Below are positions 1-55,749 of a DNA stretch of 55,749 nucleotides, piece after piece (the first letter of the stretch is position 1; the number at the start of each line of letters is the position of its first letter). Location of the stretch: assembly GCA_945921515.1 (NCBI GenBank), contig CAMEKR010000002.1, positions 1-55,749 of the forward strand, written 5' to 3'. The stretch is from an uncultured Clostridia bacterium (lineage in GTDB: Bacteria; Bacillota; Clostridia; Oscillospirales; Ruminococcaceae). Below the pieces are notes generated by a model, which saw only the letters and a list, made by a program, of their open reading frames with translations, was not told where the DNA came from and did no database searches. The position numbers and the translations under genes are program-made.

Positions 1-2
1 GA

Positions 3-374
3 CTCAGTTCTTCTGCAAGCTACAAATTCCGTATAAAAGCATTCAAAATGTATGGATCTTCCTTTGAGTCAAGCGCATTTACATATCTCAATGTGAATAC
101 ACGCCCATCAACCGTAACCGGTTTCGGAGTATCGGCAAAAACAAGCAACTCCGTCTCGCTTAAATGGAACAAGAATACTTCGGCATCGGGCTATGTTCTT
201 GACCGTTACGACGGTACAAAATGGGTAACAATAAAGAAGTTCACCGATAATACCGCTGTATATTTAAAGATATCGGGACTCAGTTCTACAACAGGCTGCA
301 AGTTCCGTATAAAAGCCTACAAAATGTACGGCTCGTCCTTTGAGTCAAGTGCATTTGCTTATGTTACAACATAA
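3..374 (+). CDS. C-terminal end of a fibronectin type III repeat protein (partial)
   Basis: The reading frame is open from base 3, so the gene starts outside the window; the ATG at 48 is only an internal methionine. The visible part is about one and a half fibronectin-III-like modules of a secreted or surface protein. A module runs through VSLKWNKNTSASGYVLDRY to KFRIKAYKMYGSSFESSAF, and the tail KMYGSSFESSAF occurs twice with a 276-bp (92-residue) period. The DNA of the two copies is also very similar, so the modules duplicated recently or are being homogenised. The protein ends right after the last module (AYVTT), with no sortase motif or anchor. Such domains usually serve as spacers or binding modules in extracellular enzymes or adhesins; the catalytic part, if any, is upstream and unseen. 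Confidence 0.8.
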   Translation, partial: LSSSASYKFRIKAFKMYGSSFESSAFTYLNVNTRPSTVTGFGVSAKTSNSVSLKWNKNTSASGYVLDRYDGTKWVTIKKFTDNTAVYLKISGLSSTTGCKFRIKAYKMYGSSFESSAFAYVTT

Positions 375-401
375 GCATAGTGAATAGCAAAACATACGAT
401 A

Positions 402-438
402 AAAATGACCTTTGCACTTATTGTGCAAAGGTCATTTT
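402..438. terminator. Bidirectional hairpin terminator between convergent genes
   Basis: A perfect 16-bp stem, AAAATGACCTTTGCAC against GTGCAAAGGTCATTTT, with a 5-nt loop. It ends in T residues on both strands, so it can serve the + strand FN3 gene and the convergent glycosyltransferase gene. It overlaps the glycosyltransferase stop codon. Confidence 0.85.
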
Positions 439-1271
439 CTTAAAAGTTTCTTATAAATTAAGCCGGTCACAAAACTCGGTACAATAAAGAGCAATACCTG
501 CCCTATGCAAGGTATCAGGAAATCGAAAAAGCTTGAATAGCCGGATTTATAAATCTTTTTTCTTACTGCAATAAAGCTCTTGGTGTTTTTTAAATTTCTG
601 CGGCGTTTCAGATTTTCGTGTGTTACTCTGTACAGCACAAGAACCTGCGGAATATTTGCGGCAATTGCGCCGTCTGCCAGCATACGCACCATAAAATCGT
701 AATCCTCGCAGCGTTCAAGCTCCTCGCTGTAGCCGCCGATTTTCTGTGCCGCCGATTTTTTATACACAAGCGTCTGATTATTGAAGGGCGCTCTTCTTTT
801 TGCAAAAGTCCTTATCTCATCGTTAGCAACGGGGGTCTTTCTAACGGCTATCTCTTCTCCGCTGTCGCTGTCGAACTCACGGATAAAGCAGCCAAGTATT
901 GATATATCGGGATGATGTGCAAGATATTCCATCTGTATAGCCGCACGCTCAGGCAGGCAAATATCATCCGAGTCCATCTTCATTATATAATCATTTTTAC
1001 ATAATGCAAGTCCCGTATTTGCACACTTTGCCGTACCGCCGTGTTCTTTCAGACGATGAACCTTCAGCTTGCCCGAAAACTTCTCCTCGTATAAGGCAAT
1101 CAGCTTATCAAGCTCTGCGTTGAGCTTTCCGTCACATACAAGCACTATTTCATCCGCAGGATAGGTCTGAACATAAAGGCTTTCAAGACTCTCTGCAAAA
1201 AAAGCAGGGTTTTCTCCGGCGTACACTGACATAAGGACGCTGTACGGCATGAGATTTATATTGTTATCCAT
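432..1271 (-). CDS. Family 2 glycosyltransferase
   Basis: A 279-residue GT-A fold glycosyltransferase that transfers a sugar from a nucleotide-sugar donor, probably to a surface polysaccharide or lipid-linked acceptor. The N-terminus has the GT2 opening strand (SVLMSVYAGENPAFFAESL), the nucleotide-binding stretch EIVLVCDG, and the metal-binding DxD-type motif MDSDD near residue 97. A later FNNQTLVYKKSAAQKIGGY segment resembles the acceptor part of GT2 enzymes. A hydrophobic C-terminal segment (about residues 245-270) suggests membrane association. The ATG is supported by AAGGGAGG 7 nt upstream and by the promoter at 1316-1344. The gene stands alone; acceptor and sugar cannot be read from context. 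Confidence 0.85.
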   Translation of the reverse strand: MDNNINLMPYSVLMSVYAGENPAFFAESLESLYVQTYPADEIVLVCDGKLNAELDKLIALYEEKFSGKLKVHRLKEHGGTAKCANTGLALCKNDYIMKMDSDDICLPERAAIQMEYLAHHPDISILGCFIREFDSDSGEEIAVRKTPVANDEIRTFAKRRAPFNNQTLVYKKSAAQKIGGYSEELERCEDYDFMVRMLADGAIAANIPQVLVLYRVTHENLKRRRNLKNTKSFIAVRKKIYKSGYSSFFDFLIPCIGQVLLFIVPSFVTGLIYKKLLRK

Positions 1272-1315
1272 ACAGCACCTCCCTTTCGTGCAACAAAAAT
1301 TAAACGATTACATTA

Positions 1316-1344
1316 ATTTTACCATATAAACGAAAATTAGTCAA
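1316..1344 (-). promoter_or_regulatory. Sigma-A promoter of the glycosyltransferase gene
   Basis: On the minus strand, TTGACT, a 17-bp spacer and TAAAAT, about 45 bp upstream of the start codon. Confidence 0.7.
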
Positions 1345-1369
1345 TCAATTTTAATGCTCTTTATTCTTA

Positions 1370-2986
1370 TCAATCACCGAAGTATAACGCATTTCTGTAA
1401 TCTATCTGTCCTGTGAATGCGTCGTAATCTATATTTTTGCAGTTTTTTGTGCTTATAAAATACTCGGTAACATAAGCAAGCGGTAAAAAGCGGCCGTCGC
1501 TGACAAGCATTGTTTCTGCCTGCTTACAAAGCTCATATTCTTCGTTTTCATCCTTCGCGGACGAAGCCTGCGCTATCAGTTCGGCGTAGCTGTCACCCAT
1601 TGCACTGTATTTCAGCGTGTTTCCCGTAAACATACCGAGATATGCTTCGGGACGGTTATACTCGCCGTTTAGCTTTGTAAGTGCCAGCGTATAGTCGCCC
1701 TGTGCCAGTTTTTCTTCGTACTCATCCTCGCTTACAAAAGCTATACTGCAGTAGAATCCGAGCTTAGCCTGCCATTGCTGCATTACTCCTTTAAGCGCCT
1801 CGGCTATCTCTTCGTCACGCCCCTGCACGGCAAGTATGCTTATACTGTGCAGATCCGACTTATCTATAGACTCGCACGCCTTGAGATAAGAAGAACGGGC
1901 TTTTATCTCATCGGGTTTCATCGGCGCTTTGTCGCCTGCATATTCTCTGTAGCCTCCGACCGACAAAGGTACGACACCTTCTGCTGCAGTATATCCGAAA
2001 GGCATCGTTACAGCAGACCTGTCGGTTGCAAAATACAGCGCATATCTAAGCTGTTCGCTTTTGAAAACCGAGCTTTTTACATTCATTATTACTCCGTATA
2101 CGCTGGTATAAAACTCATCATATACATAGTCGCTGCCGAGATAGTCCTTTGCCTTACTGCCAGACAGAATAATACTCTGCGATGTACCGTCTTCAAAATC
2201 GGGCATGGGATCATCTTCAATAAAGAAGTTAAGCCCGAGCGGCGTAACCTCGTCATGCTCGCTGTATTTGTCACTGTAGCGCAGTACCAGATTGTTATTG
2301 TTATTGCTCCACGGGTCGTAGTACCACGATTTTACATAGAACGGACCATTCGACGGAGTACGCTCTGCGTCAAGCCCGTACTTACCCTGTGCCGCAATGA
2401 AATATTCCTCGTTGCACGGCATAGCGGCAGGCATAGCAAGCAAAAGCTCAAAATGCGGCTGTGTATATTCAAGCTCTATTGTAAGCCCATACTTTCCGTC
2501 GGCGGTAACTCCGAGCTGTGAAGCATCGGCAATTTCCCCCGAGTTTATCTTTTTTCCGTTTTTGATGCAGAAATACTCCGATACCTTAGGCGCTCTCGTT
2601 TCGGGCATGAAAAGGCGTCTTAAGCCGAATACAAAGTCATCGGCTGTGACCTGCTTCTCGTAGCCGTTCACATCTATCCAGTATCTGTCCTGTTTCAGCC
2701 GGAATTTATATGTAAGTCCGTCATCCGATACGGTGTAGCTTTCTGCCATTGCCGCTACGGCATTTCCGTCACTTCCTATCCTGAACAAGCCTTCAAACAC
2801 AGAGCCTATTATCAGGTACGACTCACGGTCGGAAGCGTACTGCGGATCAAGACTGCCCGGATTTGACGAAATATCATATCCGAAGACATATCCCTTTCCG
2901 TCGTCCTCATCGCAGGAAGTAAGGAAAAAACAGCTTAAACAAAGCAATAAGGCAGTAAAGCACATCATCGCTCTTCTCTTCATCAA
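1370..2986 (-). CDS. Oligopeptide-type ABC transporter substrate-binding lipoprotein (SBP family 5)
   Basis: A 538-residue extracytoplasmic solute-binding lipoprotein. The N-terminus is a lipoprotein signal peptide with lipobox LTSC, giving Cys25 as the lipid-modified residue. The mature part has the OppA/DppA pattern: SNPGSLDPQYASDRESYLI, the SVFEGLFRIGSDG segment, LTYKFRLKQDRYWIDVNG, and a C-terminal FLPLAYVTEYFI. The family captures peptides or other solutes for import. No permease or ATPase gene is adjacent, so this is an orphan receptor or uses a transporter elsewhere. Its ATG overlaps the nrdG stop (ATGA, 4 nt), indicating translational coupling. That pairing with nrdG is unusual; the ligand is unknown. 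Confidence 0.85.
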   Translation of the reverse strand: MMKRRAMMCFTALLLCLSCFFLTSCDEDDGKGYVFGYDISSNPGSLDPQYASDRESYLIIGSVFEGLFRIGSDGNAVAAMAESYTVSDDGLTYKFRLKQDRYWIDVNGYEKQVTADDFVFGLRRLFMPETRAPKVSEYFCIKNGKKINSGEIADASQLGVTADGKYGLTIELEYTQPHFELLLAMPAAMPCNEEYFIAAQGKYGLDAERTPSNGPFYVKSWYYDPWSNNNNNLVLRYSDKYSEHDEVTPLGLNFFIEDDPMPDFEDGTSQSIILSGSKAKDYLGSDYVYDEFYTSVYGVIMNVKSSVFKSEQLRYALYFATDRSAVTMPFGYTAAEGVVPLSVGGYREYAGDKAPMKPDEIKARSSYLKACESIDKSDLHSISILAVQGRDEEIAEALKGVMQQWQAKLGFYCSIAFVSEDEYEEKLAQGDYTLALTKLNGEYNRPEAYLGMFTGNTLKYSAMGDSYAELIAQASSAKDENEEYELCKQAETMLVSDGRFLPLAYVTEYFISTKNCKNIDYDAFTGQIDYRNALYFGD

Positions 2987-3489
2987 AGCTCCTTAATTAC
3001 GACTTTGCCGCTTTTAAGCGACTCCTGACAATCGATTATTCTCTGATTGCGGCTGCCTTTGAAATGAAGCTCAAGACTGCGCTCGGCAAGGACAAATCTT
3101 CCGTCAACAAGTATATCGACAACAGACAGAAGATTTTTAATATCCTCGTCGGTCTTTGCCTTTTCCAAAAGCTGTTCAAAGGTGAAGCCGGTATATGACA
3201 TTATGTCAAGTTTTGTATTCTCTTTTATCTTTTTTCCGAGATCGTACAGCGGCGCAGGCTGGCAGAACGGCTCTCCGCCCGAAAAAGTCACGCCCTTAAG
3301 CAGCGGATCGGCAATAATATGTGCATATATCTTGTCGGTATTGGCAAGCTTTCCGCCGTTAAAATCATGCGTTTCGGGATTATGACAGCCCTCACAATGA
3401 TGCGGACAGCCCTGAGTAAATATTGTGTATCTTATTCCGGGCCCGTCGACTATTGATTCTCCGACAGTTCCGGCTATTCTGATGACCAT
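2983..3489 (-). CDS. nrdG: Anaerobic ribonucleoside-triphosphate reductase activating protein
   Basis: A 168-residue radical SAM enzyme that installs the glycyl radical on the class III (anaerobic) ribonucleotide reductase NrdD. The 4Fe-4S cluster motif is CPHHCEGC (C-x3-C-x2-C) near residue 29, preceded by the conserved DGPGIRYTIFTQG, and followed by the SAM-binding GG motif TFSGGEPF. Length is normal for NrdG. NrdD is not in the window, although the two genes are often adjacent. The stop codon overlaps the start of the binding-protein gene. Its presence fits an anaerobic lifestyle. PerR is encoded just upstream on the same strand but is separated by a terminator. Confidence 0.92.
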   Translation of the reverse strand: MVIRIAGTVGESIVDGPGIRYTIFTQGCPHHCEGCHNPETHDFNGGKLANTDKIYAHIIADPLLKGVTFSGGEPFCQPAPLYDLGKKIKENTKLDIMSYTGFTFEQLLEKAKTDEDIKNLLSVVDILVDGRFVLAERSLELHFKGSRNQRIIDCQESLKSGKVVIKEL

Positions 3490-3577
3490 TGTATCACATT
3501 CCTTAAAATTATTTCTTATTTATTATATCCTTATTCGCTGAAAAAAGCAATAGCCTTCACGCCTTAAACAAAGCCGA

Positions 3578-3613
3578 AAGATAAAAAATGAGTGAGGTTT
3601 TGCTCACTCATTT
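3578..3613 (-). terminator. Rho-independent terminator after perR
   Basis: An 11-bp stem AAATGAGTGAG/CTCACTCATTT with a 6-nt loop. On the minus strand it is followed by TTTTTTATC, a clear U tract. It closes the radical SAM-perR unit before nrdG. Confidence 0.88.
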
Positions 3614-3645
3614 GACACATTTTTCATATTCTTTCTACTTGTCGA

Positions 3646-4044
3646 TTATGCCGTTTCTCCGCTTCCCTGTTTTTGGTCGCATTCGCTACAAACGCCCTTA
3701 ATGCTTATCTCGTAGTCGGTAACACGGAAGCCGTACTGAGAGCCTATCTTATCGGTAATACAGAGCATCTCGCCGAGCTCGACATCAAATACCTTCTCGC
3801 AGTGAGTACATACCATATGAAAATGCGGATCTGTCCTTCCGTCAAAGCGAACACTTCCGTACGAACTGCATATCTTTTTCAGAATACCGTGTTCGGCAAG
3901 CTGGTTTAAATTGCGGTAGACCGTGCCCAGACTTATCTTTGGATAGCTTCTTCTTGCAATATCATATACCTGCTCCGCTGTGGGATGGATAGGATTGGAC
4001 ACGACAATATTCAGTATACAGTTTCTCTGCTGTGAATAATTCAT
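3646..4044 (-). CDS. perR: Fur-family peroxide-sensing repressor, PerR type
   Basis: A 132-residue Fur-family repressor. The winged-helix segment includes ISLGTVYRNLNQLAEHGIL. The structural zinc site is two CxxC pairs, CTHC and CSEC. All five positions that bind the regulatory metal in Bacillus subtilis PerR have a counterpart: His in IHPTAEQ, Asp in VRFDG, both His of PHFH, and Asp in VFDVE. That favours PerR over Fur or Zur. The N-terminus is about 20 residues shorter than in B. subtilis PerR. In Clostridia PerR represses oxidative-stress genes and is relieved by iron-catalysed His oxidation. It lies 12 bp after the radical SAM gene and shares its promoter; its targets are not evident here. 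Confidence 0.85.
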   Translation of the reverse strand: MNYSQQRNCILNIVVSNPIHPTAEQVYDIARRSYPKISLGTVYRNLNQLAEHGILKKICSSYGSVRFDGRTDPHFHMVCTHCEKVFDVELGEMLCITDKIGSQYGFRVTDYEISIKGVCSECDQKQGSGETA

Positions 4045-4056
4045 TCTCTCCTCCTG

Positions 4057-4674
4057 TTAGGTGTAGCTCTTGTTATCGGTAACAAAGTGACGAATCCTCA
4101 GCGGAATGTCAAGTCCTTCGGCAAGCTCCTTGCACAGCTCTATCTGTTCGGGTGAGATAACATCGACAACCGTAAACATTACCGTTGGCACGATAGATTT
4201 TACCGTCTGTGCGAAGTTTATCATAGAATTGAATGAGGGCAGACCGAACTTCGGCTTTGTTACTTCAAGGTAGCTCTCGGGATCGGGTGCGTTAAGGCTT
4301 ATAGATATGCTGTCAATGAGATATCTCATCTTGTAAGGGTCAAACGCGGGGTTTATAAAGTCTACAAGTCCGTTAGTATTGATGCGGATGGTCATATCTG
4401 TAGTTTGCTTAACATACTTTGCGACCTCGAGCAGAACATCGCATCGCTCCATAGGTTCACCGTAGCCGCAGAAAACAAGCTCGGAAAGTCCCGTTTTGTC
4501 AAACTCGTCAAAAGCCTTGATTATCTCGTCAATATCAGGCTCACGCTCAAGCCAGAGGCTGTCGTTGTCCGCAACGCTGTCACCGTTCTTTCTTAAACAG
4601 AAAACACAAGCGCAGGGACATTTGTTGGTTATGTTTGCGTAAAGCTTACCTTCAAACTTGTAGAAAATCGTCAT
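4057..4674 (-). CDS. Radical SAM protein resembling the TatD-associated family
   Basis: A 205-residue radical SAM protein. The cluster motif is CPCACVFC (C-x3-C-x2-C) near residue 19, after YANITNKC; LSELVFCGYGEPMER is the SAM-binding segment and IRINTNGL the next strand. I recognise the short architecture of the TatD-linked radical SAM family, normally found beside a TatD-type nuclease, but no tatD gene is visible here. Substrate and product are unknown. No auxiliary iron-sulfur SPASM domain is present. It is the first gene of a two-gene unit with perR, which suggests a redox or metal-stress link, but that is inference. Its promoter is at 4716-4744. Confidence 0.78.
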   Translation of the reverse strand: MTIFYKFEGKLYANITNKCPCACVFCLRKNGDSVADNDSLWLEREPDIDEIIKAFDEFDKTGLSELVFCGYGEPMERCDVLLEVAKYVKQTTDMTIRINTNGLVDFINPAFDPYKMRYLIDSISISLNAPDPESYLEVTKPKFGLPSFNSMINFAQTVKSIVPTVMFTVVDVISPEQIELCKELAEGLDIPLRIRHFVTDNKSYT

Positions 4675-4715
4675 ATTAACACCTCGGCGGTAAAATTGAT
4701 AATCTTTCTCATTTC

Positions 4716-4744
4716 AGTATAACATAAAGAAAAAAATTAGTCAA
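4716..4744 (-). promoter_or_regulatory. Sigma-A promoter of the radical SAM-perR unit
   Basis: On the minus strand, TTGACT, a 17-bp spacer and TATACT, about 40 bp before the radical SAM start codon. I saw no clear PerR box overlapping it. Confidence 0.78.
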
Positions 4745-5087
4745 TACCAAAATCAATAAAAAGCTTAACAATCGTGCTTTTAAGCCTGCTTGCCAAATCT
4801 TTCGGCGGTAATCAATGAAATTGCCTTGTGCATCACTCTCTAAATGGCTTTTTTATTGCGGCCGTCGATAGCCGAACTGCGTATACCGAGCTTTTGCCGA
4901 AATCAAACACCATATTTAAAGGGAATCCGCTTCCTTTCATTTACTCATACTGAAGCCGTAATTCTTCCGCCTCAGTATTCATAAATAATCCGCCCCTTTC
5001 CGCATACGACAGCAGCACTCACATTCGGGAGAATTTCCATTACTGTATGAATATACCATTTTATGTCTAGAATGCAAATTAAGGCGA
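4745..5087. other. Gene-poor stretch with no recognised content
   Basis: About 340 bp. I see only very short open frames on either strand (for example 24 codons on the minus strand) with no family likeness, and no strong promoter or structured RNA. It could be decayed coding sequence. It separates the perR unit from the broken four-helix-bundle gene. Confidence 0.5.
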
Positions 5088-5122
5088 TAATAATAAAAAA
5101 ATCCGTGTACAGAAATACACGG
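5088..5122 (-). terminator. Rho-independent terminator after the four-helix-bundle gene
   Basis: Stem CCGTGTA/TACACGG with a 6-nt loop. On the minus strand it is followed by ATTTTTTTATTATT, a strong U tract. It lies about 30 bp beyond the reconstructed end of the interrupted gene, which supports that end as the original one. Confidence 0.85.
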
Positions 5123-5154
5123 GGATATTGATGTGAAAAAGGCTTTGTGGTCTA

Positions 5155-5523
5155 TCATTTACTGCCGGACTTTGAAGTGTTGATGGAAGAAATCAGCATT
5201 CTGCGTATCGATCCACAATTGTGCAGAACACTTTTTGCAATATCCTCAGAAAGAATACCGGCTTTTTGAGCAATTTCAATCCAGTATTCTGTTTCGTAAC
5301 ATTCTTTTAATGCAATCTACAGCTTTGCAATAAAATCAGATCGACTATGTGCATATTTTGCTTCACGAACATTTGTGCCAATGCTCGTACCGTTTCTTTC
5401 AAGCGGATTAGACAACGAGTAATGTCCTTTAATATTATCAGTCAGTTCCAGTATTTTAACAACAAAGTCCGTAGTTAAATCAGCAAGCTTATTTTCAGCT
5501 ATATCAATCACCTCTTTGCACAA
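5155..5523 (-). pseudogene. Four-helix-bundle (S23/IVP-type) protein gene interrupted by an in-frame amber codon
   Basis: The ORF track shows only 68 codons (5317-5523) ending in SRSDFIAKL. Past that TAG (5317-5319) the same frame stays open for 53 more codons and reads IALKECYETEYWIEIA, ending at TGA 5155-5157. The combined 122 residues match the length and order of the four-helix-bundle family first seen in 23S rRNA intervening sequences: LTDNIKGHY, then NPLERNGTSIGTNVREA, then SRSDFIAKL-x-IALKE and ETEYW. The amber falls where the family usually has Lys or Gln, so one base change explains it. I call it a pseudogene; amber read-through is a less likely alternative. The start is uncertain (TTG at 5523 or the GTG four codons later). 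Its own terminator survives at 5088-5122. Confidence 0.82.
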
Positions 5524-5634
5524 ATAGCACTACTGCACGATTATATTATAAATGAAATCGCCCAAAGGCAATAAAATCCTCGCATAGCTCGGATGAAATT
5601 AAAAGTGTACTTAAACCAACAAGAAACCATAGCA

Positions 5635-5801
5635 ATGATATATTGCTGACGCAATATGATATACGGCTAATGCCGCATGATATGCTCGCTATGCAAGCAT
5701 GATATAATATCCGTTCCCCAATACGCGAAGCGTATATCATCTGCGAAGCAGATATCATACCGACAGGTATATCATCCGTGACCGCATGGAACGGATATCA
5801 T
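5635..5801. repeat. Array of mini-hairpins punctuated by ATGATAT / ATATCAT
   Basis: Four ATGATAT heptamers (5635, 5656, 5677, 5699) are followed by four in the opposite orientation, ATATCAT (5734, 5752, 5769, 5795). Spacing is 21, 21 and 22 bp in the left half and 18, 17 and 26 bp in the right half. Most stretches between heptamers form a small hairpin that includes part of the heptamers: ATATTGC-tgac-GCAATAT, ATACGC-gaa-GCGTAT, ATCTGC-gaa-GCAGAT, ATACC-gaca-GGTAT. Stem sequences differ but the format is constant. An 11-bp inverted repeat, ATATCCGTTCC (5707) and GGAACGGATAT (5788), encloses most of the right half. The array lies 111 bp upstream of the four-helix-bundle gene. It does not look like coding sequence or CRISPR. 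Confidence 0.85.
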
Positions 5802-5803
5802 TG

Positions 5804-5844
5804 AAAAAGACCGTATTTGTCTATAAGACAAATACGGTCTTTTT
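5804..5844. terminator. Strong bidirectional hairpin terminator downstream of tRNA-Leu
   Basis: A 13-bp perfect stem GACCGTATTTGTC/GACAAATACGGTC with a TATAA loop, flanked by five A on the left and five T on the right. It starts 3 bp beyond the CCA end of the tRNA on the minus strand and separates it from the hairpin array. Confidence 0.9.
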
Positions 5845-5846
5845 CG

Positions 5847-5933
5847 TGGTGCGGGGAAAGGGACTTGAACCCTCACGCCAATACTGACACAAGCACCTCA
5901 AGCTTGCCTGTCTGCCGATTCCAGCATCCCCGC
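5847..5933 (-). tRNA. tRNA-Leu (anticodon GAG)
   Basis: An 87-nt class II tRNA with encoded CCA. The acceptor stem pairs GCGGGGA with TCCCCGC, the discriminator is A, the anticodon stem is CAAGC/GCTTG with loop TTGAGGT giving anticodon GAG (reads CUU/CUC), and the T-arm contains GGTTCAAGTCC. The long variable arm typical of tRNA-Leu is present. It has its own promoter at 5949-5977 and a terminator at 5804-5844. Confidence 0.95.
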
Positions 5934-5948
5934 GAATCAGCATAATCT

Positions 5949-5977
5949 ATTATAGCAGAACAAACACCGTTTGTCAA
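5949..5977 (-). promoter_or_regulatory. Sigma-A promoter of tRNA-Leu
   Basis: On the minus strand, consensus TTGACA, a 17-bp spacer and consensus TATAAT, about 15 bp upstream of the mature tRNA 5' end. Confidence 0.92.
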
Positions 5978-6067
5978 GCATTTTTTATAATTTTTTTAGA
6001 ATTATTTTTAAAACGCCGTAAAACCGCATAAAATAAGGGGTTAAAGGTTAATTAAGCACATAACGGC

Positions 6068-6532
6068 TTATCTGTTTCTCATCTTGAGTTCTCTGTCGAT
6101 AGTGCGCTTTGCGTCTCTCTGCGCTATTGCGTCACGCTTGTCGTGGAGTTTTTTACCTTTGCAAAGTCCAACCTGAACCTTTACCCGACTGCCTTTGAAA
6201 TAAACGGAGATTGGAATGAGCGTCAGACCGTCCTGCTTTATCTGTCCGAGCAGCTTCATTATCTCCCTTTTATGCATCAGCAGTTTTCTTGTCCTTAAGG
6301 GGTCTTTGTTGAAAATATTTCCCTTTTCATAAGGGGAGATATGCATCTGCTTAATATATGCCTCGCCGCCGTCTATAGATATCCAGCTGTCCTTGAGGTT
6401 AAGTCCGCCGTCACGGATAGACTTGACTTCAGTGCCGGTAAGCTCGATTCCTGCCTCAAAGCTTTCAAGTATAAAATAGTCGTGCCTTGCCTTGCGGTTG
6501 TCAGCAATAGTTTTTAAAGCGGTTTTTTCCAC
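6068..6532 (-). CDS. smpB: SsrA (tmRNA)-binding protein SmpB
   Basis: SmpB binds tmRNA and brings it to stalled ribosomes for trans-translation. The 154 residues contain the OB-fold hallmarks [31 protein letters not shown] and [11 protein letters not shown], and end in the basic tail [19 protein letters not shown] that enters the decoding centre. The track ORF begins 10 codons earlier, but a GTG at 6532 has AAGAAGG 7 nt upstream and gives the normal family N-terminus ([12 protein letters not shown]), so I choose that. A promoter lies at 6623-6651. No tmRNA gene (ssrA) is visible nearby. Confidence 0.95.
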
Positions 6533-6622
6533 GATATTACCTTCTTTCGTATGCGAGCCCATTATATATAAGGTAAGAATTACCCGATAAATTGTCAGCC
6601 ATTAGAAAATAGTATGTATATT

Positions 6623-6651
6623 ATTTTACTATATATCTCGCCTTTTTGCAA
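6623..6651 (-). promoter_or_regulatory. Candidate sigma-A promoter of smpB
   Basis: On the minus strand, TTGCAA, a 17-bp spacer and TAAAAT, about 90 bp upstream of the GTG start. Confidence 0.6.
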
Positions 6652-6781
6652 GAGGCAAGAAAAAAATTCCTGTGTTTTGCAACAACAGAATCTAAAACTT
6701 GCGTAAATATGCGGATGATAGGTGAAGTTTTGCGCTTTTTTGAGTTTTTTAAACTTTTTTATGAAAATTTTTAAAAAACTA

Positions 6782-6810
6782 TTGCAAATTTTGCGTATAT
6801 GTGATATACT
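6782..6810 (+). promoter_or_regulatory. Sigma-A promoter of gdhA
   Basis: TTGCAA, a 17-bp spacer and TATACT. The predicted transcript start near 6817 leaves a leader of about 155 nt before gdhA. Confidence 0.78.
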
Positions 6811-6816
6811 TTTCTT

Positions 6817-8324
<1,508 letters not shown>

Positions 8325-8359
8325 GCATTTTAAAACTGCTCCTTAAAGGAGGGCTTTAA

Positions 8360-8521
8360 ATGAAAAATACTTCACTTTCTCACGGAAAGAAGAGTACGGT
8401 TGATACAAAGGACTCACTTGTAAAGAACAACGGAAATTTCAAGCGTTCCGACGACCTGTCAAAAACAGGACTTGAGTTTCACAAGCCGTTTACTCACAAC
8501 ACTTCCGAAAAGAACAAATAA
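8360..8521 (+). CDS. Small basic protein of 53 residues downstream of gdhA (unrecognised)
   Basis: This gene is missing from the ORF track because of its size. An ATG at 8360 follows AAAGGAGGG at a good distance, and the 53-codon frame ends at TAA 8519-8521, directly before a strong terminator. The product begins MKNTSLSHGKKSTVDTKD and continues SDDLSKTGLEFHKPFTHN. It is hydrophilic, rich in Lys, Ser, Thr and Asn, and has no signal peptide, membrane segment or cysteine. It lies 35 bp after gdhA with no terminator between, so it should be co-transcribed. I do not recognise the family. A regulator or partner of glutamate dehydrogenase is possible but speculative. Confidence 0.7.
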   Translation: MKNTSLSHGKKSTVDTKDSLVKNNGNFKRSDDLSKTGLEFHKPFTHNTSEKNK

Positions 8522-8525
8522 TATT

Positions 8526-8558
8526 AACTGCATGGTCAGACGGCCATGCAGTTTTTTT
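8526..8558 (+). terminator. Rho-independent terminator of the gdhA unit
   Basis: Stem AACTGCATGG/CCATGCAGTT with an 8-nt loop, running into a tract of seven T. It begins 4 bp after the small gene's stop codon. Confidence 0.92.
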
Positions 8559-8625
8559 GTGAATAAATACAATTTTCTGCGCAGATTATTAGACTTTTTT
8601 CTGCCCCGTAAGTGCCCGATTGAAA

Positions 8626-8654
8626 TTGACATACGCTTTTATATATAGTATAAT
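8626..8654 (+). promoter_or_regulatory. Sigma-A promoter of the first MBOAT-DHHW pair
   Basis: Consensus TTGACA, a 17-bp spacer and consensus TATAAT, about 85 bp upstream of the MBOAT start codon. Confidence 0.9.
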
Positions 8655-8737
8655 TATATACTGATAGGGTTTTGCCTGTTTTAAGGACAGCCTTATTAAC
8701 AAAAATCTGATCAAAGAACAAAGAAAGGACGATACTG

Positions 8738-10141
8738 TTGATATTCGCCGATTTATTTTTCCTTTATGTATTTATGGCGTTATGCTTCATTGCATATTTC
8801 ATCTGCCGTAAAACAGTATATCGCAACTGGGTGCTTATCGTATTCTCAATGATATTCTATGCATGGGGTGAGCCTGTATGGGTGTTTCTGCTTGTAGGCA
8901 GTGTAACGCTGAATTACTTTGCAGGTATACTGATAGATAAATACCGTGACACCAAAAAATCCACAATGTTCACAGCGGCGGCGCTGATAATAGATATAGG
9001 CGTGCTTGTCGTATTCAAGTATTCCGGCTTCTTAGTCGAAAACTTCAATGCAATAAGCCCCGTTGACCTGCCTGTGCCGAATGTCGAAATGCCGATAGGT
9101 ATAAGCTTCTTCACATTCCAGATAATCTCCTATATCCTTGATTGCTATTGGGGAAAGATAAAGGTACAGAAAAGCTGGTACAAGCTACTCATGTACATTT
9201 CTATGTTCCCTCAGCTTGTAGCAGGACCTATCGTCCGCTACAGCGTTATAGAAAGCGAAATAGACAACAGAGTTATCACTTCTGCCGATATAAGCGAGGG
9301 TATCACACGCATTTGCATGGGACTCGGTAAGAAAGTCATACTTGCAAACAACCTCAGTATTATAGTTGACACTTTCTTTAAAGACGGCGATCTTGCTTCG
9401 CTGTCGGTAATGGGAACTTGGTATACGGTCATTGTCTACGCTATGCAGGTATACTTTGACTTCTCGGGTTATTCTGATATAGCAATAGGTCTTGGACGAA
9501 TATTCGGCTTCCACTTTGACGAGAACTTCAGATATCCGTTTATCAGCAAGAATATCACAGAATTCTGGCAAAGATGGCACATTTCGCTCGGCACCTTCTT
9601 CCGTGACTATCTGTTGTATGTTCCGATTTTCGGCAAAAGAAGAAAATACCTCAACCTCTTTCTTGTATGGTTCTGTACGGGCTTCTGGCACGGAGCAAAC
9701 TGGAACTATATAATCTGGGGATTATACTTCGGAATGTTTATCTTAATTGAACGCACTATCGGCAACAAGAGAATGAGAAAGATGCCGACGGCGCTTGCAC
9801 ATATCTATAACACTATCGTTGTGGTAATAGGCTTCGGAATATTCTACTTTACCGATCTCGGAAAGCTGGGTACATTCCTCGGAAACCTCATCGGCTTAAA
9901 CGGAAATGCGATGTTTGATATGATTTCCGCAAAGAATATGATGGCAAACGCTTGGCTTGTAATCGTATGTATCATACTTTGTATGCCTGTTGTTCCGGCT
10001 CTCAAGAAAAAGCTCGAGAGTATGGATTTGTACCTCCTGTCGACCACCGGTCAGACAATACTTAATGTTGCGTCGTTTGCACTTAGCAGTATATTGCTTG
10101 TAAACGCCACCAACAACCCGTTTATTTACTGGCAGTTCTGA
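8738..10141 (+). CDS. MBOAT-family O-acyltransferase (AlgI/DltB-like), copy 1
   Basis: A 467-residue polytopic membrane protein. MBOAT enzymes of the AlgI/DltB/PatA type move an acyl group across the membrane for transfer to a cell-envelope polymer. The characteristic segments are present: FYAWGEPVWVFLL near the N-terminus, PIGISFFTFQIISYILDCYWG (about 111-131), FPQLVAGPIVRY, VYFDFSGYSDIAIGLGRIFG, EFWQRWHISLG, and FWHGANWNYIIWG, whose His is the family's catalytic residue. The start is TTG with AAAGGA upstream. It is followed 17 bp later by a DHHW/AlgX-like gene, the expected periplasmic-side partner. It is paralogous to 43173-44615. The acceptor polymer is unknown; acetylation is the usual reaction. 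Confidence 0.9.
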   Translation: MIFADLFFLYVFMALCFIAYFICRKTVYRNWVLIVFSMIFYAWGEPVWVFLLVGSVTLNYFAGILIDKYRDTKKSTMFTAAALIIDIGVLVVFKYSGFLVENFNAISPVDLPVPNVEMPIGISFFTFQIISYILDCYWGKIKVQKSWYKLLMYISMFPQLVAGPIVRYSVIESEIDNRVITSADISEGITRICMGLGKKVILANNLSIIVDTFFKDGDLASLSVMGTWYTVIVYAMQVYFDFSGYSDIAIGLGRIFGFHFDENFRYPFISKNITEFWQRWHISLGTFFRDYLLYVPIFGKRRKYLNLFLVWFCTGFWHGANWNYIIWGLYFGMFILIERTIGNKRMRKMPTALAHIYNTIVVVIGFGIFYFTDLGKLGTFLGNLIGLNGNAMFDMISAKNMMANAWLVIVCIILCMPVVPALKKKLESMDLYLLSTTGQTILNVASFALSSILLVNATNNPFIYWQF

Positions 10142-10158
10142 GAAAGGAGGAGTAACAA

Positions 10159-11769
10159 ATGGCAGATAACATAAATGATAAAGAGCTTGAAGAGCTTAAC
10201 GAGATATACCGTCAGAAGATGGAAGCACTCAAAAACTCGCCAAAGCACGAGCATGAACATAAAAACAAAAAGGTAAAGACTGTTGTTAAGGCAGAGTCAT
10301 CCGAAAAATCATCCGATAAGAAAAACAGCAAAAGCGACAGCGTTAATGTAGACGACCGCAAAAAGAAGCTGGCAATAAGAATAAATATCGGAGTATGCAC
10401 GGCATTTTTCGCAATTACGGCAATTTGTCTTATCGTACTCCCCCGTCCTACCGTATCCGAGACCGAGAAGAGAAATCTTGCCACCTTCCCCGACTTCACA
10501 TGGAAAGCATACTGGAGCGGTGACTATGCCGAAGATATCAGTTACTACTTCAACGATACCGTTCCTTTCAGAGATACTTTCAAGTCTATCGGCGCTACAT
10601 TCCGTTCACTCTTCGGCTTCTCAATTGACGGTGCAGAATTGAACGGCACGATTTCACAGGTGAACAGCGGTAATTCTCAGACAGAGGTAACTACCCAGTC
10701 CACAAAGCCTATACAGATAGTTATCCCTCAGACAACGGAAAGTTCAGACAGTACGCCCGCTCAGACCGATGAAAACAGCTCGCAGACGGGCGGTTCTGAC
10801 GAAACCTCAGCCGACAGTAAGCCAAAGCCCGATGACAGCGTTTATATAGCACCATCCGATCCGGATGCTGTTATAGTAGCGCAAAGCGGAACGCAGATAG
10901 CGTATGTCGGCAGCGACGGTAATGTTTACGCAGCGGTACTGTACAACGGAAACCGCAGTAATGCAGAGGATTATGCTTACAGCGTCAACACAATAAAAGA
11001 AAAACTTCCCGATGCCAATGTGTACAGTATGCTTGCCCTGACGCAAAGCACATTCATCACTCCGTCAGAGCTGTCTATCACGGATTATACAGAGCTCAGC
11101 GACTCGGTATTTATATCGAATATGCTTAGCAAGGATATAAAAGTTATAGATACGCTTGAGGCGCTTTTACCGCACAAGGACGAGGATATTTTCTTCCTCA
11201 GAGATTGTCACTGGCAGCAGCTCGGTGCATATTATGCGGCTGAGAGCTTTGCAAAAGCCGCAGGAGTAAAATTTGCCGATTTGAAGGAATATGACGAATA
11301 CGGCGAATATTGCAGAGGCTCGGTATATGCGGCAACACAGTACGACGGACTTAGCGAAGCGTACGAAATGTTCAACTTCTATGTTCCGAAAAACAAGTAT
11401 ACTACCGAGTATTACAACTCAAAGTATGAATATCAGTTTGAGTATCCTCTTATGCCGACCTCCGACTATAACAGCAACTCGTTCTACAGCTTGTTTATGG
11501 TTGCTGACAGCTACATAAAGCATATCACGACCGATGCAGGCAACGGCAGAGTGCTTGTTGTGCTGAAGGACGATTATCCCAGCGCAATGGTACCGTGCCT
11601 TACATCTTCTTTTGAGGAGATATATGTTATCGATGTGCGCTACTGCGACTTCAATGTTATTGATTTTTGCAAGGAACACGGCGCTACCGATGTTCTGATA
11701 GGTATGACTACCGAGAGTGCGCTCGGCGAAATAGGCGATACGCTTTCTTATCTTGTAAATTTACAATAA
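10159..11769 (+). CDS. DHHW/AlgX-like protein with apparent loss of the catalytic serine, copy 1
   Basis: 536 residues: a charged cytoplasmic N-terminus (about 1-75, Lys-rich), one membrane segment (IGVCTAFFAITAICLIVLP), the family-type RNLATFPDF segment and a secreted domain. A Ser/Thr-rich linker of roughly 65 residues interrupts this domain and is absent from the second copy. The DHHW position reads RDCHWQQLGAYYA, so the DxHW pair is kept. At the position where copy 2 has the serine motif KDSYA, this protein has KDDYPSAMVP, so the nucleophile seems replaced by Asp. AlgX/AlgJ-like partners of MBOAT proteins transfer acyl groups to exopolysaccharide. This copy may be inactive, a scaffold, or use another residue. 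It has a good RBS (GAAAGGAGG). Confidence 0.82.
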   Translation: MADNINDKELEELNEIYRQKMEALKNSPKHEHEHKNKKVKTVVKAESSEKSSDKKNSKSDSVNVDDRKKKLAIRINIGVCTAFFAITAICLIVLPRPTVSETEKRNLATFPDFTWKAYWSGDYAEDISYYFNDTVPFRDTFKSIGATFRSLFGFSIDGAELNGTISQVNSGNSQTEVTTQSTKPIQIVIPQTTESSDSTPAQTDENSSQTGGSDETSADSKPKPDDSVYIAPSDPDAVIVAQSGTQIAYVGSDGNVYAAVLYNGNRSNAEDYAYSVNTIKEKLPDANVYSMLALTQSTFITPSELSITDYTELSDSVFISNMLSKDIKVIDTLEALLPHKDEDIFFLRDCHWQQLGAYYAAESFAKAAGVKFADLKEYDEYGEYCRGSVYAATQYDGLSEAYEMFNFYVPKNKYTTEYYNSKYEYQFEYPLMPTSDYNSNSFYSLFMVADSYIKHITTDAGNGRVLVVLKDDYPSAMVPCLTSSFEEIYVIDVRYCDFNVIDFCKEHGATDVLIGMTTESALGEIGDTLSYLVNLQ

Positions 11770-11777
11770 TAGCAAAC

Positions 11778-11807
11778 GGAGCAATATGGCATTTGCCATA
11801 TTGCTCC
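11778..11807 (+). terminator. Hairpin downstream of the first MBOAT-DHHW pair
   Basis: A perfect 14-bp stem GGAGCAATATGGCA/TGCCATATTGCTCC. It lacks a strong T tract (followed by TAAATTTATAC), so it may terminate weakly or mainly stabilise the 3' end. Confidence 0.6.
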
Positions 11808-11841
11808 TAAATTTATACACAAGAAAAAGCTCCGACATTTA

Positions 11842-12037
11842 TGTGTTTCCGATAAAGCAATTTTCGCCCCGCCAAGCAAATCATCTGTTGAAAAGATTAA
11901 GTTACGGCGAGGCGGAGTTGCCAAAAGGGACACCTTTAGTGTGTTTCCCATAAAGCAGGTTTGCTCCGCCGAGCAAATCATCTGTTGAAAAGATTAAGTT
12001 ACGGCGAGGCGGAATTGCCGGAAGGGGCACCCTTTAC
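11842..12037. repeat. Two tandem copies of a 98-bp intergenic repeat
   Basis: Copies start at 11842 and 11940 (period 98 bp). The core AGCAAATCATCTGTTGAAAA and the following GATTAAGTTACGGCGAGGCGG are identical; the ends, such as TGTGTTTCC, differ at a few bases. Inside a unit, CTCCGCC and GGCGGA arms form an imperfect hairpin. No ORF of note is carried. It lies between the convergent DHHW and proC genes. It looks like a small non-autonomous intergenic repeat; no other copy was noticed in the window. Confidence 0.8.
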
Positions 12038-12052
12038 CGGAGCCTTTTTATA

Positions 12053-12853
12053 TTACTTGCTTTCCGCAAGCTCATATGCCCTTGCTGTACAAGCCTTACA
12101 GCACTCCTCGACCGCTTTTGTGAGCTTACCCTCATACAGCTTGTCAAGACCGGCTATTGTAGTGCCGCCCGGAGAGGATACCTGCTTTATAAGTGCGTCT
12201 ACGGTCATACCGGAATCGGTCAGCATTTTTGCCGAACCGACAAGCGACTGTGCAAACAGCTTAAGAGCCGCCTCGCTGTCTATTCCGACAGAATTTGCGT
12301 AATCAACAAAGCCCTTAGCAAACAGATAGATAAACGCAGGAGAACTGCCGTTTACTGCGATTATCTCCTTCATCTTGTTGATAGGTACTTCTTCGGCAAT
12401 GCCGCAGCTTTCTATAACCGATTTTGCAAAGGCAAATTCTTCATCGGAAACGCCGTCTGCTCTTGAGATTGCGCTTGCTCCAAGTCCCAGCATCATAGGC
12501 GTATTGGGCATAACAAGTATAACCTTTGCCTCAGGTATCGTATGACTGCGGATAAAGTCCTCGGATATACCTGCGCAGATAGAAATGATTACCTTATCGT
12601 GAGTGACCTCATCGGATATTTCATCAAGAACACCGCCGAGCACCTGAGGTTTTACAGCAAGCAGTATATAATCGTTCTCGCTGACAAGCTCCTTTTCGCT
12701 TGCACAAGGCGATACTCCGAATGCCGAGAGTGCGTCCAGCTTTGCCGTATCTTTATCATAAGCCGAAACGCTTATCTCCATCCCCGACGAAAAAATACCG
12801 CGCATAATAGCGCTGCCCATATTTCCTGCACCTAAAAATCCGAGTTTTATCAT
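12053..12853 (-). CDS. proC: Pyrroline-5-carboxylate reductase
   Basis: Catalyses the last step of proline synthesis, NAD(P)H-dependent reduction of pyrroline-5-carboxylate to proline. The 266 residues start with the Rossmann motif LGFLGAGNMGSAIMRGI, continue with LLAVKPQVLGGVL and VILVMPNTPMMLGLG, and contain the C-terminal dimerisation signature QVSSPGGTTIAGL. Length is normal. The ATG has an AAGAAAGGATATT site upstream. It follows folT by 44 bp on the same strand with no terminator seen between, so it may fall under the tetrahydrofolate riboswitch. That would be an odd link, because proline synthesis is not folate-dependent. Confidence 0.95.
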   Translation of the reverse strand: MIKLGFLGAGNMGSAIMRGIFSSGMEISVSAYDKDTAKLDALSAFGVSPCASEKELVSENDYILLAVKPQVLGGVLDEISDEVTHDKVIISICAGISEDFIRSHTIPEAKVILVMPNTPMMLGLGASAISRADGVSDEEFAFAKSVIESCGIAEEVPINKMKEIIAVNGSSPAFIYLFAKGFVDYANSVGIDSEAALKLFAQSLVGSAKMLTDSGMTVDALIKQVSSPGGTTIAGLDKLYEGKLTKAVEECCKACTARAYELAESK

Positions 12854-12897
12854 TTGTGAATATCCTTTCTTATCACAGCGGATATTCCGCCTGCCTT

Positions 12898-13494
12898 TTA
12901 AGCGGCGGTCTTTTTCAGCCGTGATTTGTCTACCATTCTTTCATAAGCAAGCTTTGCCGGCACCAGAACAGCCATACAAAGATAAGAGCCTATGCAGAAG
13001 GTAATAACATTGGTAGCTATTCTTGCCGCAAACAGTGCCGCAAAACTTTCGCCCGTAATAATGCCGTAGCTGTACAGCGCCAAGGTATTCAGCGTGAGAT
13101 TGCATACACCGCAGACAAGGCCTCTTGCTAACACTATCCTTATAATCTGCTTGTAGGTTTTCTCCGGCTTCATATTATACAGAATAAGACCGTATATAAA
13201 GCCTTCAAGTCCCGAAATCAGCACCAGCCACGGAAGAAATGCTCCCACAGGGTTTACAAGATATCCGATAACATCAACAAGAAGTCCGGATAAACAGCCG
13301 ACTACAGGGCCGAACAACATACCGATAAGCGCAAGCGGTAAAAATGTAAAGTTGATCTTCAAAAATTCTCCGATCCTTATTGAGCCGAATCCGTCAAGAA
13401 CTACCGCTACCGCTAAAAATACTCCTACCGTCACTATGCACTTTACACTTTTCAGCTCAAGTGCAGAGCGTTTAAAAATTGAAAAAAACGCCAT
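12898..13494 (-). CDS. folT: Folate-family ECF transporter substrate-binding (S) component
   Basis: A 198-residue membrane protein with about six hydrophobic segments, the S-component that captures folate for an energy-coupling-factor transporter. The opening VKCIVTVGVFLAVAVVL and the IRIGEFLKINFTFLPLALIG stretch resemble the FolT family, and the upstream tetrahydrofolate riboswitch agrees with folate as substrate. The track ORF starts 13 codons earlier, but the ATG at 13494 has GAGGAGG at ideal spacing and is chosen. The shared EcfA/A'/T module is not in the window, as is usual for group II ECF systems. Confidence 0.9.
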   Translation of the reverse strand: MAFFSIFKRSALELKSVKCIVTVGVFLAVAVVLDGFGSIRIGEFLKINFTFLPLALIGMLFGPVVGCLSGLLVDVIGYLVNPVGAFLPWLVLISGLEGFIYGLILYNMKPEKTYKQIIRIVLARGLVCGVCNLTLNTLALYSYGIITGESFAALFAARIATNVITFCIGSYLCMAVLVPAKLAYERMVDKSRLKKTAA

Positions 13495-13569
13495 ATTTAC
13501 CTCCTCAATGACGCAGCTAAAACGCAATCGCATAAACGGGATAAATACGGCGATTATCTCTTATATGCA

Positions 13570-13667
13570 ACAGCGAGATGCGGATAACGCACCGCCACCT
13601 TAATGGTGTTCGTCCCGAGGACAACTCCCCGTCCCCCGGGCACTTTACGCGCATTAACCTACTCTGT
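13570..13667 (-). ncRNA. Tetrahydrofolate (THF) riboswitch upstream of folT
   Basis: On the minus strand the leader contains, in order, the class I THF aptamer features: AGAGTAGG at the 5' side, GCGCGTAAAGTG, a stem with a GGGGA-type loop, GGGACGAAC, GGTGGCGGTGCGTTAT and the 3' strand CCGCATCTCGCTGT. A terminal ACAG/CTGT helix closes it. It lies about 75 nt upstream of the folT start codon. In this class THF binding usually hides the ribosome binding site and lowers transporter translation. The match was made by eye; a covariance model search would settle it. Confidence 0.85.
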
Positions 13668-13724
13668 CAGTTATGCCTTATAAGGCAATTTTTATATAAC
13701 GGAAATATCCGTTATTTGCTTAAA

Positions 13725-14684
13725 TCAGAAGCTTATCTCATTAGCGATCTCATAGAGATGATGAGGGAATTCCTTCTTCATTCTGAGAGCTTCCTGAATA
13801 TCATAGTCTACAACTTCATTTTTCTGAAGACCTACAACACGGTTGCCTATGCCCTTTGACAGCAGATCAACAGCATAATAGCCGAGCTGGCTTGCCGCTA
13901 CTCTGTCCTGAACCGTAGGACTGCCGCCTCTCTGAACATGACCGAGGATAGTAGCACGGCTCTCAACGCCAGTAGCCTGCTCGATTTCCTTTGCAATCTG
14001 CTCAGAACCGCCGATGCCCTCTGCAACGATAACGATGAAGTGGTGCTTGCCGCTCTTCTGTCCTTCGATTATCTTGCTGATAACATCGTTTATTGTGAAG
14101 GGTTCTTCCTTAGTGATAATGTATGTTGCGCCGCAGGCGATACCTGCGTTGAGTGCGATATATCCTGCATTTCTGCCCATAACTTCAACAACAGAGCATC
14201 TGTCGTGTGACTGAGCTGTATCACGCAGTTTGTCAACCATATCTACAACAGTATTCATAGCGGTGTCATAACCGATAGTGTATTCTGTCATAGAGATATC
14301 GTTGTCGATAGTGCCGGGAACGCCTATACTGAGTATTCCTCTTGCTGAAAGGTCTGCGGCACCTCTGAACGAACCGTCGCCGCCTACTACAACAAGGCCC
14401 TCAATACCGTTTTCTTCGCAGGTCTTCTTTGCCTTCTGAAGACCTTCTTCATATCTGAACTCAGCACATCTTGCTGTGTAAAGCATCGTGCCGCCTCTCT
14501 GAATTATATCGGATACGCTTCTTGCGTCAAGAGGAATAATGTCTCCGTTGATAAGACCGTTATATCCTCTGCGAACACCTACGACTTCCATGCCCTTAGC
14601 AATAGCCGCTCTTGTTACCGCACGGATAACCGCATTCATTCCCGGCGCATCGCCGCCGCTTGTTAAAACGCCAATCTTTTTCAT
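13725..14684 (-). CDS. pfkA: ATP-dependent 6-phosphofructokinase
   Basis: Phosphorylates fructose 6-phosphate to fructose 1,6-bisphosphate. From the ATG at 14684 the protein has 319 residues, the usual PfkA length. It begins MKKIGVLTSGGDAPGMNAVI (ATP-binding), has VVGGDGSFRGA (the GGDGS of the ATP-dependent form), GTIDNDI with the catalytic Asp, the MGRNAG segment, and GHVQRGGSPT. The track ORF starts four codons earlier, with the Shine-Dalgarno sequence touching its ATG; the inner ATG is better spaced. It is the last gene of the hprK operon, 108 bp after dnaE. Placing it with HprK and glucokinase groups carbon-flux functions. Confidence 0.96.
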   Translation of the reverse strand: MKKIGVLTSGGDAPGMNAVIRAVTRAAIAKGMEVVGVRRGYNGLINGDIIPLDARSVSDIIQRGGTMLYTARCAEFRYEEGLQKAKKTCEENGIEGLVVVGGDGSFRGAADLSARGILSIGVPGTIDNDISMTEYTIGYDTAMNTVVDMVDKLRDTAQSHDRCSVVEVMGRNAGYIALNAGIACGATYIITKEEPFTINDVISKIIEGQKSGKHHFIVIVAEGIGGSEQIAKEIEQATGVESRATILGHVQRGGSPTVQDRVAASQLGYYAVDLLSKGIGNRVVGLQKNEVVDYDIQEALRMKKEFPHHLYEIANEISF

Positions 14685-14791
14685 AATATCGTACATCCTT
14701 CCTTTGAGGTTGCCCTCATAGATTATTTACACACATCTTAGTTTACTCCTAAAATGCAATTTAGTCAAGGGGGAAAATTCATTTTTTCGAC

Positions 14792-17700
14792 TTATTTGAT
14801 AATAATATTGTTTTTACCGCATATCCCGGTGATTTTTTGTACAAAATCACTGTTCAGATCTACCGAAAGCGACGGCGGAAGCACTACGGTTTCCCTTGTA
14901 TCGTCAAAGCATATCTTAGTGACGGTACTGCCCTTGTTCTTTTTTAACAATTGTTTTACCGCAGGTATCCTGCTGTCGCTTCTTCCCGAAAATCTGATAT
15001 ACAGCGTTTTGCCTTCCTTAACAGCTTCGGGAACCGATATCCTGTTTACAAGCAGTTTCGGCTCATTGTCATCCTCGCAGGATATATTTCCCTCAAAGCA
15101 CAATATCTTTCCCGTTTCAAGTAGCTCGGCAAATAACTCATAGGTGGTTGCAAATATAAGGCACTCTATCTCGCCGCTCATATCCTCTATAACTGCAAAA
15201 CACATAGTCTTGTTCTGCTTAGTGACATGGACACGCTTTGACGCAAGCAAAGCGGTAACTTTTACGCTCTGCTTATCCTTGCACTCACTGAGCAATCTGC
15301 CTACCGTCATACCTCCGCTGTTAAGAGCCGCTTTATAATATGCGTCGGCAGGGTGTCCCGAAATATATATGCCGAGCATCTCCCTTTCCATTGAGAGAAG
15401 CTGTGCTTTTGAATATTCTTCCTCAGGCTTTATCGGGTATTCGCCGGGAGCGTCATCTTCGGAGAAAAGGCTGAGCTGTCCTTCAAGCTCATTTGACCGT
15501 GAAAGAGTGTCCATCATAAGCTCATACGACATCATCATCTCTTTGCGGTTGTTGCCCAGTCCGTCAAGAGCGCCGCTTTTAATAAGAGCCTCAATAGCTC
15601 TTTTGTTTATATTCTTATCCGACATCCGACTGCAAAAATCATAGAGAGAAGTAAACGGGCGCTTTTCACGCTCGGCTATGATATCGGATATCATATTTGC
15701 ACCGATATTCCTTATTGCAAGCAAGCCAAAGCGGATTCCGCTGTCCTCGCAGGAAAAGCCGATCTCACTGCGGTTTACATTCGGAGGCAGCAGCTTAAGC
15801 CCGTGAATCCCCAGATCGCCGATATATTCTGCGGTTTTTCCTCCCGAGCCTATAACGCTTGTGAGCAAAGCCACCATATATTCTTTATAATAATGGCATC
15901 TCAGATATGCGGTACGGTACGCCAGCACCGAATATGCCGCCGCATGAGATTTATTGAAGGCATAGCTTGCAAAGCCTACCATATCGTCGAATATTTCGTT
16001 TGCGGTATCTGCGTCAATGCCGTTTTTAGCCGCACCCAACACAAATATCTCCCGCTCTTCAAGCATCACGCTCTGCTTTTTCTTTGCCATCGCCCTGCGG
16101 ACAATATCAGCCCTGCCGTAAGAGTAGCCTGCAAGCACTCTGCATATCGTCATTACCTGCTCCTGATACACTATACAGCCGTAAGTGACATCAAGTATAT
16201 CCTTTAAAAGCGGGTGCTTGTAGCGTATCTTTTCGGGATGACGGCGATTTTCGAGATATTGCGGTATTGAATCCATCGGGCCCGGACGGTACAGCGACAG
16301 TGCGGCGGTAAGGTCTTCTATTGAGCGAGGCTTCATCCGTGAAAGCAAAGAAGTCATTCCTGCACTTTCAAACTGGAATATTCCAAGCGTTCCGCCGTTT
16401 GACATCATATCGTATACCGCTTTGTCGTCTTCGGGTATCTTTTCTATATCAAAATCAGCATTATTTCTTTGTATCAGCTTACAGCAGTCCTGAATAACCG
16501 TTAAATAGCGCAGTCCGAGAAAATCCATCTTCAAAAGCCCCAGACGCTCTATAGTGGTCATCGTGTACTGCGTCATAACTTCGCCCTCGCCGTTTTTGTA
16601 CAGCGGAACATAATCCGATACCGGATCTCTTGTTATTACTATTCCTGCGGCGTGTATGGAAGTATTTCTCACCATACCTTCAATCTTCATTGCCGTTTCT
16701 ATAAGACGGCTGACCTCATTGTCCGATGAAGCGAGCTTCACAAGCTCCTTTTCGCTTTTCAGTGCGCCTTCTATGGTTGAGTGAAGACTCATCGGTATCA
16801 GCTTTGCAACGCTGTCCACCTTTGAATACGGCAATCCCATAGCTCTGCCTGCGTCACGGATAGCTCCCCTTGCCGCCATAGTACCGAAGGTGATGATTTG
16901 CGCCACATGATCCCTGCCGTATTTTCTTACGACATAATCAATTACCTCCTGCCGCCTTATATAGCAGAAGTCTATATCAAAATCGGGCATACTTACCCTT
17001 TCGGGATTGAGGAACCTTTCAAACAGCAAATCAAATCTTATCGGATCAATATCCGTTATTCCGAGACAGTACGCACAGACGCTTCCCGCTCCCGAGCCTC
17101 TGCCGGGACCTACAGCGATATCATTTCGCTTTGCATAGCCGATAAAATCGGCAACTATCAGAAAATAATCGACAAATCCCATCTTGCTTATTACCGACAT
17201 TTCGTATTCGGCACGCTGAACGATTTTTTCGGGGACGGGATTGCCGTAACGCTTTACAAGACCTTCCCTTATCTGCTTTTCAAAGTAGATATAATTGTTC
17301 TCATACCCCTCAGCCTTAAAATAAGGCAGTATGGTATGACCGAAGGTGAAAGAAACATTGCACCTTGAGGCAATTTCGGCGGTATTGTCGTATGCCTGCT
17401 CAGGAAAGCCAAGCAGTTTCATCTCGTCTTCGCTTTTAAGATAGAACTCATCAGTCGGAAACTGCATACCGCTGTTATCGGACAGCGTTGTGTTTGTTGC
17501 GATACAGGTCAGCACACGCTGAACATAGCTGTCGCTCTTCTCGCAGTAATGGGCGTCGTTGGTCGCAACTATTTGCGTATCCGTTTCTTTTGCCGCACGG
17601 ATAAGGTAAGGAAGTATCCTTTTCTGCTCCTTTATGCCGTGATCCTGAAGCTCTATATAATAATTCTCATCGCCGAAAATGCTCTTATACTCACGGATAA

Positions 17701-18172
17701 CGCTAAGAGCTTCGGAGTATCTGCCGTCAAGCAGAAGTCTTGGCAGTTCGCCCGCAAGGCAGGCAGAAAGGCAGATAAGCCCTTTTGAATGTTCTCTCAG
17801 CTGCTGCTTATCCACTCTCGGCTTATTGTAAAAGCCTTCGGTGTAACCGAGGGTTACAAGCTCCGACAGATTTTTATAGCCCTCATTATCCTTGCACAGC
17901 AGTATGAGATGATGCGGCCGCATATCTTCTTTAGTCGCTTTGTCGGCGTGTCCTCTCGGCGCAACATAAACTTCGCATCCGATAATCGGCTTTATGCCGT
18001 TCTCAATGCACTCGTTATAGAAGTCAATACAGCCGTACATAACGCCGTGATCGGTTATCGCAACAGTGGTCTGCCCCATTTCCTTTACACGACGAACAAG
18101 CCCTCTTATACGGCAGGCGCCGTCAAGAAGGCTGTATTCGGTATGAACGTGCAAATGGACAAATCCGCTCAC
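14792..18172 (-). CDS. dnaE: DNA polymerase III alpha subunit, DnaE type
   Basis: A 1126-residue replicative polymerase subunit. The N-terminal PHP domain starts VHLHVHTEYSLLDGACRI and keeps TDHGVMYG and other metal-binding histidines. The polymerase active site has VGPGRGSGAGSVCAYCLGI and PDFDIDFCYIRRQEVIDYV with the catalytic aspartates, then SIHAAGIVIT and YKNGEGEVMTQYTM. Tandem helix-hairpin-helix and a C-terminal OB domain (SVKVTALLASKRV) follow. In low-GC Firmicutes DnaE works beside the exonuclease-containing PolC; this protein lacks the PolC insertion. Start is GTG, with CAGGAGA upstream, 3 bp after the whiA stop. Confidence 0.97.
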   Translation of the reverse strand: MSGFVHLHVHTEYSLLDGACRIRGLVRRVKEMGQTTVAITDHGVMYGCIDFYNECIENGIKPIIGCEVYVAPRGHADKATKEDMRPHHLILLCKDNEGYKNLSELVTLGYTEGFYNKPRVDKQQLREHSKGLICLSACLAGELPRLLLDGRYSEALSVIREYKSIFGDENYYIELQDHGIKEQKRILPYLIRAAKETDTQIVATNDAHYCEKSDSYVQRVLTCIATNTTLSDNSGMQFPTDEFYLKSEDEMKLLGFPEQAYDNTAEIASRCNVSFTFGHTILPYFKAEGYENNYIYFEKQIREGLVKRYGNPVPEKIVQRAEYEMSVISKMGFVDYFLIVADFIGYAKRNDIAVGPGRGSGAGSVCAYCLGITDIDPIRFDLLFERFLNPERVSMPDFDIDFCYIRRQEVIDYVVRKYGRDHVAQIITFGTMAARGAIRDAGRAMGLPYSKVDSVAKLIPMSLHSTIEGALKSEKELVKLASSDNEVSRLIETAMKIEGMVRNTSIHAAGIVITRDPVSDYVPLYKNGEGEVMTQYTMTTIERLGLLKMDFLGLRYLTVIQDCCKLIQRNNADFDIEKIPEDDKAVYDMMSNGGTLGIFQFESAGMTSLLSRMKPRSIEDLTAALSLYRPGPMDSIPQYLENRRHPEKIRYKHPLLKDILDVTYGCIVYQEQVMTICRVLAGYSYGRADIVRRAMAKKKQSVMLEEREIFVLGAAKNGIDADTANEIFDDMVGFASYAFNKSHAAAYSVLAYRTAYLRCHYYKEYMVALLTSVIGSGGKTAEYIGDLGIHGLKLLPPNVNRSEIGFSCEDSGIRFGLLAIRNIGANMISDIIAEREKRPFTSLYDFCSRMSDKNINKRAIEALIKSGALDGLGNNRKEMMMSYELMMDTLSRSNELEGQLSLFSEDDAPGEYPIKPEEEYSKAQLLSMEREMLGIYISGHPADAYYKAALNSGGMTVGRLLSECKDKQSVKVTALLASKRVHVTKQNKTMCFAVIEDMSGEIECLIFATTYELFAELLETGKILCFEGNISCEDDNEPKLLVNRISVPEAVKEGKTLYIRFSGRSDSRIPAVKQLLKKNKGSTVTKICFDDTRETVVLPPSLSVDLNSDFVQKITGICGKNNIIIK

Positions 18173-18175
18173 TTT

Positions 18176-19039
18176 TTAGTCTCCTGTTTTCTCTTTTCCT
18201 CTTAACGTATCGGCTATAAGCGAGATCTTCTTCAGCCTGTGATTTACACCGCTTCTGCTTATAGGCGGCTCAAGCAGCTTTCCTATGTCGCTCAGCGACA
18301 GCTCAAGTGCTGTCAGCCTTATCTTTGCTACCTGCAAAAGCTCGTCGGGAAGATAGCTCTCCCCTTTATGCTCAAATATATATCTTATATCCTCCGCCTG
18401 CTTCTGCGCCGCAGCAATGGTCTTGTCAAGATTTGCCGCCTCGCAGTTTACACTGCGGTTGACATTGTTGCGTACTTCTTTATATATCTTGACATTCATT
18501 ATCTCCATTGCCTGCATCATAGCGCCCATAAAGGTCAGCATATCTGATATCTTTTCGCTCTCTTTTATGTAAAGGAAACTGCTCCCTCTGCGTGAAGACA
18601 GCTTTGCGCCCATACCATGCTCCTCTATCATAGAAAGCAGAAGCCTGCATTTCTCTTCGTCATGAAGAAAAAGCTCAAGCTGATAGCCTTTTTCGGGATT
18701 CGCAACAAGTCCGCAAACAAGAAACACACCTCTTAAATATACGCCGAATGCCTCGTCATCCGAGCAGTCGGGAACGGGATGTGCATAGCTTTTATCCGCA
18801 AGGCTTACCGTATAAAGCGTTCTGCCTCTGAAGCAGCTTTCACTTACCGCATTTTCTTTGCCGACACAGTCAAAAGCGTCGGCTATGCACCGGGCGGCTT
18901 TTTTGTTTTCGGTATTAAAAAAACAGCCGTCGCCGTCTTCCGTCATAGCAAATGCCGCACCTTTGGCAAGAAGCTCAAGCTGTTTTTTGCTGTGCTCCGC
19001 CTTGCACAGCTCATTTTTTACATCGGCGGCAAAAGACAT
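18176..19039 (-). CDS. whiA: DNA-binding regulator WhiA
   Basis: A 287-residue WhiA homologue: a LAGLIDADG-like N-terminal domain and a C-terminal helix-turn-helix. Visible landmarks are FAADVKNELC at the start, YLRGVFLVCGLVANPEKGYQLELF (about 93-116), NCEAANLDKTIAAAQKQ, and the HTH stretch LSLSDIGKLLEPPISRSGVN near the end. WhiA is needed for sporulation gene expression in Streptomyces and affects division, chromosome segregation and metabolism in Bacillus. It follows rapZ by 30 bp. The gene normally between them (yvcK, a CofD-like protein) is absent. Confidence 0.94.
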   Translation of the reverse strand: MSFAADVKNELCKAEHSKKQLELLAKGAAFAMTEDGDGCFFNTENKKAARCIADAFDCVGKENAVSESCFRGRTLYTVSLADKSYAHPVPDCSDDEAFGVYLRGVFLVCGLVANPEKGYQLELFLHDEEKCRLLLSMIEEHGMGAKLSSRRGSSFLYIKESEKISDMLTFMGAMMQAMEIMNVKIYKEVRNNVNRSVNCEAANLDKTIAAAQKQAEDIRYIFEHKGESYLPDELLQVAKIRLTALELSLSDIGKLLEPPISRSGVNHRLKKISLIADTLRGKEKTGD

Positions 19040-19069
19040 AAATCTCTCCTTAGTACCCTCTGTTTGCCT

Positions 19070-19936
19070 TTATTTATCCTTTTTTATATCTCTGTGCAAT
19101 ACTCTTGCTTTCAGATGATTTTTGCTGAGATGCTCGCAGGTGGTTTCGGCGAAAGTTACACTGCGGTGTTTTCCGCCCGTACAGCCGAAAGCAATAACAA
19201 GCTGGCTCTTGCCCTCGTGCAGATACTGCGGAATAAGAAAATCTATCAGGTCAAACAGCTTTGTCTGCAATGCTTTAGAGCTGTCAAAGCTCATAACATA
19301 ATCTCTTACTTCCTTGTCGAGCCCCGTTTTTGTCTTTAGCTCGGGTATGTAGAAAGGATTCGGAAGACAGCGCACATCAAAGACAAGGTCGGCTTCGTTG
19401 GGAACGCCGTACTTAAAGCCGAATGAGATACAGCTTATAGTCATACTGTCAGACGGGGTGTCAAGGAAAATATTCAGCACATTTTCCTTAAGCGTTGAGG
19501 TAGACATAAGGCTGGTGTCAATGTAATAATCCGCATTTTCACGAAGCGGCTCAAGTATCTCCTTTTCGGCGTCTATCGCCTTGTCTATATCTCCGTTTGC
19601 CGCATCAAAAAGCGGATGGCGGCGGCGGGTCTCCTTATAGCGCTGTTTAATCACATGATGGTTTGCATCGACAAACATAAGCTTAGTGTCAAGACCTCTT
19701 GCTTTAAGCTCGTCTATAGTCTCGCTCAGATGCAGAAACAGCGTGCCGCCTCGTATATCCGTTACGATAGCGACCTTTGAGATATCCTCATTTTCTTCGC
19801 ATATTTCGGCGAATTTCGGTATCAGCTGAGGAGGCATATTGTCAATACAGAAATAGCCTATATCCTCCATAACATTTACCGCACAGGATTTACCTGCTCC
19901 CGAAATTCCCGTAACAATAACAAATTCGGTCTTCAT
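19070..19936 (-). CDS. rapZ: RNase adapter / nucleotide-binding protein RapZ (YvcJ)
   Basis: A 288-residue P-loop protein. The N-terminus has Walker A GISGAGKS and the following AVNVMEDIGYFCIDNMP, the centre LMFVDANHHVIKQRYKETRR, and the C-terminal half SFGFKYGVPNEADLVFDVR and IAFGCTGGKHRSVTFAE, the hallmark of the family. RapZ binds amino-sugar metabolites and controls GlmS through small RNAs in enteric bacteria; YvcJ in Bacillus affects competence. The ATG at 19936 is preferred to the track start seven codons upstream because AAGGAAA lies 7 nt before it. The position beside murB fits a link to wall precursor supply. Confidence 0.95.
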   Translation of the reverse strand: MKTEFVIVTGISGAGKSCAVNVMEDIGYFCIDNMPPQLIPKFAEICEENEDISKVAIVTDIRGGTLFLHLSETIDELKARGLDTKLMFVDANHHVIKQRYKETRRRHPLFDAANGDIDKAIDAEKEILEPLRENADYYIDTSLMSTSTLKENVLNIFLDTPSDSMTISCISFGFKYGVPNEADLVFDVRCLPNPFYIPELKTKTGLDKEVRDYVMSFDSSKALQTKLFDLIDFLIPQYLHEGKSQLVIAFGCTGGKHRSVTFAETTCEHLSKNHLKARVLHRDIKKDK

Positions 19937-19978
19937 TATCGTTTCCTTTCCCTGCACCGCTTATCTTTCTTATTCTCT

Positions 19979-20884
19979 CTACTCCATTATAAGAACTTCG
20001 CATTCAAGCGTTACGCCTGTCTGCTCCTTAACTTTCTGTTTTACCGTATCTACTACGCCCATAACATCTTTAAAGGTCGCATTGCCCTTGTTTATTACAA
20101 AGCCACTGTGCTTGGTGCTGACCTCTGCTCCTCCGCAGGAGGTGCCTTTCAGTCCGCACACCTCGATAAGCCGTGCGGCAAAATCTCCCTCGGGGCGCTT
20201 GAAGGTACTTCCTGCGCTCGGATACTCAAGCGGCTGTTTGTCTCTTCTGCGCTCCATAAGCGTATCCATACGGTCTTTTATTTTATCCCGTTCGCCTTTT
20301 TGAAGCCTCATCTTTACCGATGTTATACAAAGCTCACGCTCTGAGAAAAAGCTGTGCCTGTATGACAGCTCCATCTTTTCAAGCGGCAGTTCTTTTATCT
20401 TGCCGTTTTCGTCGATATATCTGCAGGATACCAGCACATCCTTCATCTCGCCGCCGTAAGCGCCCGCATTCATAAATACCGCACCTCCGACAGAGCCGGG
20501 AATACCATAAGCAAATTCAAGACCGGTAAGGCTGTTTTCAAGCGCAACATTACATACCGCCGCAAGCGACGCTCCTGCCTCGCACTCTATTATATCGCCC
20601 TTTACCCGTACCGAGCCGAAGTCCTTGCCGATAAGCAGTACCGCACCTCTGAGTCCTTCATCGCTGACAAGTATATTGCTCCCTCTGCCGACAATATAAT
20701 ATTTGACCGAGTTCTCACTGCACAGCTTTATCAGCTCGCACAGCAGAGCCTCGCAGTTTATCTTTATCATTATATCGCACGGTCCGCCTATGCAAAAAGA
20801 AGTGTGGCTCTTCATAGGCTCATTCATCAGTACAGCCGCACCGTACTTTTCTGCGGTGTTAATCAATATGCCGTAATCGTTCAA
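19979..20884 (-). CDS. murB: UDP-N-acetylenolpyruvoylglucosamine reductase
   Basis: Reduces UDP-GlcNAc-enolpyruvate to UDP-MurNAc with NADPH and FAD, the second committed step of peptidoglycan synthesis. The 301 residues show HTSFCIGGPCDIMI, the FAD-binding VGRGSNILVSDEGLRGAV (about 71-88), GLEFAYGIPGSVGGAVFMNAGAYGGE, YRHSFF, and the C-terminal substrate loop PSAGSTFKRP carrying the catalytic Ser. Length and motif order match type II MurB. It is the fourth gene of the hprK operon, 43 bp before rapZ. Confidence 0.97.
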   Translation of the reverse strand: MNDYGILINTAEKYGAAVLMNEPMKSHTSFCIGGPCDIMIKINCEALLCELIKLCSENSVKYYIVGRGSNILVSDEGLRGAVLLIGKDFGSVRVKGDIIECEAGASLAAVCNVALENSLTGLEFAYGIPGSVGGAVFMNAGAYGGEMKDVLVSCRYIDENGKIKELPLEKMELSYRHSFFSERELCITSVKMRLQKGERDKIKDRMDTLMERRRDKQPLEYPSAGSTFKRPEGDFAARLIEVCGLKGTSCGGAEVSTKHSGFVINKGNATFKDVMGVVDTVKQKVKEQTGVTLECEVLIME

Positions 20885-20949
20885 AGCAAACTCCTTGTAA
20901 ATTTATTTTTTTCGGATATTCCGCAAATAAACTTCCCCGGTGTATGCCG

Positions 20950-21903
20950 TTAGTCCTTCAGTCTGTACAGGTTTGCCGCACCGACAATACCTGCGTCGTT
21001 GCCGAGCTTGCAGATACCGAGAACTGTAGAACGGTCGGGATTTATACAATAGCTCTCACGCTTTATATACTCCTCAAGAGGCTTTGTTAGATAGTCGCCC
21101 TCCTTGCAGATGCCGCCGCCAATAAGCAGCATTTCCGGCTGGAATGTATTGACAACATTTGTAAGTCCGCAGCCCAGATAGTTTAGATACTCATCCACTA
21201 CCTTCTTACCGCTGTTATCGCCTGCACGCATTGCGTCAAACGCTGTCTTACCGTCAACGTTATCAATGCTTCCTGCGATTGACCACATTGCGCTGTCCTT
21301 ATCCTCTTCCATTGCTTTCTTGGTAGCTGTAATAAGCGCTGTAGCAGAGCTGTACGCCTCAAAACAGCCTTTCCTGCCGCAGTTGCACTGTCTGCCGTTG
21401 TACTCAATTACAACGTGTCCGAGCTCTGCACCGCAGAAATTAAAGCCGGTATATATTCTGCCGCCGATGATGATACCGCCGCCGACGCCCGTTCCGAGCG
21501 TAATTACTACTACATCCTTACAGCCCTTTGCCGCACCGCCGAGCACTTCTCCGTATGCCGCAACATTTGCGTCATTCTCAACAAAAATATCCGTACCAAG
21601 TCTTGCTTTGAGCAGACCGCCGAGATCGGTATTATTAAAGCCTAAGTTACAGGAATAAAGAACCACGCCCGTATTTCTGTCGGCAACGCCCGGTGTGCCT
21701 ATTCCTATGCTGTTTATATCGGCAACGGTTATACCGGCTTCCTTGCAGGCAAGCTCAACGCCCTTTGCAATGCTGTCTGCTATTTCCTCTGCAGGTCTTG
21801 GCAGGTCGGTCTTTATATTTGACTTTCCTACAATTTTAAAATTGTCGTCTACTACTCCGACCTTTATATTTGTTCCGCCGAGATCTATACCTATGTTGTA
21901 CAT
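20950..21903 (-). CDS. glcK: ROK-family glucokinase
   Basis: Phosphorylates glucose with ATP. The 317 residues contain the phosphate-binding IGIDLGGTNIKVGVVD at the start, VENDANVAAYGE with the catalytic Asp, ITLGTGVGGGIIIGGRIYTG, the ROK zinc site CNCGRKGCFEAYSS, and MLLIGGGICKEGDYL. No helix-turn-helix precedes the kinase, so it is an enzyme rather than a ROK repressor. The track start is 22 codons upstream, inside the preceding gene's end; the ATG at 21903, with GGAAGGAA upstream, is the better start. Free glucose points to oligosaccharide hydrolysis rather than PTS uptake as its source (inference). Confidence 0.93.
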   Translation of the reverse strand: MYNIGIDLGGTNIKVGVVDDNFKIVGKSNIKTDLPRPAEEIADSIAKGVELACKEAGITVADINSIGIGTPGVADRNTGVVLYSCNLGFNNTDLGGLLKARLGTDIFVENDANVAAYGEVLGGAAKGCKDVVVITLGTGVGGGIIIGGRIYTGFNFCGAELGHVVIEYNGRQCNCGRKGCFEAYSSATALITATKKAMEEDKDSAMWSIAGSIDNVDGKTAFDAMRAGDNSGKKVVDEYLNYLGCGLTNVVNTFQPEMLLIGGGICKEGDYLTKPLEEYIKRESYCINPDRSTVLGICKLGNDAGIVGAANLYRLKD

Positions 21904-21956
21904 TATGTTATGTTCCTTCCGGTTTTCTTTGATAATATATTCTGCTGACAGCTCTC

Positions 21957-22691
21957 TTATTCCGCACAAAGCTCGCTGTCGGGCTTTATTCCCTTGAGCT
22001 TTAAGAACGCTTCAAAACGCTCAATATCGGCATTAATAACAAGCTCATTCGGAAAATCTATTTCGCAAAGCAGCTTTTCCGCCTTGTCAAAAGCGCCTAT
22101 CTTATCATGGAAATGAGCGTCTGAGTTTACTATTATACTGCATTTATTCTTGGCGCAGGTCGGCAGTATAAGTTTTCTCAGGTTTTCTATTGACTGTGCA
22201 TTGCGGAAACGGCTTACATTAAACTCAATAAGCACATTTTTCTCTGCGCACGCCTTTGTTACCGTATCAACATCATACGGATACTGAGGCGAATCGGTAT
22301 GGCACAGCACGCACGCCTTAGGATGCTCAATAGCCTTGAGATAAGCTCTTGTATGAAGGTCGGCAGTCGCCGGTACTATACAAGGATCGTGCATTGAGAT
22401 ATTTACCCACTCCACATCGGTCATATATTCGGTAAGGTCAAGCGTGCCGTCATAGTCGCATATATTAGCTTCGATACCCTTGATCACACGAATACCGCAT
22501 AAATGATCCGGTATGACCTTAAGATTGCAGAAGTGCCACTCGTGAGGAGCGTCTTCCATCTTTATGCCGTGATCGGTCATGGCAATGTATGAAAGTCCCG
22601 CCTTTTTTGCGGCGGCGGCATTTTCCGTAACGGTCGAGTACGCATGAGTCGATGCGATAGTGTGAGTATGCATATCAGCAACGAATTTCAA
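21957..22691 (-). CDS. PHP-domain phosphatase, YcdX type
   Basis: A 244-residue PHP-superfamily phosphoesterase. Metal-binding motifs are in the expected order: DMHTHTIASTHAYSTV at the N-terminus, MTDHGIKMEDAPHEWHF, a central EANI, VLCHTDSP, and IVNSDAHFHDKIG near the end. This fits the YcdX-like group that binds a trinuclear zinc site. The physiological substrate is not known for most members. It lies between hprK and glucokinase in the operon, 48 bp after hprK, so a sugar-phosphate or signalling role is plausible but not shown. Confidence 0.87.
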   Translation of the reverse strand: MKFVADMHTHTIASTHAYSTVTENAAAAKKAGLSYIAMTDHGIKMEDAPHEWHFCNLKVIPDHLCGIRVIKGIEANICDYDGTLDLTEYMTDVEWVNISMHDPCIVPATADLHTRAYLKAIEHPKACVLCHTDSPQYPYDVDTVTKACAEKNVLIEFNVSRFRNAQSIENLRKLILPTCAKNKCSIIVNSDAHFHDKIGAFDKAEKLLCEIDFPNELVINADIERFEAFLKLKGIKPDSELCAE

Positions 22692-22738
22692 TTTAAGTCA
22701 TATCCTTTCTTATTTCGTTTTACACATTTTTATCTTTA

Positions 22739-23692
22739 TCAGGTCCAGCTGGTAACTGTGTCACTGCTCTCCATATTAAGTCCTAAATTGTCAAGCAGTT
22801 CCTGTGCGGCATTATAGCCCATCTTTTTCTGTCTGTTGTTCATAGCCGCAACCTCAAGTATAACCGCTAAGTTTCGTCCGGGCTTTACCGGGATAGTAAG
22901 CGAAGGTACCTTTACGCCGAGAATAGAAACATAGTGATTGTCCACGCCCATTCTGTCGTATACCTTTTCGGGATTCCACAGCTCAAGCTCAACTACCATA
23001 TCTATCTTTTCGCTGACCTTGACAGCACCCATACCGAAAAGCTGTCTTGCGTTGATAATGCCGATACCTCTCAGCTCCATAAAGTGTCTGATGTTATCGG
23101 GAGAGCTTCCTACAAGCGTAATGTTGGAGGCTTTTCTTATTTCTACTGCGTCGTCAGCTACAAGACGGTGTCCTCGCTTTACAAGCTCTATAGCCGTTTC
23201 GCTCTTACCTACACCGCTTTCGCCGAGTATCAGCATACCTTCGCCGTATACCTCGATAAGCACTCCGTGACGAGTGATTCTCGGAGCAAGCTGAAGGCTC
23301 AAATATGCAACCAGCTTTGAAGTGAAGGTCGATGTGCTTTCCTCGCTTCTCAGCAGAGGGACACCGAGTTCCTTAGACAGTTCCTTCATTTCGGGCATAA
23401 TATCCATGCCTCTTGAAACGACAACCGCCGCAGGCTGTTCGCTGAAGAATTTTCTTATTCTCTGCGCTCTTATCTCAGCTCCGCACTGTTCAAGATATGC
23501 AGTCTCCGCCTTGCCTATTATCTGTATTCTTTGCTTGTCGAAATATTCATAGAAGCCTGCAAGCTGAAGACCGGGACGGTTTACATCGATATTTGATATA
23601 AATATCTCCGACGGGTCTTTAGGCGTCTGAATTACTTCGAGCTTGCACTCATTTATTATCGCCTGAAGCGATACGGTAAATTCCTGAGCCAT
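22739..23692 (-). CDS. hprK: HPr kinase/phosphorylase
   Basis: Phosphorylates HPr on Ser46 and reverses this, the central sensor of carbon catabolite repression in Firmicutes. The 317 residues have the N-terminal domain and a kinase core with Walker A GESGVGKS near 157-164, LVADDAVEI, the ELRGIGIINARQLFG segment, and the C-terminal signature PGRNLAVILEVAAMNNRQ. The ATG at 23692, with AGAAAGAGGATAAAT before it, gives the normal start (MAQEFTVSLQ); the track start is 18 codons upstream. It leads an eight-gene operon and has a near-consensus promoter flanked by a 7-bp inverted repeat. ptsH is not nearby. Confidence 0.96.
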   Translation of the reverse strand: MAQEFTVSLQAIINECKLEVIQTPKDPSEIFISNIDVNRPGLQLAGFYEYFDKQRIQIIGKAETAYLEQCGAEIRAQRIRKFFSEQPAAVVVSRGMDIMPEMKELSKELGVPLLRSEESTSTFTSKLVAYLSLQLAPRITRHGVLIEVYGEGMLILGESGVGKSETAIELVKRGHRLVADDAVEIRKASNITLVGSSPDNIRHFMELRGIGIINARQLFGMGAVKVSEKIDMVVELELWNPEKVYDRMGVDNHYVSILGVKVPSLTIPVKPGRNLAVILEVAAMNNRQKKMGYNAAQELLDNLGLNMESSDTVTSWT

Positions 23693-23733
23693 ATTTATCC
23701 TCTTTCTGCATAATGGTGTATTCCCCGGGCATA

Positions 23734-23779
23734 ACTGCCCTATCATATCAATTATACTACATCGGGCAGTTTATTGCAA
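23734..23779 (-). promoter_or_regulatory. hprK operon promoter with an inverted repeat around the -10
   Basis: On the minus strand, TTGCAA, a 17-bp spacer and TATAAT (23751-23779). A perfect 7-bp inverted repeat, ACTGCCC (23734-23740) and GGGCAGT (23764-23770), brackets the -10 element, so an operator or an RNA/DNA hairpin is possible. The promoter serves hprK and probably all seven genes behind it. Confidence 0.82.
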
Positions 23780-23791
23780 GTAAAATTTACA

Positions 23792-23830
23792 GCAAAACGG
23801 ACACAGAAAATATTATTATCCGTGTCCGTA
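23792..23830 (-). terminator. Terminator of the three-gene membrane cluster
   Basis: Stem ACGGACAC/GTGTCCGT with a 17-nt AT-rich loop; on the minus strand it is followed by TTTTGCTG. It separates the cluster from the hprK promoter just beyond. Confidence 0.65.
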
Positions 23831-23884
23831 TTTGTATGTCTTTATTAAAGGATTATTCCTCGCATAAGCCATTAACCGACTTTG

Positions 23885-24445
23885 TTATTCGTACATAATA
23901 TCATCTTTGTTGAACTTCTGGGTATAGCCGAAATAGTATCCGAGGTGCGTTGCTGCAGGGATTCCCGCATAGCACAGCATATATATAAACGGAACGAACA
24001 CCTGCATACTGTCTATAGAATTATCCGGCACTATCATCAGCGACAGCGGATAGACCATACCGTCTATTATTCTGTGAACAAAGGTCATATCAAAATACCA
24101 GCCGCATATCTTGTCCAAAAACAGCACTGCGGAAGGTATAAACATTATCAGCATAAGCAAAGCGCCTATAACAAGCCACTTGTTCTCCTTGGGAGGCTCT
24201 GCCTTGTGAAGTCTGACATATTTCTGCTCCCTGTCGCCGTCACGGTATCCTGCGGTGAAAATCATGGAATAGAAGATAGCTAATGTCAGAATGAACACTA
24301 CTACCTTAAAAAACTCAATATTCATAAACGGAGCTGTGGATATTGTTACTATAGTACACAGCAGATTTCCGAACATCATAAATAAAAATCCCGTCAGCAG
24401 CAGCTTCCAGAACGGCTGTCTGCCCGATTTAGCATAATAATCCAT
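23885..24445 (-). CDS. Unrecognised membrane protein, four predicted segments
   Basis: 186 residues with about four hydrophobic segments (roughly 13-35, 42-64, 88-110 and 145-172) and charged loops such as YRDGDREQKYVRLHKAEPPKEN between the second and third. No catalytic motif or signal peptide is apparent. The RBS GGAGTGATATT supports the ATG. It is the third gene of a unit with two single-pass proteins that resemble each other, 11 bp after the second. I do not recognise the family. The arrangement suggests a small membrane complex in which this is the integral component; that is inference. Confidence 0.7.
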   Translation of the reverse strand: MDYYAKSGRQPFWKLLLTGFLFMMFGNLLCTIVTISTAPFMNIEFFKVVVFILTLAIFYSMIFTAGYRDGDREQKYVRLHKAEPPKENKWLVIGALLMLIMFIPSAVLFLDKICGWYFDMTFVHRIIDGMVYPLSLMIVPDNSIDSMQVFVPFIYMLCYAGIPAATHLGYYFGYTQKFNKDDIMYE

Positions 24446-24456
24446 AATATCACTCC

Positions 24457-25266
24457 TTAGTCCGAACTGCTCTCGGTCTGCGTTTCATTCACCTTATTGC
24501 CCGTGAGTATATTTCTCAGGACCTCTTTTGCGCGAATCTGGCTTTCCTTTGACGCATTGTAGCTCACCATGCCCTCTTTCTCCTCACGAATGGAGAACGC
24601 AAGACTTTCGGGGCAGGAGTTTTCCCATTTTGCATCAGCAGCAAAAGCAGTATCCCTGACGCTCACTCTTTTTATGCCCTTGTACTCCTCTAAACCCGTA
24701 GCCTCACCGATATCGGCAAACATCATATCATAGGTTACTAAGGTGCTTTCCGGATCGTAATCCACAGAAGATCCTTCTATCGAAAAAATGTCGGGATCGC
24801 AGATATACAGCTCTGCTCGACCTCGTTGAATCTCTCCGTAGAATTTAGCTGCATTGGATTGCATATACTGAGTGTTGTTGCTGACCGTAAGATCCATATA
24901 ATACACATCTACATGAACCTTTCCGTTTCCGTCAAAATCGGGGCAATACTGTTCAAACGCAAGCTCCAGGTCGTTTACTTTCTGGTAAATGTTAGGCGTT
25001 TTTGCCGAGTCGGATATTGCCACTATTACGGTAAGGTCGGCGTTCTCCTTTGATAAAAGCTGATAGGTCAAAAATCCCAGCAGGCTTATGACAAATACCG
25101 CCGCTATAAAGTACCACTTGTTGCGGTACATAAAATTCTCGATCCACTTAAAGCCTGTAGGTTTCACTATCTCTTCGTGGACATCTTCTTCTATAATATC
25201 GCTCTGTTCGATAAGACCTTGCTTTAATTTAAGAAGCTCTCTTTTTTCGTCGCTTTCTTTTGACAT
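24457..25266 (-). CDS. Unrecognised single-pass membrane protein with RELLKL motif, paralogue B
   Basis: 269 residues: a charged cytoplasmic N-terminus containing KRELLKLKQGLIEQ, one membrane segment (about 51-70, WYFIAAVFVISLLGFLTYQL), and an extracytoplasmic domain. That domain has a CPDFDGNGKVHVDVYYMDL segment, where DxDxN resembles a calcium-binding loop. A later stretch RAELYICDPDIFSIEGSS resembles the matching part of the neighbour. It is the second gene of a three-gene unit and shares layout and motifs with 25301-25990, so the two arose by duplication. No enzyme signature is visible. An extracytoplasmic sensor or binding protein is possible; function unknown. Confidence 0.72.
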   Translation of the reverse strand: MSKESDEKRELLKLKQGLIEQSDIIEEDVHEEIVKPTGFKWIENFMYRNKWYFIAAVFVISLLGFLTYQLLSKENADLTVIVAISDSAKTPNIYQKVNDLELAFEQYCPDFDGNGKVHVDVYYMDLTVSNNTQYMQSNAAKFYGEIQRGRAELYICDPDIFSIEGSSVDYDPESTLVTYDMMFADIGEATGLEEYKGIKRVSVRDTAFAADAKWENSCPESLAFSIREEKEGMVSYNASKESQIRAKEVLRNILTGNKVNETQTESSSD

Positions 25267-25300
25267 CGGATATGTTCCTTTCTGTTCACGGAATGATGTT

Positions 25301-25990
25301 TTATTCGGACTTTATATACATTATGCCGCCGATAAGATTTTCGATAAACTTAAGCCCGTTCTCTTCTTTTTCATCGTTGCTGTTTCTTACTGCGGCATAC
25401 AGCTCGGTATAGAACAGCTTGTTGCTTTTGCCGTAGGCTGTCTGCCTGAGATCGATTATGTATCCCTCTTCTCCCGTAAGCTGTGACAAATCGCTGAAAA
25501 GCGGCTCTTTTCCTGCCGTAGTAAAGCTGTCATACGCCTTTTGAAGCTCTTCTTTCGTGCCGATAAACACCTCGCAGCTTCCGTTTACAAGCTCGTTGCA
25601 CAGCTCTGTTTCGCCGAGAAATTCATCGGGTACAGCCTGTGTTATAGATACACGGTGTTTGCCGTTACCGTCAAAATCAGGCACATACGGCGACATTGAA
25701 TTTTCGCAGTTGGTTCTGACCGACATTGCATAATTGCCTACGCTGTAAATGCTGATATCGGGTGCCTCTTTCACAAAGAACATAAAGTATATAATTATGC
25801 CGAGTCCGATGAGCAGTACCGCACACACAATGATCACGGTATGATACCACAGCCAGTTCTTAGCCTTTTCTCCTGCTGTCTTTGGCATTTTTACATCGTA
25901 GCCCGTCTCTTTTATTTCGCTGTCTTTTTCATCTACAAGGCCTTGTCTCAGCTTTAACAGCTCTCGCCTGTCCTTCTCGTTATCAGCCAT
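25301..25990 (-). CDS. Unrecognised single-pass membrane protein with RELLKL motif, paralogue A
   Basis: 229 residues with the same plan as its downstream neighbour: a cytoplasmic N-terminus with RRELLKLRQGLVDEKD, one membrane segment (about 51-72, VIIVCAVLLIGLGIIIYFMFF), then an extracytoplasmic domain with VPDFDGNGKHRVSITQAVP and CEVFIGTKEELQKAYDSF. The two proteins differ in length and share only scattered identity beyond the motifs, so the duplication is old. It is the first gene of the unit, behind a good promoter (26063-26091), with GGAGGTG before the ATG. Function unknown. Confidence 0.72.
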   Translation of the reverse strand: MADNEKDRRELLKLRQGLVDEKDSEIKETGYDVKMPKTAGEKAKNWLWYHTVIIVCAVLLIGLGIIIYFMFFVKEAPDISIYSVGNYAMSVRTNCENSMSPYVPDFDGNGKHRVSITQAVPDEFLGETELCNELVNGSCEVFIGTKEELQKAYDSFTTAGKEPLFSDLSQLTGEEGYIIDLRQTAYGKSNKLFYTELYAAVRNSNDEKEENGLKFIENLIGGIMYIKSE

Positions 25991-26062
25991 TTCGGAACAC
26001 CTCCGTATCGGTTTAATTTTACACAGTTAATATTAATGTAGTTTAAACCGTGACTGCTTATT

Positions 26063-26091
26063 AGTATAGCATAAAAGTGAAATCTATTCAA
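26063..26091 (-). promoter_or_regulatory. Sigma-A promoter of the three-gene membrane cluster
   Basis: On the minus strand, TTGAAT, a 17-bp spacer and TATACT, about 70 bp upstream of the first ATG. Confidence 0.78.
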
Positions 26092-26112
26092 GTGCTGATA
26101 TAAAACGCAACA

Positions 26113-26136
26113 AAACCCCGACAAAAGTCGGGGTTT
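26113..26136. terminator. Left hairpin flanking repeat element A
   Basis: Stem AAACCCCGAC/GTCGGGGTTT with an AAAA loop. The repeat element starts at the next base. Its stem is nearly the same as that of the hairpin on the other side of the element (26310-26335), but the loop differs. Confidence 0.75.
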
Positions 26137-26306
26137 CAGCTTGTCGAAAAAGTCTATATTTTAATTAATAGGTTAAGTTCTATAACCCCATCCCCAAACC
26201 CCTTCCCCTCGGGAAGGGGCTGTTTTTCGGGGGCTGCCGCCCCTGCGACCTTGCTTGGGGCTTCGCCCCAAACCCCATTTTTATAAAATAATAGGTTTAT
26301 CGACAG
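26137..26306. mobile_element. Short non-autonomous repeat element A (MITE-like)
   Basis: About 170 bp bounded by CAGCTTGTCGAAAAAGT on the left and GGTTTATCGACAG on the right. The ends are imperfect inverted repeats (TGTCGAAAAA against TGTCGATAAA). The same two end sequences bound element B at 45861-46096, although the interiors differ. Here the interior holds GC-rich hairpins, such as CCCCTTCCC-ctc-GGGAAGGGG and TGGGGC-ttc-GCCCCA. No ORF is carried. It is embedded between two copies of a terminator-like hairpin downstream of tsf. A non-autonomous element mobilised from elsewhere is the simplest reading. Confidence 0.72.
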
Positions 26307-26309
26307 TAT

Positions 26310-26335
26310 AAAACCCCGACTCTCGCCGGGGTTTT
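26310..26335 (-). terminator. Terminator of rpsB-tsf, right hairpin flanking element A
   Basis: Stem AAAACCCCG/CGGGGTTTT with an 8-nt loop, 18 bp after the tsf stop on the minus strand. Its T run is TTTTATA. It is the likely original terminator of the operon. Confidence 0.75.
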
Positions 26336-26353
26336 ATATTTGTATTAAGATTA

Positions 26354-27274
26354 TTACTTAACCATCGAAGCAACTTCTGCAGCGAAGTCGTCTTCCTTCT
26401 TCTGAATACCTTCGCCCTTTTCGAAACGAACAAATTCAACAACCTTGATGTTCTTGCCAACAGAAGCGATGAACTTAGCAACTGTCATGTTAGGATCCTT
26501 AACATAGGGCTGGTCGAGTAAGCAGATCTCTTCTGCGAACTTTCTCATTCTGCCGTCAACGATCTTCTCAAGAACGTTCTGGGGCTTGGGCTTTGCCGAC
26601 TGCTCGTTTTCATTCTGAACGAGCTTGAGCTGTACTTCCTTCTCAGCTTCGATAACAGAAGCAGGAACATCTGCCTGTGCAACGAACTGAGGTGCGCTTG
26701 CTGTGATCTGGAGAAGCAGATCCTTAGCGCAAGCCTTTACAGCGTCGTCGTTTGCATCGTCAGCTTCGATCTTTATCATAGAGCCTATGATAGAGCCGCC
26801 GCCGTTGTGTGTGTAAGCGAACAGATCGCCTGTCATTCTCTTGAAACGACGGATCTGGATGTTCTCGCCGATTGTAGCGATTCTCTCTGTGAGGATATCG
26901 CCGATGTTCTCTGTCTGACCTGCGGGTACTACAGCCTTTAATGCCTCAACATCTGCAACATCATTATCAATGATTGTGTTTGCTACGAGCTCAACGAACT
27001 CGATGAATCTGTCTGTCTTAGCAGCGAAGTCGGTCTCAACATTGATCTCTACAACAACGCCGACCTTCTTAGCTTCATCAACCTTAGTATATACAAGACC
27101 CTCTGCAGCGATTCTGCCGGACTTCTTTGCAGCTTTTGCAAGGCCCTTTTCACGGAGGTTCTTGATTGCGGCGTCAACATCGCCGTTTGTCTCTTCAAGT
27201 GCTCTCTTGCAGTCCATCATACCGCAGTTTGTAAGTTCTTTTAACTGCTTTACTGCCTGTGCTGAAATAGCCAT
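26354..27274 (-). CDS. tsf: Translation elongation factor Ts
   Basis: EF-Ts regenerates EF-Tu-GTP by nucleotide exchange. The 306 residues begin with the UBA-like domain VKQLKELTNCGMMDCKRAL and have the EF-Tu-contact motif VVEINVETDFAAKTDRFIEF (about 73-92). The second core domain has LLLQITASAPQFV and KEVQLKLVQNE, and VVEFVRFEKGEGI lies near the C-terminus. Length is normal. It follows rpsB by 22 bp, the nearly universal rpsB-tsf order. Codon use is strongly biased, as expected for high expression. Confidence 0.97.
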   Translation of the reverse strand: MAISAQAVKQLKELTNCGMMDCKRALEETNGDVDAAIKNLREKGLAKAAKKSGRIAAEGLVYTKVDEAKKVGVVVEINVETDFAAKTDRFIEFVELVANTIIDNDVADVEALKAVVPAGQTENIGDILTERIATIGENIQIRRFKRMTGDLFAYTHNGGGSIIGSMIKIEADDANDDAVKACAKDLLLQITASAPQFVAQADVPASVIEAEKEVQLKLVQNENEQSAKPKPQNVLEKIVDGRMRKFAEEICLLDQPYVKDPNMTVAKFIASVGKNIKVVEFVRFEKGEGIQKKEDDFAAEVASMVK

Positions 27275-27296
27275 TGTTATTCTCCTTTAATATATA

Positions 27297-28037
27297 TTAT
27301 TCCTCAGTCTCAGCCTGTGCCTCAGCCTCAACTGCTTCTTCAACAGTCTCGGTCTGTCCCTGTCTTGCCTCGATGATAGCGTCAGCCATTGCACCTGCGA
27401 TAAGCTTTACTGCACGGATAGCGTCATCGTTGCCGGGGATAACATAGTCGATCTCGTCGGGATCGCAGTTTGTATCTACGATAGCTACTACGGGGATACC
27501 AAGCTTCTTTGCTTCTGATACTGCGATCTTCTCCTTGCGGGGATCAACAACGAACAGAGCGCTGGGGAGCTTCTTCATGTTCTTGATACCGCCGAGGAAC
27601 TTCTCAAGCTTTTCGATCTCAAGGTTCAGCTTAACAACTTCCTTCTTGGGAAGAAGGTCGAATGTGCCGTCGTTTTCCATTGTGTGAAGCTGTTCAAGTC
27701 TCTTGATTCTCTTCTCGATGGTCTTGAAGTTTGTCATCATACCGCCGAGCCATCTTGCGTTTACAAAGTGAGCGTTTGCTCTGAGCGCTTCTTCCTTGAT
27801 AGAATCAGCAGCCTGCTTTTTTGTACCTACAAACAGAACTTCGCCGCCGTCAGCCGCAACCTCATGAATGAAGTTGTAAGCCTCGTCGAGCTTCTTAACT
27901 GTCTTCTGGAGATCGATAATGTAGATACCGTTTCTCTCTGTGAAAATGTAGGGTGCCATTTTGGGGTTCCATCTTCTTGTCTGGTGTCCGAAGTGAACGC
28001 CTGCTTCAAGAAGCTGCTTCATTGATACTACTGCCAT
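27297..28037 (-). CDS. rpsB: Small ribosomal subunit protein uS2
   Basis: A 30S subunit protein of 246 residues. It carries the family signature [20 protein letters not shown] at the N-terminus, [30 protein letters not shown], and the second signature [20 protein letters not shown] Glu-rich tail ([15 protein letters not shown]) ends the protein. It heads the rpsB-tsf operon with a near-consensus promoter about 115 bp upstream and a structured leader that may carry autoregulation. The RBS is AAGGAGG. Confidence 0.98.
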
Positions 28038-28071
28038 GGTAGTGTCCTCCTTGTTTTTTGGTTTTTTCCTC

Positions 28072-28126
28072 CGCTGTGCTTACCGGCTCAAGCCTGCTTA
28101 GGCACCTGAAAGCCTTATACTCAGCG
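28072..28126 (-). ncRNA. Candidate structured leader of rpsB
   Basis: On the minus strand a helix CGCTG...CAGCG can close a region holding smaller stems (AAGGCTTTCAGGTGCCTAAG and GGCTTGAGCC). It lies between the promoter and the rpsB RBS, where ribosomal-protein leaders that bind S2 are often found. The fold was judged by eye and does not clearly match a described leader class. Confidence 0.4.
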
Positions 28127-28153
28127 TGTGGATTTGCTGTCAACAGCCTTTTA

Positions 28154-28182
28154 ATTATAGCACACAGCCGCAAATAATTCAA
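28154..28182 (-). promoter_or_regulatory. Sigma-A promoter of rpsB-tsf
   Basis: On the minus strand, TTGAAT, a 17-bp spacer and consensus TATAAT, predicting a leader of about 110 nt. Confidence 0.85.
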
Positions 28183-28208
28183 TATTTGCGGCAAAATTTT
28201 TTATTGTG

Positions 28209-28496
28209 CTACTTTAACAAATTTTTTAAAATACCGCCTTTGCGTTTTGGCGTATGTGCAAAATCACATCCGACAAGTATCGTATCCTCGCCTATTATCT
28301 CAATATCCGACCAATTTATGAATATATCGTCTTCTCTGCCGAAAAGTCCGAAAAAGCGGCTTTTGCCGAATACTATGATACGGCATATCTTTGCGGTAGA
28401 CGAGTCAAATTCTATATCATCGACAAATCCTATTCTGCAGCCGGTTTTGATGCTGATTACTTCTTTGCATCTTATATCGCAGAAATGGCACATCAT
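28209..28496 (-). CDS. YlmC/YmxH family PRC-barrel protein
   Basis: 95 residues of the small PRC-barrel family often called YlmC/YmxH, common in spore-forming Firmicutes. The pattern KEVISIKTGCRIGFVDDIEF followed by SRFFGLFGREDDIFINWSDI and IGEDTILV is characteristic. The barrel is likely a protein-RNA or protein-protein adaptor; the exact role is unclear. It lies between ruvX and the rpsB promoter on the same strand, about 70 bp from ruvX. Two extra cysteines at the N-terminus (CHFCDIRC) are unusual for the family and could bind metal. Confidence 0.85.
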   Translation of the reverse strand: MMCHFCDIRCKEVISIKTGCRIGFVDDIEFDSSTAKICRIIVFGKSRFFGLFGREDDIFINWSDIEIIGEDTILVGCDFAHTPKRKGGILKNLLK

Positions 28497-28564
28497 AGTA
28501 TCACCGTCCGGTAATAATTTTAAACTATGATATGAAAAAAGGAAGGCGGATATGCATGAAAAAC

Positions 28565-29023
28565 TCAGCCCTGCGACTCCTGCTGTGACTTTTCCTTTTC
28601 ACGCCTGAGCAGATTTGCCTTGTAGTCAAGATAGTTCTGCAGGATGACCGCCGCAGCTACTGCGTCTATCACCTTTTTGCGTTCCTTGCCTCTTTTATTG
28701 ACATCGTTCATCATACTGTGGGCGGTAACGGTTGTGGAACGCTCGTCCCACATAACAACCGGTATATCGAGAAAATTCTGAAGCATATCGGCAAATGCCC
28801 TGCACTTTTCGCTTCTCGGTCCGTAGGTGCCATTCATATTGATGGGATTTCCTACAACGACCTCGCCGACTTCATATTCAACAGCGGCGGCGGCAACCTT
28901 TTCAACGCATATCTGAAAATTTCTTTCATCTATTACGCCAAGCGGAGAAGCAAGCGTTTCTGTCCTGTCACAGCAGGCAAGTCCCGTATGCGCGTCACCG
29001 TAATCCACAGCCATTATTTTCAT
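28565..29023 (-). CDS. ruvX: RuvX/YqgF-type putative Holliday junction resolvase / pre-16S rRNA nuclease
   Basis: A 152-residue RNase-H-fold protein. It opens with MAVDYGDAHTGLACCD (catalytic Asp in strand 1), then EVVVGNPINMNGTYGPRSE, the second acid in VVMWDERSTTVTA, and a C-terminal KKVIDAVAAAVILQNYLD with the last Asp. In bacteria the family matures the 5' end of 16S rRNA; a junction-resolvase role was proposed earlier. The ATG has GGAAAGGATTAA upstream. It starts 4 bp after the NUDIX gene ends, so the two are co-transcribed. Confidence 0.93.
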   Translation of the reverse strand: MKIMAVDYGDAHTGLACCDRTETLASPLGVIDERNFQICVEKVAAAAVEYEVGEVVVGNPINMNGTYGPRSEKCRAFADMLQNFLDIPVVMWDERSTTVTAHSMMNDVNKRGKERKKVIDAVAAAVILQNYLDYKANLLRREKEKSQQESQG

Positions 29024-29027
29024 ATCG

Positions 29028-29555
29028 TTAATCCTTTCCGATTCTCATATCTTTGGTGATAAAGCCGAAATCAAGCTCTTTCATAAAATCATAAAGTCCC
29101 GGCATCAGCATTCTGTCACGGTTCATTCTTTCAAACTCGTCAATTGTGACAAGCTTTGCGTCTGCGACCTCTTCTTTTTGCAAAGTAAGATCGGACAGAG
29201 CAATATTTTTATGCAGTTCGTAGCAGTCGATAAAAAAAGTAGCTCCGTTCTTGGTGCCTCTGAAAACAAGCTCGCTGTCCGATACAGCTATGCCTATCTC
29301 CTCTTTTATCTCCCGTTTCATGCACTCAATGCTCGACTCTCCCGCCTTTACAGCGCCGCCGGTACATTCCCAAAGACCACCGTAATTCTTATATCTGCAT
29401 CTTTGTGTAACGAGCAGCCTGTCTCCGCTTACTATCCATGCCTCGCAGACCACGTTGTATTCACCGGGGTTCATACGGTGACCACGCTTATGAAGTTTTC
29501 CGGTACGCTTTCTTTGGGCGTCATAAACATCCCAGTATTCGGTCACTCGTTTCAC
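29028..29555 (-). CDS. NUDIX hydrolase (IDI-like)
   Basis: A 175-residue NUDIX protein. The Nudix box is complete: GGAVKAGESSIECMKREIKE followed by EIG, with the metal-binding REIKEE core. The N-terminus ITEYWDVYDAQRKRTG-like region and HRMNPGEYNVVCEAWIV resemble the subgroup often annotated as isopentenyl-diphosphate-isomerase-like Nudix. Substrate specificity cannot be told from sequence; a nucleoside diphosphate derivative is usual. It lies between the TSCPD gene and ruvX in a five-gene unit. Confidence 0.88.
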   Translation of the reverse strand: MKRVTEYWDVYDAQRKRTGKLHKRGHRMNPGEYNVVCEAWIVSGDRLLVTQRCRYKNYGGLWECTGGAVKAGESSIECMKREIKEEIGIAVSDSELVFRGTKNGATFFIDCYELHKNIALSDLTLQKEEVADAKLVTIDEFERMNRDRMLMPGLYDFMKELDFGFITKDMRIGKD

Positions 29556-29579
29556 CTCCCTGCGAAAAACGGTTACTTG

Positions 29580-29831
29580 TTATTTGCTGTTCTTATACTC
29601 TTTAAGAGCGTTTGCAAGCTGTGCGGGGCAGGATGTGGACTTAGAGCCGCATCTTATTCCGTCAAGCCTTTCTATCACTTCGTCAACAGGCATACCTTTT
29701 ACAAGGTGTGCAATTCCCTGAAGGTTTCCGCTGCAGCCGCCTATAACCTCAAGGCCGGTTACCGTTTCATTCTCAACATCTATTATCATCTTACGGGCAC
29801 ATACTCCCTTTGGTGTATACTCAAATGTCAT
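29580..29831 (-). CDS. TSCPD-domain protein (small redox/metal-type domain)
   Basis: 83 residues. It matches the small stand-alone TSCPD family by its IIDVENETVTGLEVIGGCSG stretch, NLQGIAHLVKGMPVDEVIERL, GIRCGSKSTSCPAQLANAL and overall length. The domain also occurs at the C-terminus of class II (B12-dependent) ribonucleotide reductases, where the cysteines are thought to bind metal. Four cysteines are present here. The role of the stand-alone protein is not known. RBS AAAGGATAATAA; 14 bp after the malic enzyme gene. Confidence 0.88.
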   Translation of the reverse strand: MTFEYTPKGVCARKMIIDVENETVTGLEVIGGCSGNLQGIAHLVKGMPVDEVIERLDGIRCGSKSTSCPAQLANALKEYKNSK

Positions 29832-29845
29832 TTTATTATCCTTTC

Positions 29846-31006
29846 TTACTGCTGTGCAGCCTTTGCAACCGCATCGGCTACCGCCTGTGCTACCGATTTG
29901 TCAAGAGGACTCGGTATGATATATTCTCTTGAGAGCTTGTCAGGGGTGACTATATCTGCTATTGCATAAGCCGCCGCCTTTTTCATCTCTTCGGTTATTG
30001 CCTTTGCTCCGCACTGCAGTGCTCCCTTGAATATTCCCGGGAAAACAAGCACATTGTTTATCTGATTGGGGAAATCGCTTCTTCCCGTACCCACTATAAA
30101 TGCACCTGCTTCAAGTGCCTTGTCGGGCATTATCTCGGGCTCGGGGTTAGCCATAGCAAATACTATCGACTTATCAGCCATAGACTTTACCATTTCTTCA
30201 GTCACAAGACCGGGTCTTGATACGCCGATAAATACATCTGCGCCCTTCATGGCGTCGGCAAGTTTGCCCTTTATATTATCCTTGTTTGTTCTCGTTGCAA
30301 TTTCTGCGTGAGCAGGATTTTCGTACTTATCATCCTTATTGATTATGCCGTTGATATCGACCATTATAAGATCGCCGATACCCATTTCAAGCAGGAATGA
30401 GCCTATTGCTATACCTGCGGCGCCTGCGCCGTTTATAACTACCTTGACATCCTTCATCTGCTTGCCTGCACAGCGTACCGCATTGATAAGCGCCGCACCT
30501 ACTACAACGGCTGTACCGTGCTGGTCGTCGTGGAATACGGGGATATCCAGCTTTTCTTTAAGCCTGCGCTCTATCTCAAAACATCTGGGTGCAGAGATAT
30601 CCTCGATATTGATTCCGCCGAAACTGTCGGAAATAAGCTCTATTGTTCTTACTATCTCATCGACATCCTTAGACTTTATGCATATCGGGAATGCGTCAAC
30701 TCCCGCAAACTCCTTGAACAGACAGCATTTGCCCTCCATAACGGGCATTCCCGCAAGACCGCCTATATCTCCGAGTCCCAACACTGCCGTACCGTCTGTT
30801 ATAACCGCAACTAAGTTCTTGCGGCGTGTGAGCTTGTATGACAGAGAGGGATCCTTCTCTATCTCAAGGCAAGCCTGTGCAACACCGGGGGTGTAGCACA
30901 GCGAGAGATCTTCTCTTGTGTTTACGGGAGCTCTTGATATTACCTCAATCTTTCCTTCCCATTCATAGTGCTTTTGGAGTGCCTGCTGTTTTATATCGGT
31001 TGCCAT
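29846..31006 (-). CDS. Malic enzyme (malate dehydrogenase, oxaloacetate-decarboxylating)
   Basis: Converts malate to pyruvate and CO2 with reduction of NAD(P). The 386-residue short form lacks the phosphotransacetylase tail of MaeB. Visible motifs are SLCYTPGVAQACLEI with the catalytic Tyr, AVITDGTAVLGLGDIGGLAG, the metal-binding FGGINIEDISAPRCFEIE and VFHDDQHGTAVV, the Rossmann motif VVINGAGAAGIAIG, and AMANPEPEIMPDKA. Coenzyme preference is not evident. It follows the PHP gene by 29 bp. In an anaerobe it would link C4 acids to pyruvate or supply reducing power. Confidence 0.95.
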   Translation of the reverse strand: MATDIKQQALQKHYEWEGKIEVISRAPVNTREDLSLCYTPGVAQACLEIEKDPSLSYKLTRRKNLVAVITDGTAVLGLGDIGGLAGMPVMEGKCCLFKEFAGVDAFPICIKSKDVDEIVRTIELISDSFGGINIEDISAPRCFEIERRLKEKLDIPVFHDDQHGTAVVVGAALINAVRCAGKQMKDVKVVINGAGAAGIAIGSFLLEMGIGDLIMVDINGIINKDDKYENPAHAEIATRTNKDNIKGKLADAMKGADVFIGVSRPGLVTEEMVKSMADKSIVFAMANPEPEIMPDKALEAGAFIVGTGRSDFPNQINNVLVFPGIFKGALQCGAKAITEEMKKAAAYAIADIVTPDKLSREYIIPSPLDKSVAQAVADAVAKAAQQ

Positions 31007-31035
31007 TTTTCTTTTCCTTCCTTTTTGCCTGAATT

Positions 31036-31881
31036 TTATTTAGTCTTTTTCTTCAGTATTCGCTGAAGCGAAGCGTCGGGGGTATAATTTGTACCTATTG
31101 CTATCGGATAGTGGTTATAGAAACCGTGGAAATCCGAACCGCCGGTAGTAATGAGATTATGCTCCTGTGCTATTTTCATAAGGCGGTCACGCTGCTGTTC
31201 ATCTGCACTCTGGTGCCATATTTCAACACCGTCTATCTTTCCTGCCGCCGCAAGCTCTTCAAGAAGCTCGTAATTATCGAATACCGCAGGGTGCGCAAGC
31301 ACGGCAATTCCTCCTGCGGAATGGATAAGCTCAAGCACAAAATGCACCTCGGGGTAGTCCTGCATATCGGTGCTGACTTCTTCCGCACAAAGTCCCGTCA
31401 CCGGGTTGAACAGCTCTTCATACACCTTTCCGTAAAGGTCGGTAGTATAACCGTAATCCATAAGTGCGTGCATGATATGGCACTTGAATATGACCTTACT
31501 GCCTGTAGCATAGCGAAGTATGCTCTCAAGTGTAATAGGGTACTTTTCAAGAATCTTCATCGCCATCTGCTTGCCACGCTTCTTACGAAGCTCACAGGTA
31601 CGCAGGCACAGTCCTTCGAGCCTGTTAGGTTTTTCGGGATTGTAGCAGATTATATGAGCCTTGGTGCCGTGAGCGCTGTCGTATGTAGAAAACTCAACTG
31701 CGGGGATAACATTCACACCGTAGCGTTCTCCGAGCACTACAGCTCTTGAAGCAGACGATAGCGTATCGTGGTCGGTTATCGCAAAATAGTCGATTCCGTA
31801 GCGCTTTGCCTGCGCAATAGTTTCCTCAAGACCGAGGGATCCGTCAGACATTGTTGTGTGACAATGTAAATCAGCCTTCAT
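31036..31881 (-). CDS. PHP-domain phosphoesterase (RNase AM/YciV-like)
   Basis: A 281-residue PHP protein. It starts MKADLHCHTTMSDGSLGLEE and has YFAITDHDT, IPAVEFST, AHIICY, a helical middle domain, IAVLAHPAVFD and TTGGSDFHGFYNH, giving all usual metal-binding His and Asp. The middle insertion and these motifs match the YciV/RNase AM group, which acts on 5' ends of RNA or on 3',5'-nucleoside bisphosphates. It is the first gene of a five-gene unit with malic enzyme, TSCPD, NUDIX and ruvX. The promoter upstream carries a perfect inverted repeat between -35 and -10. Confidence 0.88.
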   Translation of the reverse strand: MKADLHCHTTMSDGSLGLEETIAQAKRYGIDYFAITDHDTLSSASRAVVLGERYGVNVIPAVEFSTYDSAHGTKAHIICYNPEKPNRLEGLCLRTCELRKKRGKQMAMKILEKYPITLESILRYATGSKVIFKCHIMHALMDYGYTTDLYGKVYEELFNPVTGLCAEEVSTDMQDYPEVHFVLELIHSAGGIAVLAHPAVFDNYELLEELAAAGKIDGVEIWHQSADEQQRDRLMKIAQEHNLITTGGSDFHGFYNHYPIAIGTNYTPDASLQRILKKKTK

Positions 31882-31946
31882 TTCAGTACCCTTCTTTCTT
31901 TGCGTTATGCTTTATGTGTGCAGAAAACCGCACAGCACATTATAAT

Positions 31947-31975
31947 ATTATAACACTTTTATAAGTGTAATGCAA
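31947..31975 (-). promoter_or_regulatory. Promoter of the PHP-malic enzyme unit with an internal inverted repeat
   Basis: On the minus strand, TTGCAT, a 17-bp spacer and TATAAT. The spacer contains ACACTT-TTAT-AAGTGT, a perfect 6-bp inverted repeat (31953-31968) that fits a repressor operator. Confidence 0.8.
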
Positions 31976-32015
31976 CATTTTTTGTAAATCTATAGTTTTT
32001 TCTGTCATAAATTGC

Positions 32016-32052
32016 AAAACAGGCAGCCCCGCTTTTTCGGCGGGAATGCCTG
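32016..32052 (-). terminator. Terminator of the DUF624 gene
   Basis: Stem with CAGGCA/TGCCTG base and CCCGC/GCGGG upper part, followed on the minus strand by TTTTGC. It starts 9 bp after the gene's stop codon. Confidence 0.75.
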
Positions 32053-32060
32053 CAATACGC

Positions 32061-32885
32061 TTATTTTATAACCTTGCCGTGAGCCTTGGGCGTTGCCTTG
32101 ATCTCCTTTTCCGTGCCTCCTCTGTCAACGAATACTGCGCCTTCATCGCTCTCATCGCTGCCTATGGGACTAAGCTCGGGATTTGTTTCGCCTCGCTCCT
32201 CGTAATAAGGATTGATTATATACTTCTGAATTACGGGATAACAGATAAAGGTCGTGGTGAAACAAATCAGCGAAAGCGGAAGGAAAATTACCACAAATAT
32301 CGAGAAAGGCAGGAATATCACCACAAGAGTAATGATAGCCACATTTATAATGAATGCGAGTATATTCTGCTTAACGCCGAGGAATACAAGGAAAACCGCA
32401 TTCTTGAGGATGGCTTTAAGGCTGAGCTTAAGCGCAACTATCTCAAGATAAATGTAGAAGTGCATAATGAAAATTACCGTTGCACAGCAGATAAATATGC
32501 AGGCAAAGACCATATATTCATCGGGCAGTTTTTCGGCATATAGGAAATTTACCGCCGATACAAAAAGCGAAGCTAAGCAGATAACATCAACAATGCCTAT
32601 CGCCACCGACTGCTTGAAATTTTTCTTGAATGCCGTGAAAAACTCGTCAAATACAAAGCAGGGCTGCTCAAGAATGAACTTTCTCATAACATGAGTCAGA
32701 GCCGCCGTAGCCGGTCCGAATGTGATGACTGGTAAGCAAAAAAGTATATAGAGCATATTCAGCTCGATAATTTTCCAGAACTTTCTGCCGAATATCTCCC
32801 AGTATCTGAAGAAAGGTTTTTTCTGAGGGGCGGTTTTTGATACACCTTTGCCCGAACTCTGATAATCAAATAACTTGAATGCCAA
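32061..32885 (-). CDS. YesL/DUF624-family membrane protein
   Basis: 274 residues with five or six hydrophobic segments. The N-terminal half has the YesL/DUF624 signature: FWKIIELNMLYILFCLPVIT followed by FGPATAALTHVMRKF, then a FVFDEFFTAFKKNFKQS stretch. YesL-like proteins often accompany sugar ABC transporters and polysaccharide utilisation genes, but none is adjacent here. The C-terminus (about 225-274) is a charged tail. The start is TTG with AAGGAG at suitable spacing. It is transcribed alone and its function is unknown. Confidence 0.82.
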   Translation of the reverse strand: MAFKLFDYQSSGKGVSKTAPQKKPFFRYWEIFGRKFWKIIELNMLYILFCLPVITFGPATAALTHVMRKFILEQPCFVFDEFFTAFKKNFKQSVAIGIVDVICLASLFVSAVNFLYAEKLPDEYMVFACIFICCATVIFIMHFYIYLEIVALKLSLKAILKNAVFLVFLGVKQNILAFIINVAIITLVVIFLPFSIFVVIFLPLSLICFTTTFICYPVIQKYIINPYYEERGETNPELSPIGSDESDEGAVFVDRGGTEKEIKATPKAHGKVIK

Positions 32886-33091
32886 GATAACAACTCCTTA
32901 ACGAATTCGTATTGCCGGGGAAATAATATATTAAAAATGTTAACAGCGTTTAAATAGACCGCTTTGGCAACACGAAAAATTGCCGTATAATATTATACAA
33001 TAATTTTTGTCGAAATGCAAGGTGCAAATAGGAATATTGTATAAAAATAATGCTCATGGCGGCTTCTTTGCGCCTGAAGCGCCTTAAACTA

Positions 33092-33120
33092 TTGAATCCA
33101 AAGCCATAAAGTGATATAAT
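33092..33120 (+). promoter_or_regulatory. Sigma-A promoter of the dus gene
   Basis: TTGAAT, a 17-bp spacer and consensus TATAAT. Transcription would begin near 33127, downstream of the TTG the ORF track uses as start (33120), so the real start must be the GTG at 33153. Confidence 0.85.
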
Positions 33121-33152
33121 TGAATAAATATCGGCTGAAAGGAACAGGCTGT

Positions 33153-34136
33153 GTGGAACTCATCACAATAGGCAATGTTAAAATAGAAAAAACGGCTTCT
33201 CTTGCACCTATGGCTTCGGTCGCAGACAAAGCTATGCGCACCATGTGCAAAAAATACGGGGCGGCGATGCTGACAGGAGAGATGGCAAGCGCAAAAGGGC
33301 TGTGCTACTCCGACAGGAAAACACAGCAGCTGCTTTGCGTGACCGAAGAAGAACGCCCGATGGCAATACAGCTCTTCGGCAGTGAGCCCGAGTTTATGGC
33401 AAAGGCGGCAGTCATAGCGTCTAAGTATAAACCCGATATAATAGATATAAACTGCGGCTGCCCCGTGCCTAAGGTTGCAGGCAACGGCGCAGGTTCTGCG
33501 CTTATGAAGGATACCGTACTTCTCGGAAAGATAGTTGAGGCGGTCGTAAGAGCGGTAGATATACCCGTAACCGTCAAGATAAGAAAAGGCTGGGACGATA
33601 ACAGCGTTAATGCTGTGCAGGCGGCAAAAGCCGCACAGGAAAGCGGTGCGGCGGCGGTAGCCGTTCACGGCAGGACAAAAAGCCAGATGTACAGCGGAAA
33701 AGCCGACCTTGATATAATAGCCGAAGTTAAGCAGGCGCTAAAAATACCGGTTATAGGCAACGGCGATGTTGACAGCGGTGAAAGCTGTAAGTATATGTAT
33801 GATTACACAGGCTGTGATCTTGTCATGGTAGGCAGAGCCGCCTGCGGCAAGCCGTGGATATTTTCGCAGATTAGGCATTATCTCGAAACGGGAGAAACGC
33901 TCGCAGAGCCGTCAGCCGATGAACAGCTTGAAATAATGAAAGAGCATATTTATCTGCTGTGCGAGGATAAAGGCGAGTATATAGGCATGAAAGAGGCAAG
34001 AAAACATGCCGCATGGTATCTTAAGGGCAGACCGGGTGCGGCAAAGCTCCGCAATATGTGCGGAAGTCTTTCAACACTTGAGGATTTCGATAATATGCTG
34101 GAACTGATAAAAAATCAGGACAGGCAGGATATATAA
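33153..34136 (+). CDS. dus: tRNA-dihydrouridine synthase
   Basis: A flavoprotein that reduces uridines in tRNA D-loops. The 327 residues contain SLAPMASVADKAMRTMC, SAKGLCY, QLFGSEPE, the active-site DINCGCPVPKVAGNGAGSAL with the catalytic Cys, VKIRKGW, AVHGRTKSQMYSG, VIGNGDVDSG, and MVGRAACGKPWIF. Order and length match the DusB-like group of Firmicutes. I use the GTG at 33153 (AAAGGA 9 nt upstream), because the promoter -10 element overlaps the track's upstream TTG. It is followed 18 bp later by a DUF815 ATPase gene. Confidence 0.93.
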   Translation: MELITIGNVKIEKTASLAPMASVADKAMRTMCKKYGAAMLTGEMASAKGLCYSDRKTQQLLCVTEEERPMAIQLFGSEPEFMAKAAVIASKYKPDIIDINCGCPVPKVAGNGAGSALMKDTVLLGKIVEAVVRAVDIPVTVKIRKGWDDNSVNAVQAAKAAQESGAAAVAVHGRTKSQMYSGKADLDIIAEVKQALKIPVIGNGDVDSGESCKYMYDYTGCDLVMVGRAACGKPWIFSQIRHYLETGETLAEPSADEQLEIMKEHIYLLCEDKGEYIGMKEARKHAAWYLKGRPGAAKLRNMCGSLSTLEDFDNMLELIKNQDRQDI

Positions 34137-34154
34137 GACGGAAAGGAAAGAAAA

Positions 34155-35348
34155 ATGAAAGAAACAGCTAATAAACTTAAATCTCTGACCGCATTTGATA
34201 TAAGCGGCGACTACATAATAGCTCAGTTTGAAAAGCTCGCAAGCGATGACGAGGGCACGGCAATAGAGGCATATTCAAACATCACAAGCTATCTTCTTAC
34301 CAACGACAAGACGCTGGCTGATTATCTTCGTGAGCTTCTGACCTATGCGGATTCAAAGCTTATTGAAAGCTACATAAAAAAAGAAGATCAGGCAAAGCTC
34401 TACGCAATAGAGTACGATGTGTCGGTAATAAAAGAGCTTGCAAAGATGTCCGCACACAAGCTCAAAGATTATCTTTTCCAGAAGTTCAACGATAATTTCA
34501 TCTTCTCTCTTCCCGAATATGTGACGGGCGGATTTGACTGCAACGCAGATTATTTCATACGTCATATCAGCGAAAACGGAAGCGGAATCTATGCTAAATA
34601 CAAGGCATTTGTATATGAAAAGGGCGAGCTTCAGCCTATTGAAAAACCCGACGCAATACGGCTTTCAGACCTTAAGAAATACGAGGCTCAGAGAAAGCAG
34701 ATAGTAGACAACACAAGAGCGTTCATCGCAGGACACCCTGCCGACAATGCCCTGCTTTACGGCGACAGAGGTACAGGCAAGTCTTCTACCGTAAAGGCGC
34801 TTTTAAACGAATATTCCTGTCTTCGTATAGTTCAGGTGGACAAGAAGGATGTTGCCTGCCTGCCCGAGCTTTACAAGACGCTGAGTGAAAATCCGCTGAA
34901 ATTTATCATCTTCATAGACGATTTATCATTCAGCGAAAACGACGAGGGCTTCGGGGTACTGAAAAAGGTGCTTGAAGGCTCGGTATGCGGCAGACCGTCA
35001 AACATACTGATATACGCTACAACAAACCGCCGCCACCTTATCAAAGAGACCGAAAGCAGTCGAATGGGCGATAATGTTCACAGTGCCGACGAGATAGACG
35101 AAAATATGTCGCTGTCCGACAGATTCGGACTGTTTGTGACATTCCTTGCACCTAACAAGGAAACCTACCTTGAGATAGTCAGAAGCATCGTTCTTGACAG
35201 AGGAATCATTATCGATGTCGAAAAGCTTGACAGATGCGCCGAAAGATTTGCGCTCAAGAGAAACGGCAGATCGCCGAGAACAGCAAGACAGTTCGCCGAC
35301 AGCCTGCAATCAAAACTGGCGCTCGGCATAGACCCGGAGAAGATGTAA
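34155..35348 (+). CDS. DUF815-family AAA ATPase
   Basis: 397 residues. The C-terminal half is an AAA-type ATPase with Walker A LLYGDRGTGKSSTVKALL (about 202-219), the following LRIVQVDKKD, Walker B FIIFIDDLSF (about 255), and ATTNRRHLIKE as sensor 1. This DUF815 pattern is common in bacteria, but the role is unknown; a link to DNA or tRNA transactions has been suggested only by context. The N-terminal 190 residues are helical and unrecognised. It lies between dus and the binding lipoprotein gene, with 1 bp before the latter, so the three are co-transcribed. Confidence 0.88.
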   Translation: MKETANKLKSLTAFDISGDYIIAQFEKLASDDEGTAIEAYSNITSYLLTNDKTLADYLRELLTYADSKLIESYIKKEDQAKLYAIEYDVSVIKELAKMSAHKLKDYLFQKFNDNFIFSLPEYVTGGFDCNADYFIRHISENGSGIYAKYKAFVYEKGELQPIEKPDAIRLSDLKKYEAQRKQIVDNTRAFIAGHPADNALLYGDRGTGKSSTVKALLNEYSCLRIVQVDKKDVACLPELYKTLSENPLKFIIFIDDLSFSENDEGFGVLKKVLEGSVCGRPSNILIYATTNRRHLIKETESSRMGDNVHSADEIDENMSLSDRFGLFVTFLAPNKETYLEIVRSIVLDRGIIIDVEKLDRCAERFALKRNGRSPRTARQFADSLQSKLALGIDPEKM

Positions 35349-35349
35349 G

Positions 35350-36348
35350 ATGAAGAAAAGAACAGCGCTTACTGCGGCGGTTATTCTCACTGCGGCTCTC
35401 TTAACAAGCGGATGCGACAATATTGTGCTTGTCCCGGGCAAATCTTCGGGTACGATAACCGAAGCAAGCTCTGCGCCAAGCGAGCCTCTGAGCGCATATC
35501 CCGTAGTATTAAACGATACCGAGATAGCAAAAACTCCCGAAAAAATAGTATCGCTCACTCCCGCCTATACGGAGATACTTTTTGAAATGGGATACGGAGA
35601 TAAAATAGTTGCCGTGAGCGACTACTGCAACTACCCTGAGGCTGTGGAGAAGCTTCCTAAGGCGGCAAGCAGCGCAAATCCCGATATTTCGGCAATAAAG
35701 AAGCTCAAACCCGACCTTGTCATTACCGCAACTCCGATAGTGACAAAGGACAAGATAACACTTGAGGCGGAAGGGATAAAGGTGCTGACTATAACCTCTC
35801 CCCGTACCATAGAAGAATTTGAGAACATCTACAAGTTCTTCGGACTTGCTTTTGAAGGTCTTTTCGAGGGAGAAGCCGTCGGTGAAAAAGCGTTTTCCGA
35901 TATAAGAAAACAGCTTGATGCAATTAAAAAGACCGACCTTAAGTTTGTATATATAACCGCCGCAAGCACTCCCGCAGGCGGAGATACCTTTGAGAGCGCA
36001 ATACTCAGCCTTTTCGGGACAAACTGTGCCGAGGACAGCGAGGGCTACAGCTATAAAGCCGAAAATCTTAAAGACAATCAGCCCGACATAATATTTGTAA
36101 GCGACTCGCTCGGCGAGGATATCCTCACCTCGAACAAAAACTACTCCTCGCTCACAGCGGTGGAATCAGGAAACACAGCGGTGCTTGAGAACAAATATTT
36201 CGAGCGTCCCAGCGCAAGGATAACAAGTCTTCTCGGCGATATTTCCGCCGCATTTGACAAAGCCGCAAAGCCCGAAGAAAAGCCCGACGCATCAAGCGGC
36301 GAAGAGAGCAGCGAAAGCACAAGCGCAAGCGAGCCGAATGAAGAGTAA
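35350..36348 (+). CDS. Iron-siderophore/cobalamin-type ABC transporter binding lipoprotein (orphan)
   Basis: A 332-residue lipoprotein: a signal peptide with lipobox TSGC (Cys22) and a two-lobed class III binding fold. Family landmarks are PEKIVSLTPAYTEILFEMGY, IVAVSDYCNYPEAV, LKPDLVI, the long linking helix starting TIEEFENIYKFFGLA, and QPDIIFVSD. Ligands of this group include cobalamin, haem and ferric siderophores; the specificity is not evident. No permease or ATPase gene adjoins it. Ser- and Glu-rich residues fill the C-terminal 30 positions, an unusual tail. The position behind DUF815, separated by 1 bp, is odd. Confidence 0.85.
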   Translation: MKKRTALTAAVILTAALLTSGCDNIVLVPGKSSGTITEASSAPSEPLSAYPVVLNDTEIAKTPEKIVSLTPAYTEILFEMGYGDKIVAVSDYCNYPEAVEKLPKAASSANPDISAIKKLKPDLVITATPIVTKDKITLEAEGIKVLTITSPRTIEEFENIYKFFGLAFEGLFEGEAVGEKAFSDIRKQLDAIKKTDLKFVYITAASTPAGGDTFESAILSLFGTNCAEDSEGYSYKAENLKDNQPDIIFVSDSLGEDILTSNKNYSSLTAVESGNTAVLENKYFERPSARITSLLGDISAAFDKAAKPEEKPDASSGEESSESTSASEPNEE

Positions 36349-36355
36349 ATTTTTG

Positions 36356-36383
36356 TTGACTTTTTACCAAATTCGTATATAAT
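36356..36383 (+). promoter_or_regulatory. Sigma-A promoter of alaS, with a short hairpin leader
   Basis: TTGACT, a 16-bp spacer and TATAAT, predicting a leader of about 70 nt that contains GGGTGC-ggctacct-GCACCC. No T-box structure fits in this length. Confidence 0.75.
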
Positions 36384-36458
36384 TAAATATGTATGTTCAA
36401 TAAAAGTCGGGTGCGGCTACCTGCACCCTGATGATAAACGGAAGGAATCATAAACTAT

Positions 36459-39095
36459 ATGAAATGGACAGGACTTAACGATTTAAGAGAAAGCTATCTG
36501 AAATTCTTTGAGAGCAAGGGACATCTAAGGATGGCGTCAGCTCCGCTGGTACCCCAGGGAGATAACTCCATACTGCTCATTAACGCAGGTATGACGCCGC
36601 TCAAGAAATATTTCCAGGGTATCGAAGAACCGCCGAGACACCGTGTTACCACTTGTCAGAAGTGCATAAGAACGCCCGATATCGACAATGTCGGCAAGAC
36701 GGCGAGACACGGCACTTATTTTGAGATGCTCGGCAACTTCTCTTTCGGTGACTACTTCAAGCACGAGGCTATCGCATGGGCGTGGGAATATCTCACAAAG
36801 GTGCTTGAGATACCCGAAGAAAGACTGTGGGTAACGGTATATGAACAAGATGACGAGGCGGCTGATATCTGGGCAAACGAGATAGGCTTACCCCGTGAGA
36901 AAATAATCAAGCTCGGCAAAGCGGATAACTTCTGGGAGCACGGTAGCGGTCCCTGCGGTCCCTGCTCTGAGATACACTTTGACAGAGGCGAAAAGTACGG
37001 TCCGTTTGAGAGCTTTGAACAGGCAAGCGACTGCGACAGAATTATCGAGATATGGAACAACGTATTCACACAGTTTGACAACGACGGCAAGGGCAACTAT
37101 ACCCAGCTTGCAACAAAGAACATAGATACAGGTATGGGACTTGAGCGTCTTGCCTGCGTAATGCAGGATGTTGACAATCTGTTCGAGGTAGATACCATTC
37201 AGAATATTATGAAGAAGATCTGCTCTATAGCAGGCGTAAACTACCACGACGATGAAACATCGGATATTTCCATCCGTGTTATTACCGACCATATCCGTTC
37301 CACAACCTTTATGGTAGGCGACGGAATACGCCCCTCAAACGAGGGCAGAGGCTATGTTCTGCGCCGTCTTCTCAGACGCGCCGCAAGACACGGAAGAATG
37401 CTCGGCGTAAACAAGCCCTTCTTATATCAGATATGCGATACCGTTATAGATGAGAACCTTACCGCATACCCCGAGCTTAACGAGAAGAGAGAATATATAA
37501 AGAAGGTCATCAAGACCGAAGAAGAGAGCTTTGCAAAGACGGTTGACAAGGGTATGCAGATACTTGGCGAATTTGTAAAGGAGCTTTCCGCCGAAGACAG
37601 CAAGAAGCCTATCTTAAGCGGTGAGAACCTCTTCAAGCTTCACGATACCTACGGATTCCCGATAGACCTTACAAGAGAGATTCTCCAGGAGAAGAATATC
37701 GGAATAGATGAAGAGCGCTTCTTCGAGCTTATGAGCGAGCAGAAGGCAAAGGCACGCTCAAATCAGGCGTTCAAGGGCGGCTGGGATGAAGCCACCGCAA
37801 CTGCGCTCAGCGGACTTACAACTTCCTTTGTAGGCTACACCACACTCAGCACAGACAGCAAGATTCTTGCAATGATAAAGGACGGCGAAGTCACCGATGT
37901 ATGCAATGAAGGCGACGAAGTAACGGTAGTTCTCGATATCACTCCCTTCTATGCAGAAAGCGGCGGACAGGTTGGCGACTGCGGTACGATATCAGCAGGC
38001 GACAATCTTCTCAAGGTTATCGACACAAAGAAGACAGCCGCAGGTCAGTATATATGCAACTGCCATGTCGAAAGCGGATGCTTCTATAACGATGACGCGG
38101 TAAAAGCTCATGTCAATGAAAAGAAGCGTATGGCTACAGCAAGAAACCACACCTGTGCGCATCTTTTACAGGCGGCTCTCAGAAAAGTTCTGGGCGATCA
38201 TGTTCACCAGGCAGGTTCTTTTGTGGATCCTTACAGATGCCGTTTCGACTTCAGCCACTTCAGCGCAGTTACTCCCGAAGAGCTTGAACAGGTAGAGATG
38301 CTCGTCAACGACTGGATACTTGCAGGTATACCGGTTGTTACCGAAGAGCTTCCTATTGAAGAAGCACGCAAAAAAGGCGCAATGGCTCTGTTCGGCGAGA
38401 AATACGGCGATATCGTAAGAGTTGTACAGGCAGGCGAGGTTTCAACAGAGTTCTGCGGCGGTACTCATCTTGACAACACAGCAAAGGCAGGTCTGTTCAA
38501 GATAATCTCCGAAACTTCCGTAGCGTCGGGCGTAAGAAGAATAGAGGCAGTAACAGGCTACAATGTGCTTTCGGCATACGATCAGACTAAGGCTATGGTA
38601 AATAATATAGCTCAGGCGCTGAAGATAGCTAATCCCTCGGCGGTTATGCAGAAGTGCGAAAATATGATGAACGAAATGCACGCTATGCAAGCTGAGATAG
38701 ACAGACTGAACGGCATCATTTCAATGAGCCAGATGCAGAATATAACAGATAACGCAACCGAAATAAACGGTATCAAGGTGTTCTCGGCAATGCTCTCGGG
38801 CGTTACGGGCGACAGCTTAAGAAAAGCGGGCGATAAGATAAAGTCTTCCAATCAGTCGTTTATTGCGGTGCTTGCAGGCGTATCGGACGGAAAGGGCAAC
38901 TTCCTGTGCATCGCAAGTCCCGAGGCAGTAGCTAAGGGTGCAAATGCCGGCAAGATAGTTAAGGATATCGCCGCAATAGCAGGCGGAAAGGGCGGCGGAA
39001 AGCCCGATACCGCTATGGCAGGTATTGCCGATGTGACAAAAATCGACGAGGCTCTGCTTGCGCTTGGCGACATTGTAAAGAATATGATAGGCTGA
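36459..39095 (+). CDS. alaS: Alanyl-tRNA synthetase
   Basis: Charges tRNA-Ala and edits mischarged Ser and Gly. At 878 residues it has the normal bacterial length. Class II motifs are visible in the N-terminal part (RESYLKFFESKGHLRMASAP, RVTTCQKCIRTPDIDNVGKT, EMLGNFSFGDYFK, RGYVLRRLLRRAARHGRMLG). The editing domain has HTCAHLLQAALRKVLGDHV and the zinc-binding TEFCGGTHLDNT, followed by the C-Ala domain ending near VTKIDEALLALGDIV. It starts a seven-gene run on the + strand. ATG with GGAAGGAATC upstream. Confidence 0.98.
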   Translation: MKWTGLNDLRESYLKFFESKGHLRMASAPLVPQGDNSILLINAGMTPLKKYFQGIEEPPRHRVTTCQKCIRTPDIDNVGKTARHGTYFEMLGNFSFGDYFKHEAIAWAWEYLTKVLEIPEERLWVTVYEQDDEAADIWANEIGLPREKIIKLGKADNFWEHGSGPCGPCSEIHFDRGEKYGPFESFEQASDCDRIIEIWNNVFTQFDNDGKGNYTQLATKNIDTGMGLERLACVMQDVDNLFEVDTIQNIMKKICSIAGVNYHDDETSDISIRVITDHIRSTTFMVGDGIRPSNEGRGYVLRRLLRRAARHGRMLGVNKPFLYQICDTVIDENLTAYPELNEKREYIKKVIKTEEESFAKTVDKGMQILGEFVKELSAEDSKKPILSGENLFKLHDTYGFPIDLTREILQEKNIGIDEERFFELMSEQKAKARSNQAFKGGWDEATATALSGLTTSFVGYTTLSTDSKILAMIKDGEVTDVCNEGDEVTVVLDITPFYAESGGQVGDCGTISAGDNLLKVIDTKKTAAGQYICNCHVESGCFYNDDAVKAHVNEKKRMATARNHTCAHLLQAALRKVLGDHVHQAGSFVDPYRCRFDFSHFSAVTPEELEQVEMLVNDWILAGIPVVTEELPIEEARKKGAMALFGEKYGDIVRVVQAGEVSTEFCGGTHLDNTAKAGLFKIISETSVASGVRRIEAVTGYNVLSAYDQTKAMVNNIAQALKIANPSAVMQKCENMMNEMHAMQAEIDRLNGIISMSQMQNITDNATEINGIKVFSAMLSGVTGDSLRKAGDKIKSSNQSFIAVLAGVSDGKGNFLCIASPEAVAKGANAGKIVKDIAAIAGGKGGGKPDTAMAGIADVTKIDEALLALGDIVKNMIG

Positions 39096-39116
39096 TAAGC
39101 CGGAAAGGATAAATTT

Positions 39117-39455
39117 ATGGACTGCATTTTTTGTAAGATAATATCGGGAGATATCCCCTCTGAAAAAGTATTCGAGAACGAAAAGGTGCTTGCTTTCAAG
39201 GACATAAACCCTATGGCTCCCGTACATATCCTTATTATTCCTAAGGAACATATCGACGGAGCTGATATGCTCAGCGACAGCAACGCAGAAATCGTAAAGG
39301 ATATAATGCTTGCCGCAAAGCAGATAGCACAGTCCTTCAACCTTGACAACGGCTGGAGAGTAGTTACAAATGTAGGCAACGACGGCGGTCAGACCGTGCG
39401 CCATCTGCATTTCCATCTGCTCGGAGGCAAAAAGCTCAACACAGAGCTTGCATAA
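39117..39455 (+). CDS. HIT-family (HinT-type) nucleotide hydrolase
   Basis: A 112-residue histidine-triad protein, typically an adenosine 5'-phosphoramidase that also hydrolyses aminoacyl adenylates. Motifs are DCIFCKIISGDIPSEKV, KDINPMAPVHILIIPKEH, and the triad VRHLHFHLLGG. It lies 21 bp after alaS, which fits the known use of aminoacyl-AMP as a substrate. Confidence 0.95.
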   Translation: MDCIFCKIISGDIPSEKVFENEKVLAFKDINPMAPVHILIIPKEHIDGADMLSDSNAEIVKDIMLAAKQIAQSFNLDNGWRVVTNVGNDGGQTVRHLHFHLLGGKKLNTELA

Positions 39456-39468
39456 TAGGTAAATAGAT

Positions 39469-41496
39469 ATGAGGCGCAAATCGGCAGCTGTTGGAGCATC
39501 ATACTTGACAGGACTGCTTTTCGCCTCATTTTTTCTATATAATGAAATTTTTGTAATTTCAGTAATAATTACCCTTGCTGTAGGCTGTGCGGTATCGGTG
39601 CTGTTTATAAAGAGATACGATATTGCGGCGGTGCTTATTTTTGCCGCTTTGGGAATAACCTTGTTCACAGCAGTATCCGCAAGGCTCGATAATGCCGCAG
39701 ACAGTCTTTGCAAAGAGAAAAGCGTTATCACTGCGGTAATAACGGATAAACGCACACTCGGCAATGATACAGCATTATTCACGCTGTCAAAGGATGTCGG
39801 CGGAACAAATGTCGGTATGCTTTTTTACTCAAGCGATATTTCAGCCGAAAAAGGCGATACCCTCTGCTTTGAAGGCTCTGCACAAAGGCTGTATAACACG
39901 GCGTATTTTTCTACCGCAGATATATACCGTTCAAAGAGAATAGTCCTCAGCGTAACTGCTGACAGCGAGATAACCGTAAAAAAAGGCGGTTTTGATATTC
40001 TGTCACCGCTTTATAAGCTGAGAGAAAGAGTCGCCGCAAAGACGGATATCTACTATGCCGATGACGGCGGCGCACTTATGAAAGGCATATTCTTAGGCGA
40101 TAAAAGCTCCCTGCCCGATACTCTTTATAACGATATAACAGCTTCCGGTGCGGCACATATGACCGCCGTTTCAGGTATGCACCTGACTCTTGTAGTCACC
40201 GTTTTGCTTTCGGTTTTATCCGCCTTGGGATTATCTAAAGCTCCTAAGACAAGATTTGCGGTCACTGTACTGCTCACTATCGCTTTTATGGCTTTTTTCG
40301 GCTTTACTTCGTCGGTGCTGAGAAGCGGAATAATGATAATCATTGCAAACACGGGAGCATTGTTTTTCAGAAAGAGCGACCCCGTTACTTCTGTAGGGCT
40401 TGCGGTACTGCTTATAACAATTGTAAATCCCCTTGCCTGTCTTGACGCAGGACTTATCCTGTCGGCGGTTACAACTATAGGCGCAGGAGCAATAGCGCCT
40501 GCGATATCCGAAAAGCTGTGCAAGCGGTTGTCCTTTATGAACAGAAAGCTGAGCGATATACTCTGCGTAGCTGTCTGTGCGGTGCTTGCAGGACTTATAC
40601 CGTCGTGTTTTTATTTTGGTATGTTCTCACTTACGGGAGCGATAGTATCAATAGCGGCTCTGCCGTTCTTTACCGTATGCCTTGTAGCAATGCTGATTTT
40701 TACGCTATCCGGCGCTACGGCGATATTTGCGGCGGACATTGCACATTTTTGTGCTGAGATAATGTGCAGGATATTTTCGTTCTTCGCTTCTCTGCCGTAT
40801 TCGCATTTTGCCTGCGACGAAACCGTCTGCCTTGCGGTACTGCTTATTTGTGCAGGGATAGCGGCGGCGGTAATAATAATCAAAGGCAAAAAATATACAT
40901 CGGTTGTAGTTTGCGTTTCTTTAGTTTGCTTTACGGCTGTCAATATTGCGTCAGCTGTGATACCCGATGACAGCGTTAAAATATTGCTTCACAGCGACGG
41001 TGAAAACGGATGTGCCGTTATAATATCCGATGATATTTCTGCGGCGGTAATTGCAGGCAACGATAAAGACGAACTTTCAGCCGCACTAAATACCCTGCGG
41101 CTTTATAATAAATACGATCCCGAGCTTATACTGCTTTGCAGTACAGGGCAAAACGAGGATATGATCGATACCGCCTCAGCCGCACACGGTTTTGCCGAAA
41201 ATGTGAGGCTGTGCGATGAAGAATACTCTCTTGCGGGCAAGCGGCTAAGTATTTTCTGCAAGGATAATAAGATAACGCTTACCGTTGGCTTAGTTACCGT
41301 CAACATATCAGATATCTCGGAGATACGAAGCGACTGCGTAAATATAGCATGGGGATATGATAAAGATATCACAACAAAAGCGCCGTGCCTGTTTTTCGAC
41401 AAGAAACAGCGAAGCGAAAACGGCATTCCCTTTTATTTTACAAAAATCGAGCTTAAAATAACCTATAATGGTATTGTGATGAAAAGCGAATACTGA
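39469..41496 (+). CDS. comEC: ComEC/Rec2-family DNA uptake channel with a degenerate C-terminal domain
   Basis: 675 residues. ComEC forms the inner-membrane channel for transforming DNA. An N-terminal OB-like domain (VITAVITDKRTLGNDTALFTL) is followed by the competence domain with MKGIFLGDKSSLP and the signature AAHMTAVSGMHLTLVVTVLL, and about ten membrane segments. The C-terminal region corresponds to the metallo-beta-lactamase-like nuclease of longer ComEC proteins, but the HxHxDH metal site is absent: LLHSDGENGCAVII stands where the first strands should be. The channel may be kept while the nuclease is not. It starts 14 bp after the HIT gene and precedes holA. Confidence 0.88.
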   Translation: MRRKSAAVGASYLTGLLFASFFLYNEIFVISVIITLAVGCAVSVLFIKRYDIAAVLIFAALGITLFTAVSARLDNAADSLCKEKSVITAVITDKRTLGNDTALFTLSKDVGGTNVGMLFYSSDISAEKGDTLCFEGSAQRLYNTAYFSTADIYRSKRIVLSVTADSEITVKKGGFDILSPLYKLRERVAAKTDIYYADDGGALMKGIFLGDKSSLPDTLYNDITASGAAHMTAVSGMHLTLVVTVLLSVLSALGLSKAPKTRFAVTVLLTIAFMAFFGFTSSVLRSGIMIIIANTGALFFRKSDPVTSVGLAVLLITIVNPLACLDAGLILSAVTTIGAGAIAPAISEKLCKRLSFMNRKLSDILCVAVCAVLAGLIPSCFYFGMFSLTGAIVSIAALPFFTVCLVAMLIFTLSGATAIFAADIAHFCAEIMCRIFSFFASLPYSHFACDETVCLAVLLICAGIAAAVIIIKGKKYTSVVVCVSLVCFTAVNIASAVIPDDSVKILLHSDGENGCAVIISDDISAAVIAGNDKDELSAALNTLRLYNKYDPELILLCSTGQNEDMIDTASAAHGFAENVRLCDEEYSLAGKRLSIFCKDNKITLTVGLVTVNISDISEIRSDCVNIAWGYDKDITTKAPCLFFDKKQRSENGIPFYFTKIELKITYNGIVMKSEY

Positions 41497-41513
41497 AAGA
41501 AAGGAGCGTCAGC

Positions 41514-42566
41514 GTGAAAACAGATGAAGAAAAGCTCTCTCAGGGCATAAAAAGCGGAGATATGAGCCGTGTGTATTATCTTTACGGAGAAGAACGGTTC
41601 CTTACAAAGACATATACCGACAGGATACTTGACAAAACGGTCGGCAAGGACAGAAACGATATAAATCTTGTGAAGCTGGGAGAGGTATTCCCCGTTGACG
41701 CATTAATAGACAGCATTGACGCATTGCCGCTTTTTGCAGACAACAAGGCCGTGCTGATAAACGACCTCGACCTTGAAAAATTTGAAGATAACGATATCGA
41801 AGCGATTATAGACGCTCTTGGAGATGTACCGGATGAATGTACCGTAGTCATCAGCATTACGGGAGCTAACGATCAGCTTAAAAAAGCCAAAAACAAAAAG
41901 CTGATCAGCACACTCACAAAGCAAAAAGACGCCGCTGTATGCGATTTTTCGTTTATGCCTGTGCCTAAAGTAGCGGACCTTATCGTGAAAAAAGCGGCAA
42001 AACGGGGCTGTATAATATCCGTAGCAGACGCAAGGCGAATAGCGGAAATGACTCTGTGTGACCTGTCTCTGTGCTCTGCCGAGACTGACAAGCTGTGCAG
42101 TTATGCGGGAAGCGGAAAAATCACCCCCGATATGATAGACAAGCTGATAGTAAAACAGCTTGATACAAACATATTTGCGCTGTCAGCAGAGCTTGCCAAA
42201 GGAAACTGCAAACAGGCTTTGCATATTCTTGACGATTTGTTCTCACAGAGAAAAGAACCCGAAATAATACTGGCTTCTCTGGCGTCGAACTACATCGACT
42301 TTTACAGGGCAAAGGCGGCTTTAAACAAAGGGATAAGCGCCGATAAAACGGCGACGGACTTTGCTTATGCCAAAAACCGAACCTTTGTCGTATCAAAAGC
42401 CATGAAGCTTGTAAAGACGCTTGATATGGCGCATATAAGGGAATCCTTAAGTATACTGTCCGAAACCGATCTCGCGCTCAAGACAACAGGAACGGACAAA
42501 AAAACAATGCTTGAAAAAGCGATAATCAAGCTCTCTTCACAAAAAAGCAGGAGGGAATATTATTGA
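41514..42566 (+). CDS. holA: DNA polymerase III delta subunit
   Basis: 350 residues. The delta subunit opens the sliding clamp as part of the clamp loader. The sequence has the family opening VYYLYGEERFLTKTYTDRIL, DALPLFADNKAVLINDLDLE, VVISITGANDQLKKAKNKK, FSFMPVPKVADLI, the helical collar region and the C-terminal LALKTTGTDKKTMLEKAIIKL. The start is GTG with AAAGGAG upstream. Stop (TGA) and the next gene's TTG overlap, so rnmV is translationally coupled. comEC-holA order is common in Firmicutes. Confidence 0.93.
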   Translation: MKTDEEKLSQGIKSGDMSRVYYLYGEERFLTKTYTDRILDKTVGKDRNDINLVKLGEVFPVDALIDSIDALPLFADNKAVLINDLDLEKFEDNDIEAIIDALGDVPDECTVVISITGANDQLKKAKNKKLISTLTKQKDAAVCDFSFMPVPKVADLIVKKAAKRGCIISVADARRIAEMTLCDLSLCSAETDKLCSYAGSGKITPDMIDKLIVKQLDTNIFALSAELAKGNCKQALHILDDLFSQRKEPEIILASLASNYIDFYRAKAALNKGISADKTATDFAYAKNRTFVVSKAMKLVKTLDMAHIRESLSILSETDLALKTTGTDKKTMLEKAIIKLSSQKSRREYY

Positions 42567-43156
42567 TAAAGCTTTCTCAGGCTGTTATAGTCGAAGGAAA
42601 ATATGACAAAATAAAACTGTCGTCCGTTCTTGATACGGTAATAATTGTCACAAACGGATTCGGGATATACAAAGACAAGGAAAAGACCGAGCTTATAAGG
42701 ACTCTTGCTAAATCCTGCGGTATCGTGATACTTACCGACAGCGACACAGCGGGTTTTCGCATAAGAAATCATATAAAGGGCTGCTGTAAAGAAGGACAGA
42801 TAATAAACGTATTTATCCCACAGATAAAAGGAAAAGAAAAGCGCAAGGAAAAGCCGTCCTCCGAAGGCTATCTCGGAGTAGAGGGGATGGACGAGCAGGT
42901 GCTGATAAATGCGCTTAATAGCGCAGGAGTAATTGCCGAAAGCTCGGACAGTACAAGCTTTCTTTCAAAAGCGGATATGCTCGACGACGGACTTGTAGGG
43001 GGAAAAGACAGCGCTGTTTTAAGGCGAAGGGTGCTTGAGAAGCTCGGACTGCCTACCCTGCTCAGTGCAAACACTATGTGCGAAGTGATAAACCGTCTTT
43101 TCACGATAGAGGAATATAAAACTGCGGTTGCCGCCGCAAAAGCAACAAACAACTGA
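42563..43156 (+). CDS. rnmV: Ribonuclease M5
   Basis: A 197-residue Toprim-domain nuclease that matures 5S rRNA in Firmicutes. The Toprim acidic motifs are AVIVEGKYDKIKLSS (Glu near 10) and GIVILTDSDTAGFRIRNHI (DxD near 59), followed by GYLGVEGMDEQVLINAL, typical of RNase M5 and distinct from primase. The C-terminal extension has LRRRVLEKLGLPTLLSANTM. The start is TTG, overlapping the holA stop. No ksgA follows it, unlike the common rnmV-ksgA pair; a second MBOAT gene does. Confidence 0.92.
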   Translation: MIKLSQAVIVEGKYDKIKLSSVLDTVIIVTNGFGIYKDKEKTELIRTLAKSCGIVILTDSDTAGFRIRNHIKGCCKEGQIINVFIPQIKGKEKRKEKPSSEGYLGVEGMDEQVLINALNSAGVIAESSDSTSFLSKADMLDDGLVGGKDSAVLRRRVLEKLGLPTLLSANTMCEVINRLFTIEEYKTAVAAAKATNN

Positions 43157-43172
43157 AAGGTATACTTCACCT

Positions 43173-44615
43173 ATGGTATTTTCTACATCGATATTTATTT
43201 ATCTTTTTCTGCCGATAACGCTGATAATATATTATCTCGCTCCCAAAAAGGGAAAGAATCTGATAATTCTGCTCAGCGGTCTGCTGTTCTACTCATGGGG
43301 CGAGCCGATATATGTCATAGTTATGCTTATCTCGACTATGATAGATTATTTTGCCGGACTTATTATGAATCACTTTGAGGGCAGAAAAGTACCGAGAAGG
43401 ATATGTCTTATTGTGTCAATAGTAATGAATCTCGGACTTCTCGGCATATTCAAGTACAGCGGATTTATCGCCGAGAACATCAATGCCATAGCAGGAACGC
43501 AGTTAATAGACATAAACAATATGAATTTCTTCGGCATTGAGTATCTGCCGATGAATATGCTTCCGATAGGTATCAGCTTCTTCACCTTCCAATCTATGTC
43601 GTATACAATAGACCTGTATCTCGGCAATGTAAAGGTGCAGAAAAACCCCATCAGCTTTGCCGCATTCGTCACGCTGTTCCCTCAGATAGTTGCAGGCCCT
43701 ATCGTAAGATACGATGATGTCGCAAAAGAGCTTGACGACAGAAGCATAACGATAGACCTTATCTATGACGGCATAATAAAGTTTATTATCGGTCTGTCTA
43801 AAAAGGTGCTTATCGCAAACAGCATAGGTGCGCTGTGGACATCGATAAAAGCTACGGATATAGCGAATGTTTCGGTGGTAAGCTCGTGGCTCGGTATCCT
43901 TGCATTCACCTTCCAGATATATTTTGACTTCTCGGGCTACTCGGATATGGCGGTAGGACTCGGAAAAATGATGGGCTTTAACTTCCCCAAGAACTTTGAC
44001 TACCCTTATCTTTCAAAAAGCATATCGGAATTTTGGCGCAGATGGCATATTACGCTCGGTGCGTGGTTCAAATCTTATGTATATATCCCTCTTGGCGGCA
44101 ACAGGAAGGGTATGGCAAGGACGATTTTCAATCTTGCTGTTACATGGTTCTTAACGGGAGTATGGCACGGCGCAAGCTGGAACTTCATACTTTGGGGAAC
44201 GCTGTACGGAGTGGTGATAATCCTTGAAAAGCTGTTTCTCGGTAAACTGCTTGACAAGATACCCGATATATTCGGGCATATATATACGATGCTGCTCGTA
44301 ATACTCGGCTGGGTGCTGTTTGATACCGCAGACCTGCCCACGGCAGGCGCATATATTGCAAAGATGTTCGGGTTTGGCGGAGGAGCGTTTATCGACAGTA
44401 CTGCGATGTATCAGATAGCGACCTACGGCATTACCTTTATCATTTGCATAATCGGCTGTACCAATCTGCCAAAGCTTGCAGTAGAAGCTTTAAAGAAAAA
44501 ATCTGCGGTGCTTGTAAACTACGGCGGCATTGCGGTGATAACGGGTATGTTCATAATATGTGCGGCATATCTTGTTGACCAGACCTACAATCCGTTCTTA
44601 TATTTCAATTTCTAA
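43173..44615 (+). CDS. MBOAT-family O-acyltransferase (AlgI/DltB-like), copy 2
   Basis: A 480-residue polytopic membrane acyltransferase paralogous to copy 1 at 8.7 kb. Matching segments are FYSWGEPIYVIVML, PIGISFFTFQSMSYTIDLYL, FPQIVAGPIVRY, YFDFSGYSDMAVGLGKMMG, EFWRRWHITLG, and VWHGASWNFILWG with the catalytic His. The track ORF begins 15 codons too early, inside rnmV; the ATG at 43173 gives MVFSTSIFIYLF and is chosen. It differs from copy 1 by a 15-residue loop after the first IAEN segment (LIDINNMNFFGIEYLPMNM). It partners the DHHW gene 17 bp downstream, probably acylating an envelope polymer. Confidence 0.9.
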   Translation: MVFSTSIFIYLFLPITLIIYYLAPKKGKNLIILLSGLLFYSWGEPIYVIVMLISTMIDYFAGLIMNHFEGRKVPRRICLIVSIVMNLGLLGIFKYSGFIAENINAIAGTQLIDINNMNFFGIEYLPMNMLPIGISFFTFQSMSYTIDLYLGNVKVQKNPISFAAFVTLFPQIVAGPIVRYDDVAKELDDRSITIDLIYDGIIKFIIGLSKKVLIANSIGALWTSIKATDIANVSVVSSWLGILAFTFQIYFDFSGYSDMAVGLGKMMGFNFPKNFDYPYLSKSISEFWRRWHITLGAWFKSYVYIPLGGNRKGMARTIFNLAVTWFLTGVWHGASWNFILWGTLYGVVIILEKLFLGKLLDKIPDIFGHIYTMLLVILGWVLFDTADLPTAGAYIAKMFGFGGGAFIDSTAMYQIATYGITFIICIIGCTNLPKLAVEALKKKSAVLVNYGGIAVITGMFIICAAYLVDQTYNPFLYFNF

Positions 44616-44632
44616 GGAAGGAGGCATTTAGT

Positions 44633-45817
44633 ATGAAAAAAGATAATATCCCTAAGATTCTGCTAATCGGCATATTTGCGCTGATGCTGACAGTTATCCC
44701 GATAGCTACGCTTATATCAAGCGCAGGTCTTCCCGAAAACGCAAAAAGCGAAAACGAAAACAAGTATCTGCAGAAAATGCCTCAGCTGAATTTTGAAACG
44801 ATTACGGAAAAGACGTTTATGTCCGACTTTGAAGAATATTTTTCGGACAGAATAGTGCTGAGAGAGGACTGGATAAGGCTTACTAACAGCTTCGACAGAT
44901 TGCTTGGAAAAAGAGAGATAAAGGGCGTTTTCACCGAAGACGGCAGAATGATGCAGTCGTGGAGAACAAGCGACTATGACATTAGCAGTGTTGATAAAAA
45001 TCTCGCTGCAATGGAAAACTTCGCTCAGAAATTCCCTAAGATGAAAACCTTCTTTATGCTTGTACCCAATGCGCAGGAGATATACAGCGATACGCTTCCG
45101 GCAAATTGCGGTGCGGCTGACCAGAAGCAGTTTATAAAATACTGTTACGATGCCACGCCGTCTATAGCGGGAATCGACGCATACTCGGGACTCTTAGCCG
45201 CAAAAGAAGAGTATATCTACTACCGTACCGATCATCACTGGACGAGCTACGGTGCGTATATCGGCTACAAGGCAGCAAGCAGCGTAATGAAATTCGTCCC
45301 TTATTCAAAGGACAAATTCTGTATCGAACACGCATCCAACGAATTTAAGGGTACGCTGTTCTCAAAGACTCTTGACAACAGCATATTGCCCGATACAATA
45401 GATATCTACTCTCTTGCCCAGGGTGAACCCTCTGTACAGGTGAGCGTCTACAGCTCGGCAGAAAGCACAGCGACATACGATTCTATGTACTTCAGAGAGT
45501 TTCTTAGTCAGAAGGACAAATATTCCGCCTTTCTCGGTCAGAATGTGCCGAGAATAGACATCGACACAGAGTTATCCGAAGAAAATGACAAGGGCAGTCT
45601 GCTGATAATAAAAGACAGCTACGCTCACTCACTTGTGCCGTTCCTGTCAAAGCACTACAGCCACATTACTATGCTTGATTTACGCTATATAAACAGTGAC
45701 CTTAGCAATATAGGAGTAGATGTAAGCAAATACGGTACGACCTTGTTTATGTACAATGTGATAACATTCTCGCAGGATGAAAATGTCAAGAAGCTGAACT
45801 TTGTAGTACCGGATTAG
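44633..45817 (+). CDS. DHHW/AlgX-like acyl-transfer partner, copy 2 (catalytically intact)
   Basis: 394 residues: one N-terminal membrane segment (ILLIGIFALMLTVIPIATLI), the segment ENKYLQKMPQLNFETI, and a secreted SGNH-like domain. The DHHW motif is complete in YRTDHHWTSYGAYIGY, and the serine motif is IIKDSYAHSLVPFLSKHY. In AlgX/AlgJ-type proteins, Asp-x-His and this Ser form the catalytic triad that passes the acyl group from the MBOAT protein to the polysaccharide. Compared with copy 1 it lacks the charged N-terminus and Ser/Thr linker. RBS AAGGAGG. It ends the alaS run, just before repeat element B. Confidence 0.88.
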   Translation: MKKDNIPKILLIGIFALMLTVIPIATLISSAGLPENAKSENENKYLQKMPQLNFETITEKTFMSDFEEYFSDRIVLREDWIRLTNSFDRLLGKREIKGVFTEDGRMMQSWRTSDYDISSVDKNLAAMENFAQKFPKMKTFFMLVPNAQEIYSDTLPANCGAADQKQFIKYCYDATPSIAGIDAYSGLLAAKEEYIYYRTDHHWTSYGAYIGYKAASSVMKFVPYSKDKFCIEHASNEFKGTLFSKTLDNSILPDTIDIYSLAQGEPSVQVSVYSSAESTATYDSMYFREFLSQKDKYSAFLGQNVPRIDIDTELSEENDKGSLLIIKDSYAHSLVPFLSKHYSHITMLDLRYINSDLSNIGVDVSKYGTTLFMYNVITFSQDENVKKLNFVVPD

Positions 45818-45830
45818 AAAAGAATAATAG

Positions 45831-45861
45831 GAACGGCACGGTTGATTTTCCCGTGCCGTTC
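45831..45861. terminator. Left hairpin flanking repeat element B
   Basis: Stem GAACGGCACGG/CCGTGCCGTTC with a 9-nt loop, 14 bp after the DHHW stop. The stem sequence is repeated in the hairpin at 46101-46122 on the other side of the element; the loops differ (TTGATTTTC against GAAA). Confidence 0.8.
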
Positions 45862-46096
45862 AGCTTGTCGAAAAAGTATTTTTCGACAAGCTGTCAGACT
45901 GCGAGAAACACACGCAGACGAGGAAAGAGTCACCGTCGGCGTACAAAAGTACGGTAGGTGACTCTTGACAAAGTAAGCAAAAACACTTTCGGAGAGCCGA
46001 TTTGAGGCTCTCCGAAAATTTAACAATAATTTCCTTTTAGATAAATCCAACTACTTGCTAAAAATGTGTTTTTGCGGTGCGTGGGTTTATCGACAG
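45861..46096. mobile_element. Short non-autonomous repeat element B (MITE-like)
   Basis: About 236 bp with the same ends as element A: CAGCTTGTCGAAAAAGT on the left and GGTTTATCGACAG on the right. The interior is a chain of hairpins: CAGCTTGTCGAAAAA/TTTTTCGACAAGCTG (15 bp), AAGAGTCACC/GGTGACTCTT, and CGGAGAGCC/GGCTCTCCG. The small ORF here (45814-46050, minus) only traverses these stems and is not credible. It sits between two hairpins with the same stem, in the gap between convergent DHHW and clpB genes. Confidence 0.75.
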
Positions 46097-46100
46097 CCTG

Positions 46101-46122
46101 ACGGCACGGGAAACCGTGCCGT
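46101..46122 (+). terminator. Right hairpin flanking element B
   Basis: Stem ACGGCACGG/CCGTGCCGT with a GAAA tetraloop, followed by TTCTTCTTTAATC on the + strand. It looks like the original terminator end for the DHHW gene, now displaced by the element. Confidence 0.72.
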
Positions 46123-46165
46123 TCTTCTTTAATCTATAAAACGCCGTATAATGCGGTGGTGGCGG

Positions 46166-48763
46166 TTAACTGCATATCAGCTTTTCACCGTCATAGTCTA
46201 CCGTAAGGGTTGAGCCGGGGGCGATATCGTCGGCTATCAGCTTTCTTGCAATGAGCGTTTCCACCTTACGCTGTATGAATCTTCTCAGCGGTCTTGCGCC
46301 GTAGTTCGGATCAAAGCCGTTATCTATGATATAATCCTTTGCGGCGTCGGTAATGGCAAAGCCTACCTCTTTATCGGCAAGGCGCTGTCTGAGGTCTTTA
46401 AGCATAAGATCTACTATCTTCACTATCTCGTCCTTGCGAAGCGGCTTGTAGAATACTATCTCGTCAAGACGGTTGAGGAACTCGGGGCGGAACTGGGTTT
46501 TAAGCAGTTTGTCGACCTCGCTCTTTGCCTCGTCGGTTATCTCACCGTCTTCGTTTATACCGTCAAGAATATACGGTGAGCCTAAGTTGCTGGTGAGGAT
46601 AAGGATAGTGTTCTTAAAGTCCACCGTTCTTCCCTGAGAGTCGGTTATTCTGCCGTCGTCAAGTATCTGGAGCAGGATGTTGAATACATCTGGGTGAGCC
46701 TTCTCAACCTCATCAAGAAGCACTACGGAATACGGTTTTCTGCGTACCGCTTCTGTCAGCTGACCGCCCTCTTCGTAACCGACATATCCGGGAGGCGCAC
46801 CGATAAGACGGCTCACGCTGAACTTCTCCATATACTCCGACATATCTATACGAACCATACTGTGCTCATCGTCAAACAGTGCTTCGGCAAGCGCTTTTGC
46901 AAGCTCTGTCTTACCTACGCCGGTAGGTCCTAAGAACAAGAACGAACCTATAGGCTGGTCGGGATTTGCAATGCCTGCTCTTGAACGGAGTATAGCCTCG
47001 CTGACCTTTTGTACGGCTTCATCCTGACCTATTACTCTTTCGTGAAGGAGGTCTTCCATATGGAGCAGTTTTTCACGCTCACCCTCCATCAGCTTTGAAA
47101 CAGGTATTCCTGTCCAGCGGCAGATAATCTTTGCTATCTCCTCTTCGGTTACTTTATCATGGAGCAACGAAGCCGACTTTGACTGCTCTGCAAGTTTCTC
47201 CTCTTCTTCAAGCTCTTTTTGAAGTGCGGGCAGTTTGCCGTATTTCAGCTCAGCCGCTTTATTAAGGTCATAACTGCGTTCTGCCTGCTCAATAAGTCCA
47301 TTGGTGTTTTCTATCTCCTCACGGAGCTTCTGAACCTTAGATATCGCAGACTTTTCGTTATCCCACTTTGCCTTCATCTCGTCAAACTGCGAGCGCAGTT
47401 CTGCAAGCTCCTGCTGTACTTCGGCAAGATGCTCGACAGAGATACGGTCTGTTTCCTTTTTAAGTGCCGCTTCTTCTATCTCGTGCTGCATTATCTTGCG
47501 GCGGATATCGTCAAGCTCGGACGGCATAGACTCCATCTCTGTCTTGATAAGAGCGCAAGCCTCATCTACAAGGTCTATTGCCTTATCGGGAAGGAATCTG
47601 TCGGAGATATATCTGTCGGACAGCGTTGCGGCGGCAATAAGTGCAGAGTCGTGTATCTTTACGCCGTGGAATACCTCATAACGCTCTTTAAGACCTCTCA
47701 GTATCGAAATAGTATCCTCTACGGTAGGCTCGCTTACCATTACCGGCTGGAATCGTCTTTCGAGTGCGGCGTCCTTTTCTATATACTGTCTGTACTCGTT
47801 CAGAGTCGTTGCGCCGATACAATGAAGCTCGCCTCTTGCAAGGAGAGGTTTAAGCAGATTTCCTGCGTCCATTGCGCCGTCTGTCTTGCCTGCTCCGACT
47901 ATGGTATGAAGCTCATCGATGAACAGAATTATCTGTCCCTCGCTCTTCTTTATGGTCTGTAAAACGGCTTTCAGTCTTTCCTCAAACTCGCCCCTGTACT
48001 TTGCACCGGCAACAAGAGCGCCCATATCAAGCGAGAATATCTGGCGTTCTTTCAGATTTTCGGGTACATCGCCCCTTACTATACGCAGTGCAAGACCTTC
48101 TGCTATAGCGGTTTTACCAACGCCGGGTTCGCCTATCAGCACAGGGTTGTTCTTCGTCTTTCGGGAGAGGATACGGATAACATTTCTTATCTCGCTATCT
48201 CTGCCGATAACAGGATCGAGCTTATTCTGACGGGCAAGCTCGGTAAGATCCTGACCGTATTTTTTAAGCACATCGTATGTCTCCTCGGGGTTCTGACCGG
48301 TGACACGGACGCTTCCTCTTACCTGCTCAAGCGCCCCGAGAAACGCCTTTTCGGTTATACCAAGCGATGAGAATATCTCTTTAAGCTGACTATTCGGCTT
48401 TTCAAGAAGTCCGATAAACAGATGCTCGACGGAAATATACTCGTCCTTCATCTGCTTTGCCTTTTCCTCTGCGGCTGTAAGCGCTTTGTCAACATCCTGC
48501 GACACATAAACCTTGTCGGGTTCTCTGCCGCTTCCCGTCACCTTGGACAGACCGCTGATACTGCGCTCTGTCTTAGAGATAAGCGCATCATTATCCACAC
48601 CCATTTTCTTCATAAGCTGAGGGATAAGTCCGTCCTCAGCCTGTGCCAATGCAAGCAGAAGATGCTGCTGCTCTATATTCATGTTCTGATACGATACAGC
48701 AATACTCTGAGCCTGACTTATGGCTTCCATTGATTTTTGCGTCAGATTATTTGTGTTAAGCAT
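46166..48763 (-). CDS. clpB: ATP-dependent disaggregase ClpB
   Basis: An 865-residue hexameric AAA+ chaperone that resolves protein aggregates with DnaK. The double Clp-N domain ([20 protein letters not shown], then [13 protein letters not shown]) is followed by AAA1 with Walker [14 protein letters not shown] and Walker [17 protein letters not shown] coiled-coil middle domain (about 410-520) follows, then AAA2 with [39 protein letters not shown] and the small domain [13 protein letters not shown]. The long middle domain separates it from ClpC and ClpA. It follows a ribbon-helix-helix gene by 24 bp; no CIRCE element was found upstream. Confidence 0.97.
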
Positions 48764-48787
48764 ATCAATATCATCCTTTCTTTTGGT

Positions 48788-49456
48788 TTACACCAGTACT
48801 TTTACTGTTTTAAGTCTTTCTTTGTATGCGTCTTCTATAAGCGTTACCGCCCTCTTTCTGTTGTCCGCATTTTCAAAAAACAGCTTTATCATCCTGTCAA
48901 GGAAATTTACATAATCCGCTATTGCCTCTGCTATGAGATTAGCGTCGTTTATTTTTCTGCCGTCTCTTAATATAGGCATATTGAGCATTCTGCACATCTT
49001 GTCGTTGTCTATCTGCATAACGACATCCAAATCGTCGTATTTCATAAGGCAACGGTTCTCTATAGACGCAAAGCAATTAAGGAATATGTTCATAAGCTGC
49101 ATAAGAGAAGCGTTCTGCGTACGGAAGCTTACTTTCAGCCTGCCGAGATATTTTCCTTCTCTCAGCAGTTCTACCGAATAGCGTATCGTAGGCTTATATT
49201 TGTACGGCAGAGGGCTTTTTATAAGCATACCTCCTTCGCTCGCCGCTGACTGCAGACGGAAAATCTCTTCGTCAAAAAAACTGCTGATATTTTCCATTAT
49301 GTTTCTCATACGGATCTCGGGAGTCTGCATAGACAGACGCTCGGCAAGTATCCTGTCTATCAGCGCAGAACGGCTGGTATCCATCCTGTATGCCATTGCG
49401 TCTATCGCTCTTACTATCTCATCTGTCAGCACAAGGCTGTACACGCTCTTACTCAT
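48788..49456 (-). CDS. Ribbon-helix-helix protein of unknown function upstream of clpB
   Basis: 222 residues. The first 45 fit a CopG-type ribbon-helix-helix DNA-binding domain: a strand VYSLVLTDEIVRAIDAMAYR and a helix-turn-helix DTSRSALIDRILAERL. The remaining 175 residues have alternating strands and helices (PTIRYSVELLREGKYLGRLKV; IADYVNFLDRMIKLFF) and match no domain I know. The gene has a good promoter and lies 24 bp before clpB, so it should be co-transcribed and is a candidate regulator of its own operon. The 6-bp inverted repeat overlapping the -35 could be its site; that is inference. Confidence 0.75.
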   Translation of the reverse strand: MSKSVYSLVLTDEIVRAIDAMAYRMDTSRSALIDRILAERLSMQTPEIRMRNIMENISSFFDEEIFRLQSAASEGGMLIKSPLPYKYKPTIRYSVELLREGKYLGRLKVSFRTQNASLMQLMNIFLNCFASIENRCLMKYDDLDVVMQIDNDKMCRMLNMPILRDGRKINDANLIAEAIADYVNFLDRMIKLFFENADNRKRAVTLIEDAYKERLKTVKVLV

Positions 49457-49514
49457 TTTTGACGACCATTCCTTTCATACGATAATCCGTATCCATCCTT
49501 TCGGGTTTATCAAT

Positions 49515-49547
49515 ATTGTAGCACACTCTTCATAACTTGTCAAGAGT
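49515..49547 (-). promoter_or_regulatory. Promoter of the RHH-clpB unit with an overlapping inverted repeat
   Basis: On the minus strand, consensus TTGACA (49538-49543), a 17-bp spacer and TACAAT (49515-49520). A perfect inverted repeat ACTCTT-N11-AAGAGT (49525-49547) overlaps the -35 element. It matches neither CIRCE nor a CtsR box. Confidence 0.82.
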
Positions 49548-49741
49548 TTTATATAAATATTTTTACGATTTATCAAAAAATATTCAAATTTATTTGCCGT
49601 AATGGCAAATAATACAGCTCTTCCGAGGTTTAGGCAAACGATATTTTTATATGGGTAGCGAGAAATTTTCGTTACATATCGACTTTTTTACTAAGATGTG
49701 ATAAAATATCTTCGTATATGTAAGAAAGAAGGATATAAGCG

Positions 49742-50605
49742 ATGTCTCAACATAAAAAGATAGCGGCGATACACGACCTTTCGGGTTACGGAAGATGTTC
49801 GCTTTCGGTTATTATACCGGTAATATCGGCAATGGGGATACAGGTATGCCCGGTGCCTACTGCGGTACTTTCCACCCATACCGGCGGATTTACCGATATG
49901 GCACTTGAAGACCTTACCGAGCATATCTCGGACTGCTATGAGCATTACAAGAGACTGGGACTGCAGTTTGACGCAATATATACGGGATTCATGACATCAT
50001 CCGAGCAGGTGGACAGCTGCCTTAAATTCTTAGACGGCAATCCCGATGCGCTTAAAGTAGTCGATCCCGTACTCGGAGACAACGGCAAACCATACAGCAC
50101 CTGCACTCCCGAGCTTATGAGAAGAATGAAGGAGCTTGTAGAAGAAGCGGATGTTATAACTCCCAACCTCACAGAGACCTGTATGCTTCTCGGTGAGGAA
50201 TGTCCGCCTATGATGTCGGTCTCGCAAGCACGGTCATGGCTTGCAAGACTGAGCAATAAGCCGCGCATAGTAGTAATAAAGGGCGTACCTCTTATCGACG
50301 ATGAAGGGCAGAAGCTGTCGAACATAGGCTTTGACAGAGAGAGCGGCAGTTTCTGGCGGATCGACTGGGATCACATTCCCATGCACTATCCCGGAACGGG
50401 TGATATTTTCACCTCGGTGCTGACAGCGTCATTGCTTAAAGGTGAGAGCCTGCCGATTGCGCTTAACCGTGCCACCACCTTTACCGAGATAGCGGTAAAA
50501 ACTACCTACAGCTACGGTACGGAGGCAAGGCAGGGCGTGCTATTTGAGGATTGTCTCAGCTGGCTTATGACAAATACCGTGCTCAGCGACTACAAACGGC
50601 TATAA
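49742..50605 (+). CDS. Pyridoxal/pyridoxamine kinase (PdxY/PdxK type)
   Basis: Phosphorylates vitamin B6 vitamers in the salvage pathway. The 287 residues of this ribokinase-fold enzyme include IAAIHDLSGYGRCSLSVIIP, VCPVPTAVLSTHTGGF, LKVVDPVLGDNGKPY, DVITPNLTETCMLLGE and the anion-hole motif HYPGTGDIFTSVL with the catalytic Asp. The motifs fit pyridoxamine kinase better than the hydroxymethylpyrimidine kinase ThiD. It is monocistronic with AGAAGGATAT as RBS; no strong promoter was recognised. A bidirectional terminator follows. Confidence 0.92.
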   Translation: MSQHKKIAAIHDLSGYGRCSLSVIIPVISAMGIQVCPVPTAVLSTHTGGFTDMALEDLTEHISDCYEHYKRLGLQFDAIYTGFMTSSEQVDSCLKFLDGNPDALKVVDPVLGDNGKPYSTCTPELMRRMKELVEEADVITPNLTETCMLLGEECPPMMSVSQARSWLARLSNKPRIVVIKGVPLIDDEGQKLSNIGFDRESGSFWRIDWDHIPMHYPGTGDIFTSVLTASLLKGESLPIALNRATTFTEIAVKTTYSYGTEARQGVLFEDCLSWLMTNTVLSDYKRL

Positions 50606-50612
50606 TAAAGCA

Positions 50613-50644
50613 AAAACGCTTGTGAATCACTTCTCAAGCGTTTT
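50613..50644. terminator. Bidirectional terminator between the pyridoxine kinase gene and comF
   Basis: Stem AAAACGCTTG/CAAGCGTTTT with a 12-nt loop, T-rich on both sides. It overlaps the comF stop region on the minus strand and ends the kinase gene on the plus strand. Confidence 0.82.
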
Positions 50645-51308
50645 CTTTATTCTTATCATTTTTATTTACCGTTCTTGCAAATACGGCAAAATCAACAGCA
50701 TCACACTCCGACGGCAAAAGCGTGCGGAACACTTCTTCGAGCGTTGCTCCCGTAGTCGATACATCATCAACAACAAGGATATGCTTGCCGCTAAGCGCCT
50801 TAGCGTCGGACAGAGCAAAACTGCCCTTAAGATTATCAAGACGGTCTTTTCTTTTCAGCGACTTCTGCTCTTTTGTCCGTCGTATCTTTTCCACCGCTTT
50901 AACAACGGGTATGCCGGTAAGCTCGCTCAATTCAGCGCATATCTTTTCGGTATGGCTGTAGCCCTTCTTCCGCTTATCCGAGCTGTACATAGGTACGGGC
51001 ACCAATACATCCGGAAGCGTGTCATAGTGCTGTGTTATGCACTTCATCAGAGTATACGCCATAAAGCTGAGCTTACTGCCGTCACGGTTACGCTTAGCGC
51101 CAAGTACTATCCGTGAGGACTTGTCGTCATATCTGCATACGCAAAGCAGCCTGCCTGTGCAGAACTTCTGGGCAGTATAACTATACTCAAACTCTTCTCC
51201 GCACTCTTTGCAGATATAATCCATCCTGCCTATGACCTTATTGCATACGGGACAGCGGTTCGGAAAGAACACATCGAGCAAGGTTCTTTTAAGTTCGTAT
51301 TTAGTCAT
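50634..51308 (-). CDS. comF: ComF-family phosphoribosyltransferase-like protein
   Basis: 224 residues. An N-terminal zinc finger CPVCNKVIGRMDYICKECGEEF is followed by LLCVCRYDDKSSRIVLGAKR, VLVPVPMYSSDKRKKGYSHTE, and the PRPP-binding loop ILVVDDVSTTGATLEE. ComF proteins support DNA uptake in competent bacteria and are thought to act on single-stranded DNA entering the cell. With comEC at 39.5 kb the window holds two competence genes, though not in one operon. Its ATG overlaps the end of the upstream gene by 8 nt (ATGACTAA), indicating coupling. Confidence 0.93.
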   Translation of the reverse strand: MTKYELKRTLLDVFFPNRCPVCNKVIGRMDYICKECGEEFEYSYTAQKFCTGRLLCVCRYDDKSSRIVLGAKRNRDGSKLSFMAYTLMKCITQHYDTLPDVLVPVPMYSSDKRKKGYSHTEKICAELSELTGIPVVKAVEKIRRTKEQKSLKRKDRLDNLKGSFALSDAKALSGKHILVVDDVSTTGATLEEVFRTLLPSECDAVDFAVFARTVNKNDKNKENA

Positions 51309-53424
51309 CGTGAATATCGTCTAAAAACGGATTTCTTATTTTTGAAGGCTTCTTAAGTCCGTCAAGCAGACGCTTGGCAGTATTCTTGCCGATAGCGCTG
51401 TTATCTGTACGGCCGGGTTTATCATCCTCGTCATACTCTTCAATATCATCTGCAAGCGGTGCGTCAAGTTTAATCACGGGTACGGGGCGTGGCGCTTCCG
51501 AAACGGTTTTCTCACTTTGTACGGACGCTGTAACAGCCGGTGCGGCTGAAGACGGCAGTATATCAAAATCATCCTGAGTTATGCGCTCGCCGCCCTGCTG
51601 TATCTCGGGATATTCTTCAGCTCCTGTAGTCTCGGCGGTGCGCTTGTACATACCTGCGGCATAACTGTTCTTTGACGGTGTACGCCTGTTGTAATCCGCC
51701 TTTGCAAACTCACCTGCGAATCCGCTGTCAGCGACAGGCGCATTATCGGCGGCGAAAGCTGCGTTAGCTTCTTTCTCTGCTTTTTCCCCGTCTATATCCG
51801 CTCCGCCTTTTGCTGACATATCGTCATCCGTTTCATCAAAGCTGAATATAGCATCAAGGGGCTTGAAGGTACGATCGCTTATCTTCCTGAGTCCCGTAAG
51901 GCTGTCGTCAAATGCACCGTCAAAAGGATTCTCAAAGACTGTTACCGAAATGTTTTCGGTATCTTCCGCTTTCATAACATGAACGGTCGGCTTTTCCTCT
52001 GTAAATACAGCAGAAGCTAACGAAGCGGCTTCTTGCTCCTGTTCTTGCTCTTCCTGTTCTTCTTGCTCACGCTCCTGCTTTCTTCTGCGGTACTCCTGCT
52101 CATACAGCACGCTTCGGTCTACTCTTTCAAATACGAAAGGCTTCACTTCGGGCTGTTTTTCGCTCTGTGAAGGTTGCTCGGGCTGTTTTGGCTGTTCAGG
52201 CGCAGGAGGTGCAAAATGCAGTTCGTGCGAGTACTTCTCAAACTCACGGAATTCCGCAATACTGAGCGTGTTATGCAGAATGCTCTCTTTTATCGCCATA
52301 AAGCTCTGATACCATTCTGCAAAATCACGCTGTGTCAGATCGACATTTATCCGCTTTGACATATATGTGTACAGCTCGCCCGTCATATCGTCAAGCTGTT
52401 TTATCTCATCGGGTGTTCTCGGAGGAACGGTAATGCTGAGCTCAAGGCAGGTGCGGCCGCCCTGCTGAACCTTACTGCAATAATCGTGGTCGTATTCGCT
52501 GTCACGGACAAAATATTCACCGCATCTCGCACAGCGCTGTAGAACTGCTCCGCTTTCAAGCAGAAGGTCTATCTCAAGGTCGATAACCGCCTTCAAGCTG
52601 TCCGAAACATATACCTTTTTCGGCAAAGAGCGCATTGTGCTGATTATAGTACTGAGTACGGAATCGGGCTTTTCGGGGATACTGCCCTTTACCGCCGCAA
52701 ACACATCCATAGCCTCATTGTCCGAATGAATATGAGAGAACGGCTTTTTTACCGTGTCGCTGTATTCTATATCCGTCAGCGACGACGCAACCGCCTTTGC
52801 GGTATTTCCCGTAATGAACGGTGCGGCAGGCAGTCTTCCTACCGTATACACTTTAGCAGAGGCAAAGCATTCGGTCGGATAACCCATCTCATTTGCGGCT
52901 ATGCTGAAGATAAGGTCAAAATAATCCCGTCTGCCGTATGCCTTTTCAAGCGTTGTCTTTTCGCTGAAGATAAAGTCGAGCTTTCGCTTTGCGTATTCCT
53001 GAAGCCTTAAAAGGCTTACCCACTGATTGACCGCCTTATTGTGACGATACTCTGTCAGCCGTGAAAAAAGCAGCTTATCAAACGGAGTCTTTGCGCTTAT
53101 AAGCTCGTTCCACAGGGTAGATATTCCTACGCCCTTCTCCCTGCAGATATATTCAATAAACAGGTCCTGAACAACCTTTTCGTAACTGCCGTGTATATTA
53201 GCCTCGACATATTTATGACACGCACTTACGCTGTTGCGAAGCGCAACGATATCTTCAAGGCGGTATTCTCCGGTTTCTCTGCATCGGTTGCAGTAATCAG
53301 TACTGCGCTTGATAAAACCGGAGAAGTCATACGAGGTAAATTTAAGTATAGACTGAGGATATGAAAAAGAATATATTTCGCCGGAGTTTATTCCGGTCAG
53401 ATTTATCATCCGTCTTTTACTCAT
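51301..53424 (-). CDS. Large protein with a zinc-knuckle motif and a long disordered tail (unrecognised)
   Basis: 707 residues. The first 400 are mostly helical; near 310 is a treble-clef-like site CARCGEYFVRDSEYDHDYCS, with the spacing of zinc-binding modules seen in DUF6076-like proteins of Clostridia (tentative). After about 420 the sequence is low complexity: a QPKQPEQPSQSEKQPE stretch, a Glu/Gln-rich REQEEQEEQEQEQE coil, then disordered acidic sequence with short conserved patches (KRLLDGLKKPSKIRNPFLDD at the end). The start is the second ATG (53424), 8 nt after GGAGG. Coupling with comF suggests they act together; the role is unknown. Confidence 0.75.
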   Translation of the reverse strand: MSKRRMINLTGINSGEIYSFSYPQSILKFTSYDFSGFIKRSTDYCNRCRETGEYRLEDIVALRNSVSACHKYVEANIHGSYEKVVQDLFIEYICREKGVGISTLWNELISAKTPFDKLLFSRLTEYRHNKAVNQWVSLLRLQEYAKRKLDFIFSEKTTLEKAYGRRDYFDLIFSIAANEMGYPTECFASAKVYTVGRLPAAPFITGNTAKAVASSLTDIEYSDTVKKPFSHIHSDNEAMDVFAAVKGSIPEKPDSVLSTIISTMRSLPKKVYVSDSLKAVIDLEIDLLLESGAVLQRCARCGEYFVRDSEYDHDYCSKVQQGGRTCLELSITVPPRTPDEIKQLDDMTGELYTYMSKRINVDLTQRDFAEWYQSFMAIKESILHNTLSIAEFREFEKYSHELHFAPPAPEQPKQPEQPSQSEKQPEVKPFVFERVDRSVLYEQEYRRRKQEREQEEQEEQEQEQEAASLASAVFTEEKPTVHVMKAEDTENISVTVFENPFDGAFDDSLTGLRKISDRTFKPLDAIFSFDETDDDMSAKGGADIDGEKAEKEANAAFAADNAPVADSGFAGEFAKADYNRRTPSKNSYAAGMYKRTAETTGAEEYPEIQQGGERITQDDFDILPSSAAPAVTASVQSEKTVSEAPRPVPVIKLDAPLADDIEEYDEDDKPGRTDNSAIGKNTAKRLLDGLKKPSKIRNPFLDDIHDD

Positions 53425-53451
53425 ATTCATATCCTCCTTTAACTGTTAATA

Positions 53452-54213
53452 TCAATAGTCTTCGTCGGTATCATCGCTGTCGACAGCATCGAAGTTGAAC
53501 TCACGAAGCCGTCCGTCTACATAGAGGGTGTGTTTATCCTTCCACTCTATCTTTGCAGGCTTGTTGTAGTTGGATGTTATGATGTGAAGGCTTCCCATTG
53601 CGTTTCTGCACTCAAGGAAAGGCAGGCTGATATCGCCCTCGGTCTGCTCAAGGTAGAACGATACCGTTCTGCTGGCGTCTCCCTCGGGATCGACATAAAG
53701 CACCACTCTGTAATTTTCATCGGGGGAATACTGATAGCTTGTGCTTCGCCTTGATAAATCAACATCCATCAGCGTAATATTGCCGAACAGCATCTTGAAG
53801 GTAAGATAGACAAGCACTCCGACAACATACATTATAAGGTATATAGTACCGAGAATTATCTTGGTAGTTTCGCTCATTCCGCAAATAAAGAACACGAAAA
53901 CGCTGACGACTATCGGAGGTATTGCCGCTATCCAGTTTCCGAAGCCGAACAGAAGTATAGCAAAAGCAACAAACGGAGCTATCATTGCGACAATTCTTGT
54001 GATTATCTGCTTTCTGGTGAATATCATAATTCCCATAAATATCAAATTGATAAAAATGTACAGCGTGACAAGCGCACCCTGATGCGTAGGCTCAAGATAG
54101 AAGCCTAACATCAGCCATGCAACAAAGGAAAGAAATACGATATATCCAAGTGATAAAACCGATACTCCGAGTTTGAACCATTTATTTGTAAGAAAGTTTA
54201 TAACTTTTTCCAT
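53452..54213 (-). CDS. Five-segment membrane protein with a C-terminal soluble domain (unrecognised)
   Basis: 253 residues. About five membrane segments fill the first 145 positions (LGVSVLSLGYIVFLSFVAWL and following). The last 100 form a soluble beta-rich domain: SYQYSPDENYRVVLYVDPEG, GSLHIITSNYNKPAKIEW and DKHTLYVDGRLREFNFDAV, ending in an acidic DSDDTDEDY tail. I do not recognise a family; the C-terminal part loosely resembles small DUF5412-like domains. The ATG at 54213 (AAAGGAAGGC upstream) is preferred to the track start 11 codons earlier. It precedes the zinc-knuckle gene by 27 bp and shares its transcript. Confidence 0.72.
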   Translation of the reverse strand: MEKVINFLTNKWFKLGVSVLSLGYIVFLSFVAWLMLGFYLEPTHQGALVTLYIFINLIFMGIMIFTRKQIITRIVAMIAPFVAFAILLFGFGNWIAAIPPIVVSVFVFFICGMSETTKIILGTIYLIMYVVGVLVYLTFKMLFGNITLMDVDLSRRSTSYQYSPDENYRVVLYVDPEGDASRTVSFYLEQTEGDISLPFLECRNAMGSLHIITSNYNKPAKIEWKDKHTLYVDGRLREFNFDAVDSDDTDEDY

Positions 54214-54266
54214 ATGCCTTCCTTTCAAGCCCATACGGGCATTCATCTGACAGCATTGCTTATTAT

Positions 54267-54295
54267 ATTGTATACCAAAACGATGAAAATTTCAA
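54267..54295 (-). promoter_or_regulatory. Sigma-A promoter of the membrane protein-zinc knuckle-comF unit
   Basis: On the minus strand, TTGAAA, a 17-bp spacer and TACAAT, about 50 bp before the first ATG. Confidence 0.78.
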
Positions 54296-54312
54296 GTGCT
54301 AATTACAGATAA

Positions 54313-54345
54313 AGCCGCTGAGCATTTCACATTTGCACAGCGGCT
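54313..54345 (-). terminator. Hairpin terminator after ftsZ
   Basis: Stem AGCCGCTG/CAGCGGCT with a 17-nt loop, 18 bp after the ftsZ stop. The T tract is short (TTTATC), so efficiency is uncertain. Confidence 0.65.
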
Positions 54346-54362
54346 CGAATATTGTATTATTT

Positions 54363-55547
54363 TCAGTTTCCTCTGCTGTTAAGAAGCTCGGAAAGTGCCG
54401 AGAAAGGATCGTCGTCATCATCTGCGCTGCCCGGAGTTGCAGGGAACACAAGCGATTCTGAGAAAGGCTTTTCTTCTGAAATTGTCTGTAACGGCTGTTC
54501 GGATACCGTCTGTTCGGCAGGAGCAGAAGCAAGAACGGTCTTTGCTGCAGCACCATCGGGTTTAGCAAGAGTGTTATCTGAGCCGTCCTTAAAGCAGGTA
54601 GCAATTACAGTGATAATGATCTCATCTTCAAGAGAGCTGTCAAAAGTAACACCGTGTATTACCTGAACATCCTTTGCGGCTGACTCTGTGAGAAGCTCCA
54701 TAACCTTAGCTACATCTTCAAGAGGTGTGTCGTCGGAAATAACAAAGTTTACAAGAAGCTTGCCTGCGTTCTTGATAGAAGTTTCGAGCAGAGGGCTGTT
54801 AACAACTTCGTCTACCGCCTGCTCGGCTCTTTCGTCGCCCTTACCGTGACCGATAGCAATGTGAGCGTCACCTGCGCCCTCAAGAGTGGTCTTGGCGTCT
54901 TCAAAGTCGATATTTATCTCACCGCTACCGTTGATAACATCGGAAATTCCCTTTACTGCCTTGTACAGTATATCATCAACCATTGCATAAGCCGCCTTGA
55001 TGGATATGTTCTTTTCCTTAATGGTAAGTAAACGCTGATTGGGAACGATGACGAGTGCGTCAACGTGCTTTCTCAACTCTGCAATGCCCTGGAGGGCAAG
55101 ATTCATCTTATATTCTCTCTCAAAGTCAAAAGGCTTTGTAACAACGCCGACAGTAAGTATGCCCATCTCCTTGGCAATCTCAGCTACAACAGGAGCTGCA
55201 CCCGTACCGGTACCGCCGCCCATACCTGCCGCAATGAAAACAAGCGACGCACCTTTGAGAACTTCCTGAATATCATCTCTGTTCTCTTTTGCAGACTCTG
55301 CAGCAATAGGCGGGTTTCCGCCTGCACCACGGCCTCGTGTAGTCTTTCTTCCTATCTGTACACGCTCCATTGTGCTGCCGTCCTTTGCCTTAAGGGCAGA
55401 GACATCGGTATTTATAATAATAAAGTCAACGCCTTCGACATTGTTTCTGACCATGTTTTCTACTGCGTTTCCGCCGCCGCCGCCAACGCCGACAACCTTT
55501 ATCTTGACATCACGCTCAAACTCTTCTTCATCGAAATCAAAGTTCAT
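54363..55547 (-). CDS. ftsZ: Cell division GTPase FtsZ
   Basis: The tubulin-like protein that forms the division ring. The 394 residues contain IKVVGVGGGGGNAVENMV, IIINTD, AAGMGGGTGTGAAPVVAEIA (the tubulin signature near 110-116), VVTKPF, LIVVPNQRLL-like LVIVPNQRLLTI, and INIDFEDAKTTLEGAGDAHI. A linker rich in Ala, Pro and Ser follows (about 320-375). The C-terminal tail DDDDPFSALSELLNSRGN does not show the usual IPxFLR-type peptide that binds FtsA, ZapA or EzrA. It has a promoter at 55594-55622 and GGAGGAATGCTAAA before the ATG. Confidence 0.98.
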   Translation of the reverse strand: MNFDFDEEEFERDVKIKVVGVGGGGGNAVENMVRNNVEGVDFIIINTDVSALKAKDGSTMERVQIGRKTTRGRGAGGNPPIAAESAKENRDDIQEVLKGASLVFIAAGMGGGTGTGAAPVVAEIAKEMGILTVGVVTKPFDFEREYKMNLALQGIAELRKHVDALVIVPNQRLLTIKEKNISIKAAYAMVDDILYKAVKGISDVINGSGEINIDFEDAKTTLEGAGDAHIAIGHGKGDERAEQAVDEVVNSPLLETSIKNAGKLLVNFVISDDTPLEDVAKVMELLTESAAKDVQVIHGVTFDSSLEDEIIITVIATCFKDGSDNTLAKPDGAAAKTVLASAPAEQTVSEQPLQTISEEKPFSESLVFPATPGSADDDDDPFSALSELLNSRGN

Positions 55548-55593
55548 TTTAGCATTCCTCCGTATTTTTCCGGGTAAAACCGTTTACTATAAT

Positions 55594-55622
55594 ATTTTAA
55601 CAGATTTCTATAATAATTGCAA
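55594..55622 (-). promoter_or_regulatory. Candidate sigma-A promoter of ftsZ
   Basis: On the minus strand, TTGCAA, a 17-bp spacer and TAAAAT, about 50 bp upstream of ftsZ. Confidence 0.68.
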
Positions 55623-55698
55623 GCGTTTTAATAAAAAATATCATCATAATTTGAATACTGTTTATAAATTACCACAATATCTTGGGGCTTTCGCCATT

Positions 55699-55749
55699 TT
55701 ACTCTTCCGGTTCGGTCGAATATCCCGGCTCAATTTCGGGTTCGGACTC
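55699..55749 (-). CDS. C-terminal end of the gene upstream of ftsZ (partial)
   Basis: On the minus strand a frame is open from the window edge to a TAA at 55699-55701, giving 16 residues ESEPEIEPGYSTEPEE. The acidic, Pro-rich tail would suit the end of an FtsQ/DivIB-type protein, which often precedes ftsZ, but 16 residues cannot establish identity. The gene starts outside the window. Confidence 0.4.
   Translation of the reverse strand, partial: ESEPEIEPGYSTEPEE

Follow-up and report, generated by a model that had tools for sequence, protein, structure and literature searches.

The element beside tsf and its hairpins

The window analysed here, a stretch of 55,749 nucleotides from an uncultured gut-type Clostridia bacterium (Ruminococcaceae, Oscillospirales), carries a short non-coding element, termed element A, immediately beside the tsf gene. 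As noted in a preliminary description, this element lies between two hairpins whose stems agree while their loops do not. Does the element insert at a terminator hairpin and duplicate it, and if so, why do the loops differ? The positions of the relevant features are compiled in Table 1.

Table 1. Elements, hairpins and adjacent gene in the window
Feature	Position	Strand	Remarks
Left hairpin of element A, AAACCCCGAC-AAAA-GTCGGGGTTT (full AAACCCCGACAAAAGTCGGGGTTT)	26113..26136	.	Apparently one copy of the duplicated target
Element A, 174-bp non-coding MITE	26137..26310	+	Body (170 bp) fully identical to that of the contig C54 copy
Left terminal inverted repeat of element A, CAGCTTGTCGAAAAAGT	26137..26153	+
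Right terminal inverted repeat of element A, reads TATACTGTCGATAAACC; consensus CAGACTGTCGATAAACC	26294..26310	-
Right hairpin of element A, AAACCCCGAC-TCTC-GCCGGGGTTT (full AAACCCCGACTCTCGCCGGGGTTT)	26311..26334	.	Adjoins tsf 3' end; left loop fits this loop better when inverted
tsf (elongation factor Ts)	26354..27274	-	Its terminator is the apparent insertion site
Left hairpin of element B	45832..45860	.
Element B, 240-bp MITE, ends as element A	45861..46100	+	Fold-back of 33 bp (CAGCTTGTCGAAAAAGTATTTTTCGACAAGCTG) forms the left end
Right hairpin of element B	46101..46122	.	Left hairpin in reverse complement, lacking 5 loop bases

Element A is bracketed by two 24-nt hairpins, the right one of which is 20 nt away from the 3' end of tsf. 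Its length had been given as about 170 bp. The element itself is real, but since intact copies elsewhere reveal the true right end (...TATCGACAGTCTG, ending in TCGACAGTCTG), it is 4 nt longer than first stated. The last four bases, TCTG in the intact copies, read TATA in the window. Compared with the C54 copy, all changes are confined to these four bases and the right hairpin while the body is unaltered, which points to a single local rewriting event rather than slow drift.

A second element, B, absent from the preliminary description, occupies together with its two hairpins a junction at which two genes meet 3' to 3' (45832-46122). At another locus of the collection (L011, 1501-1883), a hybrid of both types was detected, in which A sits in the fold-back left end of B with a matching hairpin pair around it.

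Hairpin pairs at other copies

In the window's genome, a pattern search yielded 77 left ends at up to 2 mismatches, while a reversed control pattern gave a single match in all, even with up to 3 mismatches allowed. BLAST with the element revealed about 45 places. The copies that were read fall into three size classes of about 174, 240 and 480 bp, and most insertions are situated 30-80 nt from the 3' end of a gene. Some elements (L043, L050, L054, L005, L025) are broken at contig ends by an apparent insertion of the IS3 type (...ACTGGACA / TGTCCAGT...).

Forty-eight copies in the genome have both ends readable and were treated as pairs. A hairpin was present at both ends in 47 of them, lay no more than 2 nt from the element boundary in 44 and matched its partner in 46, figures that carry a mild bias, limited by a strict end filter, because right ends were picked among the pattern candidates partly by hairpin agreement. 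The corresponding figure in the sister species was 16 of 18. Thus, most genomic copies do possess flanking hairpins. Hairpins scoring at least 20 were found on both sides of 40 of the 48 paired copies. By comparison, a left hairpin of this score ends at 1.0% of the positions drawn at random from the window and at 2.8% of those lying 30-120 nt beyond the stop of a long open reading frame. With a weaker threshold of 14, the background rises to 13-15%, so that the agreement between the two hairpins weighs more than the fact that hairpins are present.

This match is often perfect. Among 94 pairs from the genome itself, the genus and the order, 38 are exact repeats of 17-34 nt, the sequence of which differs at every locus. 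In most of these 38 pairs, the length of the repeat is within 2 nt of that of the hairpin, and usually the two are equal. Eight of the 94 pairs (one of them spurious) have unlike hairpins on the two sides, for which we assume that recombination between copies is probably responsible. At L040, L150, L185, L186, L194, L198, L206, L231, L236 and L237, each end of the element has a hairpin and the two sequences are unrelated, again probably as a result of such recombination.

Divergence and inversion of the loops

The differing loops had been regarded as a difficulty, since a simple target duplication should copy the loop as well. Over 86 pairs, loop positions differed in 7.4% and stem positions in 1.9% (Fisher p = 5e-7, which is optimistic as the positions are not independent), a fourfold higher rate of divergence in the loops. 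Moreover, 83 pairs were informative with regard to orientation. While 74 of them are direct repeats and 2 are ambiguous, in 7 pairs the second hairpin agrees better with the first one once that is reverse-complemented. Both window elements belong to this inverted class, B exactly except for the five missing bases, A more weakly with 3 differences to the reverse complement of its left hairpin as opposed to 5 of 24 positions in the direct comparison. An exactly inverted second hairpin was found in the MITE copy L202, and a full-length IS1182 copy outside the 83-pair count (L240) has an exactly inverted core. Because loops diverge faster than stems and some pairs are inverted, the differing loops are compatible with target duplication. 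The objection falls, whereas the suggestion that loops diverged while stems were kept holds, with the addition that the loop of element A is also nearer to the inverted form. Inversion of the loop may be a footprint of the insertion mechanism or may reflect later flipping of the palindrome arms.

Occupied and empty sites

The most direct evidence for duplication comes from a pair of related genomes. In one of them (G014), the element is flanked on each side by the same 26-nt hairpin (AAAGTCCGTTGCAACCAACGGACTTT). At the orthologous unoccupied site of the other (G031), the flanks join at a single 26-nt hairpin (AAAGTCCGTTGTAATCAACGGACTTT). The closest orthologous empty site does not already carry two hairpins but only one, and the transition from one to two hairpins upon occupation also differs from a replacement of the IS1272 type, in which the target is deleted and nothing is duplicated. 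A similar picture emerged at proS, where hairpin, element and hairpin in G014 correspond to one hairpin in G031, identical over 27 nt, with other DNA separating the left flank in G031. Together with the genome-wide pairs, these sites support the earlier proposal of insertion at terminator hairpins with duplication of the hairpin. On contig C64 of the window's genome, the terminator that corresponds to the G014 site also carries an element. The opposite orientation of the two elements suggests that these insertions are independent.

It might be argued that tandem terminators existed beforehand and that the element merely inserted between them. The differing loops of the window copy (in the direct comparison) and the unrelated hairpins flanking some copies elsewhere would fit this explanation. 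However, it is refuted at the locus at which the orthologous unoccupied site has one hairpin, the terminators of tsf and pgsA are generally single in the inspected relatives without the element (and of different sequence), and pre-existing tandems do not agree with 38 exact repeats, each of another sequence. We therefore regard this explanation as very improbable.

Other relatives were less suited as direct empty sites. For L077 and L027, the flanks lie at separate places in relatives, whose single terminators of different sequence are supporting evidence only, and the orthologous tsf terminators, single in the inspected relatives, are too diverged to represent the direct ancestor. In the relative G030 (L276), an element end of decayed appearance adjoins the tsf hairpin; G035 has a plain single hairpin at tsf.

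Relationship to IS1182 elements

The elements are short, present in many copies and devoid of genes; in the copies, no transposase reading frame was found between the left end and the right end or second hairpin. They possess terminal inverted repeats (CAGnnTGTCGAnAAA at both ends) and are accompanied by the duplicated hairpin. Their asymmetric ends (CAGnnTGTCGAAAAAGTC / CAGnnTGTCGAnAAACC) match those of intact insertion sequences of the IS1182 family in other Oscillospirales genera, which are about 1.5 kb long and likewise lie between hairpins. Decayed IS1182 copies with these ends are present in the same genus, though the window's genome has none. An asymmetry of AAAGTC on the left and AAACC on the right is common to the MITEs and several IS1182 elements, and a fold-back left end occurs in several IS1182 elements as well as in element B. 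Judged by these features, the elements are MITEs with IS1182-family ends.

At least partial matches to an IS1182-family transposase were obtained in 86 of 295 genomes of the order. At 13 of the 30 IS1182 loci fetched, the ends are of the CAGnnTG type and directly adjoin a hairpin. Where both flanks were readable (nine loci), the hairpins match in six cases, one of them with an inverted core, and differ in three. Four scanned transposases scored 385-404 bits against the NCBIfam IS1182 model NF033551 (cut-off 270) and also match DUF772 and DDE_Tnp_1_6. The window's own genome, 98.9% complete in 213 contigs, yielded no IS1182 transposase, and the IS1182 subgroup profile detected none in the other MITE-rich sisters. 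Hence, the link to IS1182 is based on the ends and on the behaviour of the elements in other genera. The MITEs appear to be moved in trans by an IS1182-family transposase, a cognate enzyme that we infer.

The left end CAGCTTGTCGAAAAAGT, scanned in one genome per species, occurs in at least 110 stretches. Among the matches listed, most belong to the Oscillospirales (Ruminococcus, Oscillibacter, Flintibacter, Lawsonibacter, Intestinimonas, Flavonifractor and others), and in nearly all of these a hairpin directly abuts the left end of the element. No such hairpin accompanies the nine apparent chance matches listed for unrelated taxa (Proteobacteria, Amycolatopsis, Bacteroidales and others). No autonomous copy with the exact left end was present among the 110 loci listed.

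Could the mover be another enzyme, so that the likeness to IS1182 is coincidental? A candidate is an IS30-family transposase of the kind encoded by IS1630. In passages of the literature, this element is described as targeting and duplicating inverted repeats (Calcutt 1999, via PMC7648426), with flanking duplications of 16-26 bp in Mycoplasma fermentans (PMC3317919), and it resembles the present elements in this respect. It differs in its transposase family, in its unrelated host and in not being a MITE. The proposal is weakened by IS1182 elements of the same order that share these ends and are likewise flanked by hairpins. Furthermore, no IS30-type (rve) transposase with CAGnnTGTCGAAAAAGT ends was found in the window's genome or its sisters: the former gave no rve match, and the rve-domain transposases of the latter, which are IS3-like, IS21-like or fragments, do not have these ends. 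IS30- and IS3-type enzymes were thus rejected as movers, and we consider a coincidental likeness to IS1182 very unlikely. The IS1202 family, one group of which makes long target duplications, was rejected as well, as its ends begin with 5'-TGT and no terminator target has been described for it.

Model of insertion and comparison with known elements

By comparison of sequences, the targeting of hairpins, the duplication of the whole hairpin, the ends shared with IS1182 and the single-hairpin empty sites can be taken as demonstrated. It is highly probable that a structure-selecting transposase of the IS1182 type inserts the MITE at a hairpin, which is thereby duplicated as a whole. That the hairpins instead belong to the element and were rewritten to match after insertion, e.g. 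by gene conversion, is hardly credible: each locus has its own hairpin sequence although the element body is conserved, and a relative that lacks the element at the site has the same hairpin. Compensatory or palindrome-correcting changes in some pairs (at L080, both bases of a stem pair are altered) and the change to TATA in the window, which extends the right stem, suggest that correction may act later, yet it cannot be the origin of the pairs.

For insertion by a structure-selecting transposase, the following course is envisaged. The enzyme would recognise its target not by sequence but by whether the DNA can fold into a hairpin or cruciform, and the usual targets of this kind in these genomes would be intrinsic transcription terminators. 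Strand transfer might take place at the 5' feet of the extruded cruciform. The outer hairpin would retain the original T-rich tail and probably still terminate the neighbouring gene. On their outer sides, the hairpins have on average 4.8 T in 8 nt, versus 2-3 in the element ends, indicating that a terminator-like tail is kept. With a hairpin on each side, the element can probably spread without damaging genes, provided that termination continues as the T-rich flank suggests. More tentative, and rather doubtful as a whole, is the idea that a DDE transposase reads structure instead of sequence and restores its target in duplicate, with loop inversion as the footprint of a cruciform or hairpin-capped intermediate.

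The closest known systems are IS1272 and TnSha1 of staphylococci, which belong to the IS1182 family, the same family as the proposed mover. IS1272 targets hairpins, often transcription terminators, without a sequence consensus, as the present elements do, and has inserted repeatedly and independently in both orientations at one terminator (repA), comparable to the G014 and C64 insertions (PMC4923244, PMC5678879). On the other hand, IS1272 reportedly leaves no target duplication, the hairpin being deleted or replaced (PMC4923244, PMC5678879), whereas the Oscillospirales elements keep the whole hairpin in two copies. A duplication via an extruded cruciform has been drawn only as a hypothetical alternative (PMC5678879, Fig. 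13, pathway b). According to passages of the same papers, citing Siguier 2015, some members of the family target palindromic sequences. Bacterial MITEs as portrayed in passages of a review (PMC10969869) are likewise short, non-coding, intergenic and numerous, with terminal inverted repeats; unlike the present elements, those named in these passages include no IS1182-derived MITEs and no duplication of terminator hairpins. In the open-access literature, no description of hairpin-duplicating IS1182 elements or of these Oscillospirales MITEs was found, and prior notice elsewhere, for instance in ISfinder, is possible. With this proviso, they would constitute a new, hairpin-duplicating IS1182 group with order-wide MITEs.

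According to the empty-site comparison, one IS1182 group duplicates terminator hairpins where IS1272 deletes them, so that members of a single family can differ in what structure-directed transposition leaves behind. At terminators, which offer many target sites, an insertion should cost the host little. Such cheap and plentiful targets would explain both the dozens of MITE copies per genome and their spread through the Oscillospirales. The many natural insertions also provide material for testing how the transposase recognises a hairpin. At L325 (2036-2064), two element ends abut a single hairpin from its two sides, back to back, resembling two insertions that share one target.
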